Source: Streptomyces sp. IMTB 2501
Lineage (GTDB): Bacteria; Actinomycetota; Actinomycetes; Streptomycetales; Streptomycetaceae
Reading direction: 5' to 3'
Assembly (NCBI RefSeq): GCF_001953885.1
Contig: NZ_MQUS01000001.1
Span: 744,001-808,000, forward strand
Length of the DNA stretch: 64,000 nucleotides
Of the stretch, positions 1 to 64,000 are shown piece by piece; positions within the stretch are counted from its first letter, which is position 1; each line of letters starts with the position of its first letter. The translations under genes and the position numbers were made by a program. The notes under the pieces are model-generated. The model was not told the DNA's origin. It worked only from the letters and a program-made list of their open reading frames with translations, and did not search any database.

Positions 1-696
1 CGAAGCTGCCCACTACGACGGTCGCGACATGGCTGGCCATCGGCTCACCCATATGCCAACGCGACGTCGTACGCCGTCCCTTGTCCCGTATCCCGGTCAG
101 TTCGCCGTTGCTGACCGCTGTGTAGCCCTTGGGGACGGTGATGGTGATGTCGTACAGAGCTTTGTCGGACGGATGATGGTTGCCCGGGAACCAGGTCATC
201 GAGCCTGTCGGTTCTCCGAGCGCCGCCGCGCCGTCGTCGGTTTCGATCCACCCCTCCACGTCGTCGTCCGCAGCAGTGATCATCTTCGGGGTGCCGGAGT
301 AATGGATGGTGGTCGTGAAGGTCGCGCCGGTCTTGAGCGGATGAGCGGGCGTGAGGGTGAGCTTGTTCTTCTTGCTGCTCACCTCGGCGTCGGCTCCGTC
401 GATGCTCGCGTCGCGCACGCGCAGGCCCGCGAGGTCGAGGGAGAAGCGGCTCAGCGGCTGTTCGGCCCGGGCTGTGATCACCGCGGTACCGCCAGGTCGT
501 TGGTCTCCGGGACGTAGTCGAGTGTCAACTCGTAATGCGCGACGTCGTAGCCGCGGTTGCCCAACGTGGGAAACAGGGCGTCCCCTGCCGAAGCCGCACC
601 GGGTCTGGCGGATTCGTCGGGACGACCGTCGGAACTCGTGCAGGCGGTCCCGACGGTGAGGAGCAGCACGGTGAACAGAGCAGCCCGAGACGACAT
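1..696 (-). pseudogene. M1 family metallopeptidase lipoprotein, frameshifted, 3' part outside window
   Basis: N-terminal part of an M1 (aminopeptidase N-like) secreted zinc peptidase. The start is ATG at 696. Residues 1-22 form a signal peptide ending in a weak lipobox (VGTAC), followed by the M1 N-terminal beta domain (YDVAHYELTLDY). The frame hits TGA at 478, but shifting by one base near 484-491 (CTGGCGGTACC, one G short) restores an open frame to the window edge. That frame reads through family features such as MTWFPGNHHPSDKALYD and GEPMASHVATVVVGSF. The catalytic HExxH zinc site would lie beyond the window. Either a recent frameshift mutation or a one-base sequencing error in a G run; the intact reading on both sides favours one very recent event. 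Confidence 0.85.
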
Positions 697-1226
697 CAAA
701 GAGCAAGTCCGAGAGCGTGCGCCCCGTCCGGACCACGACCGAGGCACCATGCGCTCGCGCACCGGGAGCCCATATCGAAAGGAATGCCATGTGGCAGCCG
801 AGATGAAGGTAGCTCGTATCACGGTGGCGGCAGCCAGGCTGTGCCTCAACCTCAAGTTCCCCCTTTGCTGAGGTGTTCAGGGGCCGTGGTCAGCGGCCCG
901 ATCTGTTGCGATCCTGGACCCTATCCGCACCCACCCTCGAATGTAAAAACTATTCCATGAAGTCTCCAAGGGACCGTGAAACGGCTCTCACCGGCTGCGT
1001 GTCAAAGTCGACGAGAAGGTGGGGCGGGATGCGGAGCCGACGGCCGGCGTGGTCGACTCTCCGCCGCCCAGGTCTCTCCCGCTGCACCGGGTCGCAGACG
1101 CGCTGCTCGCCGATGATCGTGCTCATGGCCCGTTGCCTGGCCCGGTCATGCGCTGCGCGGTAGGCGCTGTCCACGCGCCTCGATCGCTTCCGGCAGATCC
1201 GGCGCCGGCCCGGACAGGTGGTTGTG
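697..1226. other. Intergenic stretch, no supported gene
   Basis: About 530 bases between the M1 start (696) and the stop of the deacetylase (1227), both on the minus strand. It must hold the M1 promoter. The open frames crossing it are extensions of frames that are antisense or out of frame to the deacetylase gene. I recognise no protein family, hairpin terminator or operator in it. Confidence 0.5.
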
Positions 1227-2483
1227 TCAGGACCTCTTGGCGGGGCGCAGGAAGGCTGCCCAGCCGGCGTCCGGTCTTTCGCCGACCCGGAGGGTGCGGA
1301 GTTGTGTGAGGACCGCGGGGTCCTGGGCGTCGAGCCAGTCGACGAACTGGCGGAAGGAGACCAGACGTACATCCTCCCGGCCGGCGATCCGTGTGAGCGC
1401 CTCCTCGGCCGCGTCCATGTAGATGCCGCCGTTCCAGTGCTCGAAGTGGTTGCCGATGAACAGCGGCGCCCGGTTCGTCTCGTACGCCCGCTGGAACCCG
1501 GCCAGGTACGCCTGTGTCGCCTGGGCCCGCCAGTACGGGTAGTTGTAGGAAGGTGCCCGCGTCGAGTTCTTGGACTGGTTCGCCAGCATGTTGTAGTCCA
1601 TGGACAGCACCTCGAACGAGTGCCCGGGGAACGGGATGCTCTGCAGCGGCAGGTCCCAGACGCCGTGCCGCTTCCTGGGCCAGCGTTGCAGTCCGCCCGG
1701 CGAGGAGGCGTCGTAGCGCCAGCCGAGTTCACGCGCGACCGGCAGCAGGTTCCTCTGGCCGAGCAGGCACGGGGTGCGGCCGCCCACGAGTTCCTTGTCG
1801 TAGTCGAAGGGGAGGGGTGGATGGTCGTGCCAGCCGGTGTGCGTGCGCCACGACGTGACGAAGGCTTGCGCCTGCTCGATCTCCGAACGCCATTGCGCCG
1901 AAGTCCAGTTGGCCACCGATCCGGGACCTTCGCAGAAGTGCCCGTTGAAGTGCGTGCCGATCTCGTGGCCGTCGAGCCAGGCCTGGCGCACGTACTTCAG
2001 TGTCTCCTTCAAGTGGGCGTCGGTGAGGTAGCCGATGTCCGAGGCGCCGACCGGGTTGTTCGGTGGATCGTAGAGCCGTTTCTTCTCCTCCGGGAGGAGG
2101 TAGAGCCCGGACAGGAAGAACGTCATGTGCGCGCCGTGGGTCCGGCCGAGCTCCAGGAAACGCGGGAACAGGCCGGTGCCCAACTCGCCCGCCCCGTCCC
2201 AGGAGAACACCACGAACTGCGGGGGAGTCTCGCCGGGTTCGAGGGGTGTGGGCGGCTCCGGCTGGTGCGGCTGCCGTCCGGTGTACGCCGTCGAGCCGTC
2301 CCCGATCAGCCGCGGTGCCTGTTGCGGGGGTGCCGCGCCCTGCCCTTTCGGGCCCCCCGGCGAGCCGCTGGGTTGGTCCTGTCCTCCGCACGCCGCCAGG
2401 GAGGCGGCGGCCACACCGATGCCGACGCCGAGCCCCAGGCGTGCCACACTCCGGCGGCTGATTCCACCCATTGCCATCCCCAT
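1227..2483 (-). CDS. Polysaccharide deacetylase-like lipoprotein
   Basis: 418 aa. The N-terminus has a twin-arginine signal (SRRSVARLGLG) and a lipobox (LAAC), so export through Tat and lipid anchoring on the outer membrane face are likely. The body resembles NodB-fold carbohydrate esterases: the first beta strand carries a D motif (VVFSWDGAG), then MTFFLSGLYLLP, then an HEIGTHFNGHF segment matching the metal-binding HxxxH. Late segments (FIGNHFEHWNGGIY) resemble the fold's closing motif. Probably removes acetyl groups from a cell-wall or extracellular polysaccharide; the substrate cannot be read from sequence. Stands alone; the neighbouring genes on the same strand are more than 150 bases away. 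Confidence 0.8.
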   Translation of the reverse strand: MGMAMGGISRRSVARLGLGVGIGVAAASLAACGGQDQPSGSPGGPKGQGAAPPQQAPRLIGDGSTAYTGRQPHQPEPPTPLEPGETPPQFVVFSWDGAGELGTGLFPRFLELGRTHGAHMTFFLSGLYLLPEEKKRLYDPPNNPVGASDIGYLTDAHLKETLKYVRQAWLDGHEIGTHFNGHFCEGPGSVANWTSAQWRSEIEQAQAFVTSWRTHTGWHDHPPLPFDYDKELVGGRTPCLLGQRNLLPVARELGWRYDASSPGGLQRWPRKRHGVWDLPLQSIPFPGHSFEVLSMDYNMLANQSKNSTRAPSYNYPYWRAQATQAYLAGFQRAYETNRAPLFIGNHFEHWNGGIYMDAAEEALTRIAGREDVRLVSFRQFVDWLDAQDPAVLTQLRTLRVGERPDAGWAAFLRPAKRS

Positions 2484-2653
2484 CCGCGCCCTGCCACGAC
2501 GCGTTGTGCACCCCCCCTCGGTCGAGCTTCCAACACCCGCACCATAAGGACGATAAACGTATAAATAGGCTGATCTGCTTCGGTGTGGCGTGCAAAGGTG
2601 TTGTCAAGCATCACTTGTGTCACCCGGTCGGCCCTGAGGGGCCATGCGGAGGA

Positions 2654-3475
2654 TCAGCGGAACGCCGCCGCATTCCGTGCCGCCCATGCGGAGAAGGGGG
2701 CCGCGGGGCGGCCGAGCAGACGCTCCACGTCCGTGCCGGCCTCTTGCTCCTGCGGTGTGGGTGCGCCGAGGACGGCTAGCGTGCCCTCGGCGACGGCGGC
2801 CGGCATGAACCGGATCATCTGGGCGTGGGCCTCCTCTCGGCTCTGCTCGACGAATGTCACCGTCTCGCCGAGCGCGGCGGCGATGGCGGCGGCCCGCTGC
2901 CGGGGAGTGGTGGGCTCCGGCCCGGTCAGCGTGTAGATGGCGCCGTCGTGTCCGTCTCCGCGCAGCACGGCCGCCGCCACCGCGGCGACATCGTCCGGGT
3001 CGACGAACGGCAGTGCCACATCGGCGAAGGGCGCCGCCGCGGTGCGGTGCCTGCGGATCGGCTCCGCCCAGGCCAGCGCGTTGGAGGCCAGTCCGCCCGA
3101 GCGCAGGACGGTGAAGGGCAACCCCGACTGGGCCACGGCCGCCTCGAAGCGCGCCGCGTGTGCGTATGTCTCCGGCCGGGTGCCAGCCCCCTGCGAGGAC
3201 AGCAACACCACCTTGGCGACCCCGGCCGTGGCGGCCTGACTCAGGATGCCGGCCGGATCCTCACCGGCCACCAGCAGGAACAGTGCCTTGGCTTCCGACA
3301 GTGCGGGAGCGAGGCTCTGCGGCTGCCCGAGATCGGCCGCGACGGCCCGCGTGCCTGGCGGAACGTCCTGCGTCCCGATGCGCCGGGCGACGGCCGTCAC
3401 CGATTCCCCGCCCTCGTTCAATGCGGCGACCAGGGCCCGTCCGACGTTCCCCGTGGCACCCGTGACAACGATCAT
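2654..3475 (-). CDS. NmrA/NAD(P)-binding SDR-type oxidoreductase
   Basis: 273 aa. Begins with the dinucleotide-binding GATGNVG motif (residues 6-12) and has the atypical-SDR pattern of NmrA/QOR2-like proteins (VVLLSSQGAG, FTVLRSGGLASNALAW, FVDPDDVAAVAA, TLTGPEPTT). Such proteins reduce quinone-type substrates or act as NADP sensors. Divergent from a TetR regulator with a clear palindrome in the shared 80-base gap, so it is the likely target of that regulator. The true substrate is unknown. Confidence 0.88.
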   Translation of the reverse strand: MIVVTGATGNVGRALVAALNEGGESVTAVARRIGTQDVPPGTRAVAADLGQPQSLAPALSEAKALFLLVAGEDPAGILSQAATAGVAKVVLLSSQGAGTRPETYAHAARFEAAVAQSGLPFTVLRSGGLASNALAWAEPIRRHRTAAAPFADVALPFVDPDDVAAVAAAVLRGDGHDGAIYTLTGPEPTTPRQRAAAIAAALGETVTFVEQSREEAHAQMIRFMPAAVAEGTLAVLGAPTPQEQEAGTDVERLLGRPAAPFSAWAARNAAAFR

Positions 3476-3491
3476 GGCATCTCCCCGTCTG

Positions 3492-3507
3492 AGTTAGTTG
3501 ACTAACT
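3492..3507. promoter_or_regulatory. Palindromic operator AGTTAGTTGACTAACT
   Basis: Perfect inverted repeat, AGTTAGT and ACTAACT with a 2-base centre, in the gap between the divergent oxidoreductase and TetR genes. Size and position are typical of a TetR-family operator. It sits 17 bases upstream of the oxidoreductase start, where bound repressor would block its transcription. Confidence 0.75.
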
Positions 3508-3550
3508 AAGTCGAGACGTTAGTCCGTGGTGGCACCCGTTGTCTATCCTT

Positions 3551-3562
3551 AGTCAGGTGACT
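3551..3562. promoter_or_regulatory. Second palindrome AGTCAGGTGACT over the TetR start codon
   Basis: AGTCA-GG-TGACT, preceded by TT and so resembling the first operator's TTAGT half. It overlaps the proposed GTG start (3557-3559) of the TetR gene. This suggests autoregulation by a repressor bound across the 5' end of a leaderless or nearly leaderless transcript. Confidence 0.5.
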
Positions 3563-4192
3563 GACTCAGAATTCGCGGCGACGGCCGGGGCCGCGCGGCC
3601 GAGCCGATCCGGTCGATCCGGCCAGGGTGGCGGCCGGGGCGGCAAGCGCGAGCGCCTGGTGAAGGCAGCCGTACAGGTCTTCCATGAGCAGGGCGTGGAG
3701 AAGACCACCCTCGGCGACATCGCCGGCGCGGCCGAGGTGCCGCTCGGCAACGTCTACTACTACTTCAAGACCAAGGACCAGCTCGTCGACGCCGCGGTGG
3801 ACGCCCACCGCGAGCAACTCGACGCGCTCACCGGCCGGTTGGACGCCCTCCCGGATCCGGTGGCCCGGCTGAAGGCGCTCGTCGCCGGATGGGTCGGCCA
3901 GCGCGAGACCGCGGCTCGCTACGGCTGCCCGTTCGGTACCCTCGCCACCGAGCTGGACAAGCGGGACGACGGCCTGGACCAGGCCGCCGCGCAGGTCATG
4001 CGAGCCCTGCTCGCCTGGGTGGAGGGCCAGTTCACCCAGCTCGGCCGCGCCGACGCCGCCGCCCTCGCGGTCGAACTCGTCGCCGCCTACCAGGGCATGT
4101 CCGTCCTCACCAACACCCTGCGCGACCCCGGCCTGATGGCCGTCCAGGGTGAACGCCTCCAGTCCTGGATCGACGGGATCGCGGGACGGTAG
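3557..4192 (+). CDS. TetR/AcrR family transcriptional regulator
   Basis: 211 aa from GTG 3557. The N-terminal HTH (about residues 32-75) contains TTLGDIAGAAEVPLGNVYYYFKTKDQLV, a classic TetR recognition helix. The C-terminal ligand domain has a conserved GCPFGTLATEL segment seen in the TetR_C subgroup that accompanies quinone or azo reductases. An upstream TTG (3539) is also in frame but has no better ribosome site; neither start has a clear Shine-Dalgarno, so leaderless translation from GTG is plausible. Represses the divergent NmrA-like gene (inferred from layout and palindromes). Confidence 0.88.
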   Translation: MTDSEFAATAGAARPSRSGRSGQGGGRGGKRERLVKAAVQVFHEQGVEKTTLGDIAGAAEVPLGNVYYYFKTKDQLVDAAVDAHREQLDALTGRLDALPDPVARLKALVAGWVGQRETAARYGCPFGTLATELDKRDDGLDQAAAQVMRALLAWVEGQFTQLGRADAAALAVELVAAYQGMSVLTNTLRDPGLMAVQGERLQSWIDGIAGR

Positions 4193-4315
4193 GAAGGCGA
4201 AAGCTACCGGGGGGGGAGTTGCGTCGTTCAGCGCTCGGCGGCAGGTGTATCCGGCCAATCTCCGGGCGGTGCGTCGCGGGACGGCGAACCGGCATGCGTC
4301 CGCTCCCGCTACCGA

Positions 4316-4336
4316 GCCGTCCGGCATCCGGACGGC
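4316..4336 (+). terminator. Hairpin after the TetR gene
   Basis: GCCGTCCGG-CAT-CCGGACGGC: nine perfect base pairs with a 3-base loop, 124 bases past the TetR stop and without a clear T run, as is usual for Streptomyces terminators. It separates the TetR unit from the atropopeptide locus. Confidence 0.55.
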
Positions 4337-4578
4337 CGGCACGGTGCCTCATCAGCATGCGAGGGGCAGTAGAGGCGCAGGGTGGGTGCTCGGCGGGGCG
4401 TGTGGTCAAAGCGGAGCGCCGGTGAACGAAGAAAGTCTGAAATCGACTACGCAGGAACGATTTTGATCCCTCCGGCGATTATCCCTCAGGCGGACAAGGG
4501 AAGTTTCCCGGAGCCATCGACACACGATCTTCACCAGCAGACTCCGGTGTCGCCGTGTGCCGCCCGTCCACCCTCTCC
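4337..4578. other. Leader region upstream of the atropopeptide precursor
   Basis: About 240 non-coding bases between the hairpin and the precursor's ribosome site. It is more AT-rich around 4425-4505 than its surroundings and must hold the promoter for the precursor/P450 pair. I could not pick out a confident -10/-35 pair. The precursor frame is open upstream to 4382, but that extension has no ribosome site and no resemblance to the leader. Confidence 0.45.
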
Positions 4579-4591
4579 AGGAGGTGCAGTG

Positions 4592-4672
4592 ATGAAGCTT
4601 CTCTTCGCCATCCGCAACAAGGTCGCGGCCACCAAGAGCCTCAAGGCGAACGCCTGGTATCTCTGGTACTGA
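4592..4672 (+). CDS. Atropopeptide (tryptorubin-type) RiPP precursor peptide
   Basis: 26 residues, too short for routine gene calling. ATG 4592 follows AGGAGG (4579-4584) at ideal spacing. Residues 1-20 form a basic amphipathic leader (MKLLFAIRNK, then VAATKSLKAN). Residues 21-26 are the core AWYLWY, placed directly before TGA (4670-4672). Established knowledge: tryptorubin A is a hexapeptide AWYIWY cut from the C-terminus of such a precursor and cross-linked by one cytochrome P450. This core differs by one residue, Ile to Leu at core position 4. The P450 gene follows 150 bases downstream on the same strand. Predicted product: a Leu-variant of tryptorubin with carbon-carbon and carbon-nitrogen aryl bridges and a non-canonical atropisomer shape. 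No dedicated leader protease is encoded nearby. Confidence 0.93.
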   Translation: MKLLFAIRNKVAATKSLKANAWYLWY

Positions 4673-4822
4673 TCCGACGCCTCGCCGTACAGGTGAGGTG
4701 ACGTCGTTGTCCGGCCGGCCGTGCGTGGTCACGGCCCGGCCGGACAGCGGTGGTACGCCGTACCGCGGCCTCCGGTCCTCTCGCGCCCTTCACCGACTGC
4801 CCGTTCACCACCGGGAGCATCC

Positions 4823-5869
4823 ATGCCGCCGTCTTCCGCCACGCGTGCGCGCACCACCGTGTTCGCCCCGCGGCTCGCCGCGCTCATCGGCACCCACACA
4901 GGACAGGACGTCTTCCGGCTGGAACCCGACACGATCGGCGTCGCGGGACACGAGGTCGCCGATCGCATCCTCGCCGCACGCCGGGCGACGGAGACCGAGC
5001 GCCCCACCTTCAAGCCGCTGCACGGGCGTTCCATCACACGCACCGAGGCGTCCACGGTCACCCGCACCATCGGCAACGACGTGCGTGAGGCACTGTCCGG
5101 ACCGCTGCCCAAGGACGTGGACCTCGCGGGCTCCTGGCCGCTGACCGGGCACGTCTTCCTGCGCGACCTCATCCTCGGCCAGGACCCCTACCGGCTGCGC
5201 ATGCTGATGAGCCGCAATCTCGAACTCACCCCGAAGCTCACCTGGTCGGTGATCGCGATCGGCGCCGCGCTGCCCGGCTGGCCCCGGCCGAGCAGCCGGC
5301 TCACCGGTCTCGCGGGCCGGGCCGCGCGGGCCACCGGCTACCAGGAGCGCCGGTACGCCATGGGCATGTACCGCAGGGCCGCCGCCCCCGTGTGCTTCAC
5401 CGTCTCGACCCTGGTGGCCAACGCGCTCTGGCTCGGTGCGCCCTTCGACGACGCCACACCCAACCGCGGCATCATCCTTGAGTCCCTGCGGCTGCTGCCG
5501 CCCTCGTGGAACATCCTGCGCAACGCCTCGCCCGAGTACCCGGCCATGGACGACCGGATCGGTGAGCGGGACGACGTCCTGGTGCTGCCGCTGCTGTCCC
5601 ACCGCGACCCTGCCCTGTGGGACGACCCGGACACCTTCCGCCCCGAGCGCTGGGACGACCTCGACCCCGAGACGACTCCGGGCTACCTCCCCTTCGGCCA
5701 CTCCTCCGAACGCTGCTGGGGCAGACACATGGTGATGCCGCTCGCCGAACTGCTGCTGGACCTGGTCCGCGGCTCGGGACTCGTCGTCGACCCCGGGCAG
5801 CACACCGGCAAGGTCCCGCTCCTCGGCCTGCTGGGCGTGGAGGACGTACGCCTGACGCACCCGCGCTGA
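4823..5869 (+). CDS. Cytochrome P450, atropopeptide cross-linking enzyme
   Basis: 348 aa from ATG 4823 (GGGAG at 4813-4817); an upstream in-frame ATG at 4721 lacks a ribosome site. Heme-binding loop FGHSSERCWG with Cys298 as axial ligand; ExxR is E220-S-L-R223; FRPERW follows as the PERF-like motif. The helix I region (STLVANALW) lacks the usual acidic/Thr oxygen-activating pair, and at 348 aa it is about 50 residues shorter than most bacterial P450s. Both traits fit P450s that make radical aryl cross-links rather than hydroxylations. It follows the precursor gene on the same strand and is the only tailoring enzyme visible. Predicted to install all macrocyclic bonds between Trp and Tyr side chains. 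Redox partners must come from elsewhere in the genome. Confidence 0.92.
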   Translation: MPPSSATRARTTVFAPRLAALIGTHTGQDVFRLEPDTIGVAGHEVADRILAARRATETERPTFKPLHGRSITRTEASTVTRTIGNDVREALSGPLPKDVDLAGSWPLTGHVFLRDLILGQDPYRLRMLMSRNLELTPKLTWSVIAIGAALPGWPRPSSRLTGLAGRAARATGYQERRYAMGMYRRAAAPVCFTVSTLVANALWLGAPFDDATPNRGIILESLRLLPPSWNILRNASPEYPAMDDRIGERDDVLVLPLLSHRDPALWDDPDTFRPERWDDLDPETTPGYLPFGHSSERCWGRHMVMPLAELLLDLVRGSGLVVDPGQHTGKVPLLGLLGVEDVRLTHPR

Positions 5870-5933
5870 CGGCACGGCCCTCGGGGGATGCCAAGCGGTC
5901 GGCTCCGGAAGTCCCTCGGAGGGGGACCGGGGC

Positions 5934-6120
5934 TCAGGCGGTGGAGGCGGCTTCGAGGAGCGTCTCAGCGGCGGCGGTACGGGCGTGGAGGACGGAGTGG
6001 CCGGCCCGGCGGGGCGCTGACCAGGCCCGCGCCACACAGCGCGGTCAGGTATGCGGTCAGGCATGGGGATGCCCCGGCCGGGGACAATCCGGTGCGGTGT
6101 GCCAGCTGGGTGGTGGAGGC
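5934..6120 (-). pseudogene. Relic of an ArsR-type HTH regulator (C-terminal half)
   Basis: Translation shows TTQLAHRTGLSPAG, LTALCGAGLVSA, then after a one-base shift near 6000 HSVLHARTAAAETLLEAAS and a TGA at 5936-5934. This is the recognition-helix and C-terminal portion of the actinobacterial ArsR/helix-turn-helix family, which usually reads GRSVLYARTAAAETLL. The N-terminal half is absent and a short duplication (LTAYLTA) interrupts the helix. Non-functional. It is fused directly to a transporter relic, indicating a deletion. Confidence 0.7.
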
Positions 6121-6251
6121 CGGCGCACCAGCTCCGCGAGCGGCCGGAGCCCGCCGCGGCTGCCGGCGGACGCGGCCCTGCGCTGGAAGGCGGTGCCCAC
6201 GGCGTTGCCCGCCGCTCCCGCGACGGCGAACGCCGCGACCAGTTCGATCAC
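6121..6251 (-). pseudogene. Relic of a DMT-type membrane transporter (first helix only)
   Basis: GTG 6251 is preceded by a good ribosome site (AGGAGA). The reading begins IELVAAFAVAGAAGNAVGTAF, then QRRAAS, matching the first transmembrane helix and QRKAA-type loop of Streptomyces DMT-family inner-membrane proteins. After about 40 codons the sequence loses the family pattern and runs into the ArsR relic in another frame. Only the 5' end of a once-working gene survives. Confidence 0.55.
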
Positions 6252-6425
6252 GACCGTCTCCTGCCGCGCGGCTCCTCGGAGTGGCTTCGGATCCCTTCAG
6301 CTCACGGAAGACAGCGCCCGGACGCCGGATCCGGCAGCGGGGTCCAGCGGGGCATGGACCGGCCCCGCCGGTGAGCGCCGAGCGGGGCCGGGTGGAGCGG
6401 TGGACCAGATCAGGATGAGGACGTC

Positions 6426-8174
6426 TCAGCTCACGCTCAGGTCGTCGGCGTACACCGCCCCCTGGCCGTACCAGCCGTGCACGTACACGGTGATCGTGCC
6501 CGAGGAGCCGGTCGTGAACGGCACCGTGAGTTTCGACCAGGACGAGGACGAGGTCCAGGTACTGGCCGTGGCGCCGCCGCTGACGCCGAGGTAGGCGTAC
6601 GGACCCTGCACCCAACCGCTCAGCGTGTAGGAGGTGTTGGGCTTCAGGGTCAGGGTCTGCGCGCACTGGCCCGTCTGCGAGTCTGAGGGCGCGGTCTTCA
6701 GCGCGTGCGAGCCGCCGTGCACGGGGGAGGAGACGACCGCGGCCCCGGTGTCGCAGGTCCACGGCGTGAGTGAGCCGGTCTCGAAGTCGCCGTTGGCGAG
6801 GGCGGTCGTGCCACCGGATCCGTTCACCGTCAGGGTGAGCGTGGAGCTGTGCCGGGTCGGGCCCGCCGTGCCGGTGACGGTCAGGGTGTAGGTGCCGGGG
6901 GGCGTGGAGGTGGCGCTCTTCACGGTGAGTGTGGAGGTTGCGCCCGCGGTGACCGAGGACGGGCTCAGCGAGGCGGTCACTCCGCTCGGCGCGCCGCTCA
7001 CCGCCAGATCGACGGACTGGGCGCTGCCGGCGGTCACGGACGTCTTCACCGACGCCGTCGTGGTGGCGCCAGGGTCGACCGAGGCGGTGGCGGGGGACAG
7101 GGACACCGAGAAGTCGTTGGCCGGCGGGGTCGTCGTACCGCCGGTGAAGGGTGCGAAGGTGTGGGTGAAGTACCAGGTGTCCTGGGCGATGCCCGAGCAG
7201 GTGTCGGAGGCGCTGCCGCCGGGGCAGCCGCCGTTGTCGCGCTGCAGGGCCCAGAAGGAGAGGGTGTTGATGCCCTTGGAGACCGCCCAGTCGTACACGG
7301 TCGTCGCGTCGGCGGTGGTGAACGTCTCCGCCGGGCCGTAGTCGTCCACGCCGGGCATCTCCGTGACGCCGACCATGTTCCACAGCTGACTGTCCGACAG
7401 ATCTGGGTGCAGCGAGGCGAGTTGGTCGTGCAGTCCGCTCGCGGCCGTCTCGGTGTCGGTGGCCATGTGGTGCGTGGCGCCGTCGTAGTAGTCGAACGTC
7501 ATGATGTTGACGACGTCCACCTTGGCGCCCGCGCTCTTCGCGCTGCGCAGCACGGCGAGACCGCTGTCGGCGAGCCCGGTCGTCGTGGTCGGCAGGGTGT
7601 ACGAGAACTGCACCGAGCGCCCGTTCGCGGCGGCCCAGTCCTGGACCTTCTTGATGGCCTGGTTGCGGCGGTCGATGCCGGCGGTGTTCGTGAGGGAGTT
7701 GTCCTCGACATCCATGTCGAGCCGGGAGACGTCGTAGGTGGTGATGATCTTCTCGTAGGCCGCGGCGATGGAGTCCACGTTCGCGCAGCTGTCGGCGATC
7801 TCGGTGCCCGCGTTGTCGGCCCCGTAGCCGCCGAGGGAGGGGATCACGTCGCCGCCGCGCGAGCGGATGGTGGTGAAGTCGGCGCCGAACACCGAGGGGC
7901 TGACGGGCGTGCTCGTGTCACCGTTCCAGTACGGGGTGCAGGAGCCCTTCTTGTCGGCCTGCAGGAAGGCCATGGTCAGGTACTTGGCGCCGGAAGCCTG
8001 CGAGAGCGCGGCGGGGCTGTTGCTGTTGTAGGCCTCGAAGTAGGGCGCGAAGACGTGCGCGGGCAGCGGGGTCGCCGCGTGGGCGGTGCCTCCGGCCCCC
8101 AGGGCGAGCCCTGCGGAGGCGGCCAGTGTGGCCAGGCCTGCGAGCAGGGCGCGTACGGGTCTCGGACGTGTCAT
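6426..8174 (-). CDS. GH18 chitinase with fibronectin/Ig-like and carbohydrate-binding domains
   Basis: 582 aa, secreted: Sec signal residues 1-33, cleavage after AHA. GH18 barrel about residues 38-345 with catalytic D153-M-D155-V-E157; Glu157 is the acid/base. The hydrolase ends near FTHTFAPFTGG. A proline/threonine linker leads to an Ig-like repeat domain (about 355-440, FSVSLSPATASVDPGA) and a C-terminal CBM4/9-type jelly-roll (about 455-582, NGDFETGSLTPWTC). Hydrolyses chitin outside the cell to feed N-acetylglucosamine uptake. Two dre-like sites upstream indicate DasR control, as for other Streptomyces chitinases. Confidence 0.93.
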   Translation of the reverse strand: MTRPRPVRALLAGLATLAASAGLALGAGGTAHAATPLPAHVFAPYFEAYNSNSPAALSQASGAKYLTMAFLQADKKGSCTPYWNGDTSTPVSPSVFGADFTTIRSRGGDVIPSLGGYGADNAGTEIADSCANVDSIAAAYEKIITTYDVSRLDMDVEDNSLTNTAGIDRRNQAIKKVQDWAAANGRSVQFSYTLPTTTTGLADSGLAVLRSAKSAGAKVDVVNIMTFDYYDGATHHMATDTETAASGLHDQLASLHPDLSDSQLWNMVGVTEMPGVDDYGPAETFTTADATTVYDWAVSKGINTLSFWALQRDNGGCPGGSASDTCSGIAQDTWYFTHTFAPFTGGTTTPPANDFSVSLSPATASVDPGATTTASVKTSVTAGSAQSVDLAVSGAPSGVTASLSPSSVTAGATSTLTVKSATSTPPGTYTLTVTGTAGPTRHSSTLTLTVNGSGGTTALANGDFETGSLTPWTCDTGAAVVSSPVHGGSHALKTAPSDSQTGQCAQTLTLKPNTSYTLSGWVQGPYAYLGVSGGATASTWTSSSSWSKLTVPFTTGSSGTITVYVHGWYGQGAVYADDLSVS

Positions 8175-8259
8175 CGGGTACTCCCGGTAGCGAACGAACG
8201 ACAGGCGTGCGAGCGGGTGTCGTGCGGAGATGGCGCGCTGTGCGGCCCGGCCGGGCTAT

Positions 8260-8287
8260 TGGTCTAGGCCATGATTGGTCTGGACCA
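8260..8287 (-). promoter_or_regulatory. Tandem dre-like DasR sites of the chitinase promoter
   Basis: TGGTCTAGGCCA (8260-8271) and TGGTCTGGACCA (8276-8287), 16 bases apart, each one or two mismatches from TGGTCTAGACCA. The same 12-base direct repeats are known in Streptomyces chitinase promoters and form the core of the DasR-binding dre element. They lie about 90 bases upstream of the chitinase start. Confidence 0.85.
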
Positions 8288-8418
8288 AACATCGGTCAAG
8301 GTGTGGGAGCAGCCTTTTGCCCGTTCATGGGGGAGCCAACCGGCTGGATAACGGAGGGAGTTGACGGCCGCCTCGGTCGGGAGCCGGTGCCTCCAGCCGC
8401 AGGTGGCGCCCGCACCGG

Positions 8419-8770
8419 TCACACCCTGCTCGACGTCGCCGTGTCCGCCGGCAGCCGCCGGGTGACGTAGACCGGGATCACCGACGGCAGGAAGAGCACC
8501 GCGGCCACGACGTTCACCACCGGTGCGTGCTGCGGCCGGGCCATGTTGTCGAAGATGCAGATCGGGAGGGTGCCGATCCAGGGGCCCGCGGTGAACGTGG
8601 TGACCACGATCTCGTCGAAGGAGAGCGCGCAGGCGAGCAGCGCTCCGGCCGGCCGCGCGGAGCGGACCAGCGGGAAGGTGACGTCGGCGAAGGCGCGGAA
8701 GCTGGTCGCGCCGAGGTCCATGGCCGCTTCCCCGTACGAGGCCGTGGTACGGCGCAGCCGGGGCCGCCAG
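8419..8770 (-). pseudogene. Relic of PotC-type spermidine/putrescine ABC permease (C-terminal half)
   Basis: The frame ending at 8419 contains RLRRTTASYGEAAMDLGATS, LSFDEIVVTTFTAGPW, TLPICIFDNMARPQHAPVVN and VVAAVLFLPSVIPVYVTRRL. This is the cytoplasmic EAA loop and last helices of PotC permeases. The N-terminal half (first helices) is missing upstream of about 8770, and no PotA, PotB or PotD partner is present. A truncated, non-functional remnant. Confidence 0.8.
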
Positions 8771-9113
8771 CGAACCGGGATGGAGGACCGCGAGCCACAG
8801 CCCCGGAAGACGGTGTGCACGTCCCCCTCGAAGGGGGCGAGGCCGGTGACCTCCCACGACTGCCGCGCCCGGCCCATCTGGTCAACGCCCGCGGCCGGGG
8901 CGCCGCCTCCGCCGACCCCGCCCACCTGGCCGGATCCCTCGCCAGGGGCCCGGACTTCGGCGAACTGCTCGGCACGGCCCGGCCCGGCGTGCACGACGGC
9001 GTGCGCCTGGTCCCGTGCCGGGGAGTGCCCCTCGCGCTGGTGCCTGCCTGAGAGCCGGGGCCCAGTCCTGAGCTTGCGGGGATCGGTCGCGCGAGCTGGA
9101 AAGGGCGGGCGGC
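8771..9113. other. Gap of decayed sequence
   Basis: Between the PotC relic and the flavin reductase stop. The plus-strand frame at about 8870-9051 (LPRPAHLVNARGRG, RPGVHDGVRLVPCRG, VPLALVPA then stop) reads like the end of a protein gene, but I do not recognise its family. It has no start and may be another relic. Confidence 0.3.
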
Positions 9114-9722
9114 TCAGTCGAGGGTGCGGTCCCGGTACGGCACCCGGGCCAGCTCGCGCACCTCGCCCACAGTGCCCCACTTGTTCCCGCCCAGCCGGGA
9201 CAGCGGCCTCAGCCGGCCGATGTCGGGCCGGCCGTCCAGCAGCACGTCCTCATGGACGGCGGCGTGCACGACCCGGCCGAACACCACCGTCGAGTCACCG
9301 AGGCGGAGCGTCGAGTGCAGCGTGCACGCCAGGGCGACCGGAGACGCCGCCACCCGGGGCGGCCGCACCCGCAGCGACGGCTCCCGCTCGATGCCCATCG
9401 CCTCGAACTCGCCCTGGTCGCGCGGGAAGTCGGTCGCGGTCGCGTTGATCTCGGTGAAGAGCGGTTCCGGGGCGAAGTTGACGACGAACTCGCCGGTCTC
9501 CTCGACGTTGCGCAGCGAGTCCTTCCAGCCGACCGACGTGAACTGGACGACGGGCGGAGCGGTGCAGGCCACGGTGAAGAACGAGTGCGGGGCCAGGTTC
9601 GCCGTCTCGCCGTCCGGCGCGAGGGTCGAGACCCAGGCGATCGGGCGGGGTGTGACGACGGCCGTGAGCAGACGGCAGAACGCACCGGGCGGCATGGAAT
9701 CGGGGCAGTAGCCGACGCGCAC
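9114..9722 (-). CDS. Flavin reductase-like FMN-binding protein
   Basis: About 202 aa from GTG 9722 (an upstream in-frame ATG at 9782 gives 222 aa, but family similarity begins at YCPDSMPPGAFCRLL). Motifs of the DIM6/NtaB flavin reductase-like family: LLTAVVTPRPIAWVST, NLAPHSFFTVACTAPP, KDSLRNVEETGEFVVNF. It binds FMN in a split barrel and uses NAD(P)H to reduce flavin, or acts on small substrates directly. Divergent from the EamA gene, whose start lies about 100 bases away. Confidence 0.85.
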   Translation of the reverse strand: MRVGYCPDSMPPGAFCRLLTAVVTPRPIAWVSTLAPDGETANLAPHSFFTVACTAPPVVQFTSVGWKDSLRNVEETGEFVVNFAPEPLFTEINATATDFPRDQGEFEAMGIEREPSLRVRPPRVAASPVALACTLHSTLRLGDSTVVFGRVVHAAVHEDVLLDGRPDIGRLRPLSRLGGNKWGTVGEVRELARVPYRDRTLD

Positions 9723-9827
9723 GACAGCACGCCAAGCCGTACCGCCGCGCACCGTTCCCCCCGCCCCACCGTTGATCATCAAGGGGGCGCCGCCCTAAGG
9801 TGCGAGGGCACTCGCACAAGGAGCCCG

Positions 9828-10775
9828 ATAACCATCAGTCAGCACCTGACTCCTCGCGCACGCGCGACGCTCGCCCTCGGCCGGGGACTCGGCGCCGCGC
9901 CGGCCCCGGGGCTCGTCCTCGGCGGGATCCTCGGTCTGCAGGGCGGGGCCGCGCTGACGACCCGCCTCTACCCCGCCGTGGGTCCGGCGGGCGTGGTGAC
10001 CCTGCGGCTGGCCATCGCCGCGCTCGTCCTCACCGCGCTGTGGCGGCCCCGGCTCCGCGGCGACCGGGCCACCCTCGGCATCGCGGCCGCCGCCGGCACC
10101 CTGCTCGCCGTGCACCACCTCGCATACTACGAGGCGGTCGCCCGGCTGCCGTTGGGCGCCGCCACCACCCTGGAGTTCCTCGGTCCCTTCGCCATCGCCC
10201 TGTGCGGCTCGCGCCGCGCCCCCGACCTGCTGTGGGCGGCCCTCGCCGCGACCGGAGTCCTCCTGCTCAGCCACTCCGGTACGGCCCTCGACGCGACGGG
10301 CATCGCATGCGCGGCCCTCGCCGGTTGTTGCTGGGGCGGATACATCCTGGTCGGCAAACGGCTGGCCGAACGCGTCCCCGACGGCCGCGGCCTCGCCCTC
10401 GCCGTCACCTGGGGGGCACTGCTCAGCCTTCCCTACGGCGTCACGCAGGCGGGCGCCCGCCTTCTGGACCCGGACACCCTCGCCGTGGCCGGGGCGGTCG
10501 CCGTGCTCTCCAGCGTCCTGCCGTACACCTTCCAACTGGAAGCGCTGCGCCGGCTCACGCCCCGCGTATTCGGCATCCTCACCAGTCTGGAACCGGCGAT
10601 CGGCGCGCTGATCGGCCTGCTCCTCCTGGGCCAGCACCTCGCCGCGCCCCAATGGGCGGGGGTGGCGGCAGTGGCCCTGGCGTCGGTGGGAGCGACGCGC
10701 ACGGAGGAGGCGGAGGAGAGGGCAGGGAAGGCGCGAGCCGCGGACGACCGGGCCGAGGCCGCTCGGGACGGCTAG
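9828..10775 (+). CDS. EamA/DMT family inner-membrane exporter (RhtA-like)
   Basis: About 315 aa, ten predicted membrane helices in two EamA halves (about residues 20-145 and 155-285). RhtA-type features include GPAGVVTLRLAIAALVL, TTLEFLGPFAIAL and FGILTSLEPAIGALIGLLLLGQ. Likely exports amino acids or metabolites. The start is unusual: no ATG, GTG or TTG lies near the conserved N-terminus, while AAGGAG (9818-9823) precedes an in-frame ATA (9828) and ATC (9834); CTG 9846 is also possible. The in-frame ATG far upstream (9252) is antisense to the flavin reductase gene and not credible. The C-terminal tail is rich in Ala, Glu and Arg. Confidence 0.85.
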   Translation: MTISQHLTPRARATLALGRGLGAAPAPGLVLGGILGLQGGAALTTRLYPAVGPAGVVTLRLAIAALVLTALWRPRLRGDRATLGIAAAAGTLLAVHHLAYYEAVARLPLGAATTLEFLGPFAIALCGSRRAPDLLWAALAATGVLLLSHSGTALDATGIACAALAGCCWGGYILVGKRLAERVPDGRGLALAVTWGALLSLPYGVTQAGARLLDPDTLAVAGAVAVLSSVLPYTFQLEALRRLTPRVFGILTSLEPAIGALIGLLLLGQHLAAPQWAGVAAVALASVGATRTEEAEERAGKARAADDRAEAARDG

Positions 10776-10847
10776 GGCACGCCTGTCCCGCGCGGCCCGT
10801 GGTGACCGGATGCGCTCGGCGGCCGCCGCTGATGCTGTCGGCGGGGG

Positions 10848-11636
10848 TCACCGGCCGGGCAACGGGCGTACCGTGAGGGTCTGTTGGGCCTGGCCGACCG
10901 GGCCGTGGATGTCGTGCAGGACGCTGCTTGTGAGGCCGAGCCCGGTGGGGCCGAAGACGACTGTGGTGTCCAGGCCGACCCAGCGGCCCGCCGGTTGCCG
11001 GTGCAGATGGATCGTCAGGTCGACGTTGGGGAACATCCACTCGGTCGGCGGCCGGCGTACGGCGATGCCGTTGGCCGTGTCGATCAGGGCGACATAGGAG
11101 GCGAGCGGGCTGCTCGGTTCGCCCGCGACGAGGTCGAGGGCCGTGGAGATCCAGGCAGTGGCGCGTCCCGGCTCGGCGGGGCCGACTGGCCGGACGTCGA
11201 CGGACGCGCAGTGGCCGCCGGGCCAGACCGAGCCCAGCGACTGACCGGCGAGTCCCTCCGGCGGGGTGAGCCGTTCCTCGGGGCCGCCTGCCACGGCGCT
11301 GGTGTCCGCCTCGGTGAGCAGCCAGGCACGGGCCCGGACCACCGGCCGGTCCGCGATGCGTACGACCGCTTCGAGCAGTTCGATGGTGCGGCCGGGCCGG
11401 ATCGACTCCACCTGGATCTCGCACTCGTCGAGGGCGAGGCGACCCAGGATGTCGTAGCTGATCCTGGACAGCAGCAGTCCGGTCGGCGGGCGCTCGGCGC
11501 GGTACTGGTCGATCGCGTGGACCACGAGTCCGGCGAGCGGGCTGAAGTGCTGCTCGTCGGTGTCCCACGCGCCGCCGGCGTGCGGGGTGGGCTTGAAGCG
11601 ATGCCGGTCGATGCGCTCGAAGTAGGTGGCGGTCAA
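10848..11636 (-). CDS. Acyl-CoA thioesterase-like double hotdog protein
   Basis: About 262 aa from TTG 11636 (GAGAGG at good spacing; family similarity begins TATYFERIDRHRFKPTPHAGGAW). An in-frame GTG at 11663 gives 271 aa but lacks a ribosome site. Resembles the actinobacterial thioesterase family with two hotdog folds: LLLSRISYDILGRL in the first, WMFPNVDLTIHLHRQP and GPTGLGLTSSVLHDIHG in the second. Probably hydrolyses acyl-CoA thioesters. Convergent with the EamA gene; upstream neighbour is the Lrp regulator on the same strand. Confidence 0.8.
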   Translation of the reverse strand: MTATYFERIDRHRFKPTPHAGGAWDTDEQHFSPLAGLVVHAIDQYRAERPPTGLLLSRISYDILGRLALDECEIQVESIRPGRTIELLEAVVRIADRPVVRARAWLLTEADTSAVAGGPEERLTPPEGLAGQSLGSVWPGGHCASVDVRPVGPAEPGRATAWISTALDLVAGEPSSPLASYVALIDTANGIAVRRPPTEWMFPNVDLTIHLHRQPAGRWVGLDTTVVFGPTGLGLTSSVLHDIHGPVGQAQQTLTVRPLPGR

Positions 11637-11726
11637 CGGGTGCCTCTCGTCACGGCGTACCACGGTGTACAGGGGCAGGGAGCGATGGTGCGGGTCGTTG
11701 CACCGTACACCGGGATACCCGCCCGC

Positions 11727-12185
11727 TCATGGGCCGCTCTTGATCGTCTTCATCGTCAGGTGGGAGTCGATCCGCAGCACACAGGGCAGACCGCTCAGTT
11801 TGTCCACCAGGAAGGCCTCGTACGCGGCGTGATCGGCGACGGCCGCGCGGAGGAAATAGTCGGGACGGCCGTACATGCGCCGGAACTCGATGACCTCGTC
11901 GTATCCGGCCACGATGTCCTCGAACTCCAGGAACGTCGTGCGGTCGTTGGCGCTGACCTCCACGTCGATCAGGACCTCCAGGCCCCGGCCGAGCGCCCCG
12001 GGATCCACCACCGCCCGGTATCCGGTGATGACCCCGGCCTCCTCCAGCCGCTTGACCCGGCGCAGACACGGCGGTGGGGTCAGGCCCACCCGCTGGGCCA
12101 GCTCGACGTTGGTCAGCCGACCGTCACGGCGGAGGTGAAACAGAATGTCCCGGTCGATGGCATCCAGGTTCATTTCATTGCGCAC
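11727..12185 (-). CDS. Lrp/AsnC family transcriptional regulator
   Basis: 152 aa. N-terminal HTH (DAIDRDILFHLRRDGRLTNVELAQRVGL) followed by the RAM/AsnC ligand domain (about residues 65-145), which binds amino acids and forms octamers. It lies back to back with azlCD, the branched-chain amino-acid exporter, across a 60-base gap, the standard AzlB-type arrangement. Inferred role: amino-acid-responsive control of azlCD. Confidence 0.92.
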   Translation of the reverse strand: MRNEMNLDAIDRDILFHLRRDGRLTNVELAQRVGLTPPPCLRRVKRLEEAGVITGYRAVVDPGALGRGLEVLIDVEVSANDRTTFLEFEDIVAGYDEVIEFRRMYGRPDYFLRAAVADHAAYEAFLVDKLSGLPCVLRIDSHLTMKTIKSGP

Positions 12186-12213
12186 TAGCCCATCATACGG
12201 ACACTATTGGCAA
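12178..12213. promoter_or_regulatory. Candidate Lrp-type operator in the lrp/azlC gap
   Basis: Imperfect inverted arms TTGCGCACTA (12178-12187) and ACTATTGGCAA (12203-12213) flank an AT-richer centre between divergent start codons. Lrp-family sites are loose AT-centred palindromes, so this fits but is not decisive. Confidence 0.4.
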
Positions 12214-12247
12214 CCATATGCTGCGGGATTCTTCCTAAAATGTCGCC

Positions 12248-13000
12248 ATGTGCCTACCTCCCGCCGCTGCCGATGGACAGTCGTCGACCGCGTCCGCCGT
12301 GCCGCAGCCCCGGACGCCCTCCGACACGCGGGCCGCCTTCGCGGACTCCGCCTCCGTGGGGCTGGCCTTCGTCCCGCTCGGCATCGCCTTCGGCATGCTC
12401 GTCGCCCACGCGGGAGTCGACTGGTGGTGGGCGACCCTGTCCAGCGCGCTGATCTACGGCGGGTCCTTCGAGTTCCTGCTGATCGGTATGGTCACCGCCG
12501 CCGTGCCGCTGGCCTCGGTCGCCGTCTCCGCGTTCCTGGTGAACATCCGGCACGTCTTCTACGCGCTGTCCTTCCCGTTGCACCGGGTGAAGGGGCCGTT
12601 CGGGAGGGCGTACAGCACCTTCGCCCTGTGCGACGAGGCCTACGCGCTGACCGCCGGGGAGCAGGCCCGCTCCTGGTCCGGGCGCCGCATCCGCCGTCTG
12701 CAGCTCCTCCTGCATCTGTACTGGGTCGGCGGAGCCACCGCGGGAGCGCTGCTCGGCTCACTCGTCCCCGCCGGAGTCACCGGTCTGGACTTCGCGCTCA
12801 CAGCCCTGTTCACCGTGCTGTCCCTCGATGCCGTCCGCGACCGGCGGGACGACCTGCCCACCCCGTTGCTCGCCCTGCTGAGCGCGCTCACCGCCCGGCT
12901 TCTCTTCCCGGGCAGTCTGCTGATGGCCGCCTTCGCCCTCTTCACGGCCGGGCTCCTGGTCCGCCGCCTGACCACCCGAGGAAGGGTCAGCCATGCCTGA
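12248..13000 (+). CDS. azlC: Branched-chain amino acid exporter large subunit AzlC
   Basis: 250 aa with a 35-residue polar N-terminus and then five to six membrane helices. AzlC signatures: FVPLGIAFGMLVAHAG, ALIYGGSFEFLLIGM, SAFLVNIRHVFYALSF, YSTFALCDEAYAL. With AzlD it exports leucine, isoleucine, valine or analogues. No Shine-Dalgarno precedes ATG 12248, so translation may be leaderless. The stop overlaps the azlD start by 8 bases, showing translational coupling. Confidence 0.92.
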   Translation: MCLPPAAADGQSSTASAVPQPRTPSDTRAAFADSASVGLAFVPLGIAFGMLVAHAGVDWWWATLSSALIYGGSFEFLLIGMVTAAVPLASVAVSAFLVNIRHVFYALSFPLHRVKGPFGRAYSTFALCDEAYALTAGEQARSWSGRRIRRLQLLLHLYWVGGATAGALLGSLVPAGVTGLDFALTALFTVLSLDAVRDRRDDLPTPLLALLSALTARLLFPGSLLMAAFALFTAGLLVRRLTTRGRVSHA

Positions 13001-13322
13001 CACGACCTATCTCGTCGCAGCGGTCCTGGTTTCCGCCGCCGTCACCTGGGCGCTGCGCGCCCTCCCCTTCGCCGCGCTCGGCCCGCTGCGGGCAAGCCGG
13101 ACCGTGCAGTACCTCCAGCCCCGGATGCCCGCCGGGATCATGGTCATCCTCGTCGTCTACTGCCTGCGCGACCTGCCGCTCACCCGCGCCGCCGTGCTGG
13201 CCCCGCTGGCGGCCCTGGCCGTCACCGTCGGCGTGCACCTGTGGCGCCGTAACGCCCCGCTGAGCATCCTGGCGGGCACCGCCGTACATGTCGCGCTGGT
13301 CAGTACGGTCTTCGCGCGCTGA
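12993..13322 (+). CDS. azlD: Branched-chain amino acid exporter small subunit AzlD
   Basis: 109 aa with four membrane helices and the AzlD pattern ALRALPFAALGPLRAS, VQYLQPRMPAGIMVILVVY and LRDLPLT. Partner of AzlC; overlap of the two genes supports equal synthesis. Followed by a strong hairpin. Confidence 0.92.
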   Translation: MPDTTYLVAAVLVSAAVTWALRALPFAALGPLRASRTVQYLQPRMPAGIMVILVVYCLRDLPLTRAAVLAPLAALAVTVGVHLWRRNAPLSILAGTAVHVALVSTVFAR

Positions 13323-13329
13323 AGCGACG

Positions 13330-13369
13330 CGGCCCGGGCGCCGCGTACAAGTCGGCGGCCCCCGGGCCG
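13330..13369 (+). terminator. Hairpin between convergent azlD and azoreductase genes
   Basis: CGGCCCGGG (13330-13338) pairs with CCCGGGCCG (13361-13369). It starts 8 bases past the azlD stop and may serve both convergent units. Confidence 0.6.
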
Positions 13370-13385
13370 TGTCGGGCCGGGACGG

Positions 13386-14036
13386 TCAGGCCGCGAGGCG
13401 CTCGGCGAGCTGCTTGGCCTTCACGGCGGCCTCCTGCAGGGCGCGGTCGCGGGAGGCTTCGTACAACGGGACCAGCTCGGACATCGCCGGGTTCTGCGGG
13501 GCCATGGTCAGCTCCGGGACGATGAAGTCGACGTCCAGGCCGAGGCCGTCGGCGAGGACGGCCGTGAGGTAGTTCTGCACGTACTCGTATCCCTCGCGCG
13601 GGGTGCCCGGACCGTATGCGCCGCCCCGGCTGGCGACCACGGTCACCGGGGTGCCCTTGGCGGACGGGGTCTCGCCCGCGGTGCGGCCGATGAGGATCAC
13701 GTTGTCCAGCCAGGCCTTGAGGGTCGAGGGGACCGAGTAGTTGTACATCGGGGCGCCGATCAGCACCGCGTCGGCCTGCTCCAGCTCCTCGATCAGTCGG
13801 ACGCGCTCGGCGAAGGCGGCGGCCTGCTCGGGCGTGTGCGACGCCGGGTCGGCGAAACCGGCGGTGTGCGCGGCGGCGGTGAGGTGCGGCACGGGCTGTG
13901 CCGCCAGGTCGCGATAGACGACGGTGCCGTCGGGGTGCTGCTCCAGCCAGTGCGTGCGGAAGGACTCCGTCACGGCGCGCGAGGCCGAGGCCTCGGTCGG
14001 GAACAGGGACGAGTCGATGTGCAGCAGGGTGGCCAT
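13386..14036 (-). CDS. FMN-dependent NADH:quinone/azo oxidoreductase (AzoR-like)
   Basis: 216 aa from ATG 14036, which has AGGAGT at the right distance; the in-frame ATG at 14063 does not. Flavodoxin-like fold: phosphate-binding LHIDSSLFPTEASASRAV, the FMN loop APMYNYSVPSTLKAWLDNV, and VVASRGGAYGPG. Reduces quinones and azo compounds by two electrons, protecting from electrophile stress. Divergent from an HxlR regulator, the usual sensor for such genes. Confidence 0.92.
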   Translation of the reverse strand: MATLLHIDSSLFPTEASASRAVTESFRTHWLEQHPDGTVVYRDLAAQPVPHLTAAAHTAGFADPASHTPEQAAAFAERVRLIEELEQADAVLIGAPMYNYSVPSTLKAWLDNVILIGRTAGETPSAKGTPVTVVASRGGAYGPGTPREGYEYVQNYLTAVLADGLGLDVDFIVPELTMAPQNPAMSELVPLYEASRDRALQEAAVKAKQLAERLAA

Positions 14037-14181
14037 GGTGACTCCTGAAAGGTAAATGGGCACAAGGGGGTAGTGCGGCTCGACGACGGAGCGCCGAGGG
14101 CTGCAATTTCGTACCTGACTATCTCTAACACAGGGACTTACTTTTTTTCATCCCCATACGGTGAGGTAGTACCCTGAGCAC

Positions 14182-14550
14182 ATGGCGGCGGACGTGACCC
14201 ACGACAGTGCGGCGTGCAAGCGGGTGGACGAGGGCATCACCCGCGTCTTTCAGCTGCTCGGAAAGCGCTGGAGCGGGCCCATCGTGGCCGTGCTGGTGGA
14301 ACAGCCCGTGCACTTCGCCGACCTGCGCCGGGCCATCCCCGGCATCAGCGAGCGCATGCTCTCCGACCGGCTCGCGGAACTCGGCATGGCCGGACTCGTG
14401 CTCCGCGAGGTCGACGAGGGCCCGCCGCTGCGCGTCTCCTACCGGCTGACCGAGGCCGGCGCCGCCCTGGAGCCCGCGCTCCGGGAACTGGGCGATTGGG
14501 CGAAGCTCCACCTGCCGGACGCACCGCGGTGCCCCGGCGCGGAGCGTTAG
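14182..14550 (+). CDS. HxlR family transcriptional regulator
   Basis: 122 aa winged-helix protein: the early Cys (SAACKRVDEG), FQLLGKRWSGPIVAVLVEQPVHFADLRRAIPGISERMLSDRLAELG and a wing ending in YRLTEAG. HxlR proteins often sense quinones or aldehydes through that Cys and control a divergent reductase, here the AzoR-like gene 145 bases away. No clear ribosome site before ATG 14182. Confidence 0.9.
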   Translation: MAADVTHDSAACKRVDEGITRVFQLLGKRWSGPIVAVLVEQPVHFADLRRAIPGISERMLSDRLAELGMAGLVLREVDEGPPLRVSYRLTEAGAALEPALRELGDWAKLHLPDAPRCPGAER

Positions 14551-15150
14551 GGGACCGCGGGAACGCCGCTTCGAGCCCAGCGGAGCCGGACGGACCAGTG
14601 TCCGCGGATGCCGTCAGACCTGCCAGCGGCCCCGGCCCCGTGCGGCGGACAGGTACCGCCGTACACGAAGGACACGCCCTCCACGGCATCCCCGTGCCGT
14701 CCCTCCACGACCGGACGGACCGCGATCGGCACCGCAGAGCAGGCGCGGGACCGGCGCGGAGAACGCTCGCCGACACGCGAAGTTGGCACAGGCCGTACAG
14801 AGCAAAGCCGTCGCCAGGCCTCAAGCCCCCGACTCCAGCGAGCTGTCCCCGTCCGAGCCGCTGCGGTACATCCATCTCGCGGCGGAGATCGAACGGCGAG
14901 TGGCCGGAGAGGTGCCGACGACTGTCGGGACGGCGGAGGGCCAGGACCAGGGGGCTGACGTCGCGCCCTGACGGACGAGGAGCGTTGGGCCCGGATGGAG
15001 CAGTTGCGCCGGTAGCTGGAGCGCCGGTTGTCGGAGGGTGCGCAGTGAGCCGAGGGCGGGCGAAGCTTCGGATGACCGAGGGCTTCGCTGATCCGTCGGT
15101 GATGAGCCTGGAACAGTTGAAGGCCGAGGTCGCGGAGCTGGTGCGGGCTG
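14551..15150. other. 600-base stretch of decayed sequence
   Basis: No intact gene. Plus-strand fragments look protein-like but break up: LRYIHLAAEIERRVAGEV near 14860-14910 resembles a GntR HTH start; LTDEERWARMEQLRR (14970-15015) meets a TAG; SLEQLKAEVAELVRADELSARW lies near 15105-15170. The fragments are in different frames and end abruptly where the S41 peptidase similarity begins near 15195. Likely the scar of several deletions. Confidence 0.4.
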
Positions 15151-15894
15151 ATGAGCTGTCGGCGCGGTGGCGGGCGTGCGAGATCCCGGCCTGTGACGGG
15201 CTGCCAGGACTTCGGCGCGGGCCGGATCACCTACGCCGACCTGCCGGGCGACCTCGGCTATCTGCGTATCTCCGGATTCGGCGGCTACGCCGGCAAGCAC
15301 GCGCCGTACACGGCCGAACAGGCCGAACTCGACCGCGGGTTGAACACCGTGCTCACCCCGGGCCGTACCCAGCGGCTCAAGGGCCTCGTCATCGACCTGC
15401 GCATCAACGGCGGCGGCTCCGACACCCTCGGCATCCGGATCGTCCAGCGCCTGACCGAAACGCCGTACACCGCGTACGCGAAACGAGCCCGCAACGACCC
15501 GGCCGACCCCGCCCGGCACACCCGCCCCGAACCCGTACCCGTCGTCCCGGCCCACGCACCCCGCTACACCGGTCCGGTCGCCGTCCTCACCGGCGGCTCG
15601 ACGGTCAGCGCGGGCGAGACCTTCACTCAGGCGCTGATGGACCGGCCCGTGCGGACCGTGCGGATCGGGCAGCCCACCCAGGGCGTCTTCTCCGACGTGA
15701 TAATGCGCAACCTGCCCGACGGCCTGATCTTCGGCCTGCCGAACGAGGAGTACCTGACCCGCACCGGCCGCACCTTCGACGGCACCGGCATCCCGCCGCA
15801 GCTGACCGAACCGGTCTTCACAAAGGAGGAGTTCGCCAAGAACCGTGACTCGGCCTTCGACCACGCGGTGAACCTGCTGAGTGGGCGCGGCTGA
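15151..15894 (+). pseudogene. S41 family (C-terminal processing) peptidase, 5' truncated
   Basis: From residue 19 on, the 247-aa frame is a good TSPc domain: YADLPGDLGYLRISGFGGYAGK, GLVIDLRINGGGSDTLG, then GGSTVSAGETFTQALMDRP with the catalytic Ser, and VFSDVIMRNLPDGLIFGLPNEEY. Secreted or cytoplasmic S41 enzymes of this type have about 100 more N-terminal residues. Here the similarity starts abruptly and the first 18 codons belong to unrelated sequence. The catalytic core survives, so residual activity is possible, but there is no credible start or signal. Probably a pseudogene. Confidence 0.7.
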
Positions 15895-15900
15895 ACCGGA

Positions 15901-17379
15901 TCAGTCCACCGGCCAGGTGTGGGCCGGGGCGTTGAGATGCATGTAGTCGATGTACAGCTGGGTCATCCGGCGCAGCGCCTCGTGACGGCCGGCGCGTGTG
16001 GTGTCGTTCAGGCGATGGAACATATCCTTCTGCCACACGGCGCCGTTGCGGGCCGTCACACAGCGCTGCTCGATGACGCCGAGCAGCGGCTCCCGCCAGG
16101 CCTCGTCCATGCCGGACTGCTCAAGGCCCCGGTGCGCCAGCGGCAGCAACCGCCGCAGCACCAGCTCCGGCACCGGCACCTCGCCCATCCCGGGCCAGTA
16201 CAGCAGGGCCTCGATGCCGTGCCGGGCGGCGGTGTGCAGATTGTCCTCGGCCGCCGAGAACGACATCCGCGACCACACCGGCCGGTCCTCCTCCACCAGG
16301 GCCCGGGTCAGCCCGTAGTAGAAGGCGCCGTTGGCGAGCGTGTCGGCGACGGTCGGGCCGGCGGGCAGCACCCGGTTCTCCACCCGGATGTGCGGTAGGT
16401 CGTGAGAGACGGCGTACACCGGGCGGTTCCAGCGGTAGATCGTGCCGTTGTGCAGGGTCAGTTCGCCGAGTTCGGGGATGTCGCCGCGGTCCAGCGTCTC
16501 CGCCGGGTCCTGCTCGTCGCACAGCGGGAGAAGGGCCGGGAAGTAGCGCAGGTTCTCCTCGAAGAGGTCGAAGACACTGTTGATCCACCGCTCCCCGAAC
16601 CACACCCGGGGCCGTACGCCCTGCACCTTGATCTCCTCCGGGCGGGTGTCCGTGGCCTGTTCGAACAGTGGGACGCGGGTCTCGTGCCACAGCTCCTTGC
16701 CGAACAGGAACGGCGCGTTCGCCGCCAGCGCCACCTGGACCCCGGCGATGGCCTGCGCCGCGTTCCAGTAGCCGGCGAACTCCTCTGGAGAGACCTGGAG
16801 ATGGAACTGCGTGCTGGTGCACGCGGCCTCCGGGGTGATGGTGTCCGCGTAGGTCCGCAGCCGGTCCACACCGTCGATCTCGATACGCAGGTCCTCGCCG
16901 CGGGCAGCGAAGATCTGGTCGTTGAGCAGCTGGTAGCGCGGGTTCTCCGACAGGCTCTCGGCGCCGATCTCCTCCTGGCGCAGGGTGGGCAGGATCCCGA
17001 TCATGATCAGCCGGGTGCCGATCGACCTGGCCCGCTCCTCGGCGTGGTTCAGCGCGGCGCGGATCTCCGACTCCCAGGCGTCGGGACCGCCCGCGGTCAG
17101 CCGCCGCGGCGGCACGTTGATCTCCAGGTTGAACCGGCCCAGCTCGGTGGACCAGGCCGGGTCGGAGATCGCCTGCAGCGCATCGGTGTTGCGCATCGCC
17201 GGCTCCGCGTCGTCACCGACCAGGTTCAGCTCGATCTCCAGGCCGACCTGCGGCCGCTCGGACTCGAAGCGTGCATCGCGCAGCATCTGCGCGAGCGCCT
17301 CAAGGCATTCGTGCATCTTGATCCGGTACCGGCGGCGGTCCTCGCGGGTGAAGACGAGCGCCGGGACATCGCGTCCCAT
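15901..17379 (-). CDS. Glutamate-cysteine ligase family protein
   Basis: 492 aa, start ATG 17379 with AGGAGGG upstream. GCS2/EgtA-type features: VGLEIELNLVGDDAEPAMRNTDAL, ELGRFNLEINVPPR, TSTQFHLQVSPEEF, RVENRVLPAGPTVADT. Such enzymes join L-glutamate to an amine (cysteine or another amino compound) using ATP. In Streptomyces they can supply gamma-glutamyl precursors for thiols such as ergothioneine, or other amides. No thiol-pathway genes surround it, so its partner amine is open. Ends seven bases from the convergent S41 remnant. Confidence 0.87.
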   Translation of the reverse strand: MGRDVPALVFTREDRRRYRIKMHECLEALAQMLRDARFESERPQVGLEIELNLVGDDAEPAMRNTDALQAISDPAWSTELGRFNLEINVPPRRLTAGGPDAWESEIRAALNHAEERARSIGTRLIMIGILPTLRQEEIGAESLSENPRYQLLNDQIFAARGEDLRIEIDGVDRLRTYADTITPEAACTSTQFHLQVSPEEFAGYWNAAQAIAGVQVALAANAPFLFGKELWHETRVPLFEQATDTRPEEIKVQGVRPRVWFGERWINSVFDLFEENLRYFPALLPLCDEQDPAETLDRGDIPELGELTLHNGTIYRWNRPVYAVSHDLPHIRVENRVLPAGPTVADTLANGAFYYGLTRALVEEDRPVWSRMSFSAAEDNLHTAARHGIEALLYWPGMGEVPVPELVLRRLLPLAHRGLEQSGMDEAWREPLLGVIEQRCVTARNGAVWQKDMFHRLNDTTRAGRHEALRRMTQLYIDYMHLNAPAHTWPVD

Positions 17380-17519
17380 TGGCCCTCCTGGATTCCCCTC
17401 GTCGCAGACCTCTCCCCCCAGAGTCGCACCATCGCACGAGGCTCACCAAGCGTTGCGGACGACCTGAGATGACGCCGAGTACGGGAGCCGCGTGGTCGCG
17501 TCCCGCGTCCTTCGGCCCG

Positions 17520-18559
17520 GCCCCGCCCCGGTTCGTGTACACGGCCGTGCACAATGCGTGGTCATGGCGGATGCGGTCGGCGAGGGGTGCGGTGCCGTTG
17601 AAGTGGGCGGCGATCGGCACTCCGGCGTCCGGATCCGACAGGACCACGCACGCGCTGCCCCCGGTGTGGCCGAACGCGCGCGGCGAGCAGTGTCTGCCGA
17701 AGCCGAACGTGTCCGGCATCAGCCCCGGCCCCCACCGCACGGGCACGCCCATGACCTCGTCGACGACTCCTTCGGGGCGGTGGTCGCGGACCAGGGCGGT
17801 GCAGGGTCTCCTCGCGCAGTAGCCGCCGACCGCGGTGGAGTCCGCCGGGCCGACGATCTCGGCGACGGCCGCCTCACCGAACGGTACGGCCACACAGGTG
17901 CGGGGTAGCCCTGGACGGCGTCGAACCGGGCGACGCGAGCGGCGGTCATGGCGGTCGCGGCGGGCCCGAAGCTGGGCACCTGCACCACCGGGGAACCGGG
18001 CGGGCCGCCAAGGGTGGCGGTAAGACCGAGCGGCCCGGTCATCTCCGTCCGCAGGAACTCGGCGAACGCGGCGCCGCTGCGGCGGGCGATGAACTTGGCG
18101 ATCAGCAGATACACGGCATGGCCGAGACAGGCCGCCCGCCGCCCCGGAACCCGGCCGGGACCGGCGTCCGTGGCGGAGATCGGCGCGATCAGCGCTGCCC
18201 AGCCCCGGTCGAAGGCGGTGCCCGCGACCCGGTCGGCGGCCCGCGGCCGCGCGGCTCCACAGATGCCGGACGGTGATCGCGGCCCGGCCATCACCGGTGA
18301 ACTCCGGCAACTGGTCCCGCACGAGGTCGTGCTGGCTCGGCAGGCCGAGCGCCCAGGCGCGGGCGAAGGCGAGGGTGGTCGGCAGCTTCTGCGCCGAGAA
18401 CCACGGCAGCACGGAGCCCGTCGTCAGCGGAACACCCGGTGACTCCTCGCCGAGCGCGAAGTCCACGACGGTCCGGCCGTCCGGCAACACCCGCACCTGC
18501 ACCCCTGCGCATGTGCCTGCTTCGACGGCTTCCTCGGCGACAGTGCGGGTATCCGACAT
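17520..18559 (-). pseudogene. Class C beta-lactamase/esterase-type serine hydrolase, multiply frameshifted
   Basis: The start ATG 18559 is intact and the first frame holds the nucleophile motif SAQK (FSAQKLPTTLAFARAWALG). The frame is lost near 18275. A second frame carries HAVYLLIAKFIARRSGAAF and LRTEMTGPLGLTATLGGPP. A third, from about 17890, carries VVDEVMGVPVRWGPGLMPDTFGFGR and the HTGG motif (FGHTGGSACVVLSDPDAG). The region of the catalytic YxN is garbled and the natural stop is missing. Family members cleave esters or remodel peptidoglycan. A dead gene with at least two shifts. Confidence 0.8.
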
Positions 18560-18631
18560 GGACCCGACCCCCATGGCGTGCGGTGCAGGGGGGTGGTGGT
18601 CCGGAGCGGCGGAGGTTGCGAAGATGGGCCC

Positions 18632-19705
18632 ATGAGCATGTCCCACGGCGCCCGCCGGCCCACGATCGCCGACGTGGCCGCGGCGGCGTCGGTGTCGCGG
18701 ACCACGGTGTCCCACGCGCTCAACGGCATCGGCAAGGTCGACCCGCGGACCCGTGAGCGCATCAAGAAGATCGCCGGTGAACTGGGATACCGGCCCAACC
18801 TGCGCGCCCAGCGGCTGCGTCGGGGCCAGGCCAAGGCCATCGCGCTCGCCTCCTCGATGCCGTTCGCGGTGGCCGGCGGCCCCTCGCGGCTCGGCTTCTA
18901 CATGGAGGTGGCCGCCGCCGCGGCCGAGCGGGCCCTCGTGCACGGCTACGCCCTGGTGCTGATCCCGCCCGTGCAGTCCGGGTCCGCGCTGTACTCCGTC
19001 GACATCGACGGCGCGATCGTGGTCGAGCCCGAGGCGCACGACGCGGCCGTGGCCCAACTCCGCGAGCGTGGACTGCCGTACGTCGCACTGGGCCGCCCCA
19101 CCGCCCCCGACGACGACGCCCCCTACGTGGACCTGCACGGCGGCAGAGTGGTCGACCTGCTCCTGGAGCATCTGCGCGACCAGGGCGCCCGCAGCCCGGC
19201 ACTGGTCATCGGCGCCGGCACCCGTCACTCCTCGGTCGACGCCCGCGCGGCCTACGAACGCGCCGCCGCCGCGCACGGCTGGCCGCCCATCGTCGCCACC
19301 GCCCCGGAGAACGGTGGCGAGCAGGCGGGGTACGACCGTTGTGCCGCCCTGCTCGCCGAGCACCCCGGCATCGACGCGCTGTGCGTGCTCGTGGACGCCT
19401 TCGCCGTCGGTGCCGTACGCGCGCTGCGGGAGGCGGGACGCCGTGTCCCCGACGACGTCATGGTCGTCACCCGGTACGACGGGCTGCGCGCCCGCACCTG
19501 TGAACCACCGCTCACCGCGGTTGACTTGGGGCTGGAGCGGGCCGCCGCGGACGCGGTGGAGCTGCTGCTCGCCCGGCTGGGCGCACGACCCGCCGCCGAC
19601 ACGGTCGGGGCCGCGGAGACCGGGGGAGAGGTGCCCGCCGCCGAGCCGCTGCTCGTCCCGCGCGCCTCGTCCCTGCGCCGGCCACCGTCCGCCGACCGCA
19701 CCTGA
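18632..19705 (+). CDS. LacI family transcriptional regulator
   Basis: 357 aa. HTH at residues 7-55 (PTIADVAAAASVSRTTVSHALNG, then RIKKIAGELGYRPN) and a periplasmic-binding-protein-like effector domain to about 340. ATG 18632 and 18638 are both in frame; GGAGG lies at 18611-18615. The tail ends in a variable Pro/Arg-rich segment. It is convergent with the TauE-amidohydrolase-NCS2 operon, whose promoter carries tandem CG-centred palindromes of LacI type, so it is the likely regulator of that operon, with a purine- or pterin-like inducer (inferred). Confidence 0.9.
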   Translation: MSMSHGARRPTIADVAAAASVSRTTVSHALNGIGKVDPRTRERIKKIAGELGYRPNLRAQRLRRGQAKAIALASSMPFAVAGGPSRLGFYMEVAAAAAERALVHGYALVLIPPVQSGSALYSVDIDGAIVVEPEAHDAAVAQLRERGLPYVALGRPTAPDDDAPYVDLHGGRVVDLLLEHLRDQGARSPALVIGAGTRHSSVDARAAYERAAAAHGWPPIVATAPENGGEQAGYDRCAALLAEHPGIDALCVLVDAFAVGAVRALREAGRRVPDDVMVVTRYDGLRARTCEPPLTAVDLGLERAAADAVELLLARLGARPAADTVGAAETGGEVPAAEPLLVPRASSLRRPPSADRT

Positions 19706-19740
19706 CGGGACGTCTCAGGGGGAGCGGCTGGCCGGTCGGG

Positions 19741-20451
19741 TCACGTCCCCGCCATCAGCACCACCCCCGACACCAGCGCGAAGGCAAGGACGAAGGCGCG
19801 CATCCTCCCCGCATCGACCCGCCGGTGCGCGAACCGGCTCAGCCAGGCTCCGGACGCGAGCGCGGGCAGCAGCAGGAGCGCCCAGCCCATGTCCGCGGGA
19901 CGGCACCGCCCGGTCACGAACAGCAGGGCGAGGGAGGCGACTTCGCCCACCAGGAAGCAGGCGGCGACCGTGGCCCGCAGCTCTCCGGGCGGCCGGTGCT
20001 GGTAGACGAGCGCGAGGGGCGGGCCGCCCACGCCGGTCGCGGTCTCGGTCAGCCCGGTGACGACACCGGCGCCCACATAGGCACCGCGCCCCGGCTCGAA
20101 CGACGGCACGACCATGCTCACCACGGCGGCCAGGACCGTCGCCGCGCCGACGACCGCTCCGAGGGCGCCCTGCGGGATCGCCCACAGCAGCGCCAGCCCC
20201 GCCGGTGTCGCCGTCACCCGTGCCGCCGTGATCCATCGGGCGCCGCGCAGATCGAGACTGTGCCGCTCACGCCAGGCGACGTACAGGTTGAGCGGGATCA
20301 TCGCGGTCAGCACGAACACGGGCAGCAGCGCCGGATCGACCAGTCCCGCGACCGGCGCGACGATCAGCGCGAACCCGAGCCCGCTGACCCCCTGCACGAA
20401 CGCGGCTGCCGCGACGGTCAACGCCAGCACGGCGAGCGTGCCGCCGCTCAT
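19741..20451 (-). CDS. TauE/SafE family membrane transporter
   Basis: 236 aa, about eight helices: VQGVSGLGFALIVAPVAGLVDP, SMVVPSFEPGRGAYVGAG, TGLTETATGVGGPPLALVYQ. The duplicated G-x-G-G-P motif typifies TauE/SafE anion exporters (sulfite, sulfoacetate or other organic anions). ATG 20451 overlaps the amidohydrolase stop by four bases (ATGA), so the two are translationally coupled. It may export the product of the amidohydrolase reaction. Confidence 0.9.
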   Translation of the reverse strand: MSGGTLAVLALTVAAAAFVQGVSGLGFALIVAPVAGLVDPALLPVFVLTAMIPLNLYVAWRERHSLDLRGARWITAARVTATPAGLALLWAIPQGALGAVVGAATVLAAVVSMVVPSFEPGRGAYVGAGVVTGLTETATGVGGPPLALVYQHRPPGELRATVAACFLVGEVASLALLFVTGRCRPADMGWALLLLPALASGAWLSRFAHRRVDAGRMRAFVLAFALVSGVVLMAGT

Positions 20452-21950
20452 CGCCACCCGCCGAGGCTGGGCACGGTCGTGTCCGGGGACGTGTGGTGGG
20501 AGGCAGGCGCGGGTGCGGGCGGGGGCGTGTGCGGGGATGGAGAGGCGTGCGGTGTCGCCGTTCGCTGCCGTGCCGTAACCGACGTCGGGTGGGCCCGTGT
20601 CACCCCGGCGCGCCGCACCACACGCGGGGCCAGTTCGGCGGCGCGTCGGACCAGTGCCGGTCCGTCCCAGTCCGGCGGCCAGCCACGCCACAGCCGTAGC
20701 CGGCCGGCGACGAACACGGCGGTGAGCTGGTCCCGGTTGCCGCGGCGGACCAGCTCCCAGGGGAGGTCCCAGGACGGCTGCATCTCCGGCCCGCCGATGT
20801 CCGCCAGGAGGAAGTCCGCAGCGGCACCGGGCGTGATCCGTCCCGCGCGCGGGCCGAGGCCGACCGCGTCCGCGCCGCCCGCCGTGGCCCGCTCCCACCA
20901 CGTCCAGCCGGCACCGCAGGAGGAATCGCCGCTGGCCAGACCGTAGGTGAGTCGCTGAGCGAACTCCGCCGCGTCCGCCAGCCGGAAACCGTCCCCGCGC
21001 GTCCCGTCGGTGCCCAGCCCGAACCGGATGCCGCGCTCGGCGAAGGTGGTCGCGGGGGCGACGGCGTTGCCCTTCCACGCGCTGGCGACGGGGTTGTAGC
21101 TCACCGCCGCGCCGCTGTCCGCCAGCAGCGTGACCTCGGCCGGGGTGAGCAGCGTCGCGTGCGCGGCCAGCAACTGCGGGCCCAGCGCGCCCACTTGGTG
21201 CAGATGCTCCAGGGGCCGCAGCCCGTGCCGGACCAGGGAACGCTCGACGGCGACGAGGTGTTCGTTCACATGGATCTGTACGACCATGCCCGCCTCGGCG
21301 GCGAGCCGCGCCGTCGCCGCCAGCGTGTGCGCCGTCGCGGCCTCCGGCACGGACACCGCCAGCGCGGGACGGATCAGATCGTCACCGCCGTAGCGCGCCA
21401 AGTGCTGCTCGGCGGCGCGCAGTACGGTCTGTGGATCCTTGTCCTGACCGGTGCCGTCCGGGGCGTCGTTGCAGACGAGCCCCAGCACACAGCGGACCCC
21501 CGCGTCACGCGCGGCCGCGGCCACCACGTCCACGTCCACCGTGGCCCGGGTCCCCGACTCGGCGACCGTTGTGAAACCGCCCCGCAGCGACTCCAACGCG
21601 GCCAGTTTCGCGGCGACGTACGCCGACTCCTCGTCCAGCGCGCGCTCCAGCGGCACCCACACCCGGCGGAAGATCTCCGACGGCTCGCCGAAGGCCAGGG
21701 AGCCGCCGAAGCTCTGCGTCAGATGGTGATGGGCGTCGACGAATCCCGGCATCAGCACATGCCCGGGCAGCCGGACGGGGGTCAGTGACGGGTCCGTTCG
21801 GACGACCCGCTCTACCGGGCCGACATCGCGGAACACGCCGTTCCGCACCAGCACCGCATGCCGCTCCAGCGGGCCGTCCGGGGTCAGCGTCACGTCGGGG
21901 ACCAGCAGCAACGCGTCACCACGGAGCCGGTCGGGGGGCAGGTCGGTCAT
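20448..21950 (-). CDS. Amidohydrolase superfamily deaminase (ATZ/TRZ, guanine-deaminase-like)
   Basis: 500 aa. Metal-dependent TIM-barrel hydrolase: HxH-type site in MPGFVDAHHHLTQSF, metal His in VVQIHVNEHLVAVE, His in LLAAHATLLTPAEV, and catalytic Asp in GLGTDGTRGDGF. Arrangement matches the chlorohydrolase/8-oxoguanine deaminase/AtzB subgroup, which removes amino or similar groups from aromatic N-heterocycles. The C-terminal 50 residues are a proline/threonine-rich tail unusual for the family. Lies between an NCS2 nucleobase permease and TauE, so it probably acts on an imported purine, pterin or triazine-like compound. Confidence 0.88.
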   Translation of the reverse strand: MTDLPPDRLRGDALLLVPDVTLTPDGPLERHAVLVRNGVFRDVGPVERVVRTDPSLTPVRLPGHVLMPGFVDAHHHLTQSFGGSLAFGEPSEIFRRVWVPLERALDEESAYVAAKLAALESLRGGFTTVAESGTRATVDVDVVAAAARDAGVRCVLGLVCNDAPDGTGQDKDPQTVLRAAEQHLARYGGDDLIRPALAVSVPEAATAHTLAATARLAAEAGMVVQIHVNEHLVAVERSLVRHGLRPLEHLHQVGALGPQLLAAHATLLTPAEVTLLADSGAAVSYNPVASAWKGNAVAPATTFAERGIRFGLGTDGTRGDGFRLADAAEFAQRLTYGLASGDSSCGAGWTWWERATAGGADAVGLGPRAGRITPGAAADFLLADIGGPEMQPSWDLPWELVRRGNRDQLTAVFVAGRLRLWRGWPPDWDGPALVRRAAELAPRVVRRAGVTRAHPTSVTARQRTATPHASPSPHTPPPAPAPASHHTSPDTTVPSLGGWR

Positions 21951-21978
21951 GCTTCTCCGTTGTTCGGGAGGGGGGAGG

Positions 21979-23334
21979 TCAGACACGGGCGGCCGAACCC
22001 GGTGCCTCGGCCGGTACCGTGGCGGCTGTGCCCGCGGGGCGCCGCCCCAGGTGGTGGAAGACGACGTTGAGCCCGGCGGCGACGAAGGCGCCCACGGCCA
22101 CCCCGCTCTCCAGCAGGATCCGCGGGCCGGACGGGAAGCCGGCGTACACACCGGGGACCAGGATCGGCAGCAGCCCCAGGGCGAGGGCGACCGCGCAGGT
22201 CACCGTGGCCGTGTGGTCCTCCAGCCGGGCCCGGCCGAGCATCTGCACGCCGAGCACGGTGATCACCGCGAACACGACCATCGCGGCACCTCCGACCACG
22301 GCCGACGGCATCACGCTGATCACCCGCGCGACCGGGGTGAGAAAGCCGAGGACGACGAGGACGACGCCCGCGGCGGCCGTCACATACCGGCTGCGCACGC
22401 CGGTGACCCGGACGATGCCGATGTTCTCGCCGCTGGTCACCATCAGCGGCAGCCCGAAGCAGCCGCCGAGCAGAGAGGTCAGGGCGTCCCCGCGCACCGT
22501 GCGGGGCACGTCGGTGGGGACGTCGATGTCCTTGGCGACCGCCTCCGCGTTGATGACGGTCTGCCCGGTCGCCTCGGCCATGGACGCGAGGCTGTACAGC
22601 ATCAGCGGCAGCGCGGCGAGCAGGTCGAAGACGGGTGCGCCGAACGGCAACGGCCTTGGCATACCGATGAGTTGACCCGAGAGCGCCGACCCCAGGTGGA
22701 CCCGGCCGAGCGCGAGGGCGAGGGCCGTGCCGGCCACGAGACCGAGCAGTACGGCGAGCTGCCTCAGGACTCCGCGCAGCAGCCGGGTGAAGACGACGAT
22801 CAGGGCGATGGTGGCGAAGGCCAGCCCCAGCCGGGCCGGATCGGCGAAGCCCGGCGTGCCGGGCTGCCCGGTGACCAGCAGCGCGCCGACCTTCACCAGG
22901 TTGACCCCGACGATCACGATCATCGTGCCGATGACCAGCGGCGGAAAGAACCTGAGCAGCCGTGCGAACAGCGGCAGCACCAGGAAGGTGAACGCGGCGG
23001 TGAGCAGCACCGCGCCGGTCGCCGTGCGCAGCCCGTGCCGCTGCGCGATCGACAGGAACAGGACGAGCGGCGCACCGCCCGGCAGCATCACGAACGGCAG
23101 CCGCGGCCCGAACTTCCAGGGGCCCAGGGACTGCACGAGCGAGCCGATCCCGGACAGCAGCAGGGCTGCCGAGAGCAGATCGACGGTGAGGCCGGGGCTG
23201 AGGCGCAGGGTGGCGCTCATGAGGAAGATCGCGGAGATCGGGGTCGCCGCCATGACGAGGACGTGCTGCACGCCGAAGAGCAGGATCCGCCCCAGCGGGC
23301 GGGACTCGTCGACAGGATGTACGGGACTGGACAC
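21979..23334 (-). CDS. NCS2 family nucleobase (xanthine/uracil-type) permease
   Basis: 451 aa with about 12-14 helices. NCS2 hallmarks: QHVLVMAATPISAIFL, LLLSGIGSLVQSLGPWKFG, VIGTMIVIVGVNLVKVG, MAEATGQTVINAEAV (substrate-site Glu), then SGENIGIVRVTGVRSRYV. Proton or sodium symport of a nucleobase-like heterocycle. First gene of the three-gene operon; its start is about 60 bases from two overlapping palindromic operators. Confidence 0.9.
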   Translation of the reverse strand: MSSPVHPVDESRPLGRILLFGVQHVLVMAATPISAIFLMSATLRLSPGLTVDLLSAALLLSGIGSLVQSLGPWKFGPRLPFVMLPGGAPLVLFLSIAQRHGLRTATGAVLLTAAFTFLVLPLFARLLRFFPPLVIGTMIVIVGVNLVKVGALLVTGQPGTPGFADPARLGLAFATIALIVVFTRLLRGVLRQLAVLLGLVAGTALALALGRVHLGSALSGQLIGMPRPLPFGAPVFDLLAALPLMLYSLASMAEATGQTVINAEAVAKDIDVPTDVPRTVRGDALTSLLGGCFGLPLMVTSGENIGIVRVTGVRSRYVTAAAGVVLVVLGFLTPVARVISVMPSAVVGGAAMVVFAVITVLGVQMLGRARLEDHTATVTCAVALALGLLPILVPGVYAGFPSGPRILLESGVAVGAFVAAGLNVVFHHLGRRPAGTAATVPAEAPGSAARV

Positions 23335-23391
23335 GCGCGGGCTCCGTTCGGCTCGCTCGGCTCAGGCCTCGACGATCCGGCCGTGGACGGC

Positions 23392-23423
23392 GGCCAAACC
23401 GATTCGGCCAAATCGATTTGGCC
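23392..23423. promoter_or_regulatory. Tandem LacI-type palindromic operators
   Basis: GGCCAAACCGATTCGGCC (23392-23409, two mismatched pairs) overlaps GGCCAAATCGATTTGGCC (23406-23423, perfect 18-base palindrome) by the shared GGCC. The centres are CG, as in LacI/PurR-type operators, and 14 bases apart. Both lie just upstream of the NCS2 permease operon. Confidence 0.8.
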
Positions 23424-23481
23424 GACAGTATGGAGGCGTCGGCCGGGGGTCGGTCAAGGGGGCGGCGGGCAAACGAAGCAC

Positions 23482-23527
23482 CGCGCCCCGCACGACCCGG
23501 CCCGGAGGCGGGGTCGTGCGGGGCGCG
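23482..23527 (-). terminator. Strong hairpin after the methyltransferase gene
   Basis: CGCGCCCCGCACGACCC (23482-23498) pairs perfectly with 23511-23527: 17 base pairs with a 12-base loop. It lies 50 bases past the methyltransferase stop on the minus strand and insulates the NCS2 operon promoter from upstream transcription. Confidence 0.75.
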
Positions 23528-23577
23528 ACGGCGGTGGTGGCGCGGTGCGTCGGGACGCCTGTGCCGGAGACCCGGAT

Positions 23578-24378
23578 TCAGGCGTCCTTGCGGGCCACGC
23601 CGCCGTAGAAGCCGATCTCGGCGGAGCCGGGCGCGGGAGTGCTGTCCGGGCGCCAGAACGGAACCTGGGTCAGGCCGGGCTCGACCAGGTCGAACCCGTC
23701 GAAGAACCGCTCGACCCGGTCGCGGGAGCGCAGGTTCATGGTGGCGGTCGCACCCTTGTAGACGGCCTCGGCCTCGCTGCGGTCGTCTGCGAAGTCGCCC
23801 GTGGCGTGCGAGAGCACCAGAAAGCTGCCGGCCGGGAGCGCGTCGCGCAGGGTGGCCACGATCCGCTCGGGTTCGTCCGCGTCGCGGATGAAGTGGAGGA
23901 TGGCGACGAGGAACAGCGCGACCGGCCGGCCGAAATCGATGATTCCGCGGACCTCGGGATGATCGATGATGGACTGCGGATCGCGCAGGTCGGCGAGGAC
24001 GATGCTGGTCGTGCCCGCCCGGCTGAGCAGCGCGTCGGCGTGCGCCTTCACGATCGGATCGTTGTCGACATAGGCGACGCGCACGTCCGCGGCCAGCTCC
24101 TGGGCCACCTCGTGCACGTTCGGTGAGGTGGGCAGTCCGGTGCCGATGTCGAGGATCTGGCGGACGCCGCTGTCGATGACGTGTCGCACCGCACGGTGCA
24201 GGAAGGCGCGGTTGGCCCGCACGGAGATCCACACCTCGGGCGCCACCGCGGCCAGCTGATCGCCCGCCTGCTGGTCCACCTCGTAGTTGTCCTTGCCACC
24301 CAGGAGGTAGTCGTAGATCCGCGCGGGATGCGGCTTGCTGGTGTCGATCCGCACGGCCTGGCCGCCGTCCTGAGTCAC
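23578..24378 (-). CDS. SAM-dependent methyltransferase (SAV2177/DUF574 family)
   Basis: 266 aa from GTG 24378, preceded by GAGGAG; the longer frame from 24441 has no ribosome site. Family pattern: IDTSKPHPARIYDYLLGGKDNY at the N-terminus, SAM loop LDIGTGLPTSPNVHEV, acidic VAYVDNDPIV, and YVLSH-like SFLVLSHATGDF. The fold is a Rossmann methyltransferase, very abundant in Streptomyces; substrates are unknown. Single-gene unit ending in a strong hairpin. Confidence 0.9.
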   Translation of the reverse strand: MTQDGGQAVRIDTSKPHPARIYDYLLGGKDNYEVDQQAGDQLAAVAPEVWISVRANRAFLHRAVRHVIDSGVRQILDIGTGLPTSPNVHEVAQELAADVRVAYVDNDPIVKAHADALLSRAGTTSIVLADLRDPQSIIDHPEVRGIIDFGRPVALFLVAILHFIRDADEPERIVATLRDALPAGSFLVLSHATGDFADDRSEAEAVYKGATATMNLRSRDRVERFFDGFDLVEPGLTQVPFWRPDSTPAPGSAEIGFYGGVARKDA

Positions 24379-24534
24379 GCTGGGCTCCTCTCCCCGGCCG
24401 TCACGGCCTGGTTCCGCACACGGTTGGCCAAAGCTTCGCATATCAACTTCCTCGTCGGTGCCTCCAGTTCCGCCGGCGGTGTGGATCAGACGTGCTGATG
24501 GCCTTCCGGAGCCAGTCGTGCGTCGAAGCCGAGG

Positions 24535-25691
24535 TCACGACCGCGGACGGCCACCCGGTGATCCGCTTCCTGCGGCGCGGCGCCTCGCGGGTGGCACCGG
24601 CACCGGATCGGGGCCCGCCACCACGGTGTTGGAGACGCGGCCGATCCCCTCCACCGTGAGGGTCACCGTGTCTCCGGGCCCCAGCGGTGGCGGGTCCTGC
24701 CGGCCGCGCGGGCCCCACAGTTCCGCCAGACAGCCGCCGTTGCCGCAGGTTCCCGAGCCCAGGACGTCACCGGGACGCACCCAGGTGCCGCGCGCGGCGT
24801 ACGCGGTCATCTCCTCGAAGGTCCAGCTCATGTGCGACAGCGGATCCCGGCCCACTACCTCCCCGTTGACCTCGGCGGTCAGCGCGAGATACAGGACGCC
24901 GTCCCGGTCGCGGTACGGCTCCAGTTCGTCGGCCGTGACCAGAAGCGGGCCGAGGGTGGTGGCGGTGTCCTTGCCCTTGCACGGGCCGAGGCCCACCCTC
25001 ATCTCGGTGGACTGCAGATCGCGGGCGGACCAGTCGTTGAGGACCGTGCAGCCGACGATGTGGTCGCGGGCCTGTGCCGGGGGATGGCCGGCATGTCCCG
25101 GCGGAAGACGGTGGCCCGGTCGGTGAGGTCGTTGGCGATCGTGTAATGGGCGATGTGATCGAGGGCCTGCTCGACATCGACCCGGTAGGCGGGCCTGCCG
25201 ATGACGGCCGCCAACTCCAGTTCCCAGTCCGGCCTTTCGGCCCAGTGGGGGAGGGTGACGTCGTCGTACGGGCCGGTGATGCTGCCGGGCAGCCCGATGT
25301 ACACGTACGGCAGGTCCTGGGCGGCCCGCCGGTCCATGATCTCCGCGATCTCGGCGCGGACCTCCTCGACGGTCCGCGGATCGTCGGGGGAGCGGTGGGC
25401 CGACTCCAGATCGAACACATGCTGCCGGTAGTTGGCGCCGGACTGGAAGACCTGTCGCGGCTCCACCGGTGCGTGCACGCGCAGCCCGTCCAGCGGCCGC
25501 CAGCCTGGGCCGTCGTCCGCCGCGAGGGCGTGCAGGTCGGCGAGCGACTCCTCCCACCGCTCCAGCACGGCACGCGTCCCGCTCGGTGCCCACTCCAGTG
25601 CGGCCCGCAGATCGAGAACCCGCTCCCCGGCGACGAGACCGGGAAAGGGCACACCGTCCGGTTGCGGTCCACTCTGGCGGCGATCGGCCAA
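24535..25691 (-). pseudogene. Chimeric, frameshifted fumarylacetoacetate hydrolase family gene
   Basis: Start 25691. The first frame to about 25085 is one FAH subfamily (VFQSGANYRQHVFDLE, YVYIGLPGSITGPYDDV, LDHIAHYTIANDLTDRATVFRRDM). From about 25080, in another frame, a different FAH subfamily follows (DHIVGCTVLNDWSARDLQ, LGPCKGKDTATTLGPLLVTADELEPY, GSGTCGNGGCLAELWG) and runs to 24535. The DHI-YTI-ND segment therefore appears twice in tandem, once from each paralogue. This is what a deletion between two FAH paralogues at a shared motif would leave. Metal-binding and catalytic parts exist in both halves, but the product is not continuous. Confidence 0.75.
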
Positions 25692-26089
25692 TCACGGAAA
25701 GAGATCCTTGGTGCGCAGCATCCATGACGTGGATGCTCCCTGGAGCGCAGGTGGTGCCCGGTGAACCCGTCCCGACCGGACCTGCCGTCGTCCTGCCCCC
25801 GTCCCTCGTGGCCGTACCGGTGCAGGAGGCCATGCGCTGAGGCTCGTCACCCGGCCGGCCCGGCTCCGCTGGCCTGTCCGCCGCAGACGTTGGAGGGTCT
25901 GAACGAGATCGGTGAGTCGAAAACTTCGTCGGGCCGGTCGCCCAGTCGACCCCCCGTGTCCGTGACGAGGCGAGGAGGGCCGACGCACCGGGGGCGGGGA
26001 ACGGTTGAATCCATGCGCTCGGTTCGTTCCCCGCCCCCCTCCCGTCGTGTACGCGTCATCGAGACCGTCCGCCGTCGTGGCCCCGGTGC
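25692..26089. other. Intergenic stretch without a supported gene
   Basis: About 400 bases between the FAH gene start and the Fe-S protein stop, both on the minus strand. It includes whatever promoter served the FAH gene. The short open frames on both strands lack ribosome sites and family resemblance. Confidence 0.5.
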
Positions 26090-27199
26090 TCAGTGCGTGC
26101 CGGGTGTGTCCGGATTCCGTCGGGCGGGAGAGCGCCAGCCGCCGGAGACCTCCTTCGTCGGCTTGTGCGGGAAGCGGCGTTCGGCGTACCGCTGTGCCTC
26201 CGAGCCGGGCAGGACGTAGAGGGTCTCGCTCTTGTCCTGGAGGGGGCGGAGAACCGTGTCCAGGTAGGCCCTGCGGTCGTCGAGGTAGGGGCCGAGCACG
26301 TCCTCGCCGGCGGGACACACGGCGAGGCAGTAACCGGACTTGTAGCTGGGCTTGAAGGCGAGGCTCTGCCACATCGACGCGTTCTCCGGATCGGTGACCC
26401 GGGCGCGGAAGTCGGCGGCGTCCTCGCTGTCGGCCACGGTCTGCACCCAGTCGGTGAACCCGCTCATGAACTCGCGGTAGTTGTGGGTCGTACAGGCCAG
26501 GGCGTCGAAGGAGCCGTCCTTGCCGATGGCGCCCACCGGGCACGCGGCGACACACAACTTGCAGTCCACGCAGGGGCTGTAGTCCAGCTCCCGCCCGCAC
26601 GCGCTGACCGGTGCGTCCACGAGCACCGTGGCGAGCAGCACGAAGTTGCCGAACCGCGGGTGGATGACATTGCGGTGCAGGCCCATCACGCCCAGCCCGG
26701 CGGCCACGGCGACCGTCTTGTGGGCCACCACCCAGATGCGGCCCGGAAAGCGCTCCATCTCCTGGGGAAAGCCCGCCGACGGGTTCAGTGCGTGATAGCC
26801 GGCGTTCTCCAGCGCCCTGGCCACGGTACGGGCGGCGGCGTTGACCTGTTCGTCGGTCTGGTGGAACTCCTGGTTGGCCACGCTGCGCGCGGGCGAGCGC
26901 GTGTTGTCGCGGTTCATGCGGACCATCAGCGAGACCAGCGAGCGCGTTCCGGGCAGCGCGGCCAGGACGTGCTCGCGCTCCCCGGCGAGGTCGGGATGGT
27001 CCAGGCTCACCGCCGCCGCGTCGTCCGCGCCTGCCTCCAGACACAGCGCGCGCAGCCAGTCCGCGTCGATCACCGGTGGCGGCGCGAGGCGGCCGCCGGC
27101 CGCTCGCGCGGCCAGTACGGCCCGCACGGAGGGGTGGCCGGAGAGTTTGGCGGGCAGCTTCCGGCCCCCCGCCTCCGCGGCGGCTTCCTGCTCGCTCAT
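26090..27199 (-). CDS. 4Fe-4S reductase-like protein (QueG/reductive-dehalogenase-like fold)
   Basis: 369 aa. One ferredoxin cluster motif, CVDCKLCVAACPVGAI (about residues 212-227), plus further cysteines (ACTTHNY and GYCLAVCPAGED) that likely complete a second cluster. The N-terminal part resembles the cobalamin-binding reductase domain of epoxyqueuosine reductase relatives (LVSLMVRMNRDN, NAGYHALNPSAGFPQEM, GVMGLHRNVIHPRFGNF). Such proteins reduce an organic substrate, sometimes with cobalamin. Substrate not predictable. Divergent from an SDR gene that carries twin palindromes. Confidence 0.82.
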   Translation of the reverse strand: MSEQEAAAEAGGRKLPAKLSGHPSVRAVLAARAAGGRLAPPPVIDADWLRALCLEAGADDAAAVSLDHPDLAGEREHVLAALPGTRSLVSLMVRMNRDNTRSPARSVANQEFHQTDEQVNAAARTVARALENAGYHALNPSAGFPQEMERFPGRIWVVAHKTVAVAAGLGVMGLHRNVIHPRFGNFVLLATVLVDAPVSACGRELDYSPCVDCKLCVAACPVGAIGKDGSFDALACTTHNYREFMSGFTDWVQTVADSEDAADFRARVTDPENASMWQSLAFKPSYKSGYCLAVCPAGEDVLGPYLDDRRAYLDTVLRPLQDKSETLYVLPGSEAQRYAERRFPHKPTKEVSGGWRSPARRNPDTPGTH

Positions 27200-27293
27200 C
27201 CTGCCCCTTCAGCTAAGTTTGAATTTCCAACCCACTATGACGCCGGTCGGGCGTCCGGACAAGGGGCGGCTCGACCGCTGCGCTTGAAGTTTG

Positions 27294-27334
27294 AAACCGA
27301 TCGGTTTACGTTGAGTGGAAACCGATCGGTTTCC
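27294..27334. promoter_or_regulatory. Two AAACCGATCGGTTT palindromes before the SDR gene
   Basis: AAACCGATCGGTTT (27294-27307) and GGAAACCGATCGGTTTCC (27317-27334), perfect palindromes with centres 25 bases apart. The sequence is the kind of operator used by TetR-family regulators of SDR genes. The second lies just upstream of the ribosome site of the SDR gene. No regulator gene adjoins it. Confidence 0.8.
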
Positions 27335-27349
27335 TCGTGGGAGATGGAC

Positions 27350-28054
27350 ATGACTTCGATCAAGGACTCTGTCGTTCTGGTCACCGGCGGCAGCCGTGGC
27401 CTGGGTAAGGCGCTGGTGGAGGAGCTGTACACGCGCGGCGCCGCCAAGGTGTACGCCACGGCCCGCGACCCGCGCACCGTGACCCACCCCGACGCCGTGC
27501 GGCTCGCTCTCGAGGTCACCGACCCCGCGTCGGTCGAGGCCGCGGCGGCGCAGGCCAAGGATGTGACGATTCTGGTCAACAACGCCGGGGTCTCCCTCGG
27601 TGCGACTTCCTTCCTCAACGCCCCCGTCGACGACGTACGCCGGGAATTCGAGACCAACTTCTACGGACCGCTGCTGGCCACCCGCGCCTTCGTCCCGGTC
27701 ATCGAGCGCAACGGCGGCGGACACCTGCTCAACGTCCACTCCGTGCTCTCGTGGCTCGGCGTCGCCGGCTCCTACAGCGCCACCAAGGCCGCGCTGTGGT
27801 CCCAGACCAACTCCCTGCGGCTCGAACTGCGTCCACGCGGTATCGCGGTCACCGGACTGCACGTCGGCTACATCGACACCGACATGGCCGCGAACGTCGA
27901 CGCCCCCAAGTCCACCCCGCAGGACGTCGCCGCGCTGGCACTGGACGGCGTCGAGTCCGGTGCGTACGAGGTACTGGCGGACGACCTCACCCGGAGCGTC
28001 AAGGCGGGGCTCTCCGCAGATCTGGCATCGCTGTACCCCCAGTTGACCGAGTAG
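27350..28054 (+). CDS. Short-chain dehydrogenase/reductase
   Basis: 234 aa from ATG 27350 (GGGAG at 27338-27342; the in-frame ATG 27344 is too close). Classical SDR: TGGSRGLG cofactor loop, NNAG, and the catalytic Ser with YSATK (SVLSWLGVAGSYSATKAALW). NAD(P)-dependent oxidation or reduction of a carbonyl or alcohol. Tightly repressed in all likelihood, given two perfect operators between promoter and start. Confidence 0.92.
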   Translation: MTSIKDSVVLVTGGSRGLGKALVEELYTRGAAKVYATARDPRTVTHPDAVRLALEVTDPASVEAAAAQAKDVTILVNNAGVSLGATSFLNAPVDDVRREFETNFYGPLLATRAFVPVIERNGGGHLLNVHSVLSWLGVAGSYSATKAALWSQTNSLRLELRPRGIAVTGLHVGYIDTDMAANVDAPKSTPQDVAALALDGVESGAYEVLADDLTRSVKAGLSADLASLYPQLTE

Positions 28055-28172
28055 CCCACCCTCGCCCTCGGCCCCGTACGATCATGATCAGGTTGACGAG
28101 AAGTCCCGCCCGGTCCGCGGCCCCGGGCCGCGGTACGCCGGGCGGGACCGTACGGACGAGGGGAACCGAACC

Positions 28173-29159
28173 ATGGAGTACGTCAAGCTCGGCTCAAGTG
28201 GCCTGGAGGTCTCCCGGCTGGCGCTGGGCTGTATGAGTTACGGCGTTCCCGACCGGGGGCCGCACCCGTGGACCCTGGACGAGGACGCCGCCCGCCCGCT
28301 CCTTCGTGCGGCTGTCGAGGCGGGGGTGACGTTCTTCGACACCGCCAACAGCTACTCCGCCGGCACCAGCGAGGAGATCGTCGGCAGGGCGCTCGGGGAG
28401 CTGACGAGGCGCGAGGACGTCGTGATCGCCACCAAGGTGTTCTTCGCCGTGGAGGACGGCGCGGCACGCAGCGAGCGCCCCAACCGGTCCGGGCTGTCCC
28501 GCAAGGCGATCATGACCGAGATCGACCACAGCCTGCGCCGTCTCGGCACGGACTACGTCGACCTCTACCAGATCCACCGCTTCGACCCGCACACCCCGGT
28601 CGAGGAGACGATGGAGGCGCTGCATGACGTGGTCAGGGCGGGCAAGGCCCGTTACATCGGGGCGAGTTCGATGTACGCCTGGCAGTTCGCCAAGCTGCAG
28701 CACACCGCCGAGCTGCACGGCTGGACGAAGTTCGTCAGCATGCAGAACCACTACAACCTCCTCTACCGCGAGGAGGAACGCGAGATGCTGCCGCTCTGTG
28801 CCGACCAGGGCATCGGCGTGATCCCGTGGAGCCCGCTCGCCCGTGGGCGGCTCACCCGTGACTGGGACGCCGCCAGCGTCCGCAGTGAGACGGACGCCTA
28901 CGGCCGCACCCTGTACCAGCCGAACGACAAGCAGATCGTCGACGCCGTCGCCGCGATCGCCGAACGCCGTGGGGTCCCGCGGGCCCAGGTGGCCCTGGCC
29001 TGGGTCGCCTCCCGGCCGGGCGTCACCGCCCCCATCGTCGGTGCCACCAAGCCCCACCACCTCCCGGACGCGCTCGCCGCGCTCGGCCTCCGGCTCACCG
29101 ACGACGAGGTCCGGGAACTCGAGGAGCCGTACACGCCGAGGGGGATCAGCGGCCACTGA
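28173..29159 (+). CDS. Aldo/keto reductase
   Basis: 328 aa TIM barrel. Catalytic set visible: Asp56 and Tyr61 in FFDTANSYSAGTSEE, Lys88 in VIATKVFF, and His in YQIHRFDP. The C-terminal NADP site includes PIVGATKPHHL. Similar to the YajO/Tas group of general aldehyde reductases. Its start has GAGGGGAA upstream. Transcribed alone; a hairpin follows 65 bases after the stop. Confidence 0.9.
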   Translation: MEYVKLGSSGLEVSRLALGCMSYGVPDRGPHPWTLDEDAARPLLRAAVEAGVTFFDTANSYSAGTSEEIVGRALGELTRREDVVIATKVFFAVEDGAARSERPNRSGLSRKAIMTEIDHSLRRLGTDYVDLYQIHRFDPHTPVEETMEALHDVVRAGKARYIGASSMYAWQFAKLQHTAELHGWTKFVSMQNHYNLLYREEEREMLPLCADQGIGVIPWSPLARGRLTRDWDAASVRSETDAYGRTLYQPNDKQIVDAVAAIAERRGVPRAQVALAWVASRPGVTAPIVGATKPHHLPDALAALGLRLTDDEVRELEEPYTPRGISGH

Positions 29160-29223
29160 GGCCGGCCGCACGCCACGCCGTCATCGGACGGCACCCAACG
29201 GCACCCGTCTGAACGCCCGTCTG

Positions 29224-29260
29224 AACGCCCGTCCGGCCGTCCTCTGGACAGACGGGCGTT
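29224..29260 (+). terminator. Hairpin after the aldo/keto reductase
   Basis: AACGCCCGTC (29224-29233) pairs with GACGGGCGTT (29251-29260), loop 17 bases. The left arm is preceded by a partial copy (GTCTGAACGCCC twice), giving a short direct repeat inside the terminator. Confidence 0.6.
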
Positions 29261-29367
29261 CCGGTTTCTAGAGTTCCTGTCCAGGGCTGGACAATAAGTC
29301 CAATCGCCACAGCCCGACCGGAACAGAATGGGACGAAGGAAGCGAAGGAAGGGACGAGGAGACCGCC

Positions 29368-30342
29368 ATGGCCGCCGTATCGCCATCGCCCGTAACGTTC
29401 GACGACGTCCGTGCGGCCGCCGCACGCCTCGAAGGCGTCGCCCACCGCACCCCCGTCCTCACCTCGCGCACCCTGAACGCCCTCGTCGGCGCCGAGGTGT
29501 TCATCAAGTGCGAGAACTTCCAGCGCGCCGGCGCCTTCAAGTTCCGCGGCGCCTACAACGCGGCCGCCCAGCTCTCCCCGGAGCAGCTCGCCAAGGGCAT
29601 CGCCGCCTACTCCTCCGGCAACCACGCCCAGGCCACCGCCCTCGCCGCCCGCGAACTCGGCACCACCGCCGTCATCCTGATGCCCGAGGACGCGCCGACC
29701 CTCAAGCGAGAGGCCACCGCCGGATACGGCGCCGAGATCGTCACCTACGACCGCTACACCGAGGACCGCACCGCGCTCGGTACGGCCCTGGCCGAGGACC
29801 GAGGCATGGTCCTCATCCCGCCCTACGACCACCCTCATGTCATGGCCGGACAGGGCACCGCCACACTCGAACTCCTCGAAGAGACGGGCCCGTTGGGTGC
29901 CCTGCTGGTGCCTGTCGGAGGCGGCGGCCTGATCGCCGGCAGTGCCACCACCGCCAAGGCCCTGCACCCCGGGATCCGGGTCATCGGCGTGGAGCCGGAA
30001 GAAGGGGACGACACCAAGCGCTCGCTGGAGACCGGCGCCCGCGTCACCCTGCCCGTGCCCCGCACCATCGCCGACGGGCAGGCCGTGCCCACACCCGGCG
30101 AGATCACCTTCGAGATCAACCGGCGCCTGGTCGACGCGATCGCCCTGGTCGGCGACGCGGAGATTGTCACCGCCATGAGGTTCGCCTTCGAACGTCTGAA
30201 GATCGTCCTCGAACCCAGCGGGGCCACCGGCCTGGCCGCACTCCTGGCCGGTCACATCGACAACCTCCCGCCGCGCATCGGCATCATCGCCTCCGGAGGC
30301 AACATCGACGCGCGGCGGTTCAGCGAACTCGTCGGCGGCTGA
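29368..30342 (+). CDS. Threonine/serine dehydratase (PLP-dependent)
   Basis: 324 aa fold-type II PLP enzyme without a C-terminal ACT domain, so of the catabolic or serine-racemase-like type. PLP lysine is Lys58 in GAFKFRGAYNA; phosphate-contacting SSGNHAQA near residue 88; tetraglycine loop VGGGGLIAG is present as VPVGGGGLIAGSA. Deaminates L-threonine or L-serine (or hydroxyaspartate) to the 2-oxo acid and ammonia. ATG 29368 has GAGGAG upstream. Confidence 0.9.
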   Translation: MAAVSPSPVTFDDVRAAAARLEGVAHRTPVLTSRTLNALVGAEVFIKCENFQRAGAFKFRGAYNAAAQLSPEQLAKGIAAYSSGNHAQATALAARELGTTAVILMPEDAPTLKREATAGYGAEIVTYDRYTEDRTALGTALAEDRGMVLIPPYDHPHVMAGQGTATLELLEETGPLGALLVPVGGGGLIAGSATTAKALHPGIRVIGVEPEEGDDTKRSLETGARVTLPVPRTIADGQAVPTPGEITFEINRRLVDAIALVGDAEIVTAMRFAFERLKIVLEPSGATGLAALLAGHIDNLPPRIGIIASGGNIDARRFSELVGG

Positions 30343-30446
30343 CGGGTGTTGTCGGCGGCCCCGTCCGCGGCGCCGGTTGCGTGGATCCGAAGGTGCGCGA
30401 AAAAAACCATAGGCGCCGCTCACAGCACGTCGGTTACCGTGACCGC

Positions 30447-30470
30447 ATGTCTACGCCCCGAATTTCCTAG
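30447..30470 (+). CDS. Leader peptide MSTPRIS of the ABC-F gene
   Basis: Seven codons from ATG 30447 to TAG 30468-30470, 58 bases upstream of the ABC-F start and immediately before a terminator-like hairpin. Short Pro/Arg-containing uORFs ahead of ABC-F or resistance genes act in ribosome-mediated attenuation: a drug-stalled ribosome on the leader prevents the terminator from forming. The reading is from sequence; function is inferred. Confidence 0.6.
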   Translation: MSTPRIS

Positions 30471-30472
30471 CT

Positions 30473-30514
30473 GAGGACCCGCTTCCACGCCAGAAGTGTG
30501 TCCTCTTGCTGTTT
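30473..30514 (+). promoter_or_regulatory. Transcription attenuator hairpin with T-rich tail
   Basis: GAGGACCCGCTT (30473-30484) pairs with AAGTGTGTCCTC (30494-30505) with one mismatch and one G-T pair, loop 9 bases, followed by TTGCTGTTT (30506-30514). This resembles an intrinsic terminator placed between the leader peptide and the ABC-F start. Confidence 0.65.
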
Positions 30515-30528
30515 CGGAGCGTTACCCC

Positions 30529-32133
30529 ATGATCATCGCTCGTGATGTCGAGCTGCGCGCCGGTGCGCGCCTCCTCCTGTCCGGCACCTCCTTCACCGTC
30601 TCCCCCGGCGACCGGATCGGCCTCGTGGGCCGCAACGGCGCAGGTAAGACCACCCTGATGACCGCGCTCGCCGGTCACTCCCGGCCCAGCGCCGGCACGA
30701 TCACGCACACCGGGTCGGTCGACTTCCTCGCCCAGGACTCCCGCGCCGCCGACCCCGCCCTGACGGTCACCGACCGGATCCTGTCCGCCCGCGGCCTCGA
30801 TGCCGCGCTCCGCGATCTGCGCCGGGCCGAGGCGGCGATGGCCGACGCAGTCCGCCCTTCGGCCCTGGAGCGGGCGATGCTCGCCCATGCCCGCGCCGAC
30901 GCCGTCTTCCAGGCGGGCGGAGGCTACGCGGCCGAGGCCGAGGCCGCCCGGACGGCGGCCGGCGTCGGCCTGCCCGAACGGGTCATGGGCGAGCCGGTCG
31001 GCGCCTTGTCCGGCGGGCAGAAGCGCCGCGTGGAACTCGCCCGCATCCTGTTCGGCGGAACCGGCGGCACGCTGCTGCTGGACGAGCCCACCAACCACCT
31101 CGACGCGGACGCGCTCGTCTGGCTGCGCGGCTTCCTCCAAGGCCACCAGGGCGGACTGGTGGTCGTCAGCCACGACACCGCTCTGCTCGCCGACGTCGTC
31201 AACCGCGTCTTCCACCTGGACGCCGGCCGCGCCGCGATCGACGTCCACAACACCGGCTGGACCACGTACACGACCCGACGCGCGTCCCAGGAACGCCGCC
31301 GCGCCCGGGAGCGGGCCGGCGCCGAACGCAAGGCCGCCGCGCTGCACGCACAGGCGGACCGTATGAAGGCCCGCTCCGCCACCGCCACCATGGCCAGGAG
31401 CATGGCCCGCCGCGCCGACCGGATGCTGGCCGGGCTGGAACCGGCCGGGCGCGCGGACAAGACCGCGCGGATCCGGCTGCCCGAGCCCGCGCCGTGCGGG
31501 CGGACGCCGCTCGGCGCGATCGGCCTGGCCAAGTCGTACGGCGGCCACCGGGTCCTGGACGGGGTGGACCTGGCGGTGGACCGGGGCAGCCGCATGGTCG
31601 TGCTCGGGCTCAACGGCGCCGGCAAGACCACTCTGCTGCGCGTCCTCGCCGGCGTCGAACGGCCGGACACCGGGCGCGTGGTGCACGGGCACGGGCTGCG
31701 CCTCGGCTACCTCGCCCAGGAGCACGACACGCTCGACACCGGCCGTACGGTCCTGGAGAACCTGCGGGCCGCGGCGCCGCACCTGGAGAGCGGTGAGGCG
31801 CGGCGGGTGCTGGGCGCGTTCCTCTTCGGCGGCGACGACGCCGACAAGCCCGCGGGTGTCCTGTCCGGCGGCGAGCGGACCCGGCTGGCGCTCGCCTGCC
31901 TGGTCCACTCCGGGGCGAACGTCCTGCTGCTGGACGAGCCGACCAACAACCTCGACCCGGCCTCCCGCGACGAGGTCCTGGCCGCGGTCGGTTCGTACCC
32001 CGGCGCGATCGTGATGGTCACCCACGACGAGGGCGCCCTCGACGCCCTCCGCCCGGACCGCGTCCTGCTCCTGCCGGACGCGGCCGAGGACCTGTGGAGC
32101 GAGGACTACCGCGACCTGGTGACCCTCGCATAG
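30529..32133 (+). CDS. ABC-F family ATPase, probable ribosome-protection antibiotic resistance
   Basis: 534 aa from ATG 30529. Two ABC cassettes without membrane segments: Walker A GRNGAGKTT and GLNGAGKTT, signatures LSGGQKRR and LSGGERTR, Walker B LLLDEPTNHLD and LLLDEPTNNLD. The inter-domain linker (about residues 245-310) is Arg/Ala-rich and would reach the peptidyl-transferase centre. ABC-F proteins displace bound antibiotics or assist stalled ribosomes. A leader peptide and attenuator precede it, suggesting drug-inducible expression. Confidence 0.92.
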   Translation: MIIARDVELRAGARLLLSGTSFTVSPGDRIGLVGRNGAGKTTLMTALAGHSRPSAGTITHTGSVDFLAQDSRAADPALTVTDRILSARGLDAALRDLRRAEAAMADAVRPSALERAMLAHARADAVFQAGGGYAAEAEAARTAAGVGLPERVMGEPVGALSGGQKRRVELARILFGGTGGTLLLDEPTNHLDADALVWLRGFLQGHQGGLVVVSHDTALLADVVNRVFHLDAGRAAIDVHNTGWTTYTTRRASQERRRARERAGAERKAAALHAQADRMKARSATATMARSMARRADRMLAGLEPAGRADKTARIRLPEPAPCGRTPLGAIGLAKSYGGHRVLDGVDLAVDRGSRMVVLGLNGAGKTTLLRVLAGVERPDTGRVVHGHGLRLGYLAQEHDTLDTGRTVLENLRAAAPHLESGEARRVLGAFLFGGDDADKPAGVLSGGERTRLALACLVHSGANVLLLDEPTNNLDPASRDEVLAAVGSYPGAIVMVTHDEGALDALRPDRVLLLPDAAEDLWSEDYRDLVTLA

Positions 32134-32155
32134 CTCTCGACCGGCGACTTCGGGC

Positions 32156-32941
32156 TCAGAAGTGGGTGCCGCCGTCGATGCGGATCTCCGTGCCGGTGAC
32201 GAACTTCCCGTCCGCCGAGGCGAGCATGGCGACGACCGACGCCACCGTCCCGGGGCCGGCGAAGCCCTGCCCGAGCGCCGGGGAGAGCTTGGCGAACAGT
32301 GTCATGTCGGCGTCTTCGGGCAAGCCCGGTCCGGTGCTCTGCCCGCTGGCGCCGCTGCCGTCGGTCATCCCGGAGGAGATGGAGCCGGGCTGGACGGCGG
32401 TGAAGCGGATGCCGCGCTTCGCGTACTCGGCGGCGAGGGCGTGCGTCATCGACTGGATGGCGCCCTTGCTCGCCGCGTACGCCGCCATGTACGGGTGCGC
32501 GAACTGGGCAGACGTGGAGCTGAAGTTGACGACCGCCGTGTCACGGCCCGCCAGCAGGGCCGGTATGGACTCGCGGATGACCAGGAAGGTGCCGACGAGG
32601 TTGACCTGCAGGATGCGGGTGAAGTCCGCGAGGCTCGTCTCGTGGGTGTGCGAGGAGCGCAGGATCCCGGCGGCGTTGACCAGCACGTCCAGACCGCCGA
32701 GCGCGGCGACGGCGGCGGCGACCCCTTCGCGTACGGAGGTCTCGTCGGCGACGTCGACGACGACCGTGGTGAGCCGGTCGGCATGCGCCCCGGCCTTCGC
32801 CACGGTGTCCTTCAGACCGCGCTCGCTCACGTCCGCGGCCACGACGGTGCCGCCCTCGTCGAGGAGGCGCAGCACGGTGGCCTGGCCGATGCCCGAGCCG
32901 CCTCCGGTGATCAGTGCGCGGCGGCCTTCGTAGCGGTTCAT
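32156..32941 (-). CDS. Short-chain dehydrogenase/reductase
   Basis: 261 aa classical SDR: TGGGSGIGQ cofactor loop, NAAG, VVNFSSTSAQ and YAASKGA (catalytic Tyr and Lys), and C-terminal TGTEIRIDGGTHF. NAD(P)-dependent oxidoreductase of unknown substrate. Divergent from a TetR gene with a near-palindrome in the gap, so probably repressed by it. Confidence 0.92.
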   Translation of the reverse strand: MNRYEGRRALITGGGSGIGQATVLRLLDEGGTVVAADVSERGLKDTVAKAGAHADRLTTVVVDVADETSVREGVAAAVAALGGLDVLVNAAGILRSSHTHETSLADFTRILQVNLVGTFLVIRESIPALLAGRDTAVVNFSSTSAQFAHPYMAAYAASKGAIQSMTHALAAEYAKRGIRFTAVQPGSISSGMTDGSGASGQSTGPGLPEDADMTLFAKLSPALGQGFAGPGTVASVVAMLASADGKFVTGTEIRIDGGTHF

Positions 32942-33038
32942 CTCTTCTCCTGCCCGCCCTGCCGCCGTGCGGCGGGGCCTTCACGACGCCGGATCTCCTG
33001 CCTGCCGACGTCCTCACACGCTTCACGTTACGCCTAGG

Positions 33039-33053
33039 TGGCACAATGTGTCA
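33039..33053. promoter_or_regulatory. Candidate TetR operator TGGCACAATGTGTCA
   Basis: TGGCACA-A-TGTGTCA, six of seven pairs complementary, in the gap between divergent SDR and TetR starts. A half-site ATGTGTCAC repeats at about 33063-33071, giving two helically spaced contacts. Confidence 0.6.
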
Positions 33054-33101
33054 TCGGGTCAATATGTGTCACTCGCGGTCCTCGGGCCGTAGGCTTCTGG
33101 G

Positions 33102-33770
33102 GTGAGCACCAAGTCCGGGGTGAGCGCCAGGCCGCCCTCCTCCTTGACCGAGCGCCGCAAGGCCGCCACCCAGCTCGAGATCGCGCATGCTGCGGCCGAG
33201 CTGTTCGCCACGCAGGGTCCGCACGCCACCACGGCCGAGGAGATCGCCCGGCACGCGGGCGTGGCGCTGCGCACCTTCTACCGCTACTTCCGCTCCAAGC
33301 AGGACGCGGTGAGCCCGCTGCTCGCCGACGGAGCCGACCGATGGCGAGCCCTGCTGGAGGCGGCGGAGCCGGGCACCGACCTGTCCCTGGCGCTGGAGAC
33401 CGCCGTGGAGCAGTCTCTGGCGGCGCCGGACGAGGAGGCCGCCGGGGCGCTGCTGCGGACCCGTGGGCTGCTGCGGGCGGCGGCCGACGATCCCGCCCTG
33501 CGCGCGGTCTGGTACCGCGTCAACCAGGAGTCCGAGGAACGGCTCGTGCCGGTGATGGCCCGCCTCGCGGACGGGAGCCTCCGGGCGATGCAGGTGCGCC
33601 TGGTCGCGGCGGCGGCCACGGACGCGATCCGGATCGCACTGGAGACCTGGGCCGACACCGAAGCCGGCGTCACGGGCGAAGCCGCACCGGCCGCCCTGGT
33701 GATCGACTGCCTGCGCCAACTGGTCGGCGGAATGAGCGCGTTGCGGCCGAGCGGCGAGGGCGGGAGTTAG
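33102..33770 (+). CDS. TetR family transcriptional regulator
   Basis: 222 aa from GTG 33102. HTH at about residues 22-65: LEIAHAAAELFATQGPHATTAEEIARHAGVALRTFYRYFRSKQDAV. All-alpha ligand domain follows. Divergent from the SDR gene and from its likely operator. The start has no clear ribosome site, so GTG leaderless translation is possible. Confidence 0.9.
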   Translation: MSTKSGVSARPPSSLTERRKAATQLEIAHAAAELFATQGPHATTAEEIARHAGVALRTFYRYFRSKQDAVSPLLADGADRWRALLEAAEPGTDLSLALETAVEQSLAAPDEEAAGALLRTRGLLRAAADDPALRAVWYRVNQESEERLVPVMARLADGSLRAMQVRLVAAAATDAIRIALETWADTEAGVTGEAAPAALVIDCLRQLVGGMSALRPSGEGGS

Positions 33771-33885
33771 CGCCGGCCTGGCCGTGGCAGCCGGGCACGG
33801 CCCGTTGTCAGTGGTCGCCCTTACGGTTTGATCAGTGAGGGCCCGCCGGAACGGCCGCGGGTCCGCCCTGGGGGAGGGGTCTGCC

Positions 33886-35337
33886 ATGTCCACGGCGTCC
33901 ACGGTGTCGACGACGTATCTGGAGCTGTCACAGGAGGGCGGCGGCGCCCACAAGTTCTACGAGGTGACCGTCGACGGGCAGGTGGTGACGGTGCGGTACG
34001 GCAGGATCGGCGCCGCGGGGCAGGTCCAGACGACGACGTTCCCGACGGCCGAGATGGCCCGGGCCGCAGCCGCGAGGAAGGTGGGGGAGAAGGTCCGCAG
34101 GGGATACGCCCCCGCAGTCCAGGGACAGCGCGCTCCACGCCTGGTGACCCGGCGTCAGGTCAGCTCCGCCCCGTCCACCGCGCGCGCCGTGGCGCCCGTG
34201 CTGTGGCGGTTCCGCACCGGCTCCGCGGCCTTCGGCATCCACGTCGACGACGAGAACTGCTGGGTGGGCAACCAGGCGGGCGACGTCTACACCCTGGGCC
34301 ACGACGGCGCCGTCCTCGCCCGCTTCAGCCTGCCGGACGGGGTGAAGTGCCTGGTCGCCGACGACTTCTGGATCTACGCGGGCTGCGACGACGGCAAGGT
34401 CTACGACCTCTCCTCCAAGCTGCCGTTCGCCGCGTACGACATCGCGGCCGACGTCGACATCTTCTGGCTCGACATTCACGAGGGCATCCTGAACGTCTCG
34501 GACCGCGACGGCCGGCTCACCGTCATCGACCACGAGGACGAACACCAGTGGGCCCGCCGCAGCCAGGGCGAGCACGCCTGGATGGTCCGCGCCGACGAGC
34601 GAGCCGTCTACCACGGCCATCACCGGGGCGTCACCGCCTACGCACCCGACGGCGGCCGCGAGTTGTGGCACACGGCCACCAAGGGCAGTGTGCTCTTCGG
34701 CTGGCAGGAGGACGACGCCGTCTACGCGGGCACCGGCCGCCACGTGGTCCAGCGGCTGTCGAAGGCGACCGGCGCGATCGAGGCGACGTACGCCTGCGAC
34801 AGCGCGGTCTACTCGTGCGCGACCTCCCCGGGCGGGCGGTTCGTCTTCGCCGGCGACGCGGCGTCGTCCGTCTACTGCTTCGACCAGGACGGCACCCGCC
34901 TGTGGAAGCTCGGCACGGGCGGCGGTTCGGCGCTGTCCATGCAGTACCGCGACGAGCGGCTGTATCTGGTGACCACCGAGGGCTCGCTCGTGTGTGTCGA
35001 CGCGAGCGAGACGGCCATCACCGCCGCCCAGCAGGGCACGGTGCCGGTGGCGCGGGACGTCAAACTCGCCGCCGCCCTGCCGACTTACGCACCCGCAACC
35101 GCCGTGGCCGCGGTCTCCACCGTCGCCCAGGCCCCGGCCGGCACCGTGGTGGTGCAGTGTGTGCAGGAGAGCGGCCGGCTTCGGGTGCACGTGGTGTCCG
35201 AGGGCTACGACACCTCCTGGAACGTCCAGTTCCCGCGCGCCATACGAGAGCCGGGCGCGCGCTACGTCGTGGACGCCCTGCACCCCGCGTCCGGCGGCTT
35301 CTACCGCGTCCGGGGCGACATCCGCCGCCTGCTGTGA
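33886..35337 (+). CDS. WGR domain protein with PQQ-like beta-propeller
   Basis: 483 aa from ATG 33886 (GGGGAGGGG upstream). Residues about 10-85 form a WGR domain (FYEVTVDGQVVTVRYGRIGAAGQ, TFPTAEMARAAAARKVGEKVRRGY), the small nucleic-acid-contacting fold known from PARPs and MolR. The rest, about 115-480, is a repeat array with recurring blade motifs (VGNQAGDVYTL, AGCDDGKVYDL, YAGTGRHVVQRL, FAGDAASSVYCF) typical of PQQ-like or BamB-like propellers. No signal peptide, so cytoplasmic. Function unknown; the propeller may bind a partner and the WGR a nucleic acid. Confidence 0.87.
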   Translation: MSTASTVSTTYLELSQEGGGAHKFYEVTVDGQVVTVRYGRIGAAGQVQTTTFPTAEMARAAAARKVGEKVRRGYAPAVQGQRAPRLVTRRQVSSAPSTARAVAPVLWRFRTGSAAFGIHVDDENCWVGNQAGDVYTLGHDGAVLARFSLPDGVKCLVADDFWIYAGCDDGKVYDLSSKLPFAAYDIAADVDIFWLDIHEGILNVSDRDGRLTVIDHEDEHQWARRSQGEHAWMVRADERAVYHGHHRGVTAYAPDGGRELWHTATKGSVLFGWQEDDAVYAGTGRHVVQRLSKATGAIEATYACDSAVYSCATSPGGRFVFAGDAASSVYCFDQDGTRLWKLGTGGGSALSMQYRDERLYLVTTEGSLVCVDASETAITAAQQGTVPVARDVKLAAALPTYAPATAVAAVSTVAQAPAGTVVVQCVQESGRLRVHVVSEGYDTSWNVQFPRAIREPGARYVVDALHPASGGFYRVRGDIRRLL

Positions 35338-35504
35338 CGTGATACGTCGCCGCTGGTACGGCGCCGATCCGCGCTGCGCCGCCCTCCGCGTTCGGGGTGT
35401 TGCCGTCCGCCCGCCTGTGCCCCCACCCGTGTTGGCGGTGGCGCCCTCACCCCCACAGCGCCACCGACCGCTGTCCCGCTCCCGCCGATCCGTGGCCAGA
35501 CACT

Positions 35505-37088
35505 TCAGGGCCGTACGGCCGACGCCTCCGCAAGGATCTCCCGTGCCACGGCGAGCACCTCCGCGCGGTCCTCCGGTACCAGGCCGATGCGGGTGCGCCG
35601 GTCGAGGAGGTCGGACTCGTCCAGGGCGCCCTCGTGCAGGACGGCCCACAGGAGTTCGGCCCGGGTGACCGGGTGGCCCGGCAGGACGGTGTCGGCCAGG
35701 GCGGGGTTCTCGGTCGCGAGGGTGTGGACGGCCTCGGCCTCGGTGCCGTACCGGCGGATCAGGCGGCGCGGTGCCGACAGGGAGCGGAGCCGGGTGGGTG
35801 CGTCGGCGCCGACCAGCGGCAGTGCGGCGGTGGGGGAGGGCGCGGCGGGAAGGCCCCGGGCGGCGGTCGCGGCGTCCACGGCGTCCTGGGCCATCCGGCG
35901 GTAGGTGGTGAGCTTGCCCCCGACGATCGTCGTGATGCCGTCGGGGGACGTCAGCACCGCGTGCCGGCGGGAGATGTCGGAGGTGCGGGCGGGAGCATCG
36001 GCGCGGCCGTCGTGACCGGACGTGTCCAGCAGGGGGCGCAGTCCGGCGAAGGCGCCCACGACCTCCTCCCGGGCCACCGGCGCGTCCAGGACCGATCCCA
36101 GCACGTCCAGCAGGAAGCCGATGTCGGTCTCGGGCACGTCCGGGACATCGGGGATCCCGCCCTCGACCGGCTCGTCGGTGAGGCCGACGTACACCCGGCC
36201 GTCGCCCTGGGGCAGGACCAGGACGAAGCGGTTGGTCTCGCCGGGGATCGGGATGTGCAGGCCGGCCGGCAAGGCGCCGAGCCGCTCGGAGCGCAGCACC
36301 AGATGGGTACCGCGGGAGGGCCGGATCCGGATGCCCTCGACGAGGTCGCCCGCCCACACCCCGGCCGCGTTGATCACCGCGCGGGCTCTGATCTCGCCCT
36401 CCTCGCCGGTGAGTTCGTCGCGGATCCGGGCGCCGGTGCCGGTCAGCTCCTGCACCCTGACCCGGGTCAGCACCCGTGCACCCTGCGCGGCGGCCGTCCT
36501 GGCCAGAGCGGTGACCAGCCGGGCGTCGTCGGTCACCTTGCCGTCCCAGGACAGCAGCCCGCCGCGCAGTCCGGCCAAGCGCACCGAGGGCGCCAGGTGC
36601 CGGGCCTCCGTGGCCGACAGCCGACGAGGCGCGGGGAGCACCCGCCGAGGTGTCCGGGCGGCCAGCCGCAGCATGTCCCCGGCCCGGAATCCGGCCCATG
36701 CCAGCGAGGCCTGGGCCCTGGACACCAGCGGGGTGAGCGGCAGTACGAACGGCTGGGCGGCCACCAGGTGCGGGGCGGTCCGGGTCATCAGCACCCCGCG
36801 TTCGACCGCGCTCTCGTGAGCGACGTCGAACTGCGCGGAGGCCAGATAGCGCAGCCCGCCGTGGATGAGCTTCGAGCTCCAGCGGGAGGTGCCGAAGGCC
36901 AGGTCATGGGCGTCCACGGCGACGACGTCCAGCCCGCGGGCCGCCGCGTCCAGCGCGGCTCCGGCCCCGGTGGCGCCGAGTCCGACGACCAGGACGTCGG
37001 CGACCCTGCCGTCGGTGGCCTCGGCCAGTTCCCGGCTGCGGCGGGGTGCGCTGAGGGACGAGCCGTTGCGGGCGCCGGTGTGGCTCAT
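35505..37088 (-). CDS. Glycerol-3-phosphate dehydrogenase/oxidase, GlpD-like
   Basis: 527 aa FAD enzyme. Dinucleotide loop VLVVGLGATGAGAALDAAARG near residue 30, SSKLIHGGLRYL, INAAGVWAGDLVEG, GGKLTTYRRMA, and the GlpD C-terminal helical domain. Oxidises sn-glycerol 3-phosphate to DHAP and passes electrons to quinone. ATG 37088 overlaps the TetR stop by four bases. With the divergent alkyl-DHAP synthase-like and diacylglycerol kinase genes it forms a lipid/glycerophosphate locus laid out like M. tuberculosis Rv2249c-Rv2252. Confidence 0.9.
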   Translation of the reverse strand: MSHTGARNGSSLSAPRRSRELAEATDGRVADVLVVGLGATGAGAALDAAARGLDVVAVDAHDLAFGTSRWSSKLIHGGLRYLASAQFDVAHESAVERGVLMTRTAPHLVAAQPFVLPLTPLVSRAQASLAWAGFRAGDMLRLAARTPRRVLPAPRRLSATEARHLAPSVRLAGLRGGLLSWDGKVTDDARLVTALARTAAAQGARVLTRVRVQELTGTGARIRDELTGEEGEIRARAVINAAGVWAGDLVEGIRIRPSRGTHLVLRSERLGALPAGLHIPIPGETNRFVLVLPQGDGRVYVGLTDEPVEGGIPDVPDVPETDIGFLLDVLGSVLDAPVAREEVVGAFAGLRPLLDTSGHDGRADAPARTSDISRRHAVLTSPDGITTIVGGKLTTYRRMAQDAVDAATAARGLPAAPSPTAALPLVGADAPTRLRSLSAPRRLIRRYGTEAEAVHTLATENPALADTVLPGHPVTRAELLWAVLHEGALDESDLLDRRTRIGLVPEDRAEVLAVAREILAEASAVRP

Positions 37089-37684
37089 GGCGTGAGGGTC
37101 CTCTCCAGGAGGGTGCGCAACTCGCCGAGGAAGGCGGCGGAGTCCAGCTCCGGATCGTCCTCGTCGGTCATCGTGCGCAGGGACAGGGTGAAGGACTGCA
37201 CGGTCAACAGCAGGGCGCGGGCCTGCCGTTCGACATGGCCCGGGCGAACCGATCCGTCGGCGTGGCCCGTGTGCAGCGCGTCGGCGAGAAGTGCCAGCAG
37301 CGCCTCCTGGCTCGCTCCGCGCCGGTCCAGCACATACGGCAGCAGCAGTTCCGGATCGACGTCGATGATCTTGCGGAAGAGCGGGTGTGCCCGGAACGCC
37401 TCGACCCCCGCCACCAGTCCGTCCACGATCCGGGTGCGCGTGTCCACGGCAGCGGCGGGCTCGGGGATCGAGCGGGTGGCCACGTCGATCCACTCACGGG
37501 TCATCAGATCACCCACCAGGGTCCGCAGGTCCGGCCAGCGCCGGTACAGCGTCATCCGGGAGACGCCGGCGCGGCGGGCCACGTCGGCGAGGGTGGTGCG
37601 GCGCACTCCGACGGCCAGCACACAGTCGCGTACCGCGTCGAGCACGTGATCGTTGTCCGAACCGTTGTGACGAATAGGCGTCAT
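37085..37684 (-). CDS. TetR family regulator of the glycerophosphate locus
   Basis: 199 aa. HTH about residues 12-55: VLAVGVRRTTLADVARRAGVSRMTLYRRWPDLRTLVGDL, then an alpha-helical ligand domain. Co-transcribed with and overlapping the GlpD-like gene downstream. A palindrome abuts its start codon, so it very likely controls both itself and the divergent flavoprotein operon. Corresponds in position to Rv2250c. Confidence 0.9.
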   Translation of the reverse strand: MTPIRHNGSDNDHVLDAVRDCVLAVGVRRTTLADVARRAGVSRMTLYRRWPDLRTLVGDLMTREWIDVATRSIPEPAAAVDTRTRIVDGLVAGVEAFRAHPLFRKIIDVDPELLLPYVLDRRGASQEALLALLADALHTGHADGSVRPGHVERQARALLLTVQSFTLSLRTMTDEDDPELDSAAFLGELRTLLERTLTP

Positions 37685-37699
37685 GTGTCACAGTGTAAC
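37685..37699. promoter_or_regulatory. TetR operator GTGTCACAGTGTAAC
   Basis: Near-perfect inverted repeat (GTTACAC-T-GTGACAC on the other strand; six of seven pairs), starting one base before the TetR ATG. It resembles the TTACACnGTGTAA operators of many actinobacterial TetR proteins. Confidence 0.65.
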
Positions 37700-37811
37700 G
37701 CCCCGGGAGCCGGGCGGGAGCGGACACTGTCGTCCCGGTACGGCCGCCGGGCCGCCGCGCGCAACCGGGCACACCGACCCGGGCACACCGATCTGTGAGG
37801 ACGACCGTTCA

Positions 37812-39404
37812 ATGGACATGCTGTGGAACGGCTGGGGAGACCCGGCGAAGGCGGCACCGCTGCCCGACTCGGTGACCGGACTGCTGCGCGACCTGCTCGG
37901 CGTCAAGCCCCGCACCACCCCCTCCCTAGCCCTGGACGACATCCGCCTGCCCGACACCACGGCCGGCCCCGCCGCGCTCAAGGCGCTCGCCGAGGCCGTC
38001 GGCGGCGACGAGCACGTCCGCACCGACAGTGAGACCCGCATCCGCCACACCCGCGGCAAGTCCACCCCCGACCTGCTGCGCATCCGCGCCGGGGACTTCT
38101 CGGACGTCCCGCAGGCCGTGGTCCTGCCCGCCACCCATGCCGAGGTCCTTGCCGTCCTGCGCGCCTGCGCCGCGCACGGCCTCGCCGTCGTCCCCTTCGG
38201 CGGCGGCACCTCAGTCGTCGGCGGACTCGCCCCCGAGCGCGGTGCGTTCCTCGCCCTGGACCTGCGCCGCATGAACGGCCTGCTGGACCTCGACCCCGTC
38301 TCGCGCACCGCGGTCCTCCAGCCCGGTCTGCGCGCCCCCGAGGCCGAAGCCCTTCTCGCCGAACAGGGCTTCACCCTCGGCCACTTCCCGCAGTCCTACG
38401 AGTGGGCCACCATCGGCGGTTTCGCCGCCGCCCGCTCCAGCGGCCAGGCGTCCGCCGGGTACGGCCGCTTCGACGAGATGGTTCTCGGCCTGACCCTCGC
38501 CACCCCCGAGGGCACCGTCGAGACCGGCCGTGCCCCGCGCTCCGCCGCCGGACCCGACCTGCGCCAGCTGATCCTCGGCTCGGAGGGCGCCTTCGGCGTC
38601 ATCACCTCCGTCGTCGTACGCATCCGCCCGCTGCCCGAGGTGCGCGTCTACGAGGGCTGGCGGTTCGCCTCGTTCGAGGAAGGCGCCGCGGCCCTGCGCC
38701 GACTCGCCCAGGACGGACCCCGGCCGACGGTGCTGCGGCTCTCCGACGAGACCGAGACGCTCATCGGCCTGGCCCAGCCCGACGCCATCGGCGGCGACCT
38801 GACCCAGAGCGCGGCCGGCTGCCTCGCCGTCACGGGCTACGAGGGCACGCCCGAGGACACCGCACAGCGCCGGGAACAGGCGGCGGCCGTCCTCACCGCC
38901 TGCGGCGGCACCCTCGTCGGAGCGGAGCCGGGCGAACGCTGGGCGCACGGCCGCTTCTCGGCGCCGTATCTGCGCGACACCCTGCTCGACGTCGGTGCCT
39001 TCGCCGAGACCCTGGAGACCGCGGCCTTCTGGTCCCGCATCCCCGACCTCTACACAGCCGTGCGCACCGCGCTCACCGACACCCTCACCGAGGCCGGCAC
39101 CCCGCCCCTGGTGATGTGCCACATCTCGCACGTCTACGAGAACGGCGCCTCGCTGTACTTCACCGTCGTCAGCGCCCAGGGCGAGGACCCGGTGGCCCAC
39201 TGGACGCCCGCCAAGCACGCCGCCAACGAAGCCGTTCTGGCGGCCGGCGGCACCATCTCCCACCACCATGGAGTCGGCACCGACCACCGGGACTGGTACG
39301 TCCGCGAGGCCGGACCGCTCGGCATCGCGGCCCTGCGTGCCGTGAAGCGCAGTCTGGACCCCGAGGGCCTGCTCAACCCCGGCGTCCTGCTCCCCACCGA
39401 CTGA
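37812..39404 (+). CDS. FAD-binding oxidase, alkyl-DHAP synthase-like
   Basis: 530 aa from ATG 37812. VAO-type FAD domain: AVVPFGGGTSVVGGLAPE, then YEWATIGGFAAARSSGQASAGYGRFDEMV. C-terminal half has the alkylglycerone-phosphate synthase marker HHHG (GGTISHHHGVGTDHRDWY). Human AGPS swaps an acyl for an alkyl chain on DHAP to start ether-lipid synthesis; bacterial relatives of this class are often only assumed to do so. It sits opposite GlpD, which makes DHAP, and before a lipid kinase. Position matches Rv2251. Confidence 0.87.
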   Translation: MDMLWNGWGDPAKAAPLPDSVTGLLRDLLGVKPRTTPSLALDDIRLPDTTAGPAALKALAEAVGGDEHVRTDSETRIRHTRGKSTPDLLRIRAGDFSDVPQAVVLPATHAEVLAVLRACAAHGLAVVPFGGGTSVVGGLAPERGAFLALDLRRMNGLLDLDPVSRTAVLQPGLRAPEAEALLAEQGFTLGHFPQSYEWATIGGFAAARSSGQASAGYGRFDEMVLGLTLATPEGTVETGRAPRSAAGPDLRQLILGSEGAFGVITSVVVRIRPLPEVRVYEGWRFASFEEGAAALRRLAQDGPRPTVLRLSDETETLIGLAQPDAIGGDLTQSAAGCLAVTGYEGTPEDTAQRREQAAAVLTACGGTLVGAEPGERWAHGRFSAPYLRDTLLDVGAFAETLETAAFWSRIPDLYTAVRTALTDTLTEAGTPPLVMCHISHVYENGASLYFTVVSAQGEDPVAHWTPAKHAANEAVLAAGGTISHHHGVGTDHRDWYVREAGPLGIAALRAVKRSLDPEGLLNPGVLLPTD

Positions 39405-39476
39405 TCCACCACGTACGACACCGACCGACCCACCACGTACGACCGACCCACCAGATCCGGCCGACCCACCGATCCG
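39402..39476 (+). repeat. Short imperfect tandem repeats
   Basis: Between the flavoprotein and kinase genes: GATCCACCACGTACGAC, then GACCCACCACGTACGAC, then CGACCCACCAGATCC and CGACCCACCGATCC. The 92-base gap is built almost entirely from these units. Probably arose by slippage. Confidence 0.6.
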
Positions 39477-39496
39477 CCTGCTTCGGAGGCACACCG

Positions 39497-40378
39497 ATGC
39501 GACAGTTCACCGCCGTCGTCAATCCCACCGCGGGCGGCTCCACCGGGGCGGCGACACTGCTGCAGCTGGCCCGGCTGCTCCGCGAGGCCGGGGCCGAGCT
39601 GGAGACGGAGTACAGCCACAGCCTCGCCCACGCCCAGGACATCGCCCGACGCGCCGGCGAGCGCGGCCGGATCGTCCTGGCCGTCGGCGGCGACGGCATC
39701 GCCGGCGGTATCGGCGGGGCGCTGAGCGGCACCGGAACCGTCCTCGGCCTGGTCCCCGCAGGACGCGGCAACGACTTCGCCCGTGCCCTGAAGCTGCCCG
39801 CCGACCCCGCCGCACTCGCCGAAATCCTGCTGCACGCCGAGCCACGGCCGGTCGACACCATCGAGGTGGACTCGGCCGTCCACCATCGCACCGTGGTCCT
39901 GGGCAGCGTCTACGCCGGAGTGGACGCCGTGGCCAACCGGCACGCCAACCACGCCCGGCTGTTGCGCGGCGCCGCCTCGTACTACGCGGGGGGCCTGCGC
40001 GCCGTCACCACCTGGCGCGCGGCCGACTACCGCGTCACCGTCGACGGGGAGGAACATGCCCACCGCGGCTACACGGTCGTCGCCGCCAACTCCCCGTACT
40101 ACGGCTCCGGCCGGCTCATCGCCCCCGACGCGCGCGTCGACGACGGACTGCTGGACGTGGTGATGATCCGCGAGGCCCCTCGGCGACTCTTCTTCGCCCT
40201 CATGAACGAGCTGAAGACGGGTACCCACGTCCACCGCCCCGAGGTGCGCGTCCTGCGTGGCAAGGAACTGCGCATCGAGGCCGAGCGGCCCGTCCCCTAC
40301 GGCGCCGACGGCGAGGTCGACGCCACCCTCCCGGTCACCGTGCGGGTACGCCCGGGAGACCTGCCGGTGCTGTACTGA
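39497..40378 (+). CDS. Diacylglycerol kinase family lipid kinase
   Basis: 293 aa. DagK catalytic domain: VVNPTAGGSTG phosphate-contacting loop, GGDG (AVGGDGIAGGIGG, near residue 70) and VPAGRGNDFARAL. The C-terminal beta-sandwich ends with the EVDATLPVTVRV element. Phosphorylates diacylglycerol or a related lipid with ATP. ATG 39497 has GGAGG (39485-39489). Corresponds to Rv2252, whose product phosphorylates diacylglycerol for phosphatidylinositol mannoside metabolism. Confidence 0.9.
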   Translation: MRQFTAVVNPTAGGSTGAATLLQLARLLREAGAELETEYSHSLAHAQDIARRAGERGRIVLAVGGDGIAGGIGGALSGTGTVLGLVPAGRGNDFARALKLPADPAALAEILLHAEPRPVDTIEVDSAVHHRTVVLGSVYAGVDAVANRHANHARLLRGAASYYAGGLRAVTTWRAADYRVTVDGEEHAHRGYTVVAANSPYYGSGRLIAPDARVDDGLLDVVMIREAPRRLFFALMNELKTGTHVHRPEVRVLRGKELRIEAERPVPYGADGEVDATLPVTVRVRPGDLPVLY

Positions 40379-40525
40379 CCACTCGCGAAGACCGACGGCT
40401 GCGCGTCACGGCGCAGGAAATCCTGGCGCAGTGCGAGAAGTGACACGGCGTCGGTGCAGGACCGGCCGGGCCTGGGTAGGGGAGGAGGACCCAGCCGAGC
40501 GCGCAGGGGGAGGGGTTGGTCCGTC

Positions 40526-40903
40526 ATGACGCTGGAGCCCGCCGAGGGAGTGGTGCAGGCGGTCGTCGTGTACGACGGACGACTGCTGCTGGTGGACGAC
40601 GGCGATGGCTGGACGCTGCCGTCGGGCACTCCCCAACCGGCCGAGCCGGCCGAGGCCACCGCGGGCCGCGTCGTCTACGAACTCACCGGCTACCTCGTCG
40701 ACGGCACCGAGAGCCTCGCCCCGCAGGCCGGTGCAGGGCCGGACGAGGCGCTGGCCGTGGTGTGCCAGCTGCTCAGCGAGTCCCCGTCGGACGGCGCCGG
40801 CCTCGCGCGGGAGCAGGTGCGCTGGGCGCCGATCCCCGAGGCCGACGGTGCCGCACTCCCGCCGGCCGTACGCGACTACCTTCGCGGCCACACACCCGCG
40901 TGA
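40526..40903 (+). CDS. Nudix-fold protein with degenerate Nudix box
   Basis: 125 aa. Sequence has the Nudix fold layout (VVQAVVVYDGRLLLVDDGDGWTLPSG), but the box that should read GX5EX7REUXEEXGU is GTPQPAEPAEATAGRVVYELTGY. Only the first Gly, an Arg and one Glu remain; the EE metal pair is reduced. Probably lacks pyrophosphatase activity or has changed substrate. ATG 40526 follows GGGGGAGGGG. Confidence 0.72.
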   Translation: MTLEPAEGVVQAVVVYDGRLLLVDDGDGWTLPSGTPQPAEPAEATAGRVVYELTGYLVDGTESLAPQAGAGPDEALAVVCQLLSESPSDGAGLAREQVRWAPIPEADGAALPPAVRDYLRGHTPA

Positions 40904-40919
40904 GACCTGCCGGTGCCGG

Positions 40920-41291
40920 TCAGCGATCCGCCGCCGGGTCCGGCGTGCGCGCCAGGAACCGCTGCCGGTCGACGATCGCCCGGTCGATCTCGCCCGTCGC
41001 GACCAGCCGGCCCGAGCCGTCGACGGCCCGCACCACGAACGTGACCCGCCCGCCGGCGACGGAGGCGGCGGGCTCGGCGCTCACCTCGACCCGGCCGCCG
41101 ACCGGCGTCGCCCGCACATGCCGGACCCGCACCCCGGTGCCGACGGTGGTCTGGCCGGACTCGGTGAAGCGGGCGGCGGCCCGCACGGTCGCCGCCTCCA
41201 GCCATGCGATCAGCCGCGGTGTGGCGAGAACGGGCACGTCACCGCTGCCCACCGCCACCGCGGTATCGGCATCGGTCACCTCATGGCGCAT
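40920..41291 (-). CDS. Hotdog-fold thioesterase, fluoroacetyl-CoA thioesterase-like
   Basis: 123 aa single hotdog domain resembling FlK: VLATPRLIAWLEAATVRAA, TTVGTGVRVRHVRATPVGG, VTFVVRAVDGSGRLVATGEIDRAIVD. FlK hydrolyses fluoroacetyl-CoA; most genomic relatives are general short-chain acyl-CoA thioesterases. Convergent with the Nudix-like gene, downstream of moeA on the same strand. Confidence 0.82.
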   Translation of the reverse strand: MRHEVTDADTAVAVGSGDVPVLATPRLIAWLEAATVRAAARFTESGQTTVGTGVRVRHVRATPVGGRVEVSAEPAASVAGGRVTFVVRAVDGSGRLVATGEIDRAIVDRQRFLARTPDPAADR

Positions 41292-41328
41292 GCCCTCACG
41301 CTAGCGCCGGCGGGCGGATCCAGCGGTC

Positions 41329-42594
41329 TCACCGGTGGGGCAGTGGCACCACGTTCACGGTGGTGCCGGCCGGCACGCCGCCCGGTGGAACCACCGCGAG
41401 GCCGTCTGCCAGGGCGAGGCCACGCAGCATCGCCGGACCGTCGAACGGCAGCGGCGTCACCTCCTGCCCTGCCGTGAACACGGGCAGCAGCCGGGTGTCG
41501 CGCGGATGTCCGGGCAGCGTGGAGCCGGCCGTCAGCCGGAGGGGCTCAGCGCCGGAGTGCCCGCCGAGGTGGCTCAGCAGCGGCTCGGCGAGGGTGACCA
41601 TGCCGGCCACCGCGGCCAGCGGGTTCCCGGGCAGCCCGACCAGTCGGCGCGCCCGGCCGTCGGCGGTGGCCGGCAGCTCGGCGAGCAGCATGGGGTGACC
41701 GGGACGTACGGCCACGGAGTCGACCAGCAGCCGGGCGCCCACCGCCCGGAGCGTGTCGTGCAGGAAGTCCACCGGCCCGGCGGCGGTGCTCCCAGTGGTG
41801 ACCACGACATCGGCGGGCGAGCGGCGCACGGCCTCCCGGAGGGAAGGGAGGTCGTCGGCGATCAGGTGCTGGCCGATCAGCTCGGCTCCTCGGGCCCGCA
41901 GCCACGGCGGCAGCAGCGGCCCGAGAGCGTCACGGACCCGCCCGCCGCGCGGAACGCCCTGCACGAGCAACTCGTCGCCGAGGACGAACAGTTCGACGCT
42001 CGGACGCCGGTGCACCGTCAGCCGGTCGTACCCGGCCGCCGCCGCCAGGCCCAGCACCCGCCCCGTCACGGTGGTGCCGGCGGGCAGCAGCGGTTCGCCG
42101 GAGCGGCACTCCTGGCCGCACGGCCGGATGTCCTGACCTTCGGGCACCGGCGTGGGAGAGCGGTCGTACAGCATGCCCCGCTCGCGGTCCGCCGCGCCGT
42201 GCTCGCGCCGCAGTACGGCGGTCGCACCCGCCGGCACCGGGGCGCCGGTGGCGATGGGGACGGCCGAGTCCCACCCGAGCGGCCCGGGCTCCTGGCCGGC
42301 CAGGACGCCGGTGCCGGCGAGTCGCCAGGGGCCCGGTCCGGCCACGGCCCAGCCGTCCATCGCGGCCGTGGCGAACGACGGCAGGTCGGTGAGTGCCACG
42401 AGCGGCTCGGCCAGCGCGTGCCCCAGCGCGTCGGTGAGGGTGCGGGGAACCGCGGGCAGCGGCTGTCCGGCGCAGGACCGGGCGATCGCCCGGGCCCGTT
42501 CCCAGGCCCGGGCGGGCCGGAGCGAGCCGGGCTCGGGCTGCGATGCGTGCGATGCCGTGCCGTCGGCCGTCCGGGATGCCGTCATGCCGGTCAT
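41329..42594 (-). CDS. moeA: Molybdopterin molybdotransferase MoeA
   Basis: 421 aa from ATG 42594 (42585 also possible; neither has a strong ribosome site). MoeA landmarks: SFATAAMDGWAV, PIATGAPVPAGATAVLRRE, VVTTGSTAAGPVDFLHD, and GLPGNPLAAVAGM. Inserts molybdate into adenylated molybdopterin to finish the cofactor. Divergent from an FdhF/YdeP molybdoenzyme, so it may serve as the dedicated cofactor step for that enzyme. Confidence 0.9.
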   Translation of the reverse strand: MTGMTASRTADGTASHASQPEPGSLRPARAWERARAIARSCAGQPLPAVPRTLTDALGHALAEPLVALTDLPSFATAAMDGWAVAGPGPWRLAGTGVLAGQEPGPLGWDSAVPIATGAPVPAGATAVLRREHGAADRERGMLYDRSPTPVPEGQDIRPCGQECRSGEPLLPAGTTVTGRVLGLAAAAGYDRLTVHRRPSVELFVLGDELLVQGVPRGGRVRDALGPLLPPWLRARGAELIGQHLIADDLPSLREAVRRSPADVVVTTGSTAAGPVDFLHDTLRAVGARLLVDSVAVRPGHPMLLAELPATADGRARRLVGLPGNPLAAVAGMVTLAEPLLSHLGGHSGAEPLRLTAGSTLPGHPRDTRLLPVFTAGQEVTPLPFDGPAMLRGLALADGLAVVPPGGVPAGTTVNVVPLPHR

Positions 42595-42616
42595 CGTTGA
42601 ACAGCCGTCCGCGGAA

Positions 42617-42700
42617 GTCAAAGAGGCCCGGTTTGTTTGCCGATAGGCGGCGCTTATCGATGACCCGCGCTTATCACGTCATCGAAAACACCTCTTTGAC
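42617..42700. promoter_or_regulatory. Divergent moeA/fdhF control region with inverted repeats
   Basis: A LysR-type box CGATAGGCGGCGCTTATCG (42641-42659, arms CGATA and TATCG) lies inside a distant perfect inverted repeat, GTCAAAGAGG (42617-42626) and CCTCTTTGAC (42691-42700). A second GCGCTTATC follows at about 42668-42676. Such paired sites suit a regulator bridging both promoters. Confidence 0.6.
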
Positions 42701-42816
42701 GTGCTTCAGGAAAGCGGCGGATGCTGCCGTGCGGTGCGCATCGGAGAACGCGGCATCACGCGGGCACGTATTTCCGACGCGCGCCCGCATGACAACAGAA
42801 AGAGGCGGACCGGATC

Positions 42817-45120
42817 ATGAGCGGTATCGAGGACCCCGGCGACGATCCGACGGTCACCCCGCCCAAGCGCTGGGCGACCGGTGTGCCGGCGGTGACACAC
42901 GCACTGGAGTACTCGCTGGGCCGGACGACCGTACGACGTACCGCGCTGACCTTGCTCAACATCAACCAGGTCAAGGGGTTCGACTGCCCGGGATGCGCCT
43001 GGCCGGAGCCCGCACCGGGCAAGCGGCACCGCAATGAATACTGCGAGAACGGCGCCAAACACATTAGCGACGAAGCCACCTCGCGGCGTATCACCGCCGA
43101 ATTCTTCCACCGGTACTCGATCGCCGAACTGGGCGAGAAGTCGGACTACTGGCTCAACCAGCAGGGCCGGCTGACCGAGCCCGTGATCAAGCGGTCCGGC
43201 GCCGCGCACTACGAACCGATCGGCTGGGACGAGGCGTTCGACGTGCTCGCCGGGGAACTGTCCGGGCTGGACTCCCCGGACCAGGCCCTCTTCTACACCT
43301 CCGGCCGGCTGAACAACGAGGCCGCCTTCCTGCTGCAGCTCTTCGCCCGCGCCTACGGCACCAACAACCTGCCGGACTGCTCCAACCTGTGCCACGAGTC
43401 GAGCGGTTCCGCGTTGATGGAGACCCTGGGCATCGGCAAGGGCAGCGTCTCCCTGGACGACATCCACACCGCGGACCTCGTCTTCGTAGTCGGCCAGAAC
43501 CCGGGCACCAACCATCCGCGGATGCTGACCGCGCTGGAGGAGACCAAGCGCAACGGCGGCAAGGTCATCGCCGTCAACCCGTTGCCGGAGGCCGGGCTCA
43601 TCCGCTTCAAGCACCCGCAGAAGGCCCGCGGGGTCATCGGCCGGGGCACCCCGATCGCCGACCAGTTCCTGCAGATCCGCCCCGGCGGCGACCTCGCCCT
43701 GTTCCAGGCGCTCAACCGGCTGCTGCTGGAGGCCGAGGACGAGCGACCGGGCACCGTACTCGACCACGCCTTCATCAGCGCCCACACCACCAGCTTCGGC
43801 GATTTCACCGACCGCGCCCGGAAGATCCCGTGGGAGGAGATCCTCGCCGCGACCGGGCTGACCCGCGAAGAGATCGAAAGCGTCCACGACCGGGTGCTGC
43901 GCAGCGGGAAGATCATCGTGTGCTGGGCCATGGGGCTCACCCAGCACAAGCACGGCGTCCCCACCATCCGCGAAGTCGTCAACTTCCTGCTGCTGCGCGG
44001 CAACATCGGCAGGCCCGGCGCGGGAGTGTGCCCGGTGCGCGGCCACAGCAACGTCCAGGGCGACCGCACGATGGGCATCTGGGAGCGCATGCCCCAGCGG
44101 TTCCTCGACGCCCTCGGCCGCGAGTTCGGGTTCACCCCGCCCGCACACCACGGACTGGACTCCGTCAACGGCATCCGGGCCATGCGCGACGGCACCGCGA
44201 AGGTCTTCCTCGGCGTGGCCGGGAACTTCGTACGGGCCACACCGGACAGCCGGGTCACCGAGGACGCGATGCGACGCTGCCGGCTCACCGCGCACATCTC
44301 CACCAAGCTCAACCGCTCCCACACGGTCTGCGGCGACACCGCCCTCATCCTGCCCACCCTCGGCCGCAGCGATCGCGACATGCAGGCGTCCGGCGAGCAG
44401 TTCATCACCGTCGAGGACTCGATGAGCGAGGTGCACGCCTCCCGCGGACGCCTGGCACCGGCCTCCCAGCACCTGCTCAGCGAGGTCGCGATCATCAGCC
44501 GGCCGGCCCGCAGGACCCTCGGCGACACACCGGCCATCCCCTGGGAGGAGTTCGAGGCGGACTACGACACCGTCCGCGACCGCATCGCCCGGGTCGTACC
44601 GGGCTTCGAGAACTTCAACGCCCGGGTGGCCGGACCCGGCGGGTTCCGGCTGCCCAACCCGGTGAACCAGCGCGTCTTCCGCACGCCGAGCGGCAAGGCC
44701 GTCTTCACCGTCGACGACTTCACGATGCCGCACATCCCCGAGGGCCATCTGCTGCTGCAGACGCTGCGCTCCCACGACCAGTGGAACACCGTGCCGTACG
44801 CGATGAACGACCGCTACCGCGGTATCCACAACGCCCGCCGGATCGTGCTCGTCCACCCCGCCGACCTGGCCGCCCTCGGGCTCGCCGACCGTGACCGGGT
44901 GGACCTGGTCACGGTGTGGCGCGACGGGCTGGAACGCCGGGCGGAGGACTTCCGCGTCGTCGCCTACCCCACCAGCCGCGGCTCCGCGGCCTCCTACTAC
45001 CCCGAGACCAACGTCCTGGTACCGCTGGGCAGCGTCGCCGACATCAGCAACACCCCCACGTCAAAAGGCGTGTTGATCCGCTTGGAGCGCACGCGCGCCG
45101 ACGCCGCACGATCCATCTGA
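42817..45120 (+). CDS. FdhF/YdeP family molybdopterin oxidoreductase
   Basis: 767 aa. Contains CPGCAWPEP near residue 52 (shared by the YdeP group), then the MGD-binding domains: WDEAFDVLAGELSGLD, TSGRLNNEAAFLLQLFARAYGTNN, PDCSNLCHESSGSALM, VVGQNPGTNHPRML, HGVPTIREVVNFLLLRGNIGRPGAGVCPVRGHSNVQGDRTMG, and a C-terminal domain with GSAASYYPETNVLVPL. The last Ser/Ala pair sits where dehydrogenases place active residues. YdeP-type proteins take part in acid-stress or formate-linked redox reactions; the substrate here is unknown. No signal peptide. MoeA is divergent and a LysR remnant lies downstream. Confidence 0.88.
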   Translation: MSGIEDPGDDPTVTPPKRWATGVPAVTHALEYSLGRTTVRRTALTLLNINQVKGFDCPGCAWPEPAPGKRHRNEYCENGAKHISDEATSRRITAEFFHRYSIAELGEKSDYWLNQQGRLTEPVIKRSGAAHYEPIGWDEAFDVLAGELSGLDSPDQALFYTSGRLNNEAAFLLQLFARAYGTNNLPDCSNLCHESSGSALMETLGIGKGSVSLDDIHTADLVFVVGQNPGTNHPRMLTALEETKRNGGKVIAVNPLPEAGLIRFKHPQKARGVIGRGTPIADQFLQIRPGGDLALFQALNRLLLEAEDERPGTVLDHAFISAHTTSFGDFTDRARKIPWEEILAATGLTREEIESVHDRVLRSGKIIVCWAMGLTQHKHGVPTIREVVNFLLLRGNIGRPGAGVCPVRGHSNVQGDRTMGIWERMPQRFLDALGREFGFTPPAHHGLDSVNGIRAMRDGTAKVFLGVAGNFVRATPDSRVTEDAMRRCRLTAHISTKLNRSHTVCGDTALILPTLGRSDRDMQASGEQFITVEDSMSEVHASRGRLAPASQHLLSEVAIISRPARRTLGDTPAIPWEEFEADYDTVRDRIARVVPGFENFNARVAGPGGFRLPNPVNQRVFRTPSGKAVFTVDDFTMPHIPEGHLLLQTLRSHDQWNTVPYAMNDRYRGIHNARRIVLVHPADLAALGLADRDRVDLVTVWRDGLERRAEDFRVVAYPTSRGSAASYYPETNVLVPLGSVADISNTPTSKGVLIRLERTRADAARSI

Positions 45121-45226
45121 AGCGCCGAGGAACCGACGGACCGCATGGCGATTCCGTGGTCCGTGGCCGAGGAGCCGGCGAGCGACACCGGTCCCCGGAA
45201 TGCCGCATCCGGCCCGGTGCCGTCGG

Positions 45227-46113
45227 CTACCGGCCCGGGTCGCCGGGCACGCGTTCCAGTGCCGAGGCGACGTCGGTCGTACGGGCGATGTCCATCAGGG
45301 CCCTGGCCATCACCGAATCCGGTTCCCGGGCGGCGATCACCAGACCCACCGGCACCGCCGCGGCGGGCTCGACCAGCGGGACCGCCCGCATGCCGTGCGG
45401 GACGCCGAACACGTGGAGCCAGGCATGCGGCACGATGCTCGCCCATTGCCCCGTCCGCACATGCGCGAACAGTGCCGCCACGGAGTCGGTCTCCAGCCGG
45501 GGCGAGGGCTGGGTCCCGGCCCGCGCGAACAGCTCGTCCAGCACCCGGCGGCCCTGCATCGTCCCGGTCAGCAGGCACAGCGACAGCCCCGCGGCCTCCG
45601 CCCACGTGGCCGTCGTACGCCGGGCCAGACCGTCGGCGGCCGTGAGCAGCAGAACGTACCGCTCCTGATACAGCGGAACCGTGTGGAAGTTCCCCGACAG
45701 GTCCTCGCGCAGATAGGTGACCGCGGCGTCGAGCTCGAAGTTCTGCAGCTGCCGCACAATGTCCACCGACTGCATATCCGCTATGACCTCCACCGTGACC
45801 AGCGGATGCGCCGCGCAGAACGGTCCGGTCAGCTCGGCCACGGCACCGGACGCCGTCGGCACCGAACCGATCCGCATCCTGCCGCTCAGACCGCTGCGCA
45901 GGGCGTCGACCTCGTCCCTGAGGGCATCACGGTCGGCGAGGATCCGCTGCGCCCATACGACGATGCGCTCCCCTTCCGGGGTGAGGCCCTCGTATCTGCG
46001 GCCGCGCCGCACCAGCGGCATGTCGAGTTCCTCCTCCAGCTTGCGCAGCGCCTCCGACAGAGCGGGCTGGGAGACATGGCAGGCCTGGGCGGCACGGGCG
46101 AAATGCCGCTCCC
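45227..46113 (-). pseudogene. LysR family regulator lacking its first codons
   Basis: From about 46113 the frame reads RERHFARAAQACHVSQPALSEALRKLEEELDMPLVRRGRRYEGLTPEGE, the full LysR HTH, then the periplasmic-protein-like effector domain to 45227. The usual opening (M-LRHLRYFVAVAE) is replaced by unrelated codons (AVTGNAESP), and no ATG, GTG or TTG precedes the HTH in frame. The first usable ATG, 46021, would cut off the recognition helix. The 5' end was lost next to a perfect 14-base palindrome. It probably once regulated the molybdoenzyme operon, which ends 106 bases away. Confidence 0.7.
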
Positions 46114-46125
46114 GTGGTGACTCAG

Positions 46126-46139
46126 CGTTACCGGTAACG
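46126..46139. promoter_or_regulatory. Palindrome CGTTACCGGTAACG at the LysR break
   Basis: Perfect 14-base palindrome between the truncated LysR gene and the Clp gene, at the point where LysR similarity ends. CG-centred as in LacI-type operators, so it could be an operator of the Clp unit. Confidence 0.5.
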
Positions 46140-46193
46140 GCGTTGTGTCCTCCATTTGCGGTGCTGTGCCCAGCGGGGTTCAGTGATTACGGA

Positions 46194-46260
46194 CCCCGGA
46201 ACAACGATCCCGCGGATCACGGATCCGCCGCGGAACACCGATCCCCCCGCGGAAAACGGG
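46194..46260. repeat. Imperfect 17-base tandem repeats before the Clp gene
   Basis: Four consecutive variants of CCGCGGAACACCGATCC (46194-46210, 46210-46226, 46228-46244, and a partial 46247-46260). They end 16 bases before the Clp ribosome site. They could be repeated binding sites or a slippage product. Confidence 0.7.
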
Positions 46261-46281
46261 CCCCCGCGTCCAGGAGCTGTC

Positions 46282-48810
<2,529 letters not shown>

Positions 48811-48821
48811 CGGAGGACGCC

Positions 48822-49034
48822 ATGGCGCACCATCACCACAAGTCCAACGAGCGGGTCGAGGGAAACCCGGACACCGGACACAGCCGGGGTATGCCTCGCC
48901 GGCCCGACGAGACAGAACTTGAGGAGCGCACCCGTGACGACCGGCGGGATGCGGGATCGCCGGTCGGCAAGTGGGAGGACTCCGGGAACCAACGCGAGGA
49001 GGAACAGGCCAAGACCGACCGAGAGCAGGGCTGA
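48822..49034 (+). CDS. Small hydrophilic protein of the Clp operon
   Basis: 70 aa, highly charged and without hydrophobic core, from ATG 48822 (GGAGG 48812-48816); a GTG at 48807 overlapping the Clp stop is an alternative. Starts with a His run (MAHHHHKSNE), then alternating acidic and basic residues (DETELEERTRDDRRD). Likely disordered. It resembles stress-operon hydrophilins in composition only; no family recognised. Confidence 0.65.
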   Translation: MAHHHHKSNERVEGNPDTGHSRGMPRRPDETELEERTRDDRRDAGSPVGKWEDSGNQREEEQAKTDREQG

Positions 49035-49056
49035 CGGATCGACTCTGGAGGTTGTG

Positions 49057-49134
49057 ATGTCCTCGAAGCGACGCCGGAAGAAGAAGTCGCGGCGCAACCA
49101 TGCCGCCAACCACGGGAAACGGCCCCAGTGCTGA
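49057..49134 (+). CDS. Basic 25-residue peptide
   Basis: ATG 49057 follows GGAGG (49047-49051). Composition: MSSKRRRKKKSRRNHAANHG then KRPQC and TGA, half Lys/Arg. Short ORFs like this are common downstream of charged proteins in Streptomyces and look like ribosome-associated or nucleic-acid-binding miniproteins. Its ribosome site and placement 22 bases after the previous gene support translation. Confidence 0.6.
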   Translation: MSSKRRRKKKSRRNHAANHGKRPQC

Positions 49135-49251
49135 AGACAGGAAGGGTCACGGGACCATGGGCGCCGGCACCATCCGGGGCCGGCGCCTGACGAATCCGCT
49201 GGGAAGGTGGGCCAGTTCACCGTCACACACGTACACATGAGACGGATGACG

Positions 49252-49889
49252 TCACCTCGCGCCCCCTCGAACGCGGTCACGTCGAGGTGCACCGCATGAG
49301 TCCGCGGTGGTGGTCGGCGGTGGCCCCAACGGGCTCACTGCCGCCACCCTGCTCGCCAAGGTCTCGGCCGCGTCGAGGGAGGCCAGCCAGCTGACGGATT
49401 CGTCGGGATGGTGGAAGCGGAAGGTGGTGAGAGGGGCGAAGGGGCATCGCGGGTGCGGTGCTCGATCTCGCGGCGCCTGGTGGCATGTCGGGACCAGGCC
49501 CACCACACCGGATGCTCCCTGCTCAGCCAGCCCGTCCAGGTCTCCCGGTTTGTCGCCGAAGAGGGCCTCGCGCGTCACCGTACGCCGCAGCGACCTGCAC
49601 AGGATGCGCGGCATGATCACGCGTCTGGGATGGTCCAGCCACAGTACGGTGTCGGCAGGGTCCCAGAGCAGGTCACGGACCTCCGGGTAGCCGACCGAGT
49701 CGACGATCCAGTGCGGGCCGGCCGCGACACGGGACACCTCTTCGGCGAAGGCAGGGCTGACGGTCCACTCGGGGCCGGTGAAGTAGGGCGCGTCCAACTC
49801 GTCGTACGGAAGTCCAGCAGACCGCCCACACTGCGGGCGAGCGTGGACGTGCCGGCACCGCTGATACCCGCCACCAAGATCCGCTCCAT
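49252..49889 (-). pseudogene. P-loop nucleotide kinase-like protein, frameshifted
   Basis: Start ATG 49889 gives MERILVAGISGAGTSTLARSVGGLLD, a Walker A whose Lys is replaced by Thr (GISGAGTST instead of GxxGxGKS/T). Near 49810 the frame shifts to DAPYFTGPEWTVSPAFAEEVSR and VDSVGYPEVRDLLWDPADTVLWLDHPRRV. A middle part (EHPVWWAWSRHATRRREIEHRTRDA) lies in a third frame, and LTTFRFHHPDESVSWLASL returns to the second. At least three shifts plus loss of the ATP-binding Lys. A dead relative of the FlaR/topology-modulation P-loop family. Confidence 0.78.
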
Positions 49890-49898
49890 GGGGGCGTC

Positions 49899-50930
49899 CT
49901 AGGCCTGGGACTCCCGGGCCGCGGAGGTGAGGGACATGTCCGCGTAGCGCTCGCCCGCCACCTGCCCGGCGATCGGCTCCAGCACGGCCAGTTCGTCGGC
50001 GCTCAGCGTGATCCGGGTGGCCCCGGCGTTCTCCAGCAGGCGGCTGCGCTTGCGGGTTCCGGGGATCGGCACCACGGTCAGACCGTGCACCTCGGCCCGC
50101 TGCTGCACCCAGGCCAGCGCGATCTGCGCCGTGGTCGCCCCATGACCGGCCGCGATCTTGTGCAAGGGGGCGAGGAGCGCGGTGTTCGCCTTGGCGTTGT
50201 CGCCGGTGTAACGCGGCAGCAGCTTGCGGAAGTCACTGCCGGACAGTTCCTTGTCCGCGTCGGCGAAGGAGCCGGTGAGAAAGCCCCGGCCGAGCGGCGA
50301 GTACGGTACGAAGGCGACGCCCAGCTCGGCGGCCACGCCCACCACACTGCGCTCCACATCCCGGCTGAACAGTGACCACTCCGTCTGCACGGCGGCGATG
50401 GGGTGCACGGCGTGCGCCTCGCGCAGTTCGGCACCGGTCACCTCGCTCAGGCCGAGATGCCTGACCTTGCCCTCCCGCACCAGCTCGGCCATGGCGCCGA
50501 CCGACTCGGCCAGCGGGATCCCGGGGTCGCGACGGTGCATGTAGTAGAGGTCGATGACCTCGACGTTCAGGCGGCGCAGACTTGCCTCGACCGCCGTCTT
50601 GATGTAGCCGGGATCGTTGCGGATGGCCCGGTATCCGGGGTCGTCCGCGCGGTACTCGATGCCGAACTTGGTGGCCAGCGTGATCTCGTCGCGGTGTGCG
50701 GCCACGAACGGCGCGAGGAACTCCTCGTTGGCGCCGACGCCGTACATGTCGGCCGTGTCGATGAGGGTGACGCCCGCCTCGACGGTGGCTTCCAGGGTGT
50801 CGCGGGCCGCGGCGTCATCGGTCTGGCCATAGGCGGCACTGATGCCCATGGAGCCGAAGCCCTGGGCGCCGACCAGGGGGCCGCCGGTGCCCAGCTCGAC
50901 CTTGCGGATCTGTTCGATGGTGTTGCCCAT
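49899..50930 (-). CDS. Aldo/keto reductase
   Basis: 343 aa from ATG 50930. Catalytic Asp/Tyr in LIDTADMYGVGANEE, Lys in ITLATKFGI, His in LYYMHRRDPG; NADP motif PIPGTRKRSRLLENA. Similar to YdbC/AKR13-type reductases of aldehydes. Starts 8 bases after the MerR regulator's stop, so the two form an operon. Confidence 0.92.
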   Translation of the reverse strand: MGNTIEQIRKVELGTGGPLVGAQGFGSMGISAAYGQTDDAAARDTLEATVEAGVTLIDTADMYGVGANEEFLAPFVAAHRDEITLATKFGIEYRADDPGYRAIRNDPGYIKTAVEASLRRLNVEVIDLYYMHRRDPGIPLAESVGAMAELVREGKVRHLGLSEVTGAELREAHAVHPIAAVQTEWSLFSRDVERSVVGVAAELGVAFVPYSPLGRGFLTGSFADADKELSGSDFRKLLPRYTGDNAKANTALLAPLHKIAAGHGATTAQIALAWVQQRAEVHGLTVVPIPGTRKRSRLLENAGATRITLSADELAVLEPIAGQVAGERYADMSLTSAARESQA

Positions 50931-50938
50931 GATGGCGC

Positions 50939-51403
50939 TCAGGCCCTTTCCGACGCCTGGCCGGCGTCCGCATAAAAGTCGATCTTGGTGTCCAGCAGGG
51001 TGAGGGTGTCGTGCAACTCGGCGATCCGTGCGAGAACTTCGCGCCGCGTCCGTTCCAGCATCCGCTGCCGTTCGCCGTAGGTCTCCGGTCCCTGGCGGAC
51101 CAGCTCGGCGTAGCGCACCATGTCCGCGACCGGCATCCCGGTCAGCCGCAGCTTGGTGACACAGGAGAGCCACTCCAGGTCCCGGTCGTCGAACCGCCGT
51201 TGGCCGGCGTGCGACCGCTCCACCTGCGCCATCAGACCGATCTGCTCGTACCAGCGCAGCGTGTGCGGGCGGAGCCCCGTGAACGCCGCGACCTCGCTGA
51301 TCGTGTAGCGGCCCTGGCCATCGGGCCGAGGCCGCGCCGACTCCGCCGACGTACAGGTGTCCACGGATGAGGAGTTCACGGGGGTGCTGTCGATCACCGT
51401 CAT
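50939..51403 (-). CDS. MerR family transcriptional regulator
   Basis: 154 aa from ATG 51403 (TTG 51412 is also in frame). HTH after a 30-residue polar leader: YTISEVAAFTGLRPHTLRWYEQIGLMAQVERSHAGQRRF, with the wing DLEWLSCVTKLRLTGMPVADM and a C-terminal dimer helix ending in KIDFYADAGQ. Regulates the aldo/keto reductase co-transcribed behind it; the promoter carries a MerR-sized palindrome. Confidence 0.9.
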   Translation of the reverse strand: MTVIDSTPVNSSSVDTCTSAESARPRPDGQGRYTISEVAAFTGLRPHTLRWYEQIGLMAQVERSHAGQRRFDDRDLEWLSCVTKLRLTGMPVADMVRYAELVRQGPETYGERQRMLERTRREVLARIAELHDTLTLLDTKIDFYADAGQASERA

Positions 51404-51410
51404 GCGGATC

Positions 51411-51423
51411 AACCTAGAAGGTT
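51411..51423 (-). promoter_or_regulatory. MerR-type operator AACCTAGAAGGTT
   Basis: AACCT-AGA-AGGTT just upstream of the merR start, where the long 19-base promoter spacer bound by MerR proteins would lie. The sequence CTTGAACCTTCTAGG contains a -35-like TTGAAC. Confidence 0.6.
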
Positions 51424-51476
51424 CAAGTGCGCTTTAAGCAAGTGCCTTCGGTGAACGTGGCCTCAGGTTCCGAAGA

Positions 51477-52076
51477 TCAGGGGTAGATCTTCTGCTGCGC
51501 GGCGAGCATGGCGACGAACTTCTCGATGCGGGCTGCCCGGGTCTGCGGCTTCTTGGCGTCCTGGATCCGGTAGAGGATCGCGTACCGGTTGCGGCTGTCG
51601 AGCGTGGCGAAGAAGTCCGCCGCCGTAGGAGAGGCGTCCAGGGCCGCTCGGAGGTCGTCGGGCACCGTGGCCGTGCGCTGATTGGCATACGCCGCCTCCC
51701 AGCGCCCGTCCGCCTTGGCCCTCTCCACCTCCCGCAGACCGGCCGGCCGCATCCGGCCCTGCTCCGCGAGCTCGGTCGCCTTCTGCCGGTTCACCTTCGA
51801 CCACTTGCTGCCCGGCCGACGCGGGGTGAACCGCTGCAGCCAGTACTGCTCGTCCAGCTTCTTCTTCTGCCCGTCGATCCAGCCGAAGCAGAGCGCCGAC
51901 TCCAGCGCCGCCGCGTAGTCGACGCCGTCGATACCGGAGTCTTTCTTGGGGATCTTCAGCCAGACCCCGCGCACATCGGCAGGATGCTCCTCCAGCCACG
52001 TCTCCCACGCCTCCTGCGTGGCGAAGGCCAGCACCGGATCGGCCCCGATCCCCGCATCACCCGACATGCGGTTCAT
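51477..52076 (-). CDS. YdeI/OmpD-associated family protein
   Basis: 199 aa from ATG 52076. Sequence features of the YdeI family: VWLKIPKKDSGIDGVDYAAALESALCFGWIDGQKKKLDEQYWLQRFTPRRPGSKWSKVN. Homologues are poorly characterised; one group has been linked to bacteriocin or peptide sensitivity. Cytoplasmic, with no membrane segment. The YWLQRFTPRR part is the most conserved. Confidence 0.85.
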   Translation of the reverse strand: MNRMSGDAGIGADPVLAFATQEAWETWLEEHPADVRGVWLKIPKKDSGIDGVDYAAALESALCFGWIDGQKKKLDEQYWLQRFTPRRPGSKWSKVNRQKATELAEQGRMRPAGLREVERAKADGRWEAAYANQRTATVPDDLRAALDASPTAADFFATLDSRNRYAILYRIQDAKKPQTRAARIEKFVAMLAAQQKIYP

Positions 52077-52402
52077 CAAAACCCATGCCGGTGGTGGGGT
52101 CAATCCATCCCTGCGGCAGGTCCGATCAGCAGGCATGACCGATTCCGACGGACATCCCCGGGTGGAGGCCGCACCGACGAGTGACCGCCGGCGCGGCGCG
52201 TCGCGAGTCATCGGTCGGCACGTGGCTGGGCAATGTCTGCCTCGGCGTCTCCCTCGGTGTGAGCGTCCGCACGGCCGCCCCGAGTCCCGCGCCGACGGTG
52301 GGAGAGGACCGTGCACCGCGACCACAACACGCCGCGCCTCGCTCACTTCACACCCCGCCTCGGTGACTCACCCCGCCCCCACTCACCCGCCGCCCGACTC
52401 AC
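52077..52402. other. Intergenic stretch without a supported gene
   Basis: Between the YdeI gene start and the SDR stop, both minus-strand. It contains the YdeI promoter. Frames crossing it have no ribosome site and no family resemblance; the 3' part is a run of CT-rich direct repeats (CACCCCGCC, ACTCACC). Confidence 0.5.
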
Positions 52403-53152
52403 TCACGCCGCGTACCCCCCGTCCACCGAGAGTTCCGCGCCCGTCACATACACCGTTTCCGGTCCCGCCAGATAGGCCACCGCGGACGCCACCTCCTCGG
52501 CCGTGCCGAAGCGGCCCAGGGCGGTCATGGCCGCCTGGCCGGACGCGAAGGGCCCGTCCGCGGGGTTCATGTCGGTGTCGGTCGGACCCGGGTGCACGAT
52601 GTTCGCCGTGATCCCGCGTACGCCCAGCTCCCGGGCCAGCGCCTTCGTCAGCCCGACGACCGCCGACTTGCTCATCGCGTAGAGCGTGGCGCCGGGGCCC
52701 GGTGTGTGATGGGTGACGCAGCTGCCGACGGTGATGATTCGCCCGCCCGGCGCCATGAGTGCGGCAGCGGCCTGGGCGGCCAGGAACATCCCCCGTACGT
52801 TCACGGCGATCACGTGGTCCACGTCGGCAAGCGACATGTTCTCCAAGGGCTGCATCAGCCCGACGGCCGCGTTGTTCACAAGGATGTCCAGGCCCCCGAG
52901 GGCCTCGTCCGCACGGCCCACCGCACCCGCCGCTTCCTCGGCGTCCGCCGCGTCGGCGCGCAGGGCCACCGCCCGCCGCCCCAGCGCCTCGACGGCCCGT
53001 ACCACCTCCTCCGCAGCCTCCTTTCCGTGCACATAGGTCACGGCCACATCGGCACCCTCCTGTGCCAGTCGCAGTGCCGTCGCCGCACCGATGCCCCGGC
53101 TGCCGCCGGTGACGAGTGCCTTCTTGCCCTTCAGGTTTGCCTGTGAAGTCAT
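52403..53152 (-). CDS. Short-chain dehydrogenase/reductase (FabG-like)
   Basis: 249 aa classical SDR: TGGSRGIGAATALRLA, NNAAVG, Ser in ITVGSCVTHH, YAMSKSA (catalytic Tyr and Lys), and VTGAELSVDGGYAA at the C-terminus. NADP-dependent oxidoreductase, substrate unknown. Confidence 0.92.
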   Translation of the reverse strand: MTSQANLKGKKALVTGGSRGIGAATALRLAQEGADVAVTYVHGKEAAEEVVRAVEALGRRAVALRADAADAEEAAGAVGRADEALGGLDILVNNAAVGLMQPLENMSLADVDHVIAVNVRGMFLAAQAAAALMAPGGRIITVGSCVTHHTPGPGATLYAMSKSAVVGLTKALARELGVRGITANIVHPGPTDTDMNPADGPFASGQAAMTALGRFGTAEEVASAVAYLAGPETVYVTGAELSVDGGYAA

Positions 53153-53247
53153 GCCTCCATCTCACCGGCGAGGCCCGAGGAACACCGGCGGCGAACGGAC
53201 CTCGACCTTGCGGGGGAAAGAGGAGGGGACATGGGCCACGGCGGCTG

Positions 53248-53610
53248 TCAGTAGACGAAGGGCACCAGGCGCCTCGTTCTGCCGCGATAGTCCGTGTACG
53301 CGGGACCGAAGGCGGCTATGAGCAGGCGTTCCTCGGCGCTGATGCGCCAGACATGGGCGGCCGTCAGCAGCGGTGTCACGATCAGCGCCGCCGGCCAGCT
53401 GCCCAGGCCCAGCGAATACCCGATCCACACCAACAGGCTGCCGCAGTATCCGGGATGGCGGATGAGTCTGTACGGGCCCTCCTGCACCACGCGCTGATCC
53501 GCGACCGTCCGCAGTGTGCGGGTGTAGTACTGGGCCAGCGTGCGCATGCCCCAGGCACGCAGGGCCAGTCCGCCGGCCAGTACGGCGACACCGAGCCAGC
53601 GCACCGCCAT
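53248..53610 (-). CDS. ICMT-like membrane methyltransferase, probably 5' truncated
   Basis: 120 aa. Contains the conserved C-terminal half of isoprenylcysteine methyltransferase/PEMT proteins: LRTVADQRVVQEGPYRLIRHPGYCGSLL, then RISAEERLLIAAFGPAYTDYRGRTRRLVPF. Normal relatives have about 60-70 additional N-terminal residues with two helices. Its start abuts a divergent gene with 17 bases between, leaving no promoter. Probably a remnant or a product of deletion. Confidence 0.7.
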   Translation of the reverse strand: MAVRWLGVAVLAGGLALRAWGMRTLAQYYTRTLRTVADQRVVQEGPYRLIRHPGYCGSLLVWIGYSLGLGSWPAALIVTPLLTAAHVWRISAEERLLIAAFGPAYTDYRGRTRRLVPFVY

Positions 53611-53627
53611 GGTCAGCGGGCCTATCG

Positions 53628-54278
53628 ATGCTTGGCCGAAGGAGACTGCTCCGCTTCGACGCGGCGCTCGTGCATGCCATGGACGCGGCCGGTCCCGCCA
53701 CCCAGCGGGCGGTGGCCGTGCTGGCCGTGCGCCGCGCGTGCGATGCGGCCGGTCTGGCGGAGCTGGACTGGATCGCCGCGGGACTCACCGCCGTCACGGA
53801 GGGACGGGTGCTGCCGCCGCCGCTCGATGACGAGGGCCCTGCATGGCGAGCCCTCGACGCCGACCCACGGATCCCGGACAGGACGGTCCGCCGGGCCGTC
53901 CCGCCCGAGCGCCCGCCCTTCGAGACGCCGCTCGCCCAGGGCGAGGTCTCCGTGCCGATTCCCGTGCCCGACCCGACCACACTGGTCGCGGGCCCCGCGG
54001 CCGAGTGGGTGCAGGCGTCGCCGGCGCCGGCCGAACCGCCGAAACCCGAGCCCACCGGAGCAACGGGATACACCCTGCGGGTCACCATCGGCGAGCCGGA
54101 TCCCGCCCTGCCCTTCTCCCAACCGGACATGGCCCTCCCCGCACTGTTCGGCGCTGCCGAGCCCTACCCACTGCAGGCGGCCCTGGACGCGGTGTACGCG
54201 GGCATCGCCACATACGGCGAGGACTACCCGGCCCTGCTCCGGGAGGTCTGGTCGGTCTGCGAGGGCAGCAGCTCATAG
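53628..54278 (+). CDS. Hypothetical protein, possibly 5' truncated
   Basis: 216 aa from ATG 53628. No family recognised. N-terminal helical part (FDAALVHAMDAAGPATQRAVAVLAVRRACDAAGLAELDWIAAGL), a proline-rich middle (PKPEPTGATG), and a C-terminal segment (PYPLQAALDAVYAGIATYGEDYPALLREVWSV). No signal peptide. Its ATG has no ribosome site and it begins 17 bases from the ICMT-like gene, so the 5' end may be missing. Confidence 0.55.
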   Translation: MLGRRRLLRFDAALVHAMDAAGPATQRAVAVLAVRRACDAAGLAELDWIAAGLTAVTEGRVLPPPLDDEGPAWRALDADPRIPDRTVRRAVPPERPPFETPLAQGEVSVPIPVPDPTTLVAGPAAEWVQASPAPAEPPKPEPTGATGYTLRVTIGEPDPALPFSQPDMALPALFGAAEPYPLQAALDAVYAGIATYGEDYPALLREVWSVCEGSSS

Positions 54279-54510
54279 CAGGCGGGCCGACGGGGTCTGT
54301 GTCCCCGGACGGGCTGGGGGCGGAAGGCCTCATGTGGTGTGCGGGGCGGAAGGGGTGGTGCCGGGGGGAGCGATGGAGGTCGATGGCTACCTGTGACGCA
54401 TGAGCGCCGCACAGGGAGTAGAGCATCACCAGCCGGAGTGGCTCGCCCGCGCGCCGCCGTGACGACGGCCGTGGTGTGGGCGCGCGCCGGTCAGCCGGGC
54501 GATTCCGCGG

Positions 54511-55089
54511 TCACCCAGGCGACTCCGCGGAGCGAGCTCGGCGATGGGCCGCGACGCGCTCGCGGGTTGCGCAACGCCGGGAGCAGTAGCGGCGTTCGGG
54601 CCCGGGCCCCTGGGTGATGAAGACGTTACGGCAGGTCGGCGATGCGCAGATTCTGCCGGGCGGGAGCTGGCGGTCCCAGACGAGGACGGTCAGTGCCAGG
54701 CAGGACGAGGCGAGGAACCACTCGTCCCAGGGGGCGTTGTCATCGTGGTCGAGGTGGGGGTGCCAGGGCGTGCCTCCGCCGTGTGAGGTGAGGCGGAGTG
54801 GTCCGGTGTGGGTGCGCAGCAGGCGGTTGAGGGCGACGGCGGCCTCGTCGACGTGCTCGGCGGTGAAGACCTCGCGGAGCTGGTCGGCGGCGTCACGCAT
54901 CCGCGTGACATCGCGGGAGGTGAGGTCGAGGGGGCCTCGCTCGCCGTACTCGCGAAGCACCTCCGTCACGTGGCCGGGGTCGGCGTGGGCCTCGGCGAGG
55001 GCGTTGACCAGGGCGGCGGTGCGGCGGGCCATGGTCAGGACGGAGTGCCGCGTGGACCAGTCGCCGTCGGGGTGGTCGGGGGAGGACAT
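54511..55089 (-). CDS. CGNR zinc-finger transcriptional regulator
   Basis: 192 aa from ATG 55089 (ATG 55107 is in frame but overlaps the operator). N-terminal ABATE-type helical domain (ARRTAALVNALAEAHADPGHV, TRMRDAADQLREVF), then the CGNR zinc finger: CASPTCRNVFITQGPGPERRYCSRRC, a Cys4 site. These proteins regulate adjacent genes, here the divergent MFS exporter. Confidence 0.88.
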   Translation of the reverse strand: MSSPDHPDGDWSTRHSVLTMARRTAALVNALAEAHADPGHVTEVLREYGERGPLDLTSRDVTRMRDAADQLREVFTAEHVDEAAVALNRLLRTHTGPLRLTSHGGGTPWHPHLDHDDNAPWDEWFLASSCLALTVLVWDRQLPPGRICASPTCRNVFITQGPGPERRYCSRRCATRERVAAHRRARSAESPG

Positions 55090-55092
55090 CAG

Positions 55093-55136
55093 CGCAATGT
55101 AACGCATATTGCGAGTTTTTGAGTTACCTCCGTAAC
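55093..55136. promoter_or_regulatory. Inverted repeats between CGNR and MFS genes
   Basis: CGCAAT (55093-55098) with ATTGCG (55108-55113), and GTTAC-CTCC-GTAAC (55123-55136). GTAAC or GTTAC recurs four times between 55098 and 55158. Candidate CGNR binding sites controlling both directions. Confidence 0.6.
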
Positions 55137-55145
55137 GTCACTTGG

Positions 55146-56348
55146 GTGAGAAAAAGTTACGCGATGGCCTCCTATGCCCTCGGGACGGTGATGGCACGCG
55201 TCGGGGACGAGGCGTCGGGACCGGCGCTGATGCTGGCTGGGTACGCCGTCGCCGGGTCGGCCGCCGAGGCCTCGGTACTGCTCGCGGGCATCACGGCCGC
55301 GGCGGCGGCGGGGGGCCCGGTGCTCGGAGCGGTGCTCGACAGGCAGCGCCGGCCCGGACGGCTGCTCGCGGCGGCGCTCGTCCTGTACGCGATTGGCCTC
55401 GCGGTGATCCTCGTCGGCCTCGGTCGCCTTCCGTTCGCCGTCACCGTCCTGATCGCCGTACTGACCGGGCTGCCGGGGTCGGCGCTGTCGGGTGGCTGGA
55501 CGGGCCAGTTGCCGCGGGTGGTGCCGGCGGAGCGGCTGTCACGGGCCAACGCCCTCGATGCCATGACCTTCGGCATGGCGGGCCTGGCCGGTCCGGTCCT
55601 GGCGGGCGGCCTGGCCCAGACGCTGGGCGCATCGGCAGCCGTCGTGGTGTCGGCGGCGCTGATCGGCTCGGCGGCGCCCGCCGCGTGGATGCTGCCGGGG
55701 CGTCCCGTGCGGGCGTGGGACGCGCGGCGGGGTTCGCTGACCGGCGACCTCGCTGCCGGAATGCGGGTCATCGCCGGAAAACCCCGGCTGGCGCGGGCGA
55801 CCCTGGCCTCCGTTGTGTGCTGTGTGGCGCAGGGCATGCTGACGGCCTGCGTGCCGCTGCTGGGTGACCGTGTCCTCGGCGGGCCGGGCCGCGGCGCGCT
55901 GCTGCTGTCCTGTGCGGCGGCCTCCGCCCTCGTGGCCAACGCCGTACTCGCGCGGTTTCCGCAGACCCTCACCCCTGACTCGATCATCTGGGGCGCCGCC
56001 CTGGTCCAGGCCGCCGCGCTCGCCCTGGCGGCAACAGGACGCCCAGCCGTGCTCTTCCTGGCCCTGCTGCTGGCTGGAATCGGGGAAGGACCGCAGCTCA
56101 CGGCCTTGTTCGCGGTACGCCATCGCGAGGCTCCTGAGCACCTGCGCGGCCAGATCTTCACCACCGGCGCCAGCCTGAAGATCACTGGCTTCGCATCCGG
56201 TGCGGCGATCGCCGGGCCGCTCGCCACCTGGTCGCTGCCCGCCACACTGGCCACGGCGGCCGGTGTCGCGGCCCTCGCGGCGCCGGCCTTCCTCGCCGTG
56301 CCCCTGGACGCCGTCGGGCTGCCGGAGGAATCGGTACTGCCGGACTGA
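55146..56348 (+). CDS. MFS family drug/metabolite exporter
   Basis: 400 aa from GTG 55146. Twelve predicted helices with MFS motif GGPVLGAVLDRQRRPGRLLAAALVLYAIG (motif A-like) after the second helix and GLPGSALSGGWTGQLPRVVP. Exporter of small molecules, driven by the proton gradient. Divergent from its likely CGNR regulator. A TTG start at 55119 is possible but overlaps the operator. Confidence 0.88.
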   Translation: MRKSYAMASYALGTVMARVGDEASGPALMLAGYAVAGSAAEASVLLAGITAAAAAGGPVLGAVLDRQRRPGRLLAAALVLYAIGLAVILVGLGRLPFAVTVLIAVLTGLPGSALSGGWTGQLPRVVPAERLSRANALDAMTFGMAGLAGPVLAGGLAQTLGASAAVVVSAALIGSAAPAAWMLPGRPVRAWDARRGSLTGDLAAGMRVIAGKPRLARATLASVVCCVAQGMLTACVPLLGDRVLGGPGRGALLLSCAAASALVANAVLARFPQTLTPDSIIWGAALVQAAALALAATGRPAVLFLALLLAGIGEGPQLTALFAVRHREAPEHLRGQIFTTGASLKITGFASGAAIAGPLATWSLPATLATAAGVAALAAPAFLAVPLDAVGLPEESVLPD

Positions 56349-56453
56349 CGCACACCTTGGTGTCGGTCGGGACAGATGCGTGATGATACGTGTAAACCAT
56401 AACGATCTCGGCCTAGCTCTTGTGTGCTCGCCGATCCGTTCTAGCCTCCTGAC

Positions 56454-57410
56454 ATGGCATTTCTTTCAAGTCGCCGCAAGCGGGCCCGCCTTGCTCCGGA
56501 GCTGGACGACCAGCATCTGGGCAGGCTGCTGAAGTCGCTTGTGGCGACCGCCAGGACCGGCACCATCGCGACCACCGAGCTGTGTGTGGCGCAGATGTCC
56601 CGCCTCCTGGAGCAGGACCCGGGCGACTGGGACCGCCGGACGCATCGGATGGATGTCCTGGCGGGATACCTCGCCGGCTCGCATCTGTCGCGGGCCTGGG
56701 TCACGCGTGAGCCGCGCAGCGCGGACGCACTCGTCCTGCACGCCTGGACCCAGGTCGCACAGGCCCGCGGCCAGGGGCGCCTGGAAGACTCGGCCGGCAC
56801 CGTCGACGCCTGTCTGCGGGCCGCCGAACTCGCCCCGGAGGACCCCACCCCGTGGGTGGCCCTCCTCGCGGTGGCACGCCTGGAACGCCGGGAGCAGTCC
56901 CAGGTCTTCGGGGTGTGGAACGAGATCCTCGTACGCGATCGCTGGAACCGCGAGGCCTACCTGAGCATGCTGAACTACCTCAGCCCGGAAGAGGCGGGCT
57001 CGCGTGTCCAGATCCTGGAGTTCGTGGACACCCTGCGCGCCCGCATGCCCGCCAACGCGCCGTGTGTGGGGACCGAACTCACCGCTCAGATCCTCCAGTA
57101 CCACGCCATCCTCGGCCGCGGCGGATTCGAGGCACTGGTCGCGCGCAACCACTGGGCCCAGGAAATGGCCGCACAGGCCCTCGACCGCGCGGCGCACACC
57201 TGGAGCCAGGCGGGGTTTCTCCGGCACGCCAAGGCGCTCGCCGACCTCAACCTGCTCGCCTACGCGCTGGTGGCCGCGGACCGGCGTGGCGAGGCCCGTT
57301 CCGTCTTCGAGGCAGTGGGCGGCATCGTCACCGCGTGGCCCTGGCGGACCGGCGGTGACCCGGTGACGGAGTTCGAGGAGACGCGGCAGAAGGTCACCAT
57401 GGGCCGGTGA
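56454..57410 (+). CDS. Helical-repeat (TPR-like) hypothetical protein
   Basis: 318 aa from ATG 56454. Nothing beyond helical repeats is recognised. Segments such as SADALVLHAWTQVAQARGQ, DACLRAAELAPEDPTPWVALLAVARLERR and QAGFLRHAKALADLNLLAYALVAADRRGEARSVF have the pattern of TPR-like pairs. No signal or membrane segment; cytoplasmic. Family widespread in Streptomyces. Confidence 0.75.
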   Translation: MAFLSSRRKRARLAPELDDQHLGRLLKSLVATARTGTIATTELCVAQMSRLLEQDPGDWDRRTHRMDVLAGYLAGSHLSRAWVTREPRSADALVLHAWTQVAQARGQGRLEDSAGTVDACLRAAELAPEDPTPWVALLAVARLERREQSQVFGVWNEILVRDRWNREAYLSMLNYLSPEEAGSRVQILEFVDTLRARMPANAPCVGTELTAQILQYHAILGRGGFEALVARNHWAQEMAAQALDRAAHTWSQAGFLRHAKALADLNLLAYALVAADRRGEARSVFEAVGGIVTAWPWRTGGDPVTEFEETRQKVTMGR

Positions 57411-57604
57411 GCCGTGGAGGGCTGTCTCTGGCACTGCGTCACTTCAGTCGGTCACCGACGATGGCGCAGGGCACACGACCGCACCGGACGAGCCCCGTCC
57501 GGGACTCGGCGACACCCGCCGGTGCCGGCCGGGACCGGCCCCGAGCGGACTGGAACAGCCCTCCGGCGCCCGGCACGGTCAGGACGGGGCGATGTGGCCA
57601 CGGC

Positions 57605-58273
57605 TCACTCGCTGGCGCCCGGCTGGGACTCCTCCGCCTTCGCCGGCTCCGACGCGATGGGAAGGGTGTAGAAGACGGACGAGCCCTGCTTGGTGCGCTG
57701 GGCGCTGTTGCGGGCCACGAGGTTCTCCAGAGTGGTGCGGATGACCTTGGTCTGGATCTCCCGGTCGGGATGCGCCTTGCCGAGCGCCTCCGAGACCTCG
57801 GCCGCGGAGCGGGGCTCCTGCTGTTCCGAGAGATGGCGGCGGACGAGTTCGACAAGCGTGGGCTGAGCCGTCTGACCGGCCGACGTCTTCGCCGCCGGCT
57901 TGGCCGTAGACGGCTTCTTGGCGGACCGCTTCTTGGGCTCGGACTGCTCCGCGGTCGCCTTCTTCGGCGCGCGGCGCGGGCGGGACGCGGTGTCGGACGT
58001 GGTGTCGGACGCGCTGGGGGACTGCGTCCGCGGGGCGGGAACCACGGGGGCCTCGGTGGTGGCAGGTGCGCCCACCGAGGTCACGACGCCGAGCGCCTCC
58101 TGCATGCTCACGAGAATCGTGTGGTCGTGCTGCAGCGCGGCCAACTGATCCTGCAGGGTGGCGATTTCGTCGGTGATGCGTTCCTGTTCCTTGACGTTGC
58201 GCTCAAGGTCGTTGGTCACCTGGCTGACGTACTGAGAGGTCAACTCGGTGACGGGAGTGGTTGGCTCAGGCAT
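57605..58273 (-). CDS. Coiled-coil plus winged-helix-like regulatory protein
   Basis: 222 aa from ATG 58273. Residues about 10-60 are a coiled coil (QVTNDLERNVKEQERITDEIATLQDQLAALQHDH). A Lys/Ala/Ser/Pro-rich linker (about 80-145) leads to a C-terminal winged-helix-like domain (TLVELVRRHLSEQQEPRSAAEVSEALGKAHPDREIQTKVIRTTLENLVARNSAQR). Linker composition resembles actinobacterial nucleoid proteins. Possibly a DNA-binding regulator; target unknown. Confidence 0.7.
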   Translation of the reverse strand: MPEPTTPVTELTSQYVSQVTNDLERNVKEQERITDEIATLQDQLAALQHDHTILVSMQEALGVVTSVGAPATTEAPVVPAPRTQSPSASDTTSDTASRPRRAPKKATAEQSEPKKRSAKKPSTAKPAAKTSAGQTAQPTLVELVRRHLSEQQEPRSAAEVSEALGKAHPDREIQTKVIRTTLENLVARNSAQRTKQGSSVFYTLPIASEPAKAEESQPGASE

Positions 58274-58562
58274 CTGTCGCTCCGATCGTGACTGTGGTGC
58301 GCCCCTTCGCCTGCGGTTGCGGCAAGTGAGGAGCGGGAGTTGTGGTCGGGTTCCCCGGCAGAACGGGAGTTGTCCTGCGAGATGTCCCGACACATGGATG
58401 ATACGGATGGACGGACCTGTTTCTACTCACTGAATCCTGTGCGTTGCGTGGGTAAACGCGTGGTAAGAGCCCAGGCTGCCACCGCAATCGGCAACACCCA
58501 CACGAGATCGAGGCACGGCCGAACCGATGGCCAGGACATGGCACCGCACGCAGAATGCGGCC

Positions 58563-59557
58563 ATGGGGTCATTCATCTCGTACGACGGCGCCGAACTGGC
58601 CTACCGTGCCTCCCGGGAGAGAAAGCCACTGGTGTGCCTGCCCGGCGGACCGCAGCAGTCGACCCACGTCGGCGACCTTGGCGGCCTGTCCGCGCACCGA
58701 AAGCTGATCAGGCTGGACCTGCGGGGCACCGGCTGGTCCGCCGTTCCGAAGGACCTCGCCTCCTGCCGCTGTGACCGGCTCGTCGACGACGCGGAGACCC
58801 CGCGCCGCCCCCCGGCCCAGTCGTCAAACTCCCTCCCGCACTGCCTCAAGGGCGTGGGAGGCGCCCCCGGCTCGCCACACCGACAGCACGCACCTGACGC
58901 CGCGCGGCCCGCCCTTCGGGCGGACGAGGGGAGTTCGACGACAGGACCTGGGCCTTGGACCACGTGGACCTGCTAGTGCACAGCGCAGGAGCCAATCCGG
59001 CCGTGCGGTATCTGAGCCGTCACCCCGAACGCGTCGACAGGCGCGCGCTCATCACGCCCGGCGTCAGAGCCGTCGGCCTGACCATCACCGACCGGCTCCG
59101 GCGCGAGACCGTACTGCCGCGCCGGGACGAGCCATGGTTTCCTGCGGCGTTCGCGGCTCTGGAGGCGATCGGCGCGGGCGCGGCCACGATCGAGAAGTTC
59201 CGGGCCATCGCGCCGTTCTTCTACAGCCGTTGGGACGAGGTGGCCCAGGCCCACAAGGCGGCGGAGGGCGAGCAGGTGAACCGGGATGTCGTGGCCGCGT
59301 TCGGCGCCGACGGCGCGTTCGGTCCCGAGGCCGACCGCACCGCGCTCGCCCGCTTCGCGGCACCGGTGCTCCTGCTCGCCGGTGAGGTCGACGTGGGTGC
59401 GCCTGCGCCCACGACGGCCGAGTTCACCGCCTTCTTTCCGGGCGCCCACCTCGTCGTACAACCTGAAGCCGGACACTGCCCGTGGCTGGACGACGCGGAC
59501 CGGTTCATGGCAACCACCGTCGAGTTCCTGCACGGAGCGGCCACACATGTGCCCTGA
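58563..59557 (+). pseudogene. Alpha/beta hydrolase interrupted by a small element
   Basis: Start ATG 58563: FISYDGAELAYRASRERKPLVCLPGGPQQSTHVGDLGGL, LIRLDLRGTGWSAVP and RCDRLVDDAE give the N-terminal half. After a foreign 123-bp piece the C-terminal half continues in another frame: DHVDLLVHSAGANPAVRYLSRHPERV, with the nucleophile Ser in VHSAGAN, the Asp in LLAGEVDVGAP and catalytic His in AGHCPWLDD. The insertion splits the loop just before the nucleophile strand and shifts the frame, so the gene is dead. Related enzymes hydrolyse esters or epoxides. Confidence 0.8.
58820..58942. mobile_element. MITE-like 123-bp insertion with terminal inverted repeats
   Basis: Ends GTCGTCAAACTCCCTC (58820-58835) and, reverse-complemented, GTCGTCGAACTCCCCTC (58926-58942): 16 of 17 positions allowing one mismatch and one gap. 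Contains a CCGCCC-TTC-GGGCGG hairpin and no coding capacity. It interrupts an otherwise continuous hydrolase gene, which fixes its boundaries to about 58795-58950. No other copy was spotted in this window. Confidence 0.6.
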
Positions 59558-59611
59558 CGCCGTCGGCCGGCGTGCGCGAGGACCAGCCGGCGGCGTGCGC
59601 CGGCACCGTTT

Positions 59612-60568
59612 CTACAGAGGGTGTTCGCGCAGCCAGGCCAGGACCTGCTCGGCGTGCTCGTTCGGCGGGAAGACCGGGTAGAAGACATGCTCGATCACAC
59701 CCGCGCGGAGGACGAGCGTCAACCGCTTGAACAGACGCATCCCTTCGACCTCGAACGCAGGCAGTCCGAGCGCGTCGGCAAGGCCGAGACCGGGGTCGGA
59801 GAGCATGTCGAAGGGCAGCGAGAGGCGTTCCACGACCTCGCGTTGGTAGCCGGTGCCCTGGCTGGACAGCCCGTAGACACGGCCGGCACCGGCTTCGAGG
59901 AGGTCCTGGAAGTGGTCGCGGAAACCGCATGACTCGGGAGTGCAGCCCCGGGCACCGGGAATGGAGTTCCAGCCCTCCGGCAGGTCGGTGCCGGGCCGAC
60001 CCGTGAGGGGGTAGACATAGACGACCGTGCGGCGCGGGCCCAACCCGTCCAGGCACACCGTACGCCCCGCCGTGTCGAGCAGGGCGAGACCCGGTACCTC
60101 CGTGCCCGGCAGATGGTCCGCCGCGCCGTCGTCCCCGGGGACCGGCAGGTCCGCGGGCAGTGTCAGATAGTCCATGGCTTCTGTGTCCTTCTTCTCGGGC
60201 GGTACGACGCCGCTGCCCCGGTGGGCGGCGGCGTCGAGGTTGGCGATCAGCGTCGCGCGGCGGGCGCTCAGCGCCTCGATCCGCCCGGTCAGCTCGTCGA
60301 TGGCCTCGCGGTAGCTCGCCAGCGAGGCGGGACAGTCGTCGGCGTACTCGCGTCCGGCCGCCAGGCACTTGAGAAAGGGCCGGGTGCGCTCGACGGGGAT
60401 GCCCAGCCGGTGCAGTGTCCTGATCTCCTGTACGAGGCGTACGTCGTCCTCGTCGTAGTTCCGGTAGCCGTTGGGGAGGCGCTCGGGTGTGATCAACCCC
60501 AGCGACTCGTAGTACCGCACCGCTTTGGTCGTCACGCCGGCCTGACGTGCCAGCTCGCTGATCCTCAT
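59612..60568 (-). CDS. MerR regulator fused to a peroxiredoxin
   Basis: 318 aa from ATG 60568 (GAGGTG upstream; GTG 60577 is also in frame). MerR HTH residues 1-70 (MRISELARQAGVTTKAVRYYESLGLITPERLPNGYRNYDEDDV), a dimer helix to about 120 (CPASLASYREAIDELTGRIEAL), then a PrxQ/AhpC-type domain (about 135-315) with the peroxidatic motif GCTPESCGFRDHF. The PrxQ domain could sense peroxide and switch the HTH. A MerR operator precedes the gene, so it probably regulates itself. Confidence 0.9.
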   Translation of the reverse strand: MRISELARQAGVTTKAVRYYESLGLITPERLPNGYRNYDEDDVRLVQEIRTLHRLGIPVERTRPFLKCLAAGREYADDCPASLASYREAIDELTGRIEALSARRATLIANLDAAAHRGSGVVPPEKKDTEAMDYLTLPADLPVPGDDGAADHLPGTEVPGLALLDTAGRTVCLDGLGPRRTVVYVYPLTGRPGTDLPEGWNSIPGARGCTPESCGFRDHFQDLLEAGAGRVYGLSSQGTGYQREVVERLSLPFDMLSDPGLGLADALGLPAFEVEGMRLFKRLTLVLRAGVIEHVFYPVFPPNEHAEQVLAWLREHPL

Positions 60569-60588
60569 GCCGTTCACCTCGCTCAGAC

Positions 60589-60618
60589 GCTAAACCCTGC
60601 CCTCGGGGGCAAGGTCAA
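60589..60618 (-). promoter_or_regulatory. MerR-type promoter of the MerR-peroxiredoxin gene
   Basis: On the minus strand: TTGACC (60613-60618), near-palindrome CCTTGCCCCCGAGGGCAGG (60596-60614), then TTTAGC (60589-60594). The -35 to -10 spacing of 18-19 bases is long, as expected for MerR-activated promoters. Confidence 0.75.
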
Positions 60619-60669
60619 GCCGTTGCGAGGCGGCCAGGTGGCCGAGGCATGTCCGTCCGCCGGGCGTGC

Positions 60670-60870
60670 TGTCAGGGGCGTGTCTTCTCCGGTGGCGCGG
60701 CGGCCGTGTCCGGGATTCGTTCGCGGAGCCGGCCCATGTCCTGGGCCATGGTCTTCGGGACGGTCTCTGTTCCACTCCTGGGCGAACCTGTCCGTGGCGC
60801 ATGCGAATGCCTCGCGCAGCCGTCTTCGGAGGAACAGGAGGCCGACGGCGGCTGCGGGGCGAAGGACTGA
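60670..60870 (-). pseudogene. Relic of a small membrane-anchored protein
   Basis: One frame reads AAAVGLLFLRRRLREAFACATDRFAQEWN and, after a one-base shift near 60783, ETVPKTMAQDMGRLRERIPDTAAAPPEKTRP to a TGA at about 60670. Hydrophobic then helical, without a start. Reads as a decayed gene; family not known. Confidence 0.4.
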
Positions 60871-61467
60871 GCGGCCACGGAGACAGGGCGAACTGCATCC
60901 CCCGACGCCCGTACCCGCGCGGCCGGGGCACGGCACGCGGGGTCCCTCCGCGCACCGGTGCCCGACCCACGCCTCGAACGGAGTACCGGAGAATCTCCGC
61001 CCCGGGGCCGCCTGCCACCATGCGAGCAGATCGACACCGGCCTCACCGTGCGCTCGCCGCAGAGGCTCCCGGCGGCCGAGAAACCGTACGGACCCGCGTA
61101 GTTCGGCGGCTGTCGGGCGGCCGACAACTCGGGCGGCCGACAGCGTGGCGCGTGCCCGCCAGTGCCGTGACCGTGCCCTCGTCTCCGCTCATGTGTTCCA
61201 GGCGGACCGACGGGTCGCTGCCCCAGCGCCACTCGATGATCCGCACCTGCTCGCGTTCCCGGTTCTGTCCGCCTCGGACACGCACGCGTACAGCGCGAAC
61301 CAGGGCCGGGGCACGGACGTGACGGTGACCGAGTGGCTGATGCGGCTCATCGGAACCCGGTCGCCCGCACCACGGCGTGCGGAGGGGACCCGGCAGAGCG
61401 TGTGCGGGACATGCCGGCGGTCCTGCCGAGCTGCCCTGCCTCGGCCGCACCGGCCCGGGTGGCCCGG
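60871..61467. other. Gap without a supported gene
   Basis: About 600 bases between the relic and the ACT gene stop. Open frames on both strands lack ribosome sites and family resemblance. No repeats or hairpins stood out. Confidence 0.45.
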
Positions 61468-61866
61468 TCAGGAGGAGTCGCGCGCCAGTCGCTGGAGGAC
61501 ATCCACGGCCCGCTCGGCCTGCTCGTGGGGCACGAAGAGGTGGTCGTGGTGGAAGCCGGCGACGACATTGCAGCTCAGGCCCGCGTCGGCGAGGGCGCGG
61601 GAGACCGCGGCTGTCAGCCCCACCGCGGCCAGCGCGGAGTGCACCCGCAAGGTGATCCACGCGGCGACATAGTCGTACGCCATCCCCGCCCCGTCCGCCT
61701 CCGCCTGCGGCACGACGAGGGTCAGGCCCTCCTGCTCGGCGACCGTCACCACGGGGGTGACACCGGACGGCACGCCGCCCTCGGCCATGGTGAAGACATA
61801 GCGGCCCGGATTCAGCTCCGGACGCATGCCGCGGAGCAGTGTGTGCAGATCAGTCTCGCCGGTCAC
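61468..61866 (-). CDS. ACT domain-containing protein
   Basis: 132 aa from ATG 61866. Two ACT-like halves: YVFTMAEGGVPSGVTPVVTVAEQEGLTLVVPQAEAD and WITLRVHSALAAVGLTAAVSRALADAGLSCNVVAGFHHDHLFVP. Small-molecule (amino-acid) sensing domains of this stand-alone type occur widely in actinobacteria; function unknown. Confidence 0.85.
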   Translation of the reverse strand: MTGETDLHTLLRGMRPELNPGRYVFTMAEGGVPSGVTPVVTVAEQEGLTLVVPQAEADGAGMAYDYVAAWITLRVHSALAAVGLTAAVSRALADAGLSCNVVAGFHHDHLFVPHEQAERAVDVLQRLARDSS

Positions 61867-61969
61867 GGACCCAGACTACGGGCCACCGGGCCGCCCGCCT
61901 CGGAGGCGAGCGGTGACGTTCACGTGTGTGGCCCGGCGGCTCACATCGGGCCTGGCCTCCGCGCCGCCG

Positions 61970-63133
61970 TCAGGTGCGCGCGGTCGTGCCGTCGCTGAGG
62001 TGCAGGACCGCGTCCACCGCGTCGAGCGTGGCCCGGTCGAGCGGGAAATAGCCCTGCCTGGGGTGGGTGTCCGTCCGTGTGCGGGCGGCGGGGGCCCTGG
62101 TGGACGTCGTGACCGCGGTGGCCGCTTCCAGGCCCCATGTGGTGATACGGCGCTGGAGGCGGTCCTCGTAGGTGTCCGGAGCCGGGTCGCGCAGCCCGAG
62201 GGCCTCGCTGCGGCCCAGGCTGCCGATGACACAGACGTACCGCTCGCCCAGCAGGGAGCCCACGACGGCACCGGCGCCGGACCAGTCGGCGGCCAGGTCG
62301 CCCAGGCGCCAGATGCACAGGTTCCGTTGCAGATGGAGGTTGTGCGCGAAGACCAGGGTCGCGCCCCGAGCTTGCTCGATGCTGCGGATGTCCAAGAGGT
62401 TCTGGGCCATGAGCGCGTCCCGGGCGGCGAGCAGACCGGCTATCCGGAGGCTTGCTTCGAGGGGCTGTGCGGACTGCTTGTGGTAGCGCAGCAGGCCGAG
62501 GCCGGCGGTGAGGTGGGTCCGGGCCCTGAACCACGCGTCGCGGGAGGTCGCCGCGATCAGTTCCGGGGCCCGTGAGTACAGCGCGTTGAGCATGTCGTCG
62601 GCGAGCGACCGCAGCCGCTCGGCCTCGGCCGAGGCGCCGGGCGACATCGCGGCGTCCAGGACCGCCTCCTCGCGGCTCCAACGGGCGTCGTCGCCGGTGA
62701 GGCCCGCGATGTCGAGGTCGAGTGCCAGATAGTCCCGGGCGTGTTCCAGATAGGGCCGCGGGCTGGGTGCGCTGGTGTTCTCCGTCGGCGCGTCGAAGCC
62801 GTGGAAGGCCAGTCGCTGCCTCGGCGGCCGGTCCTCGTTGTACTCGCGCATCCAGCTGACCAGCCGCCGGTTGGCGTCCTGGCCTCCCCAGCCGTGGGGG
62901 AAGCCTTCGCGCATGACCGTGTCCAGGCTGCCGGTTCCCTCCTGGACGTAGTCGTTCACGGCGAGGGCGGCCACGCGGTCGATCTCGTGGGCGATGGAGC
63001 GGAAGCCGTGCTCGACCAGCTGGGCGAACAGTTCGTTCCGTACCCGGCCGAAGGCCGGTTCCTGATGTGTCGGCTCACCCAGCGCCAAGAGATCGCATGA
63101 CGGGGTCACGAAGTCGCGTATGTCCTGACTCAT
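61970..63133 (-). CDS. Erythromycin esterase family hydrolase
   Basis: 387 aa from ATG 63133 (the in-frame start 63202 is upstream of the promoter elements). Catalytic segments: LLALGEPTHQEPAFGRVRNELFAQL (family GE-TH), RSIAHEIDR (Glu), AFHGFDAP and VFAHNLHLQRN (His). Ere-type enzymes open the macrolactone ring; other members act on unrelated esters. Divergent from a TioE-like MerR regulator, sharing a promoter region with an 11-base inverted repeat. Macrolide specificity is not proven by the sequence. Confidence 0.88.
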   Translation of the reverse strand: MSQDIRDFVTPSCDLLALGEPTHQEPAFGRVRNELFAQLVEHGFRSIAHEIDRVAALAVNDYVQEGTGSLDTVMREGFPHGWGGQDANRRLVSWMREYNEDRPPRQRLAFHGFDAPTENTSAPSPRPYLEHARDYLALDLDIAGLTGDDARWSREEAVLDAAMSPGASAEAERLRSLADDMLNALYSRAPELIAATSRDAWFRARTHLTAGLGLLRYHKQSAQPLEASLRIAGLLAARDALMAQNLLDIRSIEQARGATLVFAHNLHLQRNLCIWRLGDLAADWSGAGAVVGSLLGERYVCVIGSLGRSEALGLRDPAPDTYEDRLQRRITTWGLEAATAVTTSTRAPAARTRTDTHPRQGYFPLDRATLDAVDAVLHLSDGTTART

Positions 63134-63161
63134 GAACCTCAATCGTATCCTTGAAAGATCA

Positions 63162-63234
63162 GTTGAGACTTTGCAGCGGCCACAGTGCGCAGATGCAGCC
63201 ACTCCGAGGAACAGGCCTGCGGTAAAGTCTCAAC
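63162..63234. promoter_or_regulatory. Inverted operator pair of the TioE/esterase region
   Basis: GTTGAGACTTT (63162-63172) and AAAGTCTCAAC (63224-63234), perfect 11-base inverted copies 51 bases apart between divergent starts. Each contains TTGAGA, which can act as a -35. Placed for a MerR/TioE dimer to bridge. Confidence 0.75.
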
Positions 63235-63236
63235 CG

Positions 63237-63971
63237 GTGATCACCTTGCGACCGACCGACCTCGCGCGCGGGCACGGCATCTCGACCCAGGCGGTGCGCA
63301 ACTACGAGCGGCACGGATTCATCCCGCCCGCCGAGCGCACCCCCAGCGGCTACCGGATCTACACCGAGGTGCACGCGGCCGCCCTCCGCGCCTACCTCTC
63401 GCTCGTCCCGGCGTACGGCTACGCGGCCGGCGGCCAGATCATGACCGCACTCCACCGGGACGACCTCGACGAGGCCCTGACGCTCATCGACCGCGGGCAC
63501 AGTCAGCTGTTGCGCGACCGGGACACTCTCGATGCCGTGCGCACAGCGGTGCGGCACCTGACGGCGGAGTCCGAGGTCGCCCCGGTCCCGGCCCCGGACG
63601 CGGGGACCCGCACCGTCGGCGAACTCGCGCACCAACTCGGTGTCACGCCGGCGACCCTGCGCAACTGGGAAAACGCGGGCATCCTCTCGCCCGCCCGGGA
63701 CCGGGCCACCGGATACCGTGTCTTCCACGCCGACGACATCCGTGACGCCGAGCTGGCGCACCTCCTGCGACGCGGGGGCTATCCGCTCGACCACATCGCC
63801 ACCGTGGTCCAGCAGGTCCGCACGGCCGGCGGCACGGACGCCCTCGCCGCCTCTCTGGACGCCTGGCAGCGCAAACTCACCACGCAGGGCCGCGCCATGC
63901 TGCACGCGGCCACGCACCTCAGCGCGTACCTGAAGCACCTCGACACCGACAACCGGACCGACCCCCGCTGA
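63237..63971 (+). CDS. TioE-like MerR regulator with two HTH domains
   Basis: 244 aa from GTG 63237, directly after the operator and without a ribosome site, so leaderless translation is likely. Two MerR-like HTH parts: residues about 5-75 (LRPTDLARGHGISTQAVRNYERHGFIPPAERTPSGYRIY) and about 120-195 (RTVGELAHQLGVTPATLRNWENAGILSPARDRATGYRVF). TioE-family proteins are annotated as transcriptional regulators of this double form. Likely controls the divergent esterase gene. Confidence 0.88.
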   Translation: MITLRPTDLARGHGISTQAVRNYERHGFIPPAERTPSGYRIYTEVHAAALRAYLSLVPAYGYAAGGQIMTALHRDDLDEALTLIDRGHSQLLRDRDTLDAVRTAVRHLTAESEVAPVPAPDAGTRTVGELAHQLGVTPATLRNWENAGILSPARDRATGYRVFHADDIRDAELAHLLRRGGYPLDHIATVVQQVRTAGGTDALAASLDAWQRKLTTQGRAMLHAATHLSAYLKHLDTDNRTDPR

Positions 63972-64000
63972 GTCATACGGCAGGTGCTGTGGCGGCGGGA

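Follow-up and report, generated by a model that had tools for sequence, protein, structure and literature searches.

What does a 26-codon gene that ends in AWYLWY and is followed by a single cytochrome P450 gene make, and what lies in the gap between the two? Both genes come from the window, by which we mean the whole stretch of DNA analysed here (64,000 nucleotides of Streptomyces sp. IMTB 2501, contig NZ_MQUS01000001.1). The preliminary description reported a 26-codon ORF with a ribosome site, AWYLWY before the stop and then a P450, and direct reading confirmed this arrangement:

4579-4584, + strand: ribosome-binding site AGGAGG of the precursor gene, 7 nt 5' of the ATG (from the sequence)
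4592-4672, + strand: precursor gene, 26 aa, MKLLFAIRNKVAATKSLKANAWYLWY (translation; NCBIfam NF038372)
4823-5869, + strand: cytochrome P450 gene, 348 aa, predicted core cross-linker (Pfam p450; relatives; tree)

The precursor gene starts at ATG 4592 and stops at TGA 4670-4672. Its leader is encoded by 4592-4651, with KSLK at 4634-4645 (residues 15-18), and the core AWYLWY by 4652-4669, in which the Leu codon is CTC 4661-4663. The ORF is not a product of chance, since the precursor matches the NCBIfam model NF038372 (“tryptorubin family RiPP precursor”) over positions 1-26 of 26 with 53.4 bits (E 2.3e-14; curated cut-off 33 bits), and the P450 matches Pfam p450 with 49.4 bits against a cut-off of 22.8, in its C-terminal part only. 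The pathway had been called easily missed, which is not supported: the NCBI family model is passed easily, and AtropoFinder has already mined 683 atropopeptide clusters (PMC11450843). In a whole-genome search of the strain, the precursor family was matched at the window locus and nowhere else, while 43 of 392 genomes in a survey of the genus (own genome included) contain such a match, 41 of them above the NF038372 cut-off. In one genome of the genus (G357:C1), two tryptorubin-family precursor matches are found at about 0.17 and 1.97 Mb (L022 and L040), about 1.8 Mb apart.

The P450 gene begins 150 nt past the precursor gene. Its start was set at ATG 4823, as 19 aligned relatives begin at or within about 10 residues of the same ATG; the start given in the mechanical ORF list, GTG 4721, was rejected on account of these relatives. 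The ExxR motif is ESLR (residues 220-223, at 5480-5491), and the heme-cysteine motif surrounds Cys298 (codon 5714-5716); E220, R223 and the cysteine are invariant in the 19 aligned relatives. Residues 188-200 of the P450 (window 4634-5869) read APVCFTVSTLVAN, which is I-helix-like and lacks the acid-alcohol pair, the usual motif of the P450 I-helix, and little or no variation is seen at nearly all of these positions in 20 relatives. Modelling of the P450 with AlphaFold2 (mean pLDDT 55.1 from 20 rows) gave a result too poor for use.

To which family does the pair belong? The protein search with the P450 found 424 proteins, and the best 20 among the 120 listed are 86-93% identical to it and 348-353 aa in length. 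The P450 of the jum locus of Streptomyces jumonjinensis is 79% identical (78% in the multiple alignment), and P450 P0089 from Streptomyces laurentii 78%. We take P0089 to be LauB1, because the other, second P450 of the lau locus is described as having 28% identity to TryB (PMC11450843). A quick maximum-likelihood tree was built from 84 rows, all of the tryptorubin-type P450 family and with no unrelated P450s among them, and in this tree the window P450 falls in a 10-row clade (support 95) nested in a 19-row clade that includes the jum P450 (support 97); 28 of the 81 inner branches are weakly supported. Atropopeptides have been redefined by a class-defining P450, a KSLK leader motif and a Trp at core position 2 (PMC11450843). 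All three are found here: the P450 shares the 19-row clade with its 79% identical jum relative, the leader carries KSLK and the second residue of AWYLWY is Trp. Judged by these features, the locus is a predicted two-gene tryptorubin-type (atropopeptide) RiPP locus, a new case of a kind already known and widespread. The proposal of a minimal atropopeptide locus is supported by the three published features, and the tree check suggested with it turned out in its favour, as the P450 falls together with the enzyme of an atropopeptide locus that has been expressed: the jum locus (NZ_VCLA01000160.1), expressed in S. albus, gave amyxirubin B (PMC11450843). The window locus adds a likely producer to a peptide class that is known and chemically striking.

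In order to compare, we scanned one genome per species, which gave 130 P450 relatives, and kept the best 80. A precursor lies upstream in all 80 of these best relatives, 77 found by motif and three by eye. The three carry unusual leader motifs just upstream of the P450: QSLK with core TWYLWY (L065), RSFK with core AWYHWY (L093) and KNLK with core AWYIWY (L113). AtropoFinder needed one of six leader motifs (PMC11450843), and loci of these three types may be absent from its count because their motifs are outside the required six. In Xanthomonas cucurbitae (L108, 10001-11011), the P450 stretch has one in-frame stop, from a broken copy or a sequence error. The genes around the window locus are the following:

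2654-3475: NmrA-like gene, divergent, upstream of the locus
3539-4192: TetR regulator gene, upstream of the locus
6426-8174, - strand: GH18 gene with a carbohydrate-binding domain (CBM_4_9), downstream of the locus

At a threshold of at least 60% identity and coverage, 1 of the best 80 of 130 relatives has the TetR and NmrA genes at its side, and 3 of 80 have the GH18 gene. As flanking genes seldom recur, the conserved unit consists of the precursor, the gap and the P450. GH18 relatives with 86-88% identity are located near the P450 in L046, L054 and L055.

The core AWYLWY had been presented as new. Of 81 loci (the window and the best 80 of 130 relatives, with L065, L093 and L113 added to the counts by hand), 19 have it as their core; they come from Streptomyces, Streptacidiphilus, a Pseudonocardiaceae strain, Xanthomonas, Luteibacter and Burkholderia, and so from two phyla, and the claim of novelty falls with this count. 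The string AWYLWY has no occurrence in the main full texts of the literature searched, and AtropoFinder's list is expected to hold this core. On the 81-row P450 tree, the least numbers of changes at core positions 1 to 6 are 5, 0, 1, 25, 1 and 6, so that position 4 needs at least 25 changes versus 0, 1 and 1 at W2, Y3 and W5; on the 84-row tree, of which 78 rows are labelled, position 4 takes 21 changes. When only Leu and not-Leu are distinguished at this position, at least 12 changes are needed on the 81-row tree. Evolution has arrived at the AWYLWY core repeatedly. Position 4, between bonded residues, is a natural diversification site, with W2, Y3 and W5 nearly fixed.

The product can be predicted from relatives. 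The KSLK region would be where the P450 recognises the leader, and the enzyme would form Trp-Trp, Trp-Tyr and Trp-backbone bonds with loss of four hydrogens; a host protease encoded outside the locus would then release the Leu4 analogue of tryptorubin A, from which loss of Ala would give an analogue of tryptorubin B. Varsorubin B1 has one C-C and two C-N bonds and the mass of the linear peptide minus four hydrogens, tryptorubin B carries three modifications of this same type, and a fourth bond brings laurentirubin to minus six (all PMC11450843). The preliminary description proposed looking for the linear mass minus six hydrogens for three cross-links, which is wrong in view of varsorubin B1; this test would miss the expected product, since four hydrogens are lost when three bonds of the tryptorubin type form. 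For Leu-tryptorubin A with three bonds, [M+H]+ is expected at 897.393 and for its des-Ala form at 826.356, with the linear peptide at 901.424. Mass cannot separate the Leu product from tryptorubin A or B, because Leu and Ile are isomers. As for substrate tolerance, ScaB cyclised an Ile-to-Leu variant at the matching core position of ScaA and, among the variants listed, accepted every one except I25R (PMC12352619).

That the window P450 makes three bonds we infer from kinship. Scabrirubin and varsorubin B2a each have one bond, and kinship among P450s predicts the product imperfectly (both PMC11450843), both of which favour an enzyme that makes fewer bonds, for example one Trp-Trp bond, and a simple monocycle instead of Leu-tryptorubin. 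We consider this outcome unlikely in view of the nearest expressed relatives, jum (79% identical) and lau (78%, if P0089 is LauB1 as inferred), which both give multiply bonded products.

The gap between the two genes contains a further feature:

4705-4749, + strand: intercistronic hairpin, 19 pairs with a 6-nt loop and without a U tract, predicted attenuator or mRNA-protecting stem (folding, covariation)

The preliminary description, whose family assignment stood while its core novelty and mass test did not, missed this hairpin. The whole 150-nt gap folds with a z score of -2.88 versus dinucleotide shuffles, and the first 100 nt of the gap with -5.91. A second, smaller predicted stem opens the gap 5' of the main hairpin (4674-4702; GCCUCGCC/GGUGAGGU type). 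Rfam at gathering scores gave no match in window positions 1-12000.

The hairpin was spotted first in the window and then tested in other loci. In 78 loci (the window and 77 named loci; L065, L093 and L113, whose precursors were missed by the motif filter, were left out), the 100 nt past the precursor stop have a mean z of -3.47, with values below -2 in 62 and below -3 in 41 of the 78. Where a clade has short gaps, this fixed length extends into the P450 gene, which dilutes the z score. The controls are much closer to zero: mean z is -0.42 in the 100 nt before the precursor (5 of 78 below -2), -0.30 in the next 100 nt further upstream (8 of 78), -0.18 and 0.12 at two places within the P450 gene (4 and 5 of 78), and -0.31 and -0.15 at random flanking places (4 and 3 of 62). 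Ordinary co-directional gaps of 60-240 nt from the same loci, with genes called by a simple GC3 rule, are below -2 in 21 of 125 cases, and convergent gene ends in 15 of 43.

A held-out second set of 23 distinct loci of the genus was weaker than the first set, with 13 of 23 below -2. The genus search and its follow-up had given 43 loci, in four of which the precursor was not found, and 117 gaps were reduced to 101 that are distinct by their first 100 nt. In total, 75 of the 101 loci, which are related and not independent, are below -2 past the precursor stop and 26 are above this threshold; by sequence cluster, the median z passes -2 in 16 of 24 clusters and stays above it in 8. The hairpin of the jum locus is weak (top stem of 5 pairs, z -2.02). 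The hairpin is frequent among the loci, not universal, and its signal could aid the search for divergent loci.

Covariation alignments were made for four clades and hold 44 of the 101 loci. The alignment of the window clade has 15 rows, 12 of the 13 loci in the window's cluster (the jum locus, L107, was left out) and 3 from a neighbouring cluster; the others hold 11 of 12 loci (L086 left out), 10 of 10, and 8 of 9 (L068 left out). In the window clade, 98.1% of cells are standard pairs and two-sided changes occur in 4 of 14 pairs, while sliding the partner by 1-3 columns makes pairing fall to 30-59%. The other three clades, whose stem letters differ, have two-sided changes in 5 of 15, 6 of 22 and 3 of 15 pairs. 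In all four clades, the cell numbers and the covariation scores were reached by at most 2 and at most 5 of 500 shuffles, respectively. Some other measures do not stand out from the shuffles: further pair types were matched or exceeded in 87 of 500 shuffles in the clade with 6 of 22 pairs and reached in 386 of 500 in the clade with 3 of 15, where the number of pairs with two-sided changes was also reached by 88 of 500. The structure of the hairpin, rather than its letters, is conserved in most related loci examined.

An inverted repeat can also act as DNA, for example as an operator, and the well-conserved stem letters within the window's clade would fit such a role. On the + strand, however, mismatches inside the stems are 72 G-U against 15 A-C, counted in related loci and thus not as independent events, where base composition predicts 1.04 to 1; the stems of this test were defined by Watson-Crick matches only, over at least 8 positions, and 99 of 101 loci qualify. 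The different stem letters in the other clades also speak against an operator, as does the uniqueness of the repeat in the genome (next best 37 bits, 114 for itself), and we regard a role as DNA as highly improbable.

Between the precursor and the enzyme gene there is a structured stem kept by selection, the arrangement looked for in an attenuator. From the above, the precursor is probably cross-linked by the neighbouring P450, and the conserved hairpin probably lowers P450 expression relative to the precursor. For the mechanism, we give partial transcription termination (attenuation) about an even chance. RNA polymerase would partly stop at the hairpin, and the precursor message would exceed the P450 message; such an excess would suit the pathway, in which every precursor is consumed once and the enzyme turns over. 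A ribosome site inserted before svaB raised the product 100-fold (PMC11450843), a result that fits a scarce P450, yet concerns translation and not transcription.

A canonical intrinsic terminator was considered and rejected, as the stem tail in the window, GTGGTACGCCGT, has no U tract and a count of 4 or 5 T in the 10 nt that follow the stem is reached in only 20 of 111 gaps. No terminator-like site was detected in 4150-6450, where shuffles expect 0.3. The GC stem, which is very stable, lacks a U tract and begins at a median of 23 nt past the precursor stop codon, would also fit the main rival to attenuation, in which the hairpin keeps exonucleases from attacking a processed precursor mRNA at its 3' end and the precursor excess comes from mRNA stability. 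We find 3'-end protection somewhat doubtful as the main role. The strength of the stem and the occurrence of gaps of 65-234 nt could instead point to a full terminator of the precursor gene, with the P450 transcribed from its own promoter. This is improbable in our view: in the 73 of 78 loci with a stem of at least 10 pairs, the median distance from the stem end to the P450 is 41 nt and 34 of the 73 have less than 40 nt (the P450 being taken to start where its tblastn match does, at or beyond the true start), so there is little room for a separate P450 promoter. No sigma-70-like promoter was found in 4150-6450 either, a weak argument since shuffles expect only 0.1.

Taking attenuation as the preferred reading, atropopeptide operons of Actinomycetota and Pseudomonadota may share a covarying hairpin as a built-in throttle that sets the amount of P450 per precursor, and its removal may raise titres family-wide. 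This wider reading we hold tentatively, at a little short of even and not at even, since both the jum locus and the held-out set show the hairpin less strongly than the first set. If the hairpin throttles the P450, its deletion would be a simple route to higher titres, and the hairpin is the part of the locus worth following.

Compared with known systems, the window locus is like the tryptorubin A/B loci (LauA and LauB1 of S. laurentii) in its 26-aa type precursor, KSLK leader, AWYxWY core and dedicated P450. It differs from them in having Leu at core position 4, where they have Ile, and the second P450 of the lau locus has no counterpart here. The jum locus has the same two-gene layout and a 79% identical P450, whereas its core is AWYIWW, its leader motif RSLK and its stem weak, against AWYLWY, KSLK and 19 pairs in the window. 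The closest loci are those of Streptomyces echinatus, S. lucensis and other AWYLWY loci (L046-L052), with an identical core, a near-identical leader, a hairpin of matching type and P450s 87-91% identical to that of the window (best 91%). In the texts consulted, these loci have no reported product.

The stem itself also has parallels outside the family. One is found in bottromycin, past btmD, which we take to be its precursor gene. An attenuator has been proposed downstream of btmD, with the later genes less transcribed (PMC7113386), the internal terminators of clostridial ABC importer operons combine a long GC stem with few U (PMC9045158), and a hairpin was removed for the expression of astexin-1 (PMC7549694). 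A stem directly past the precursor gene is not described in the available passages of PMC6107846 or PMC3141056, and term searches of the main texts of PMC11450843 and PMC12352619 found no mention of a hairpin between the precursor and the P450. The loci btmD-btmE of bottromycin, astexin-1 and the clostridial ABC importers resemble the window locus in having a stem directly past the first or precursor gene. They belong to other families, in which lower downstream transcripts have been reported or proposed, whereas the stem of the window covaries across its family.
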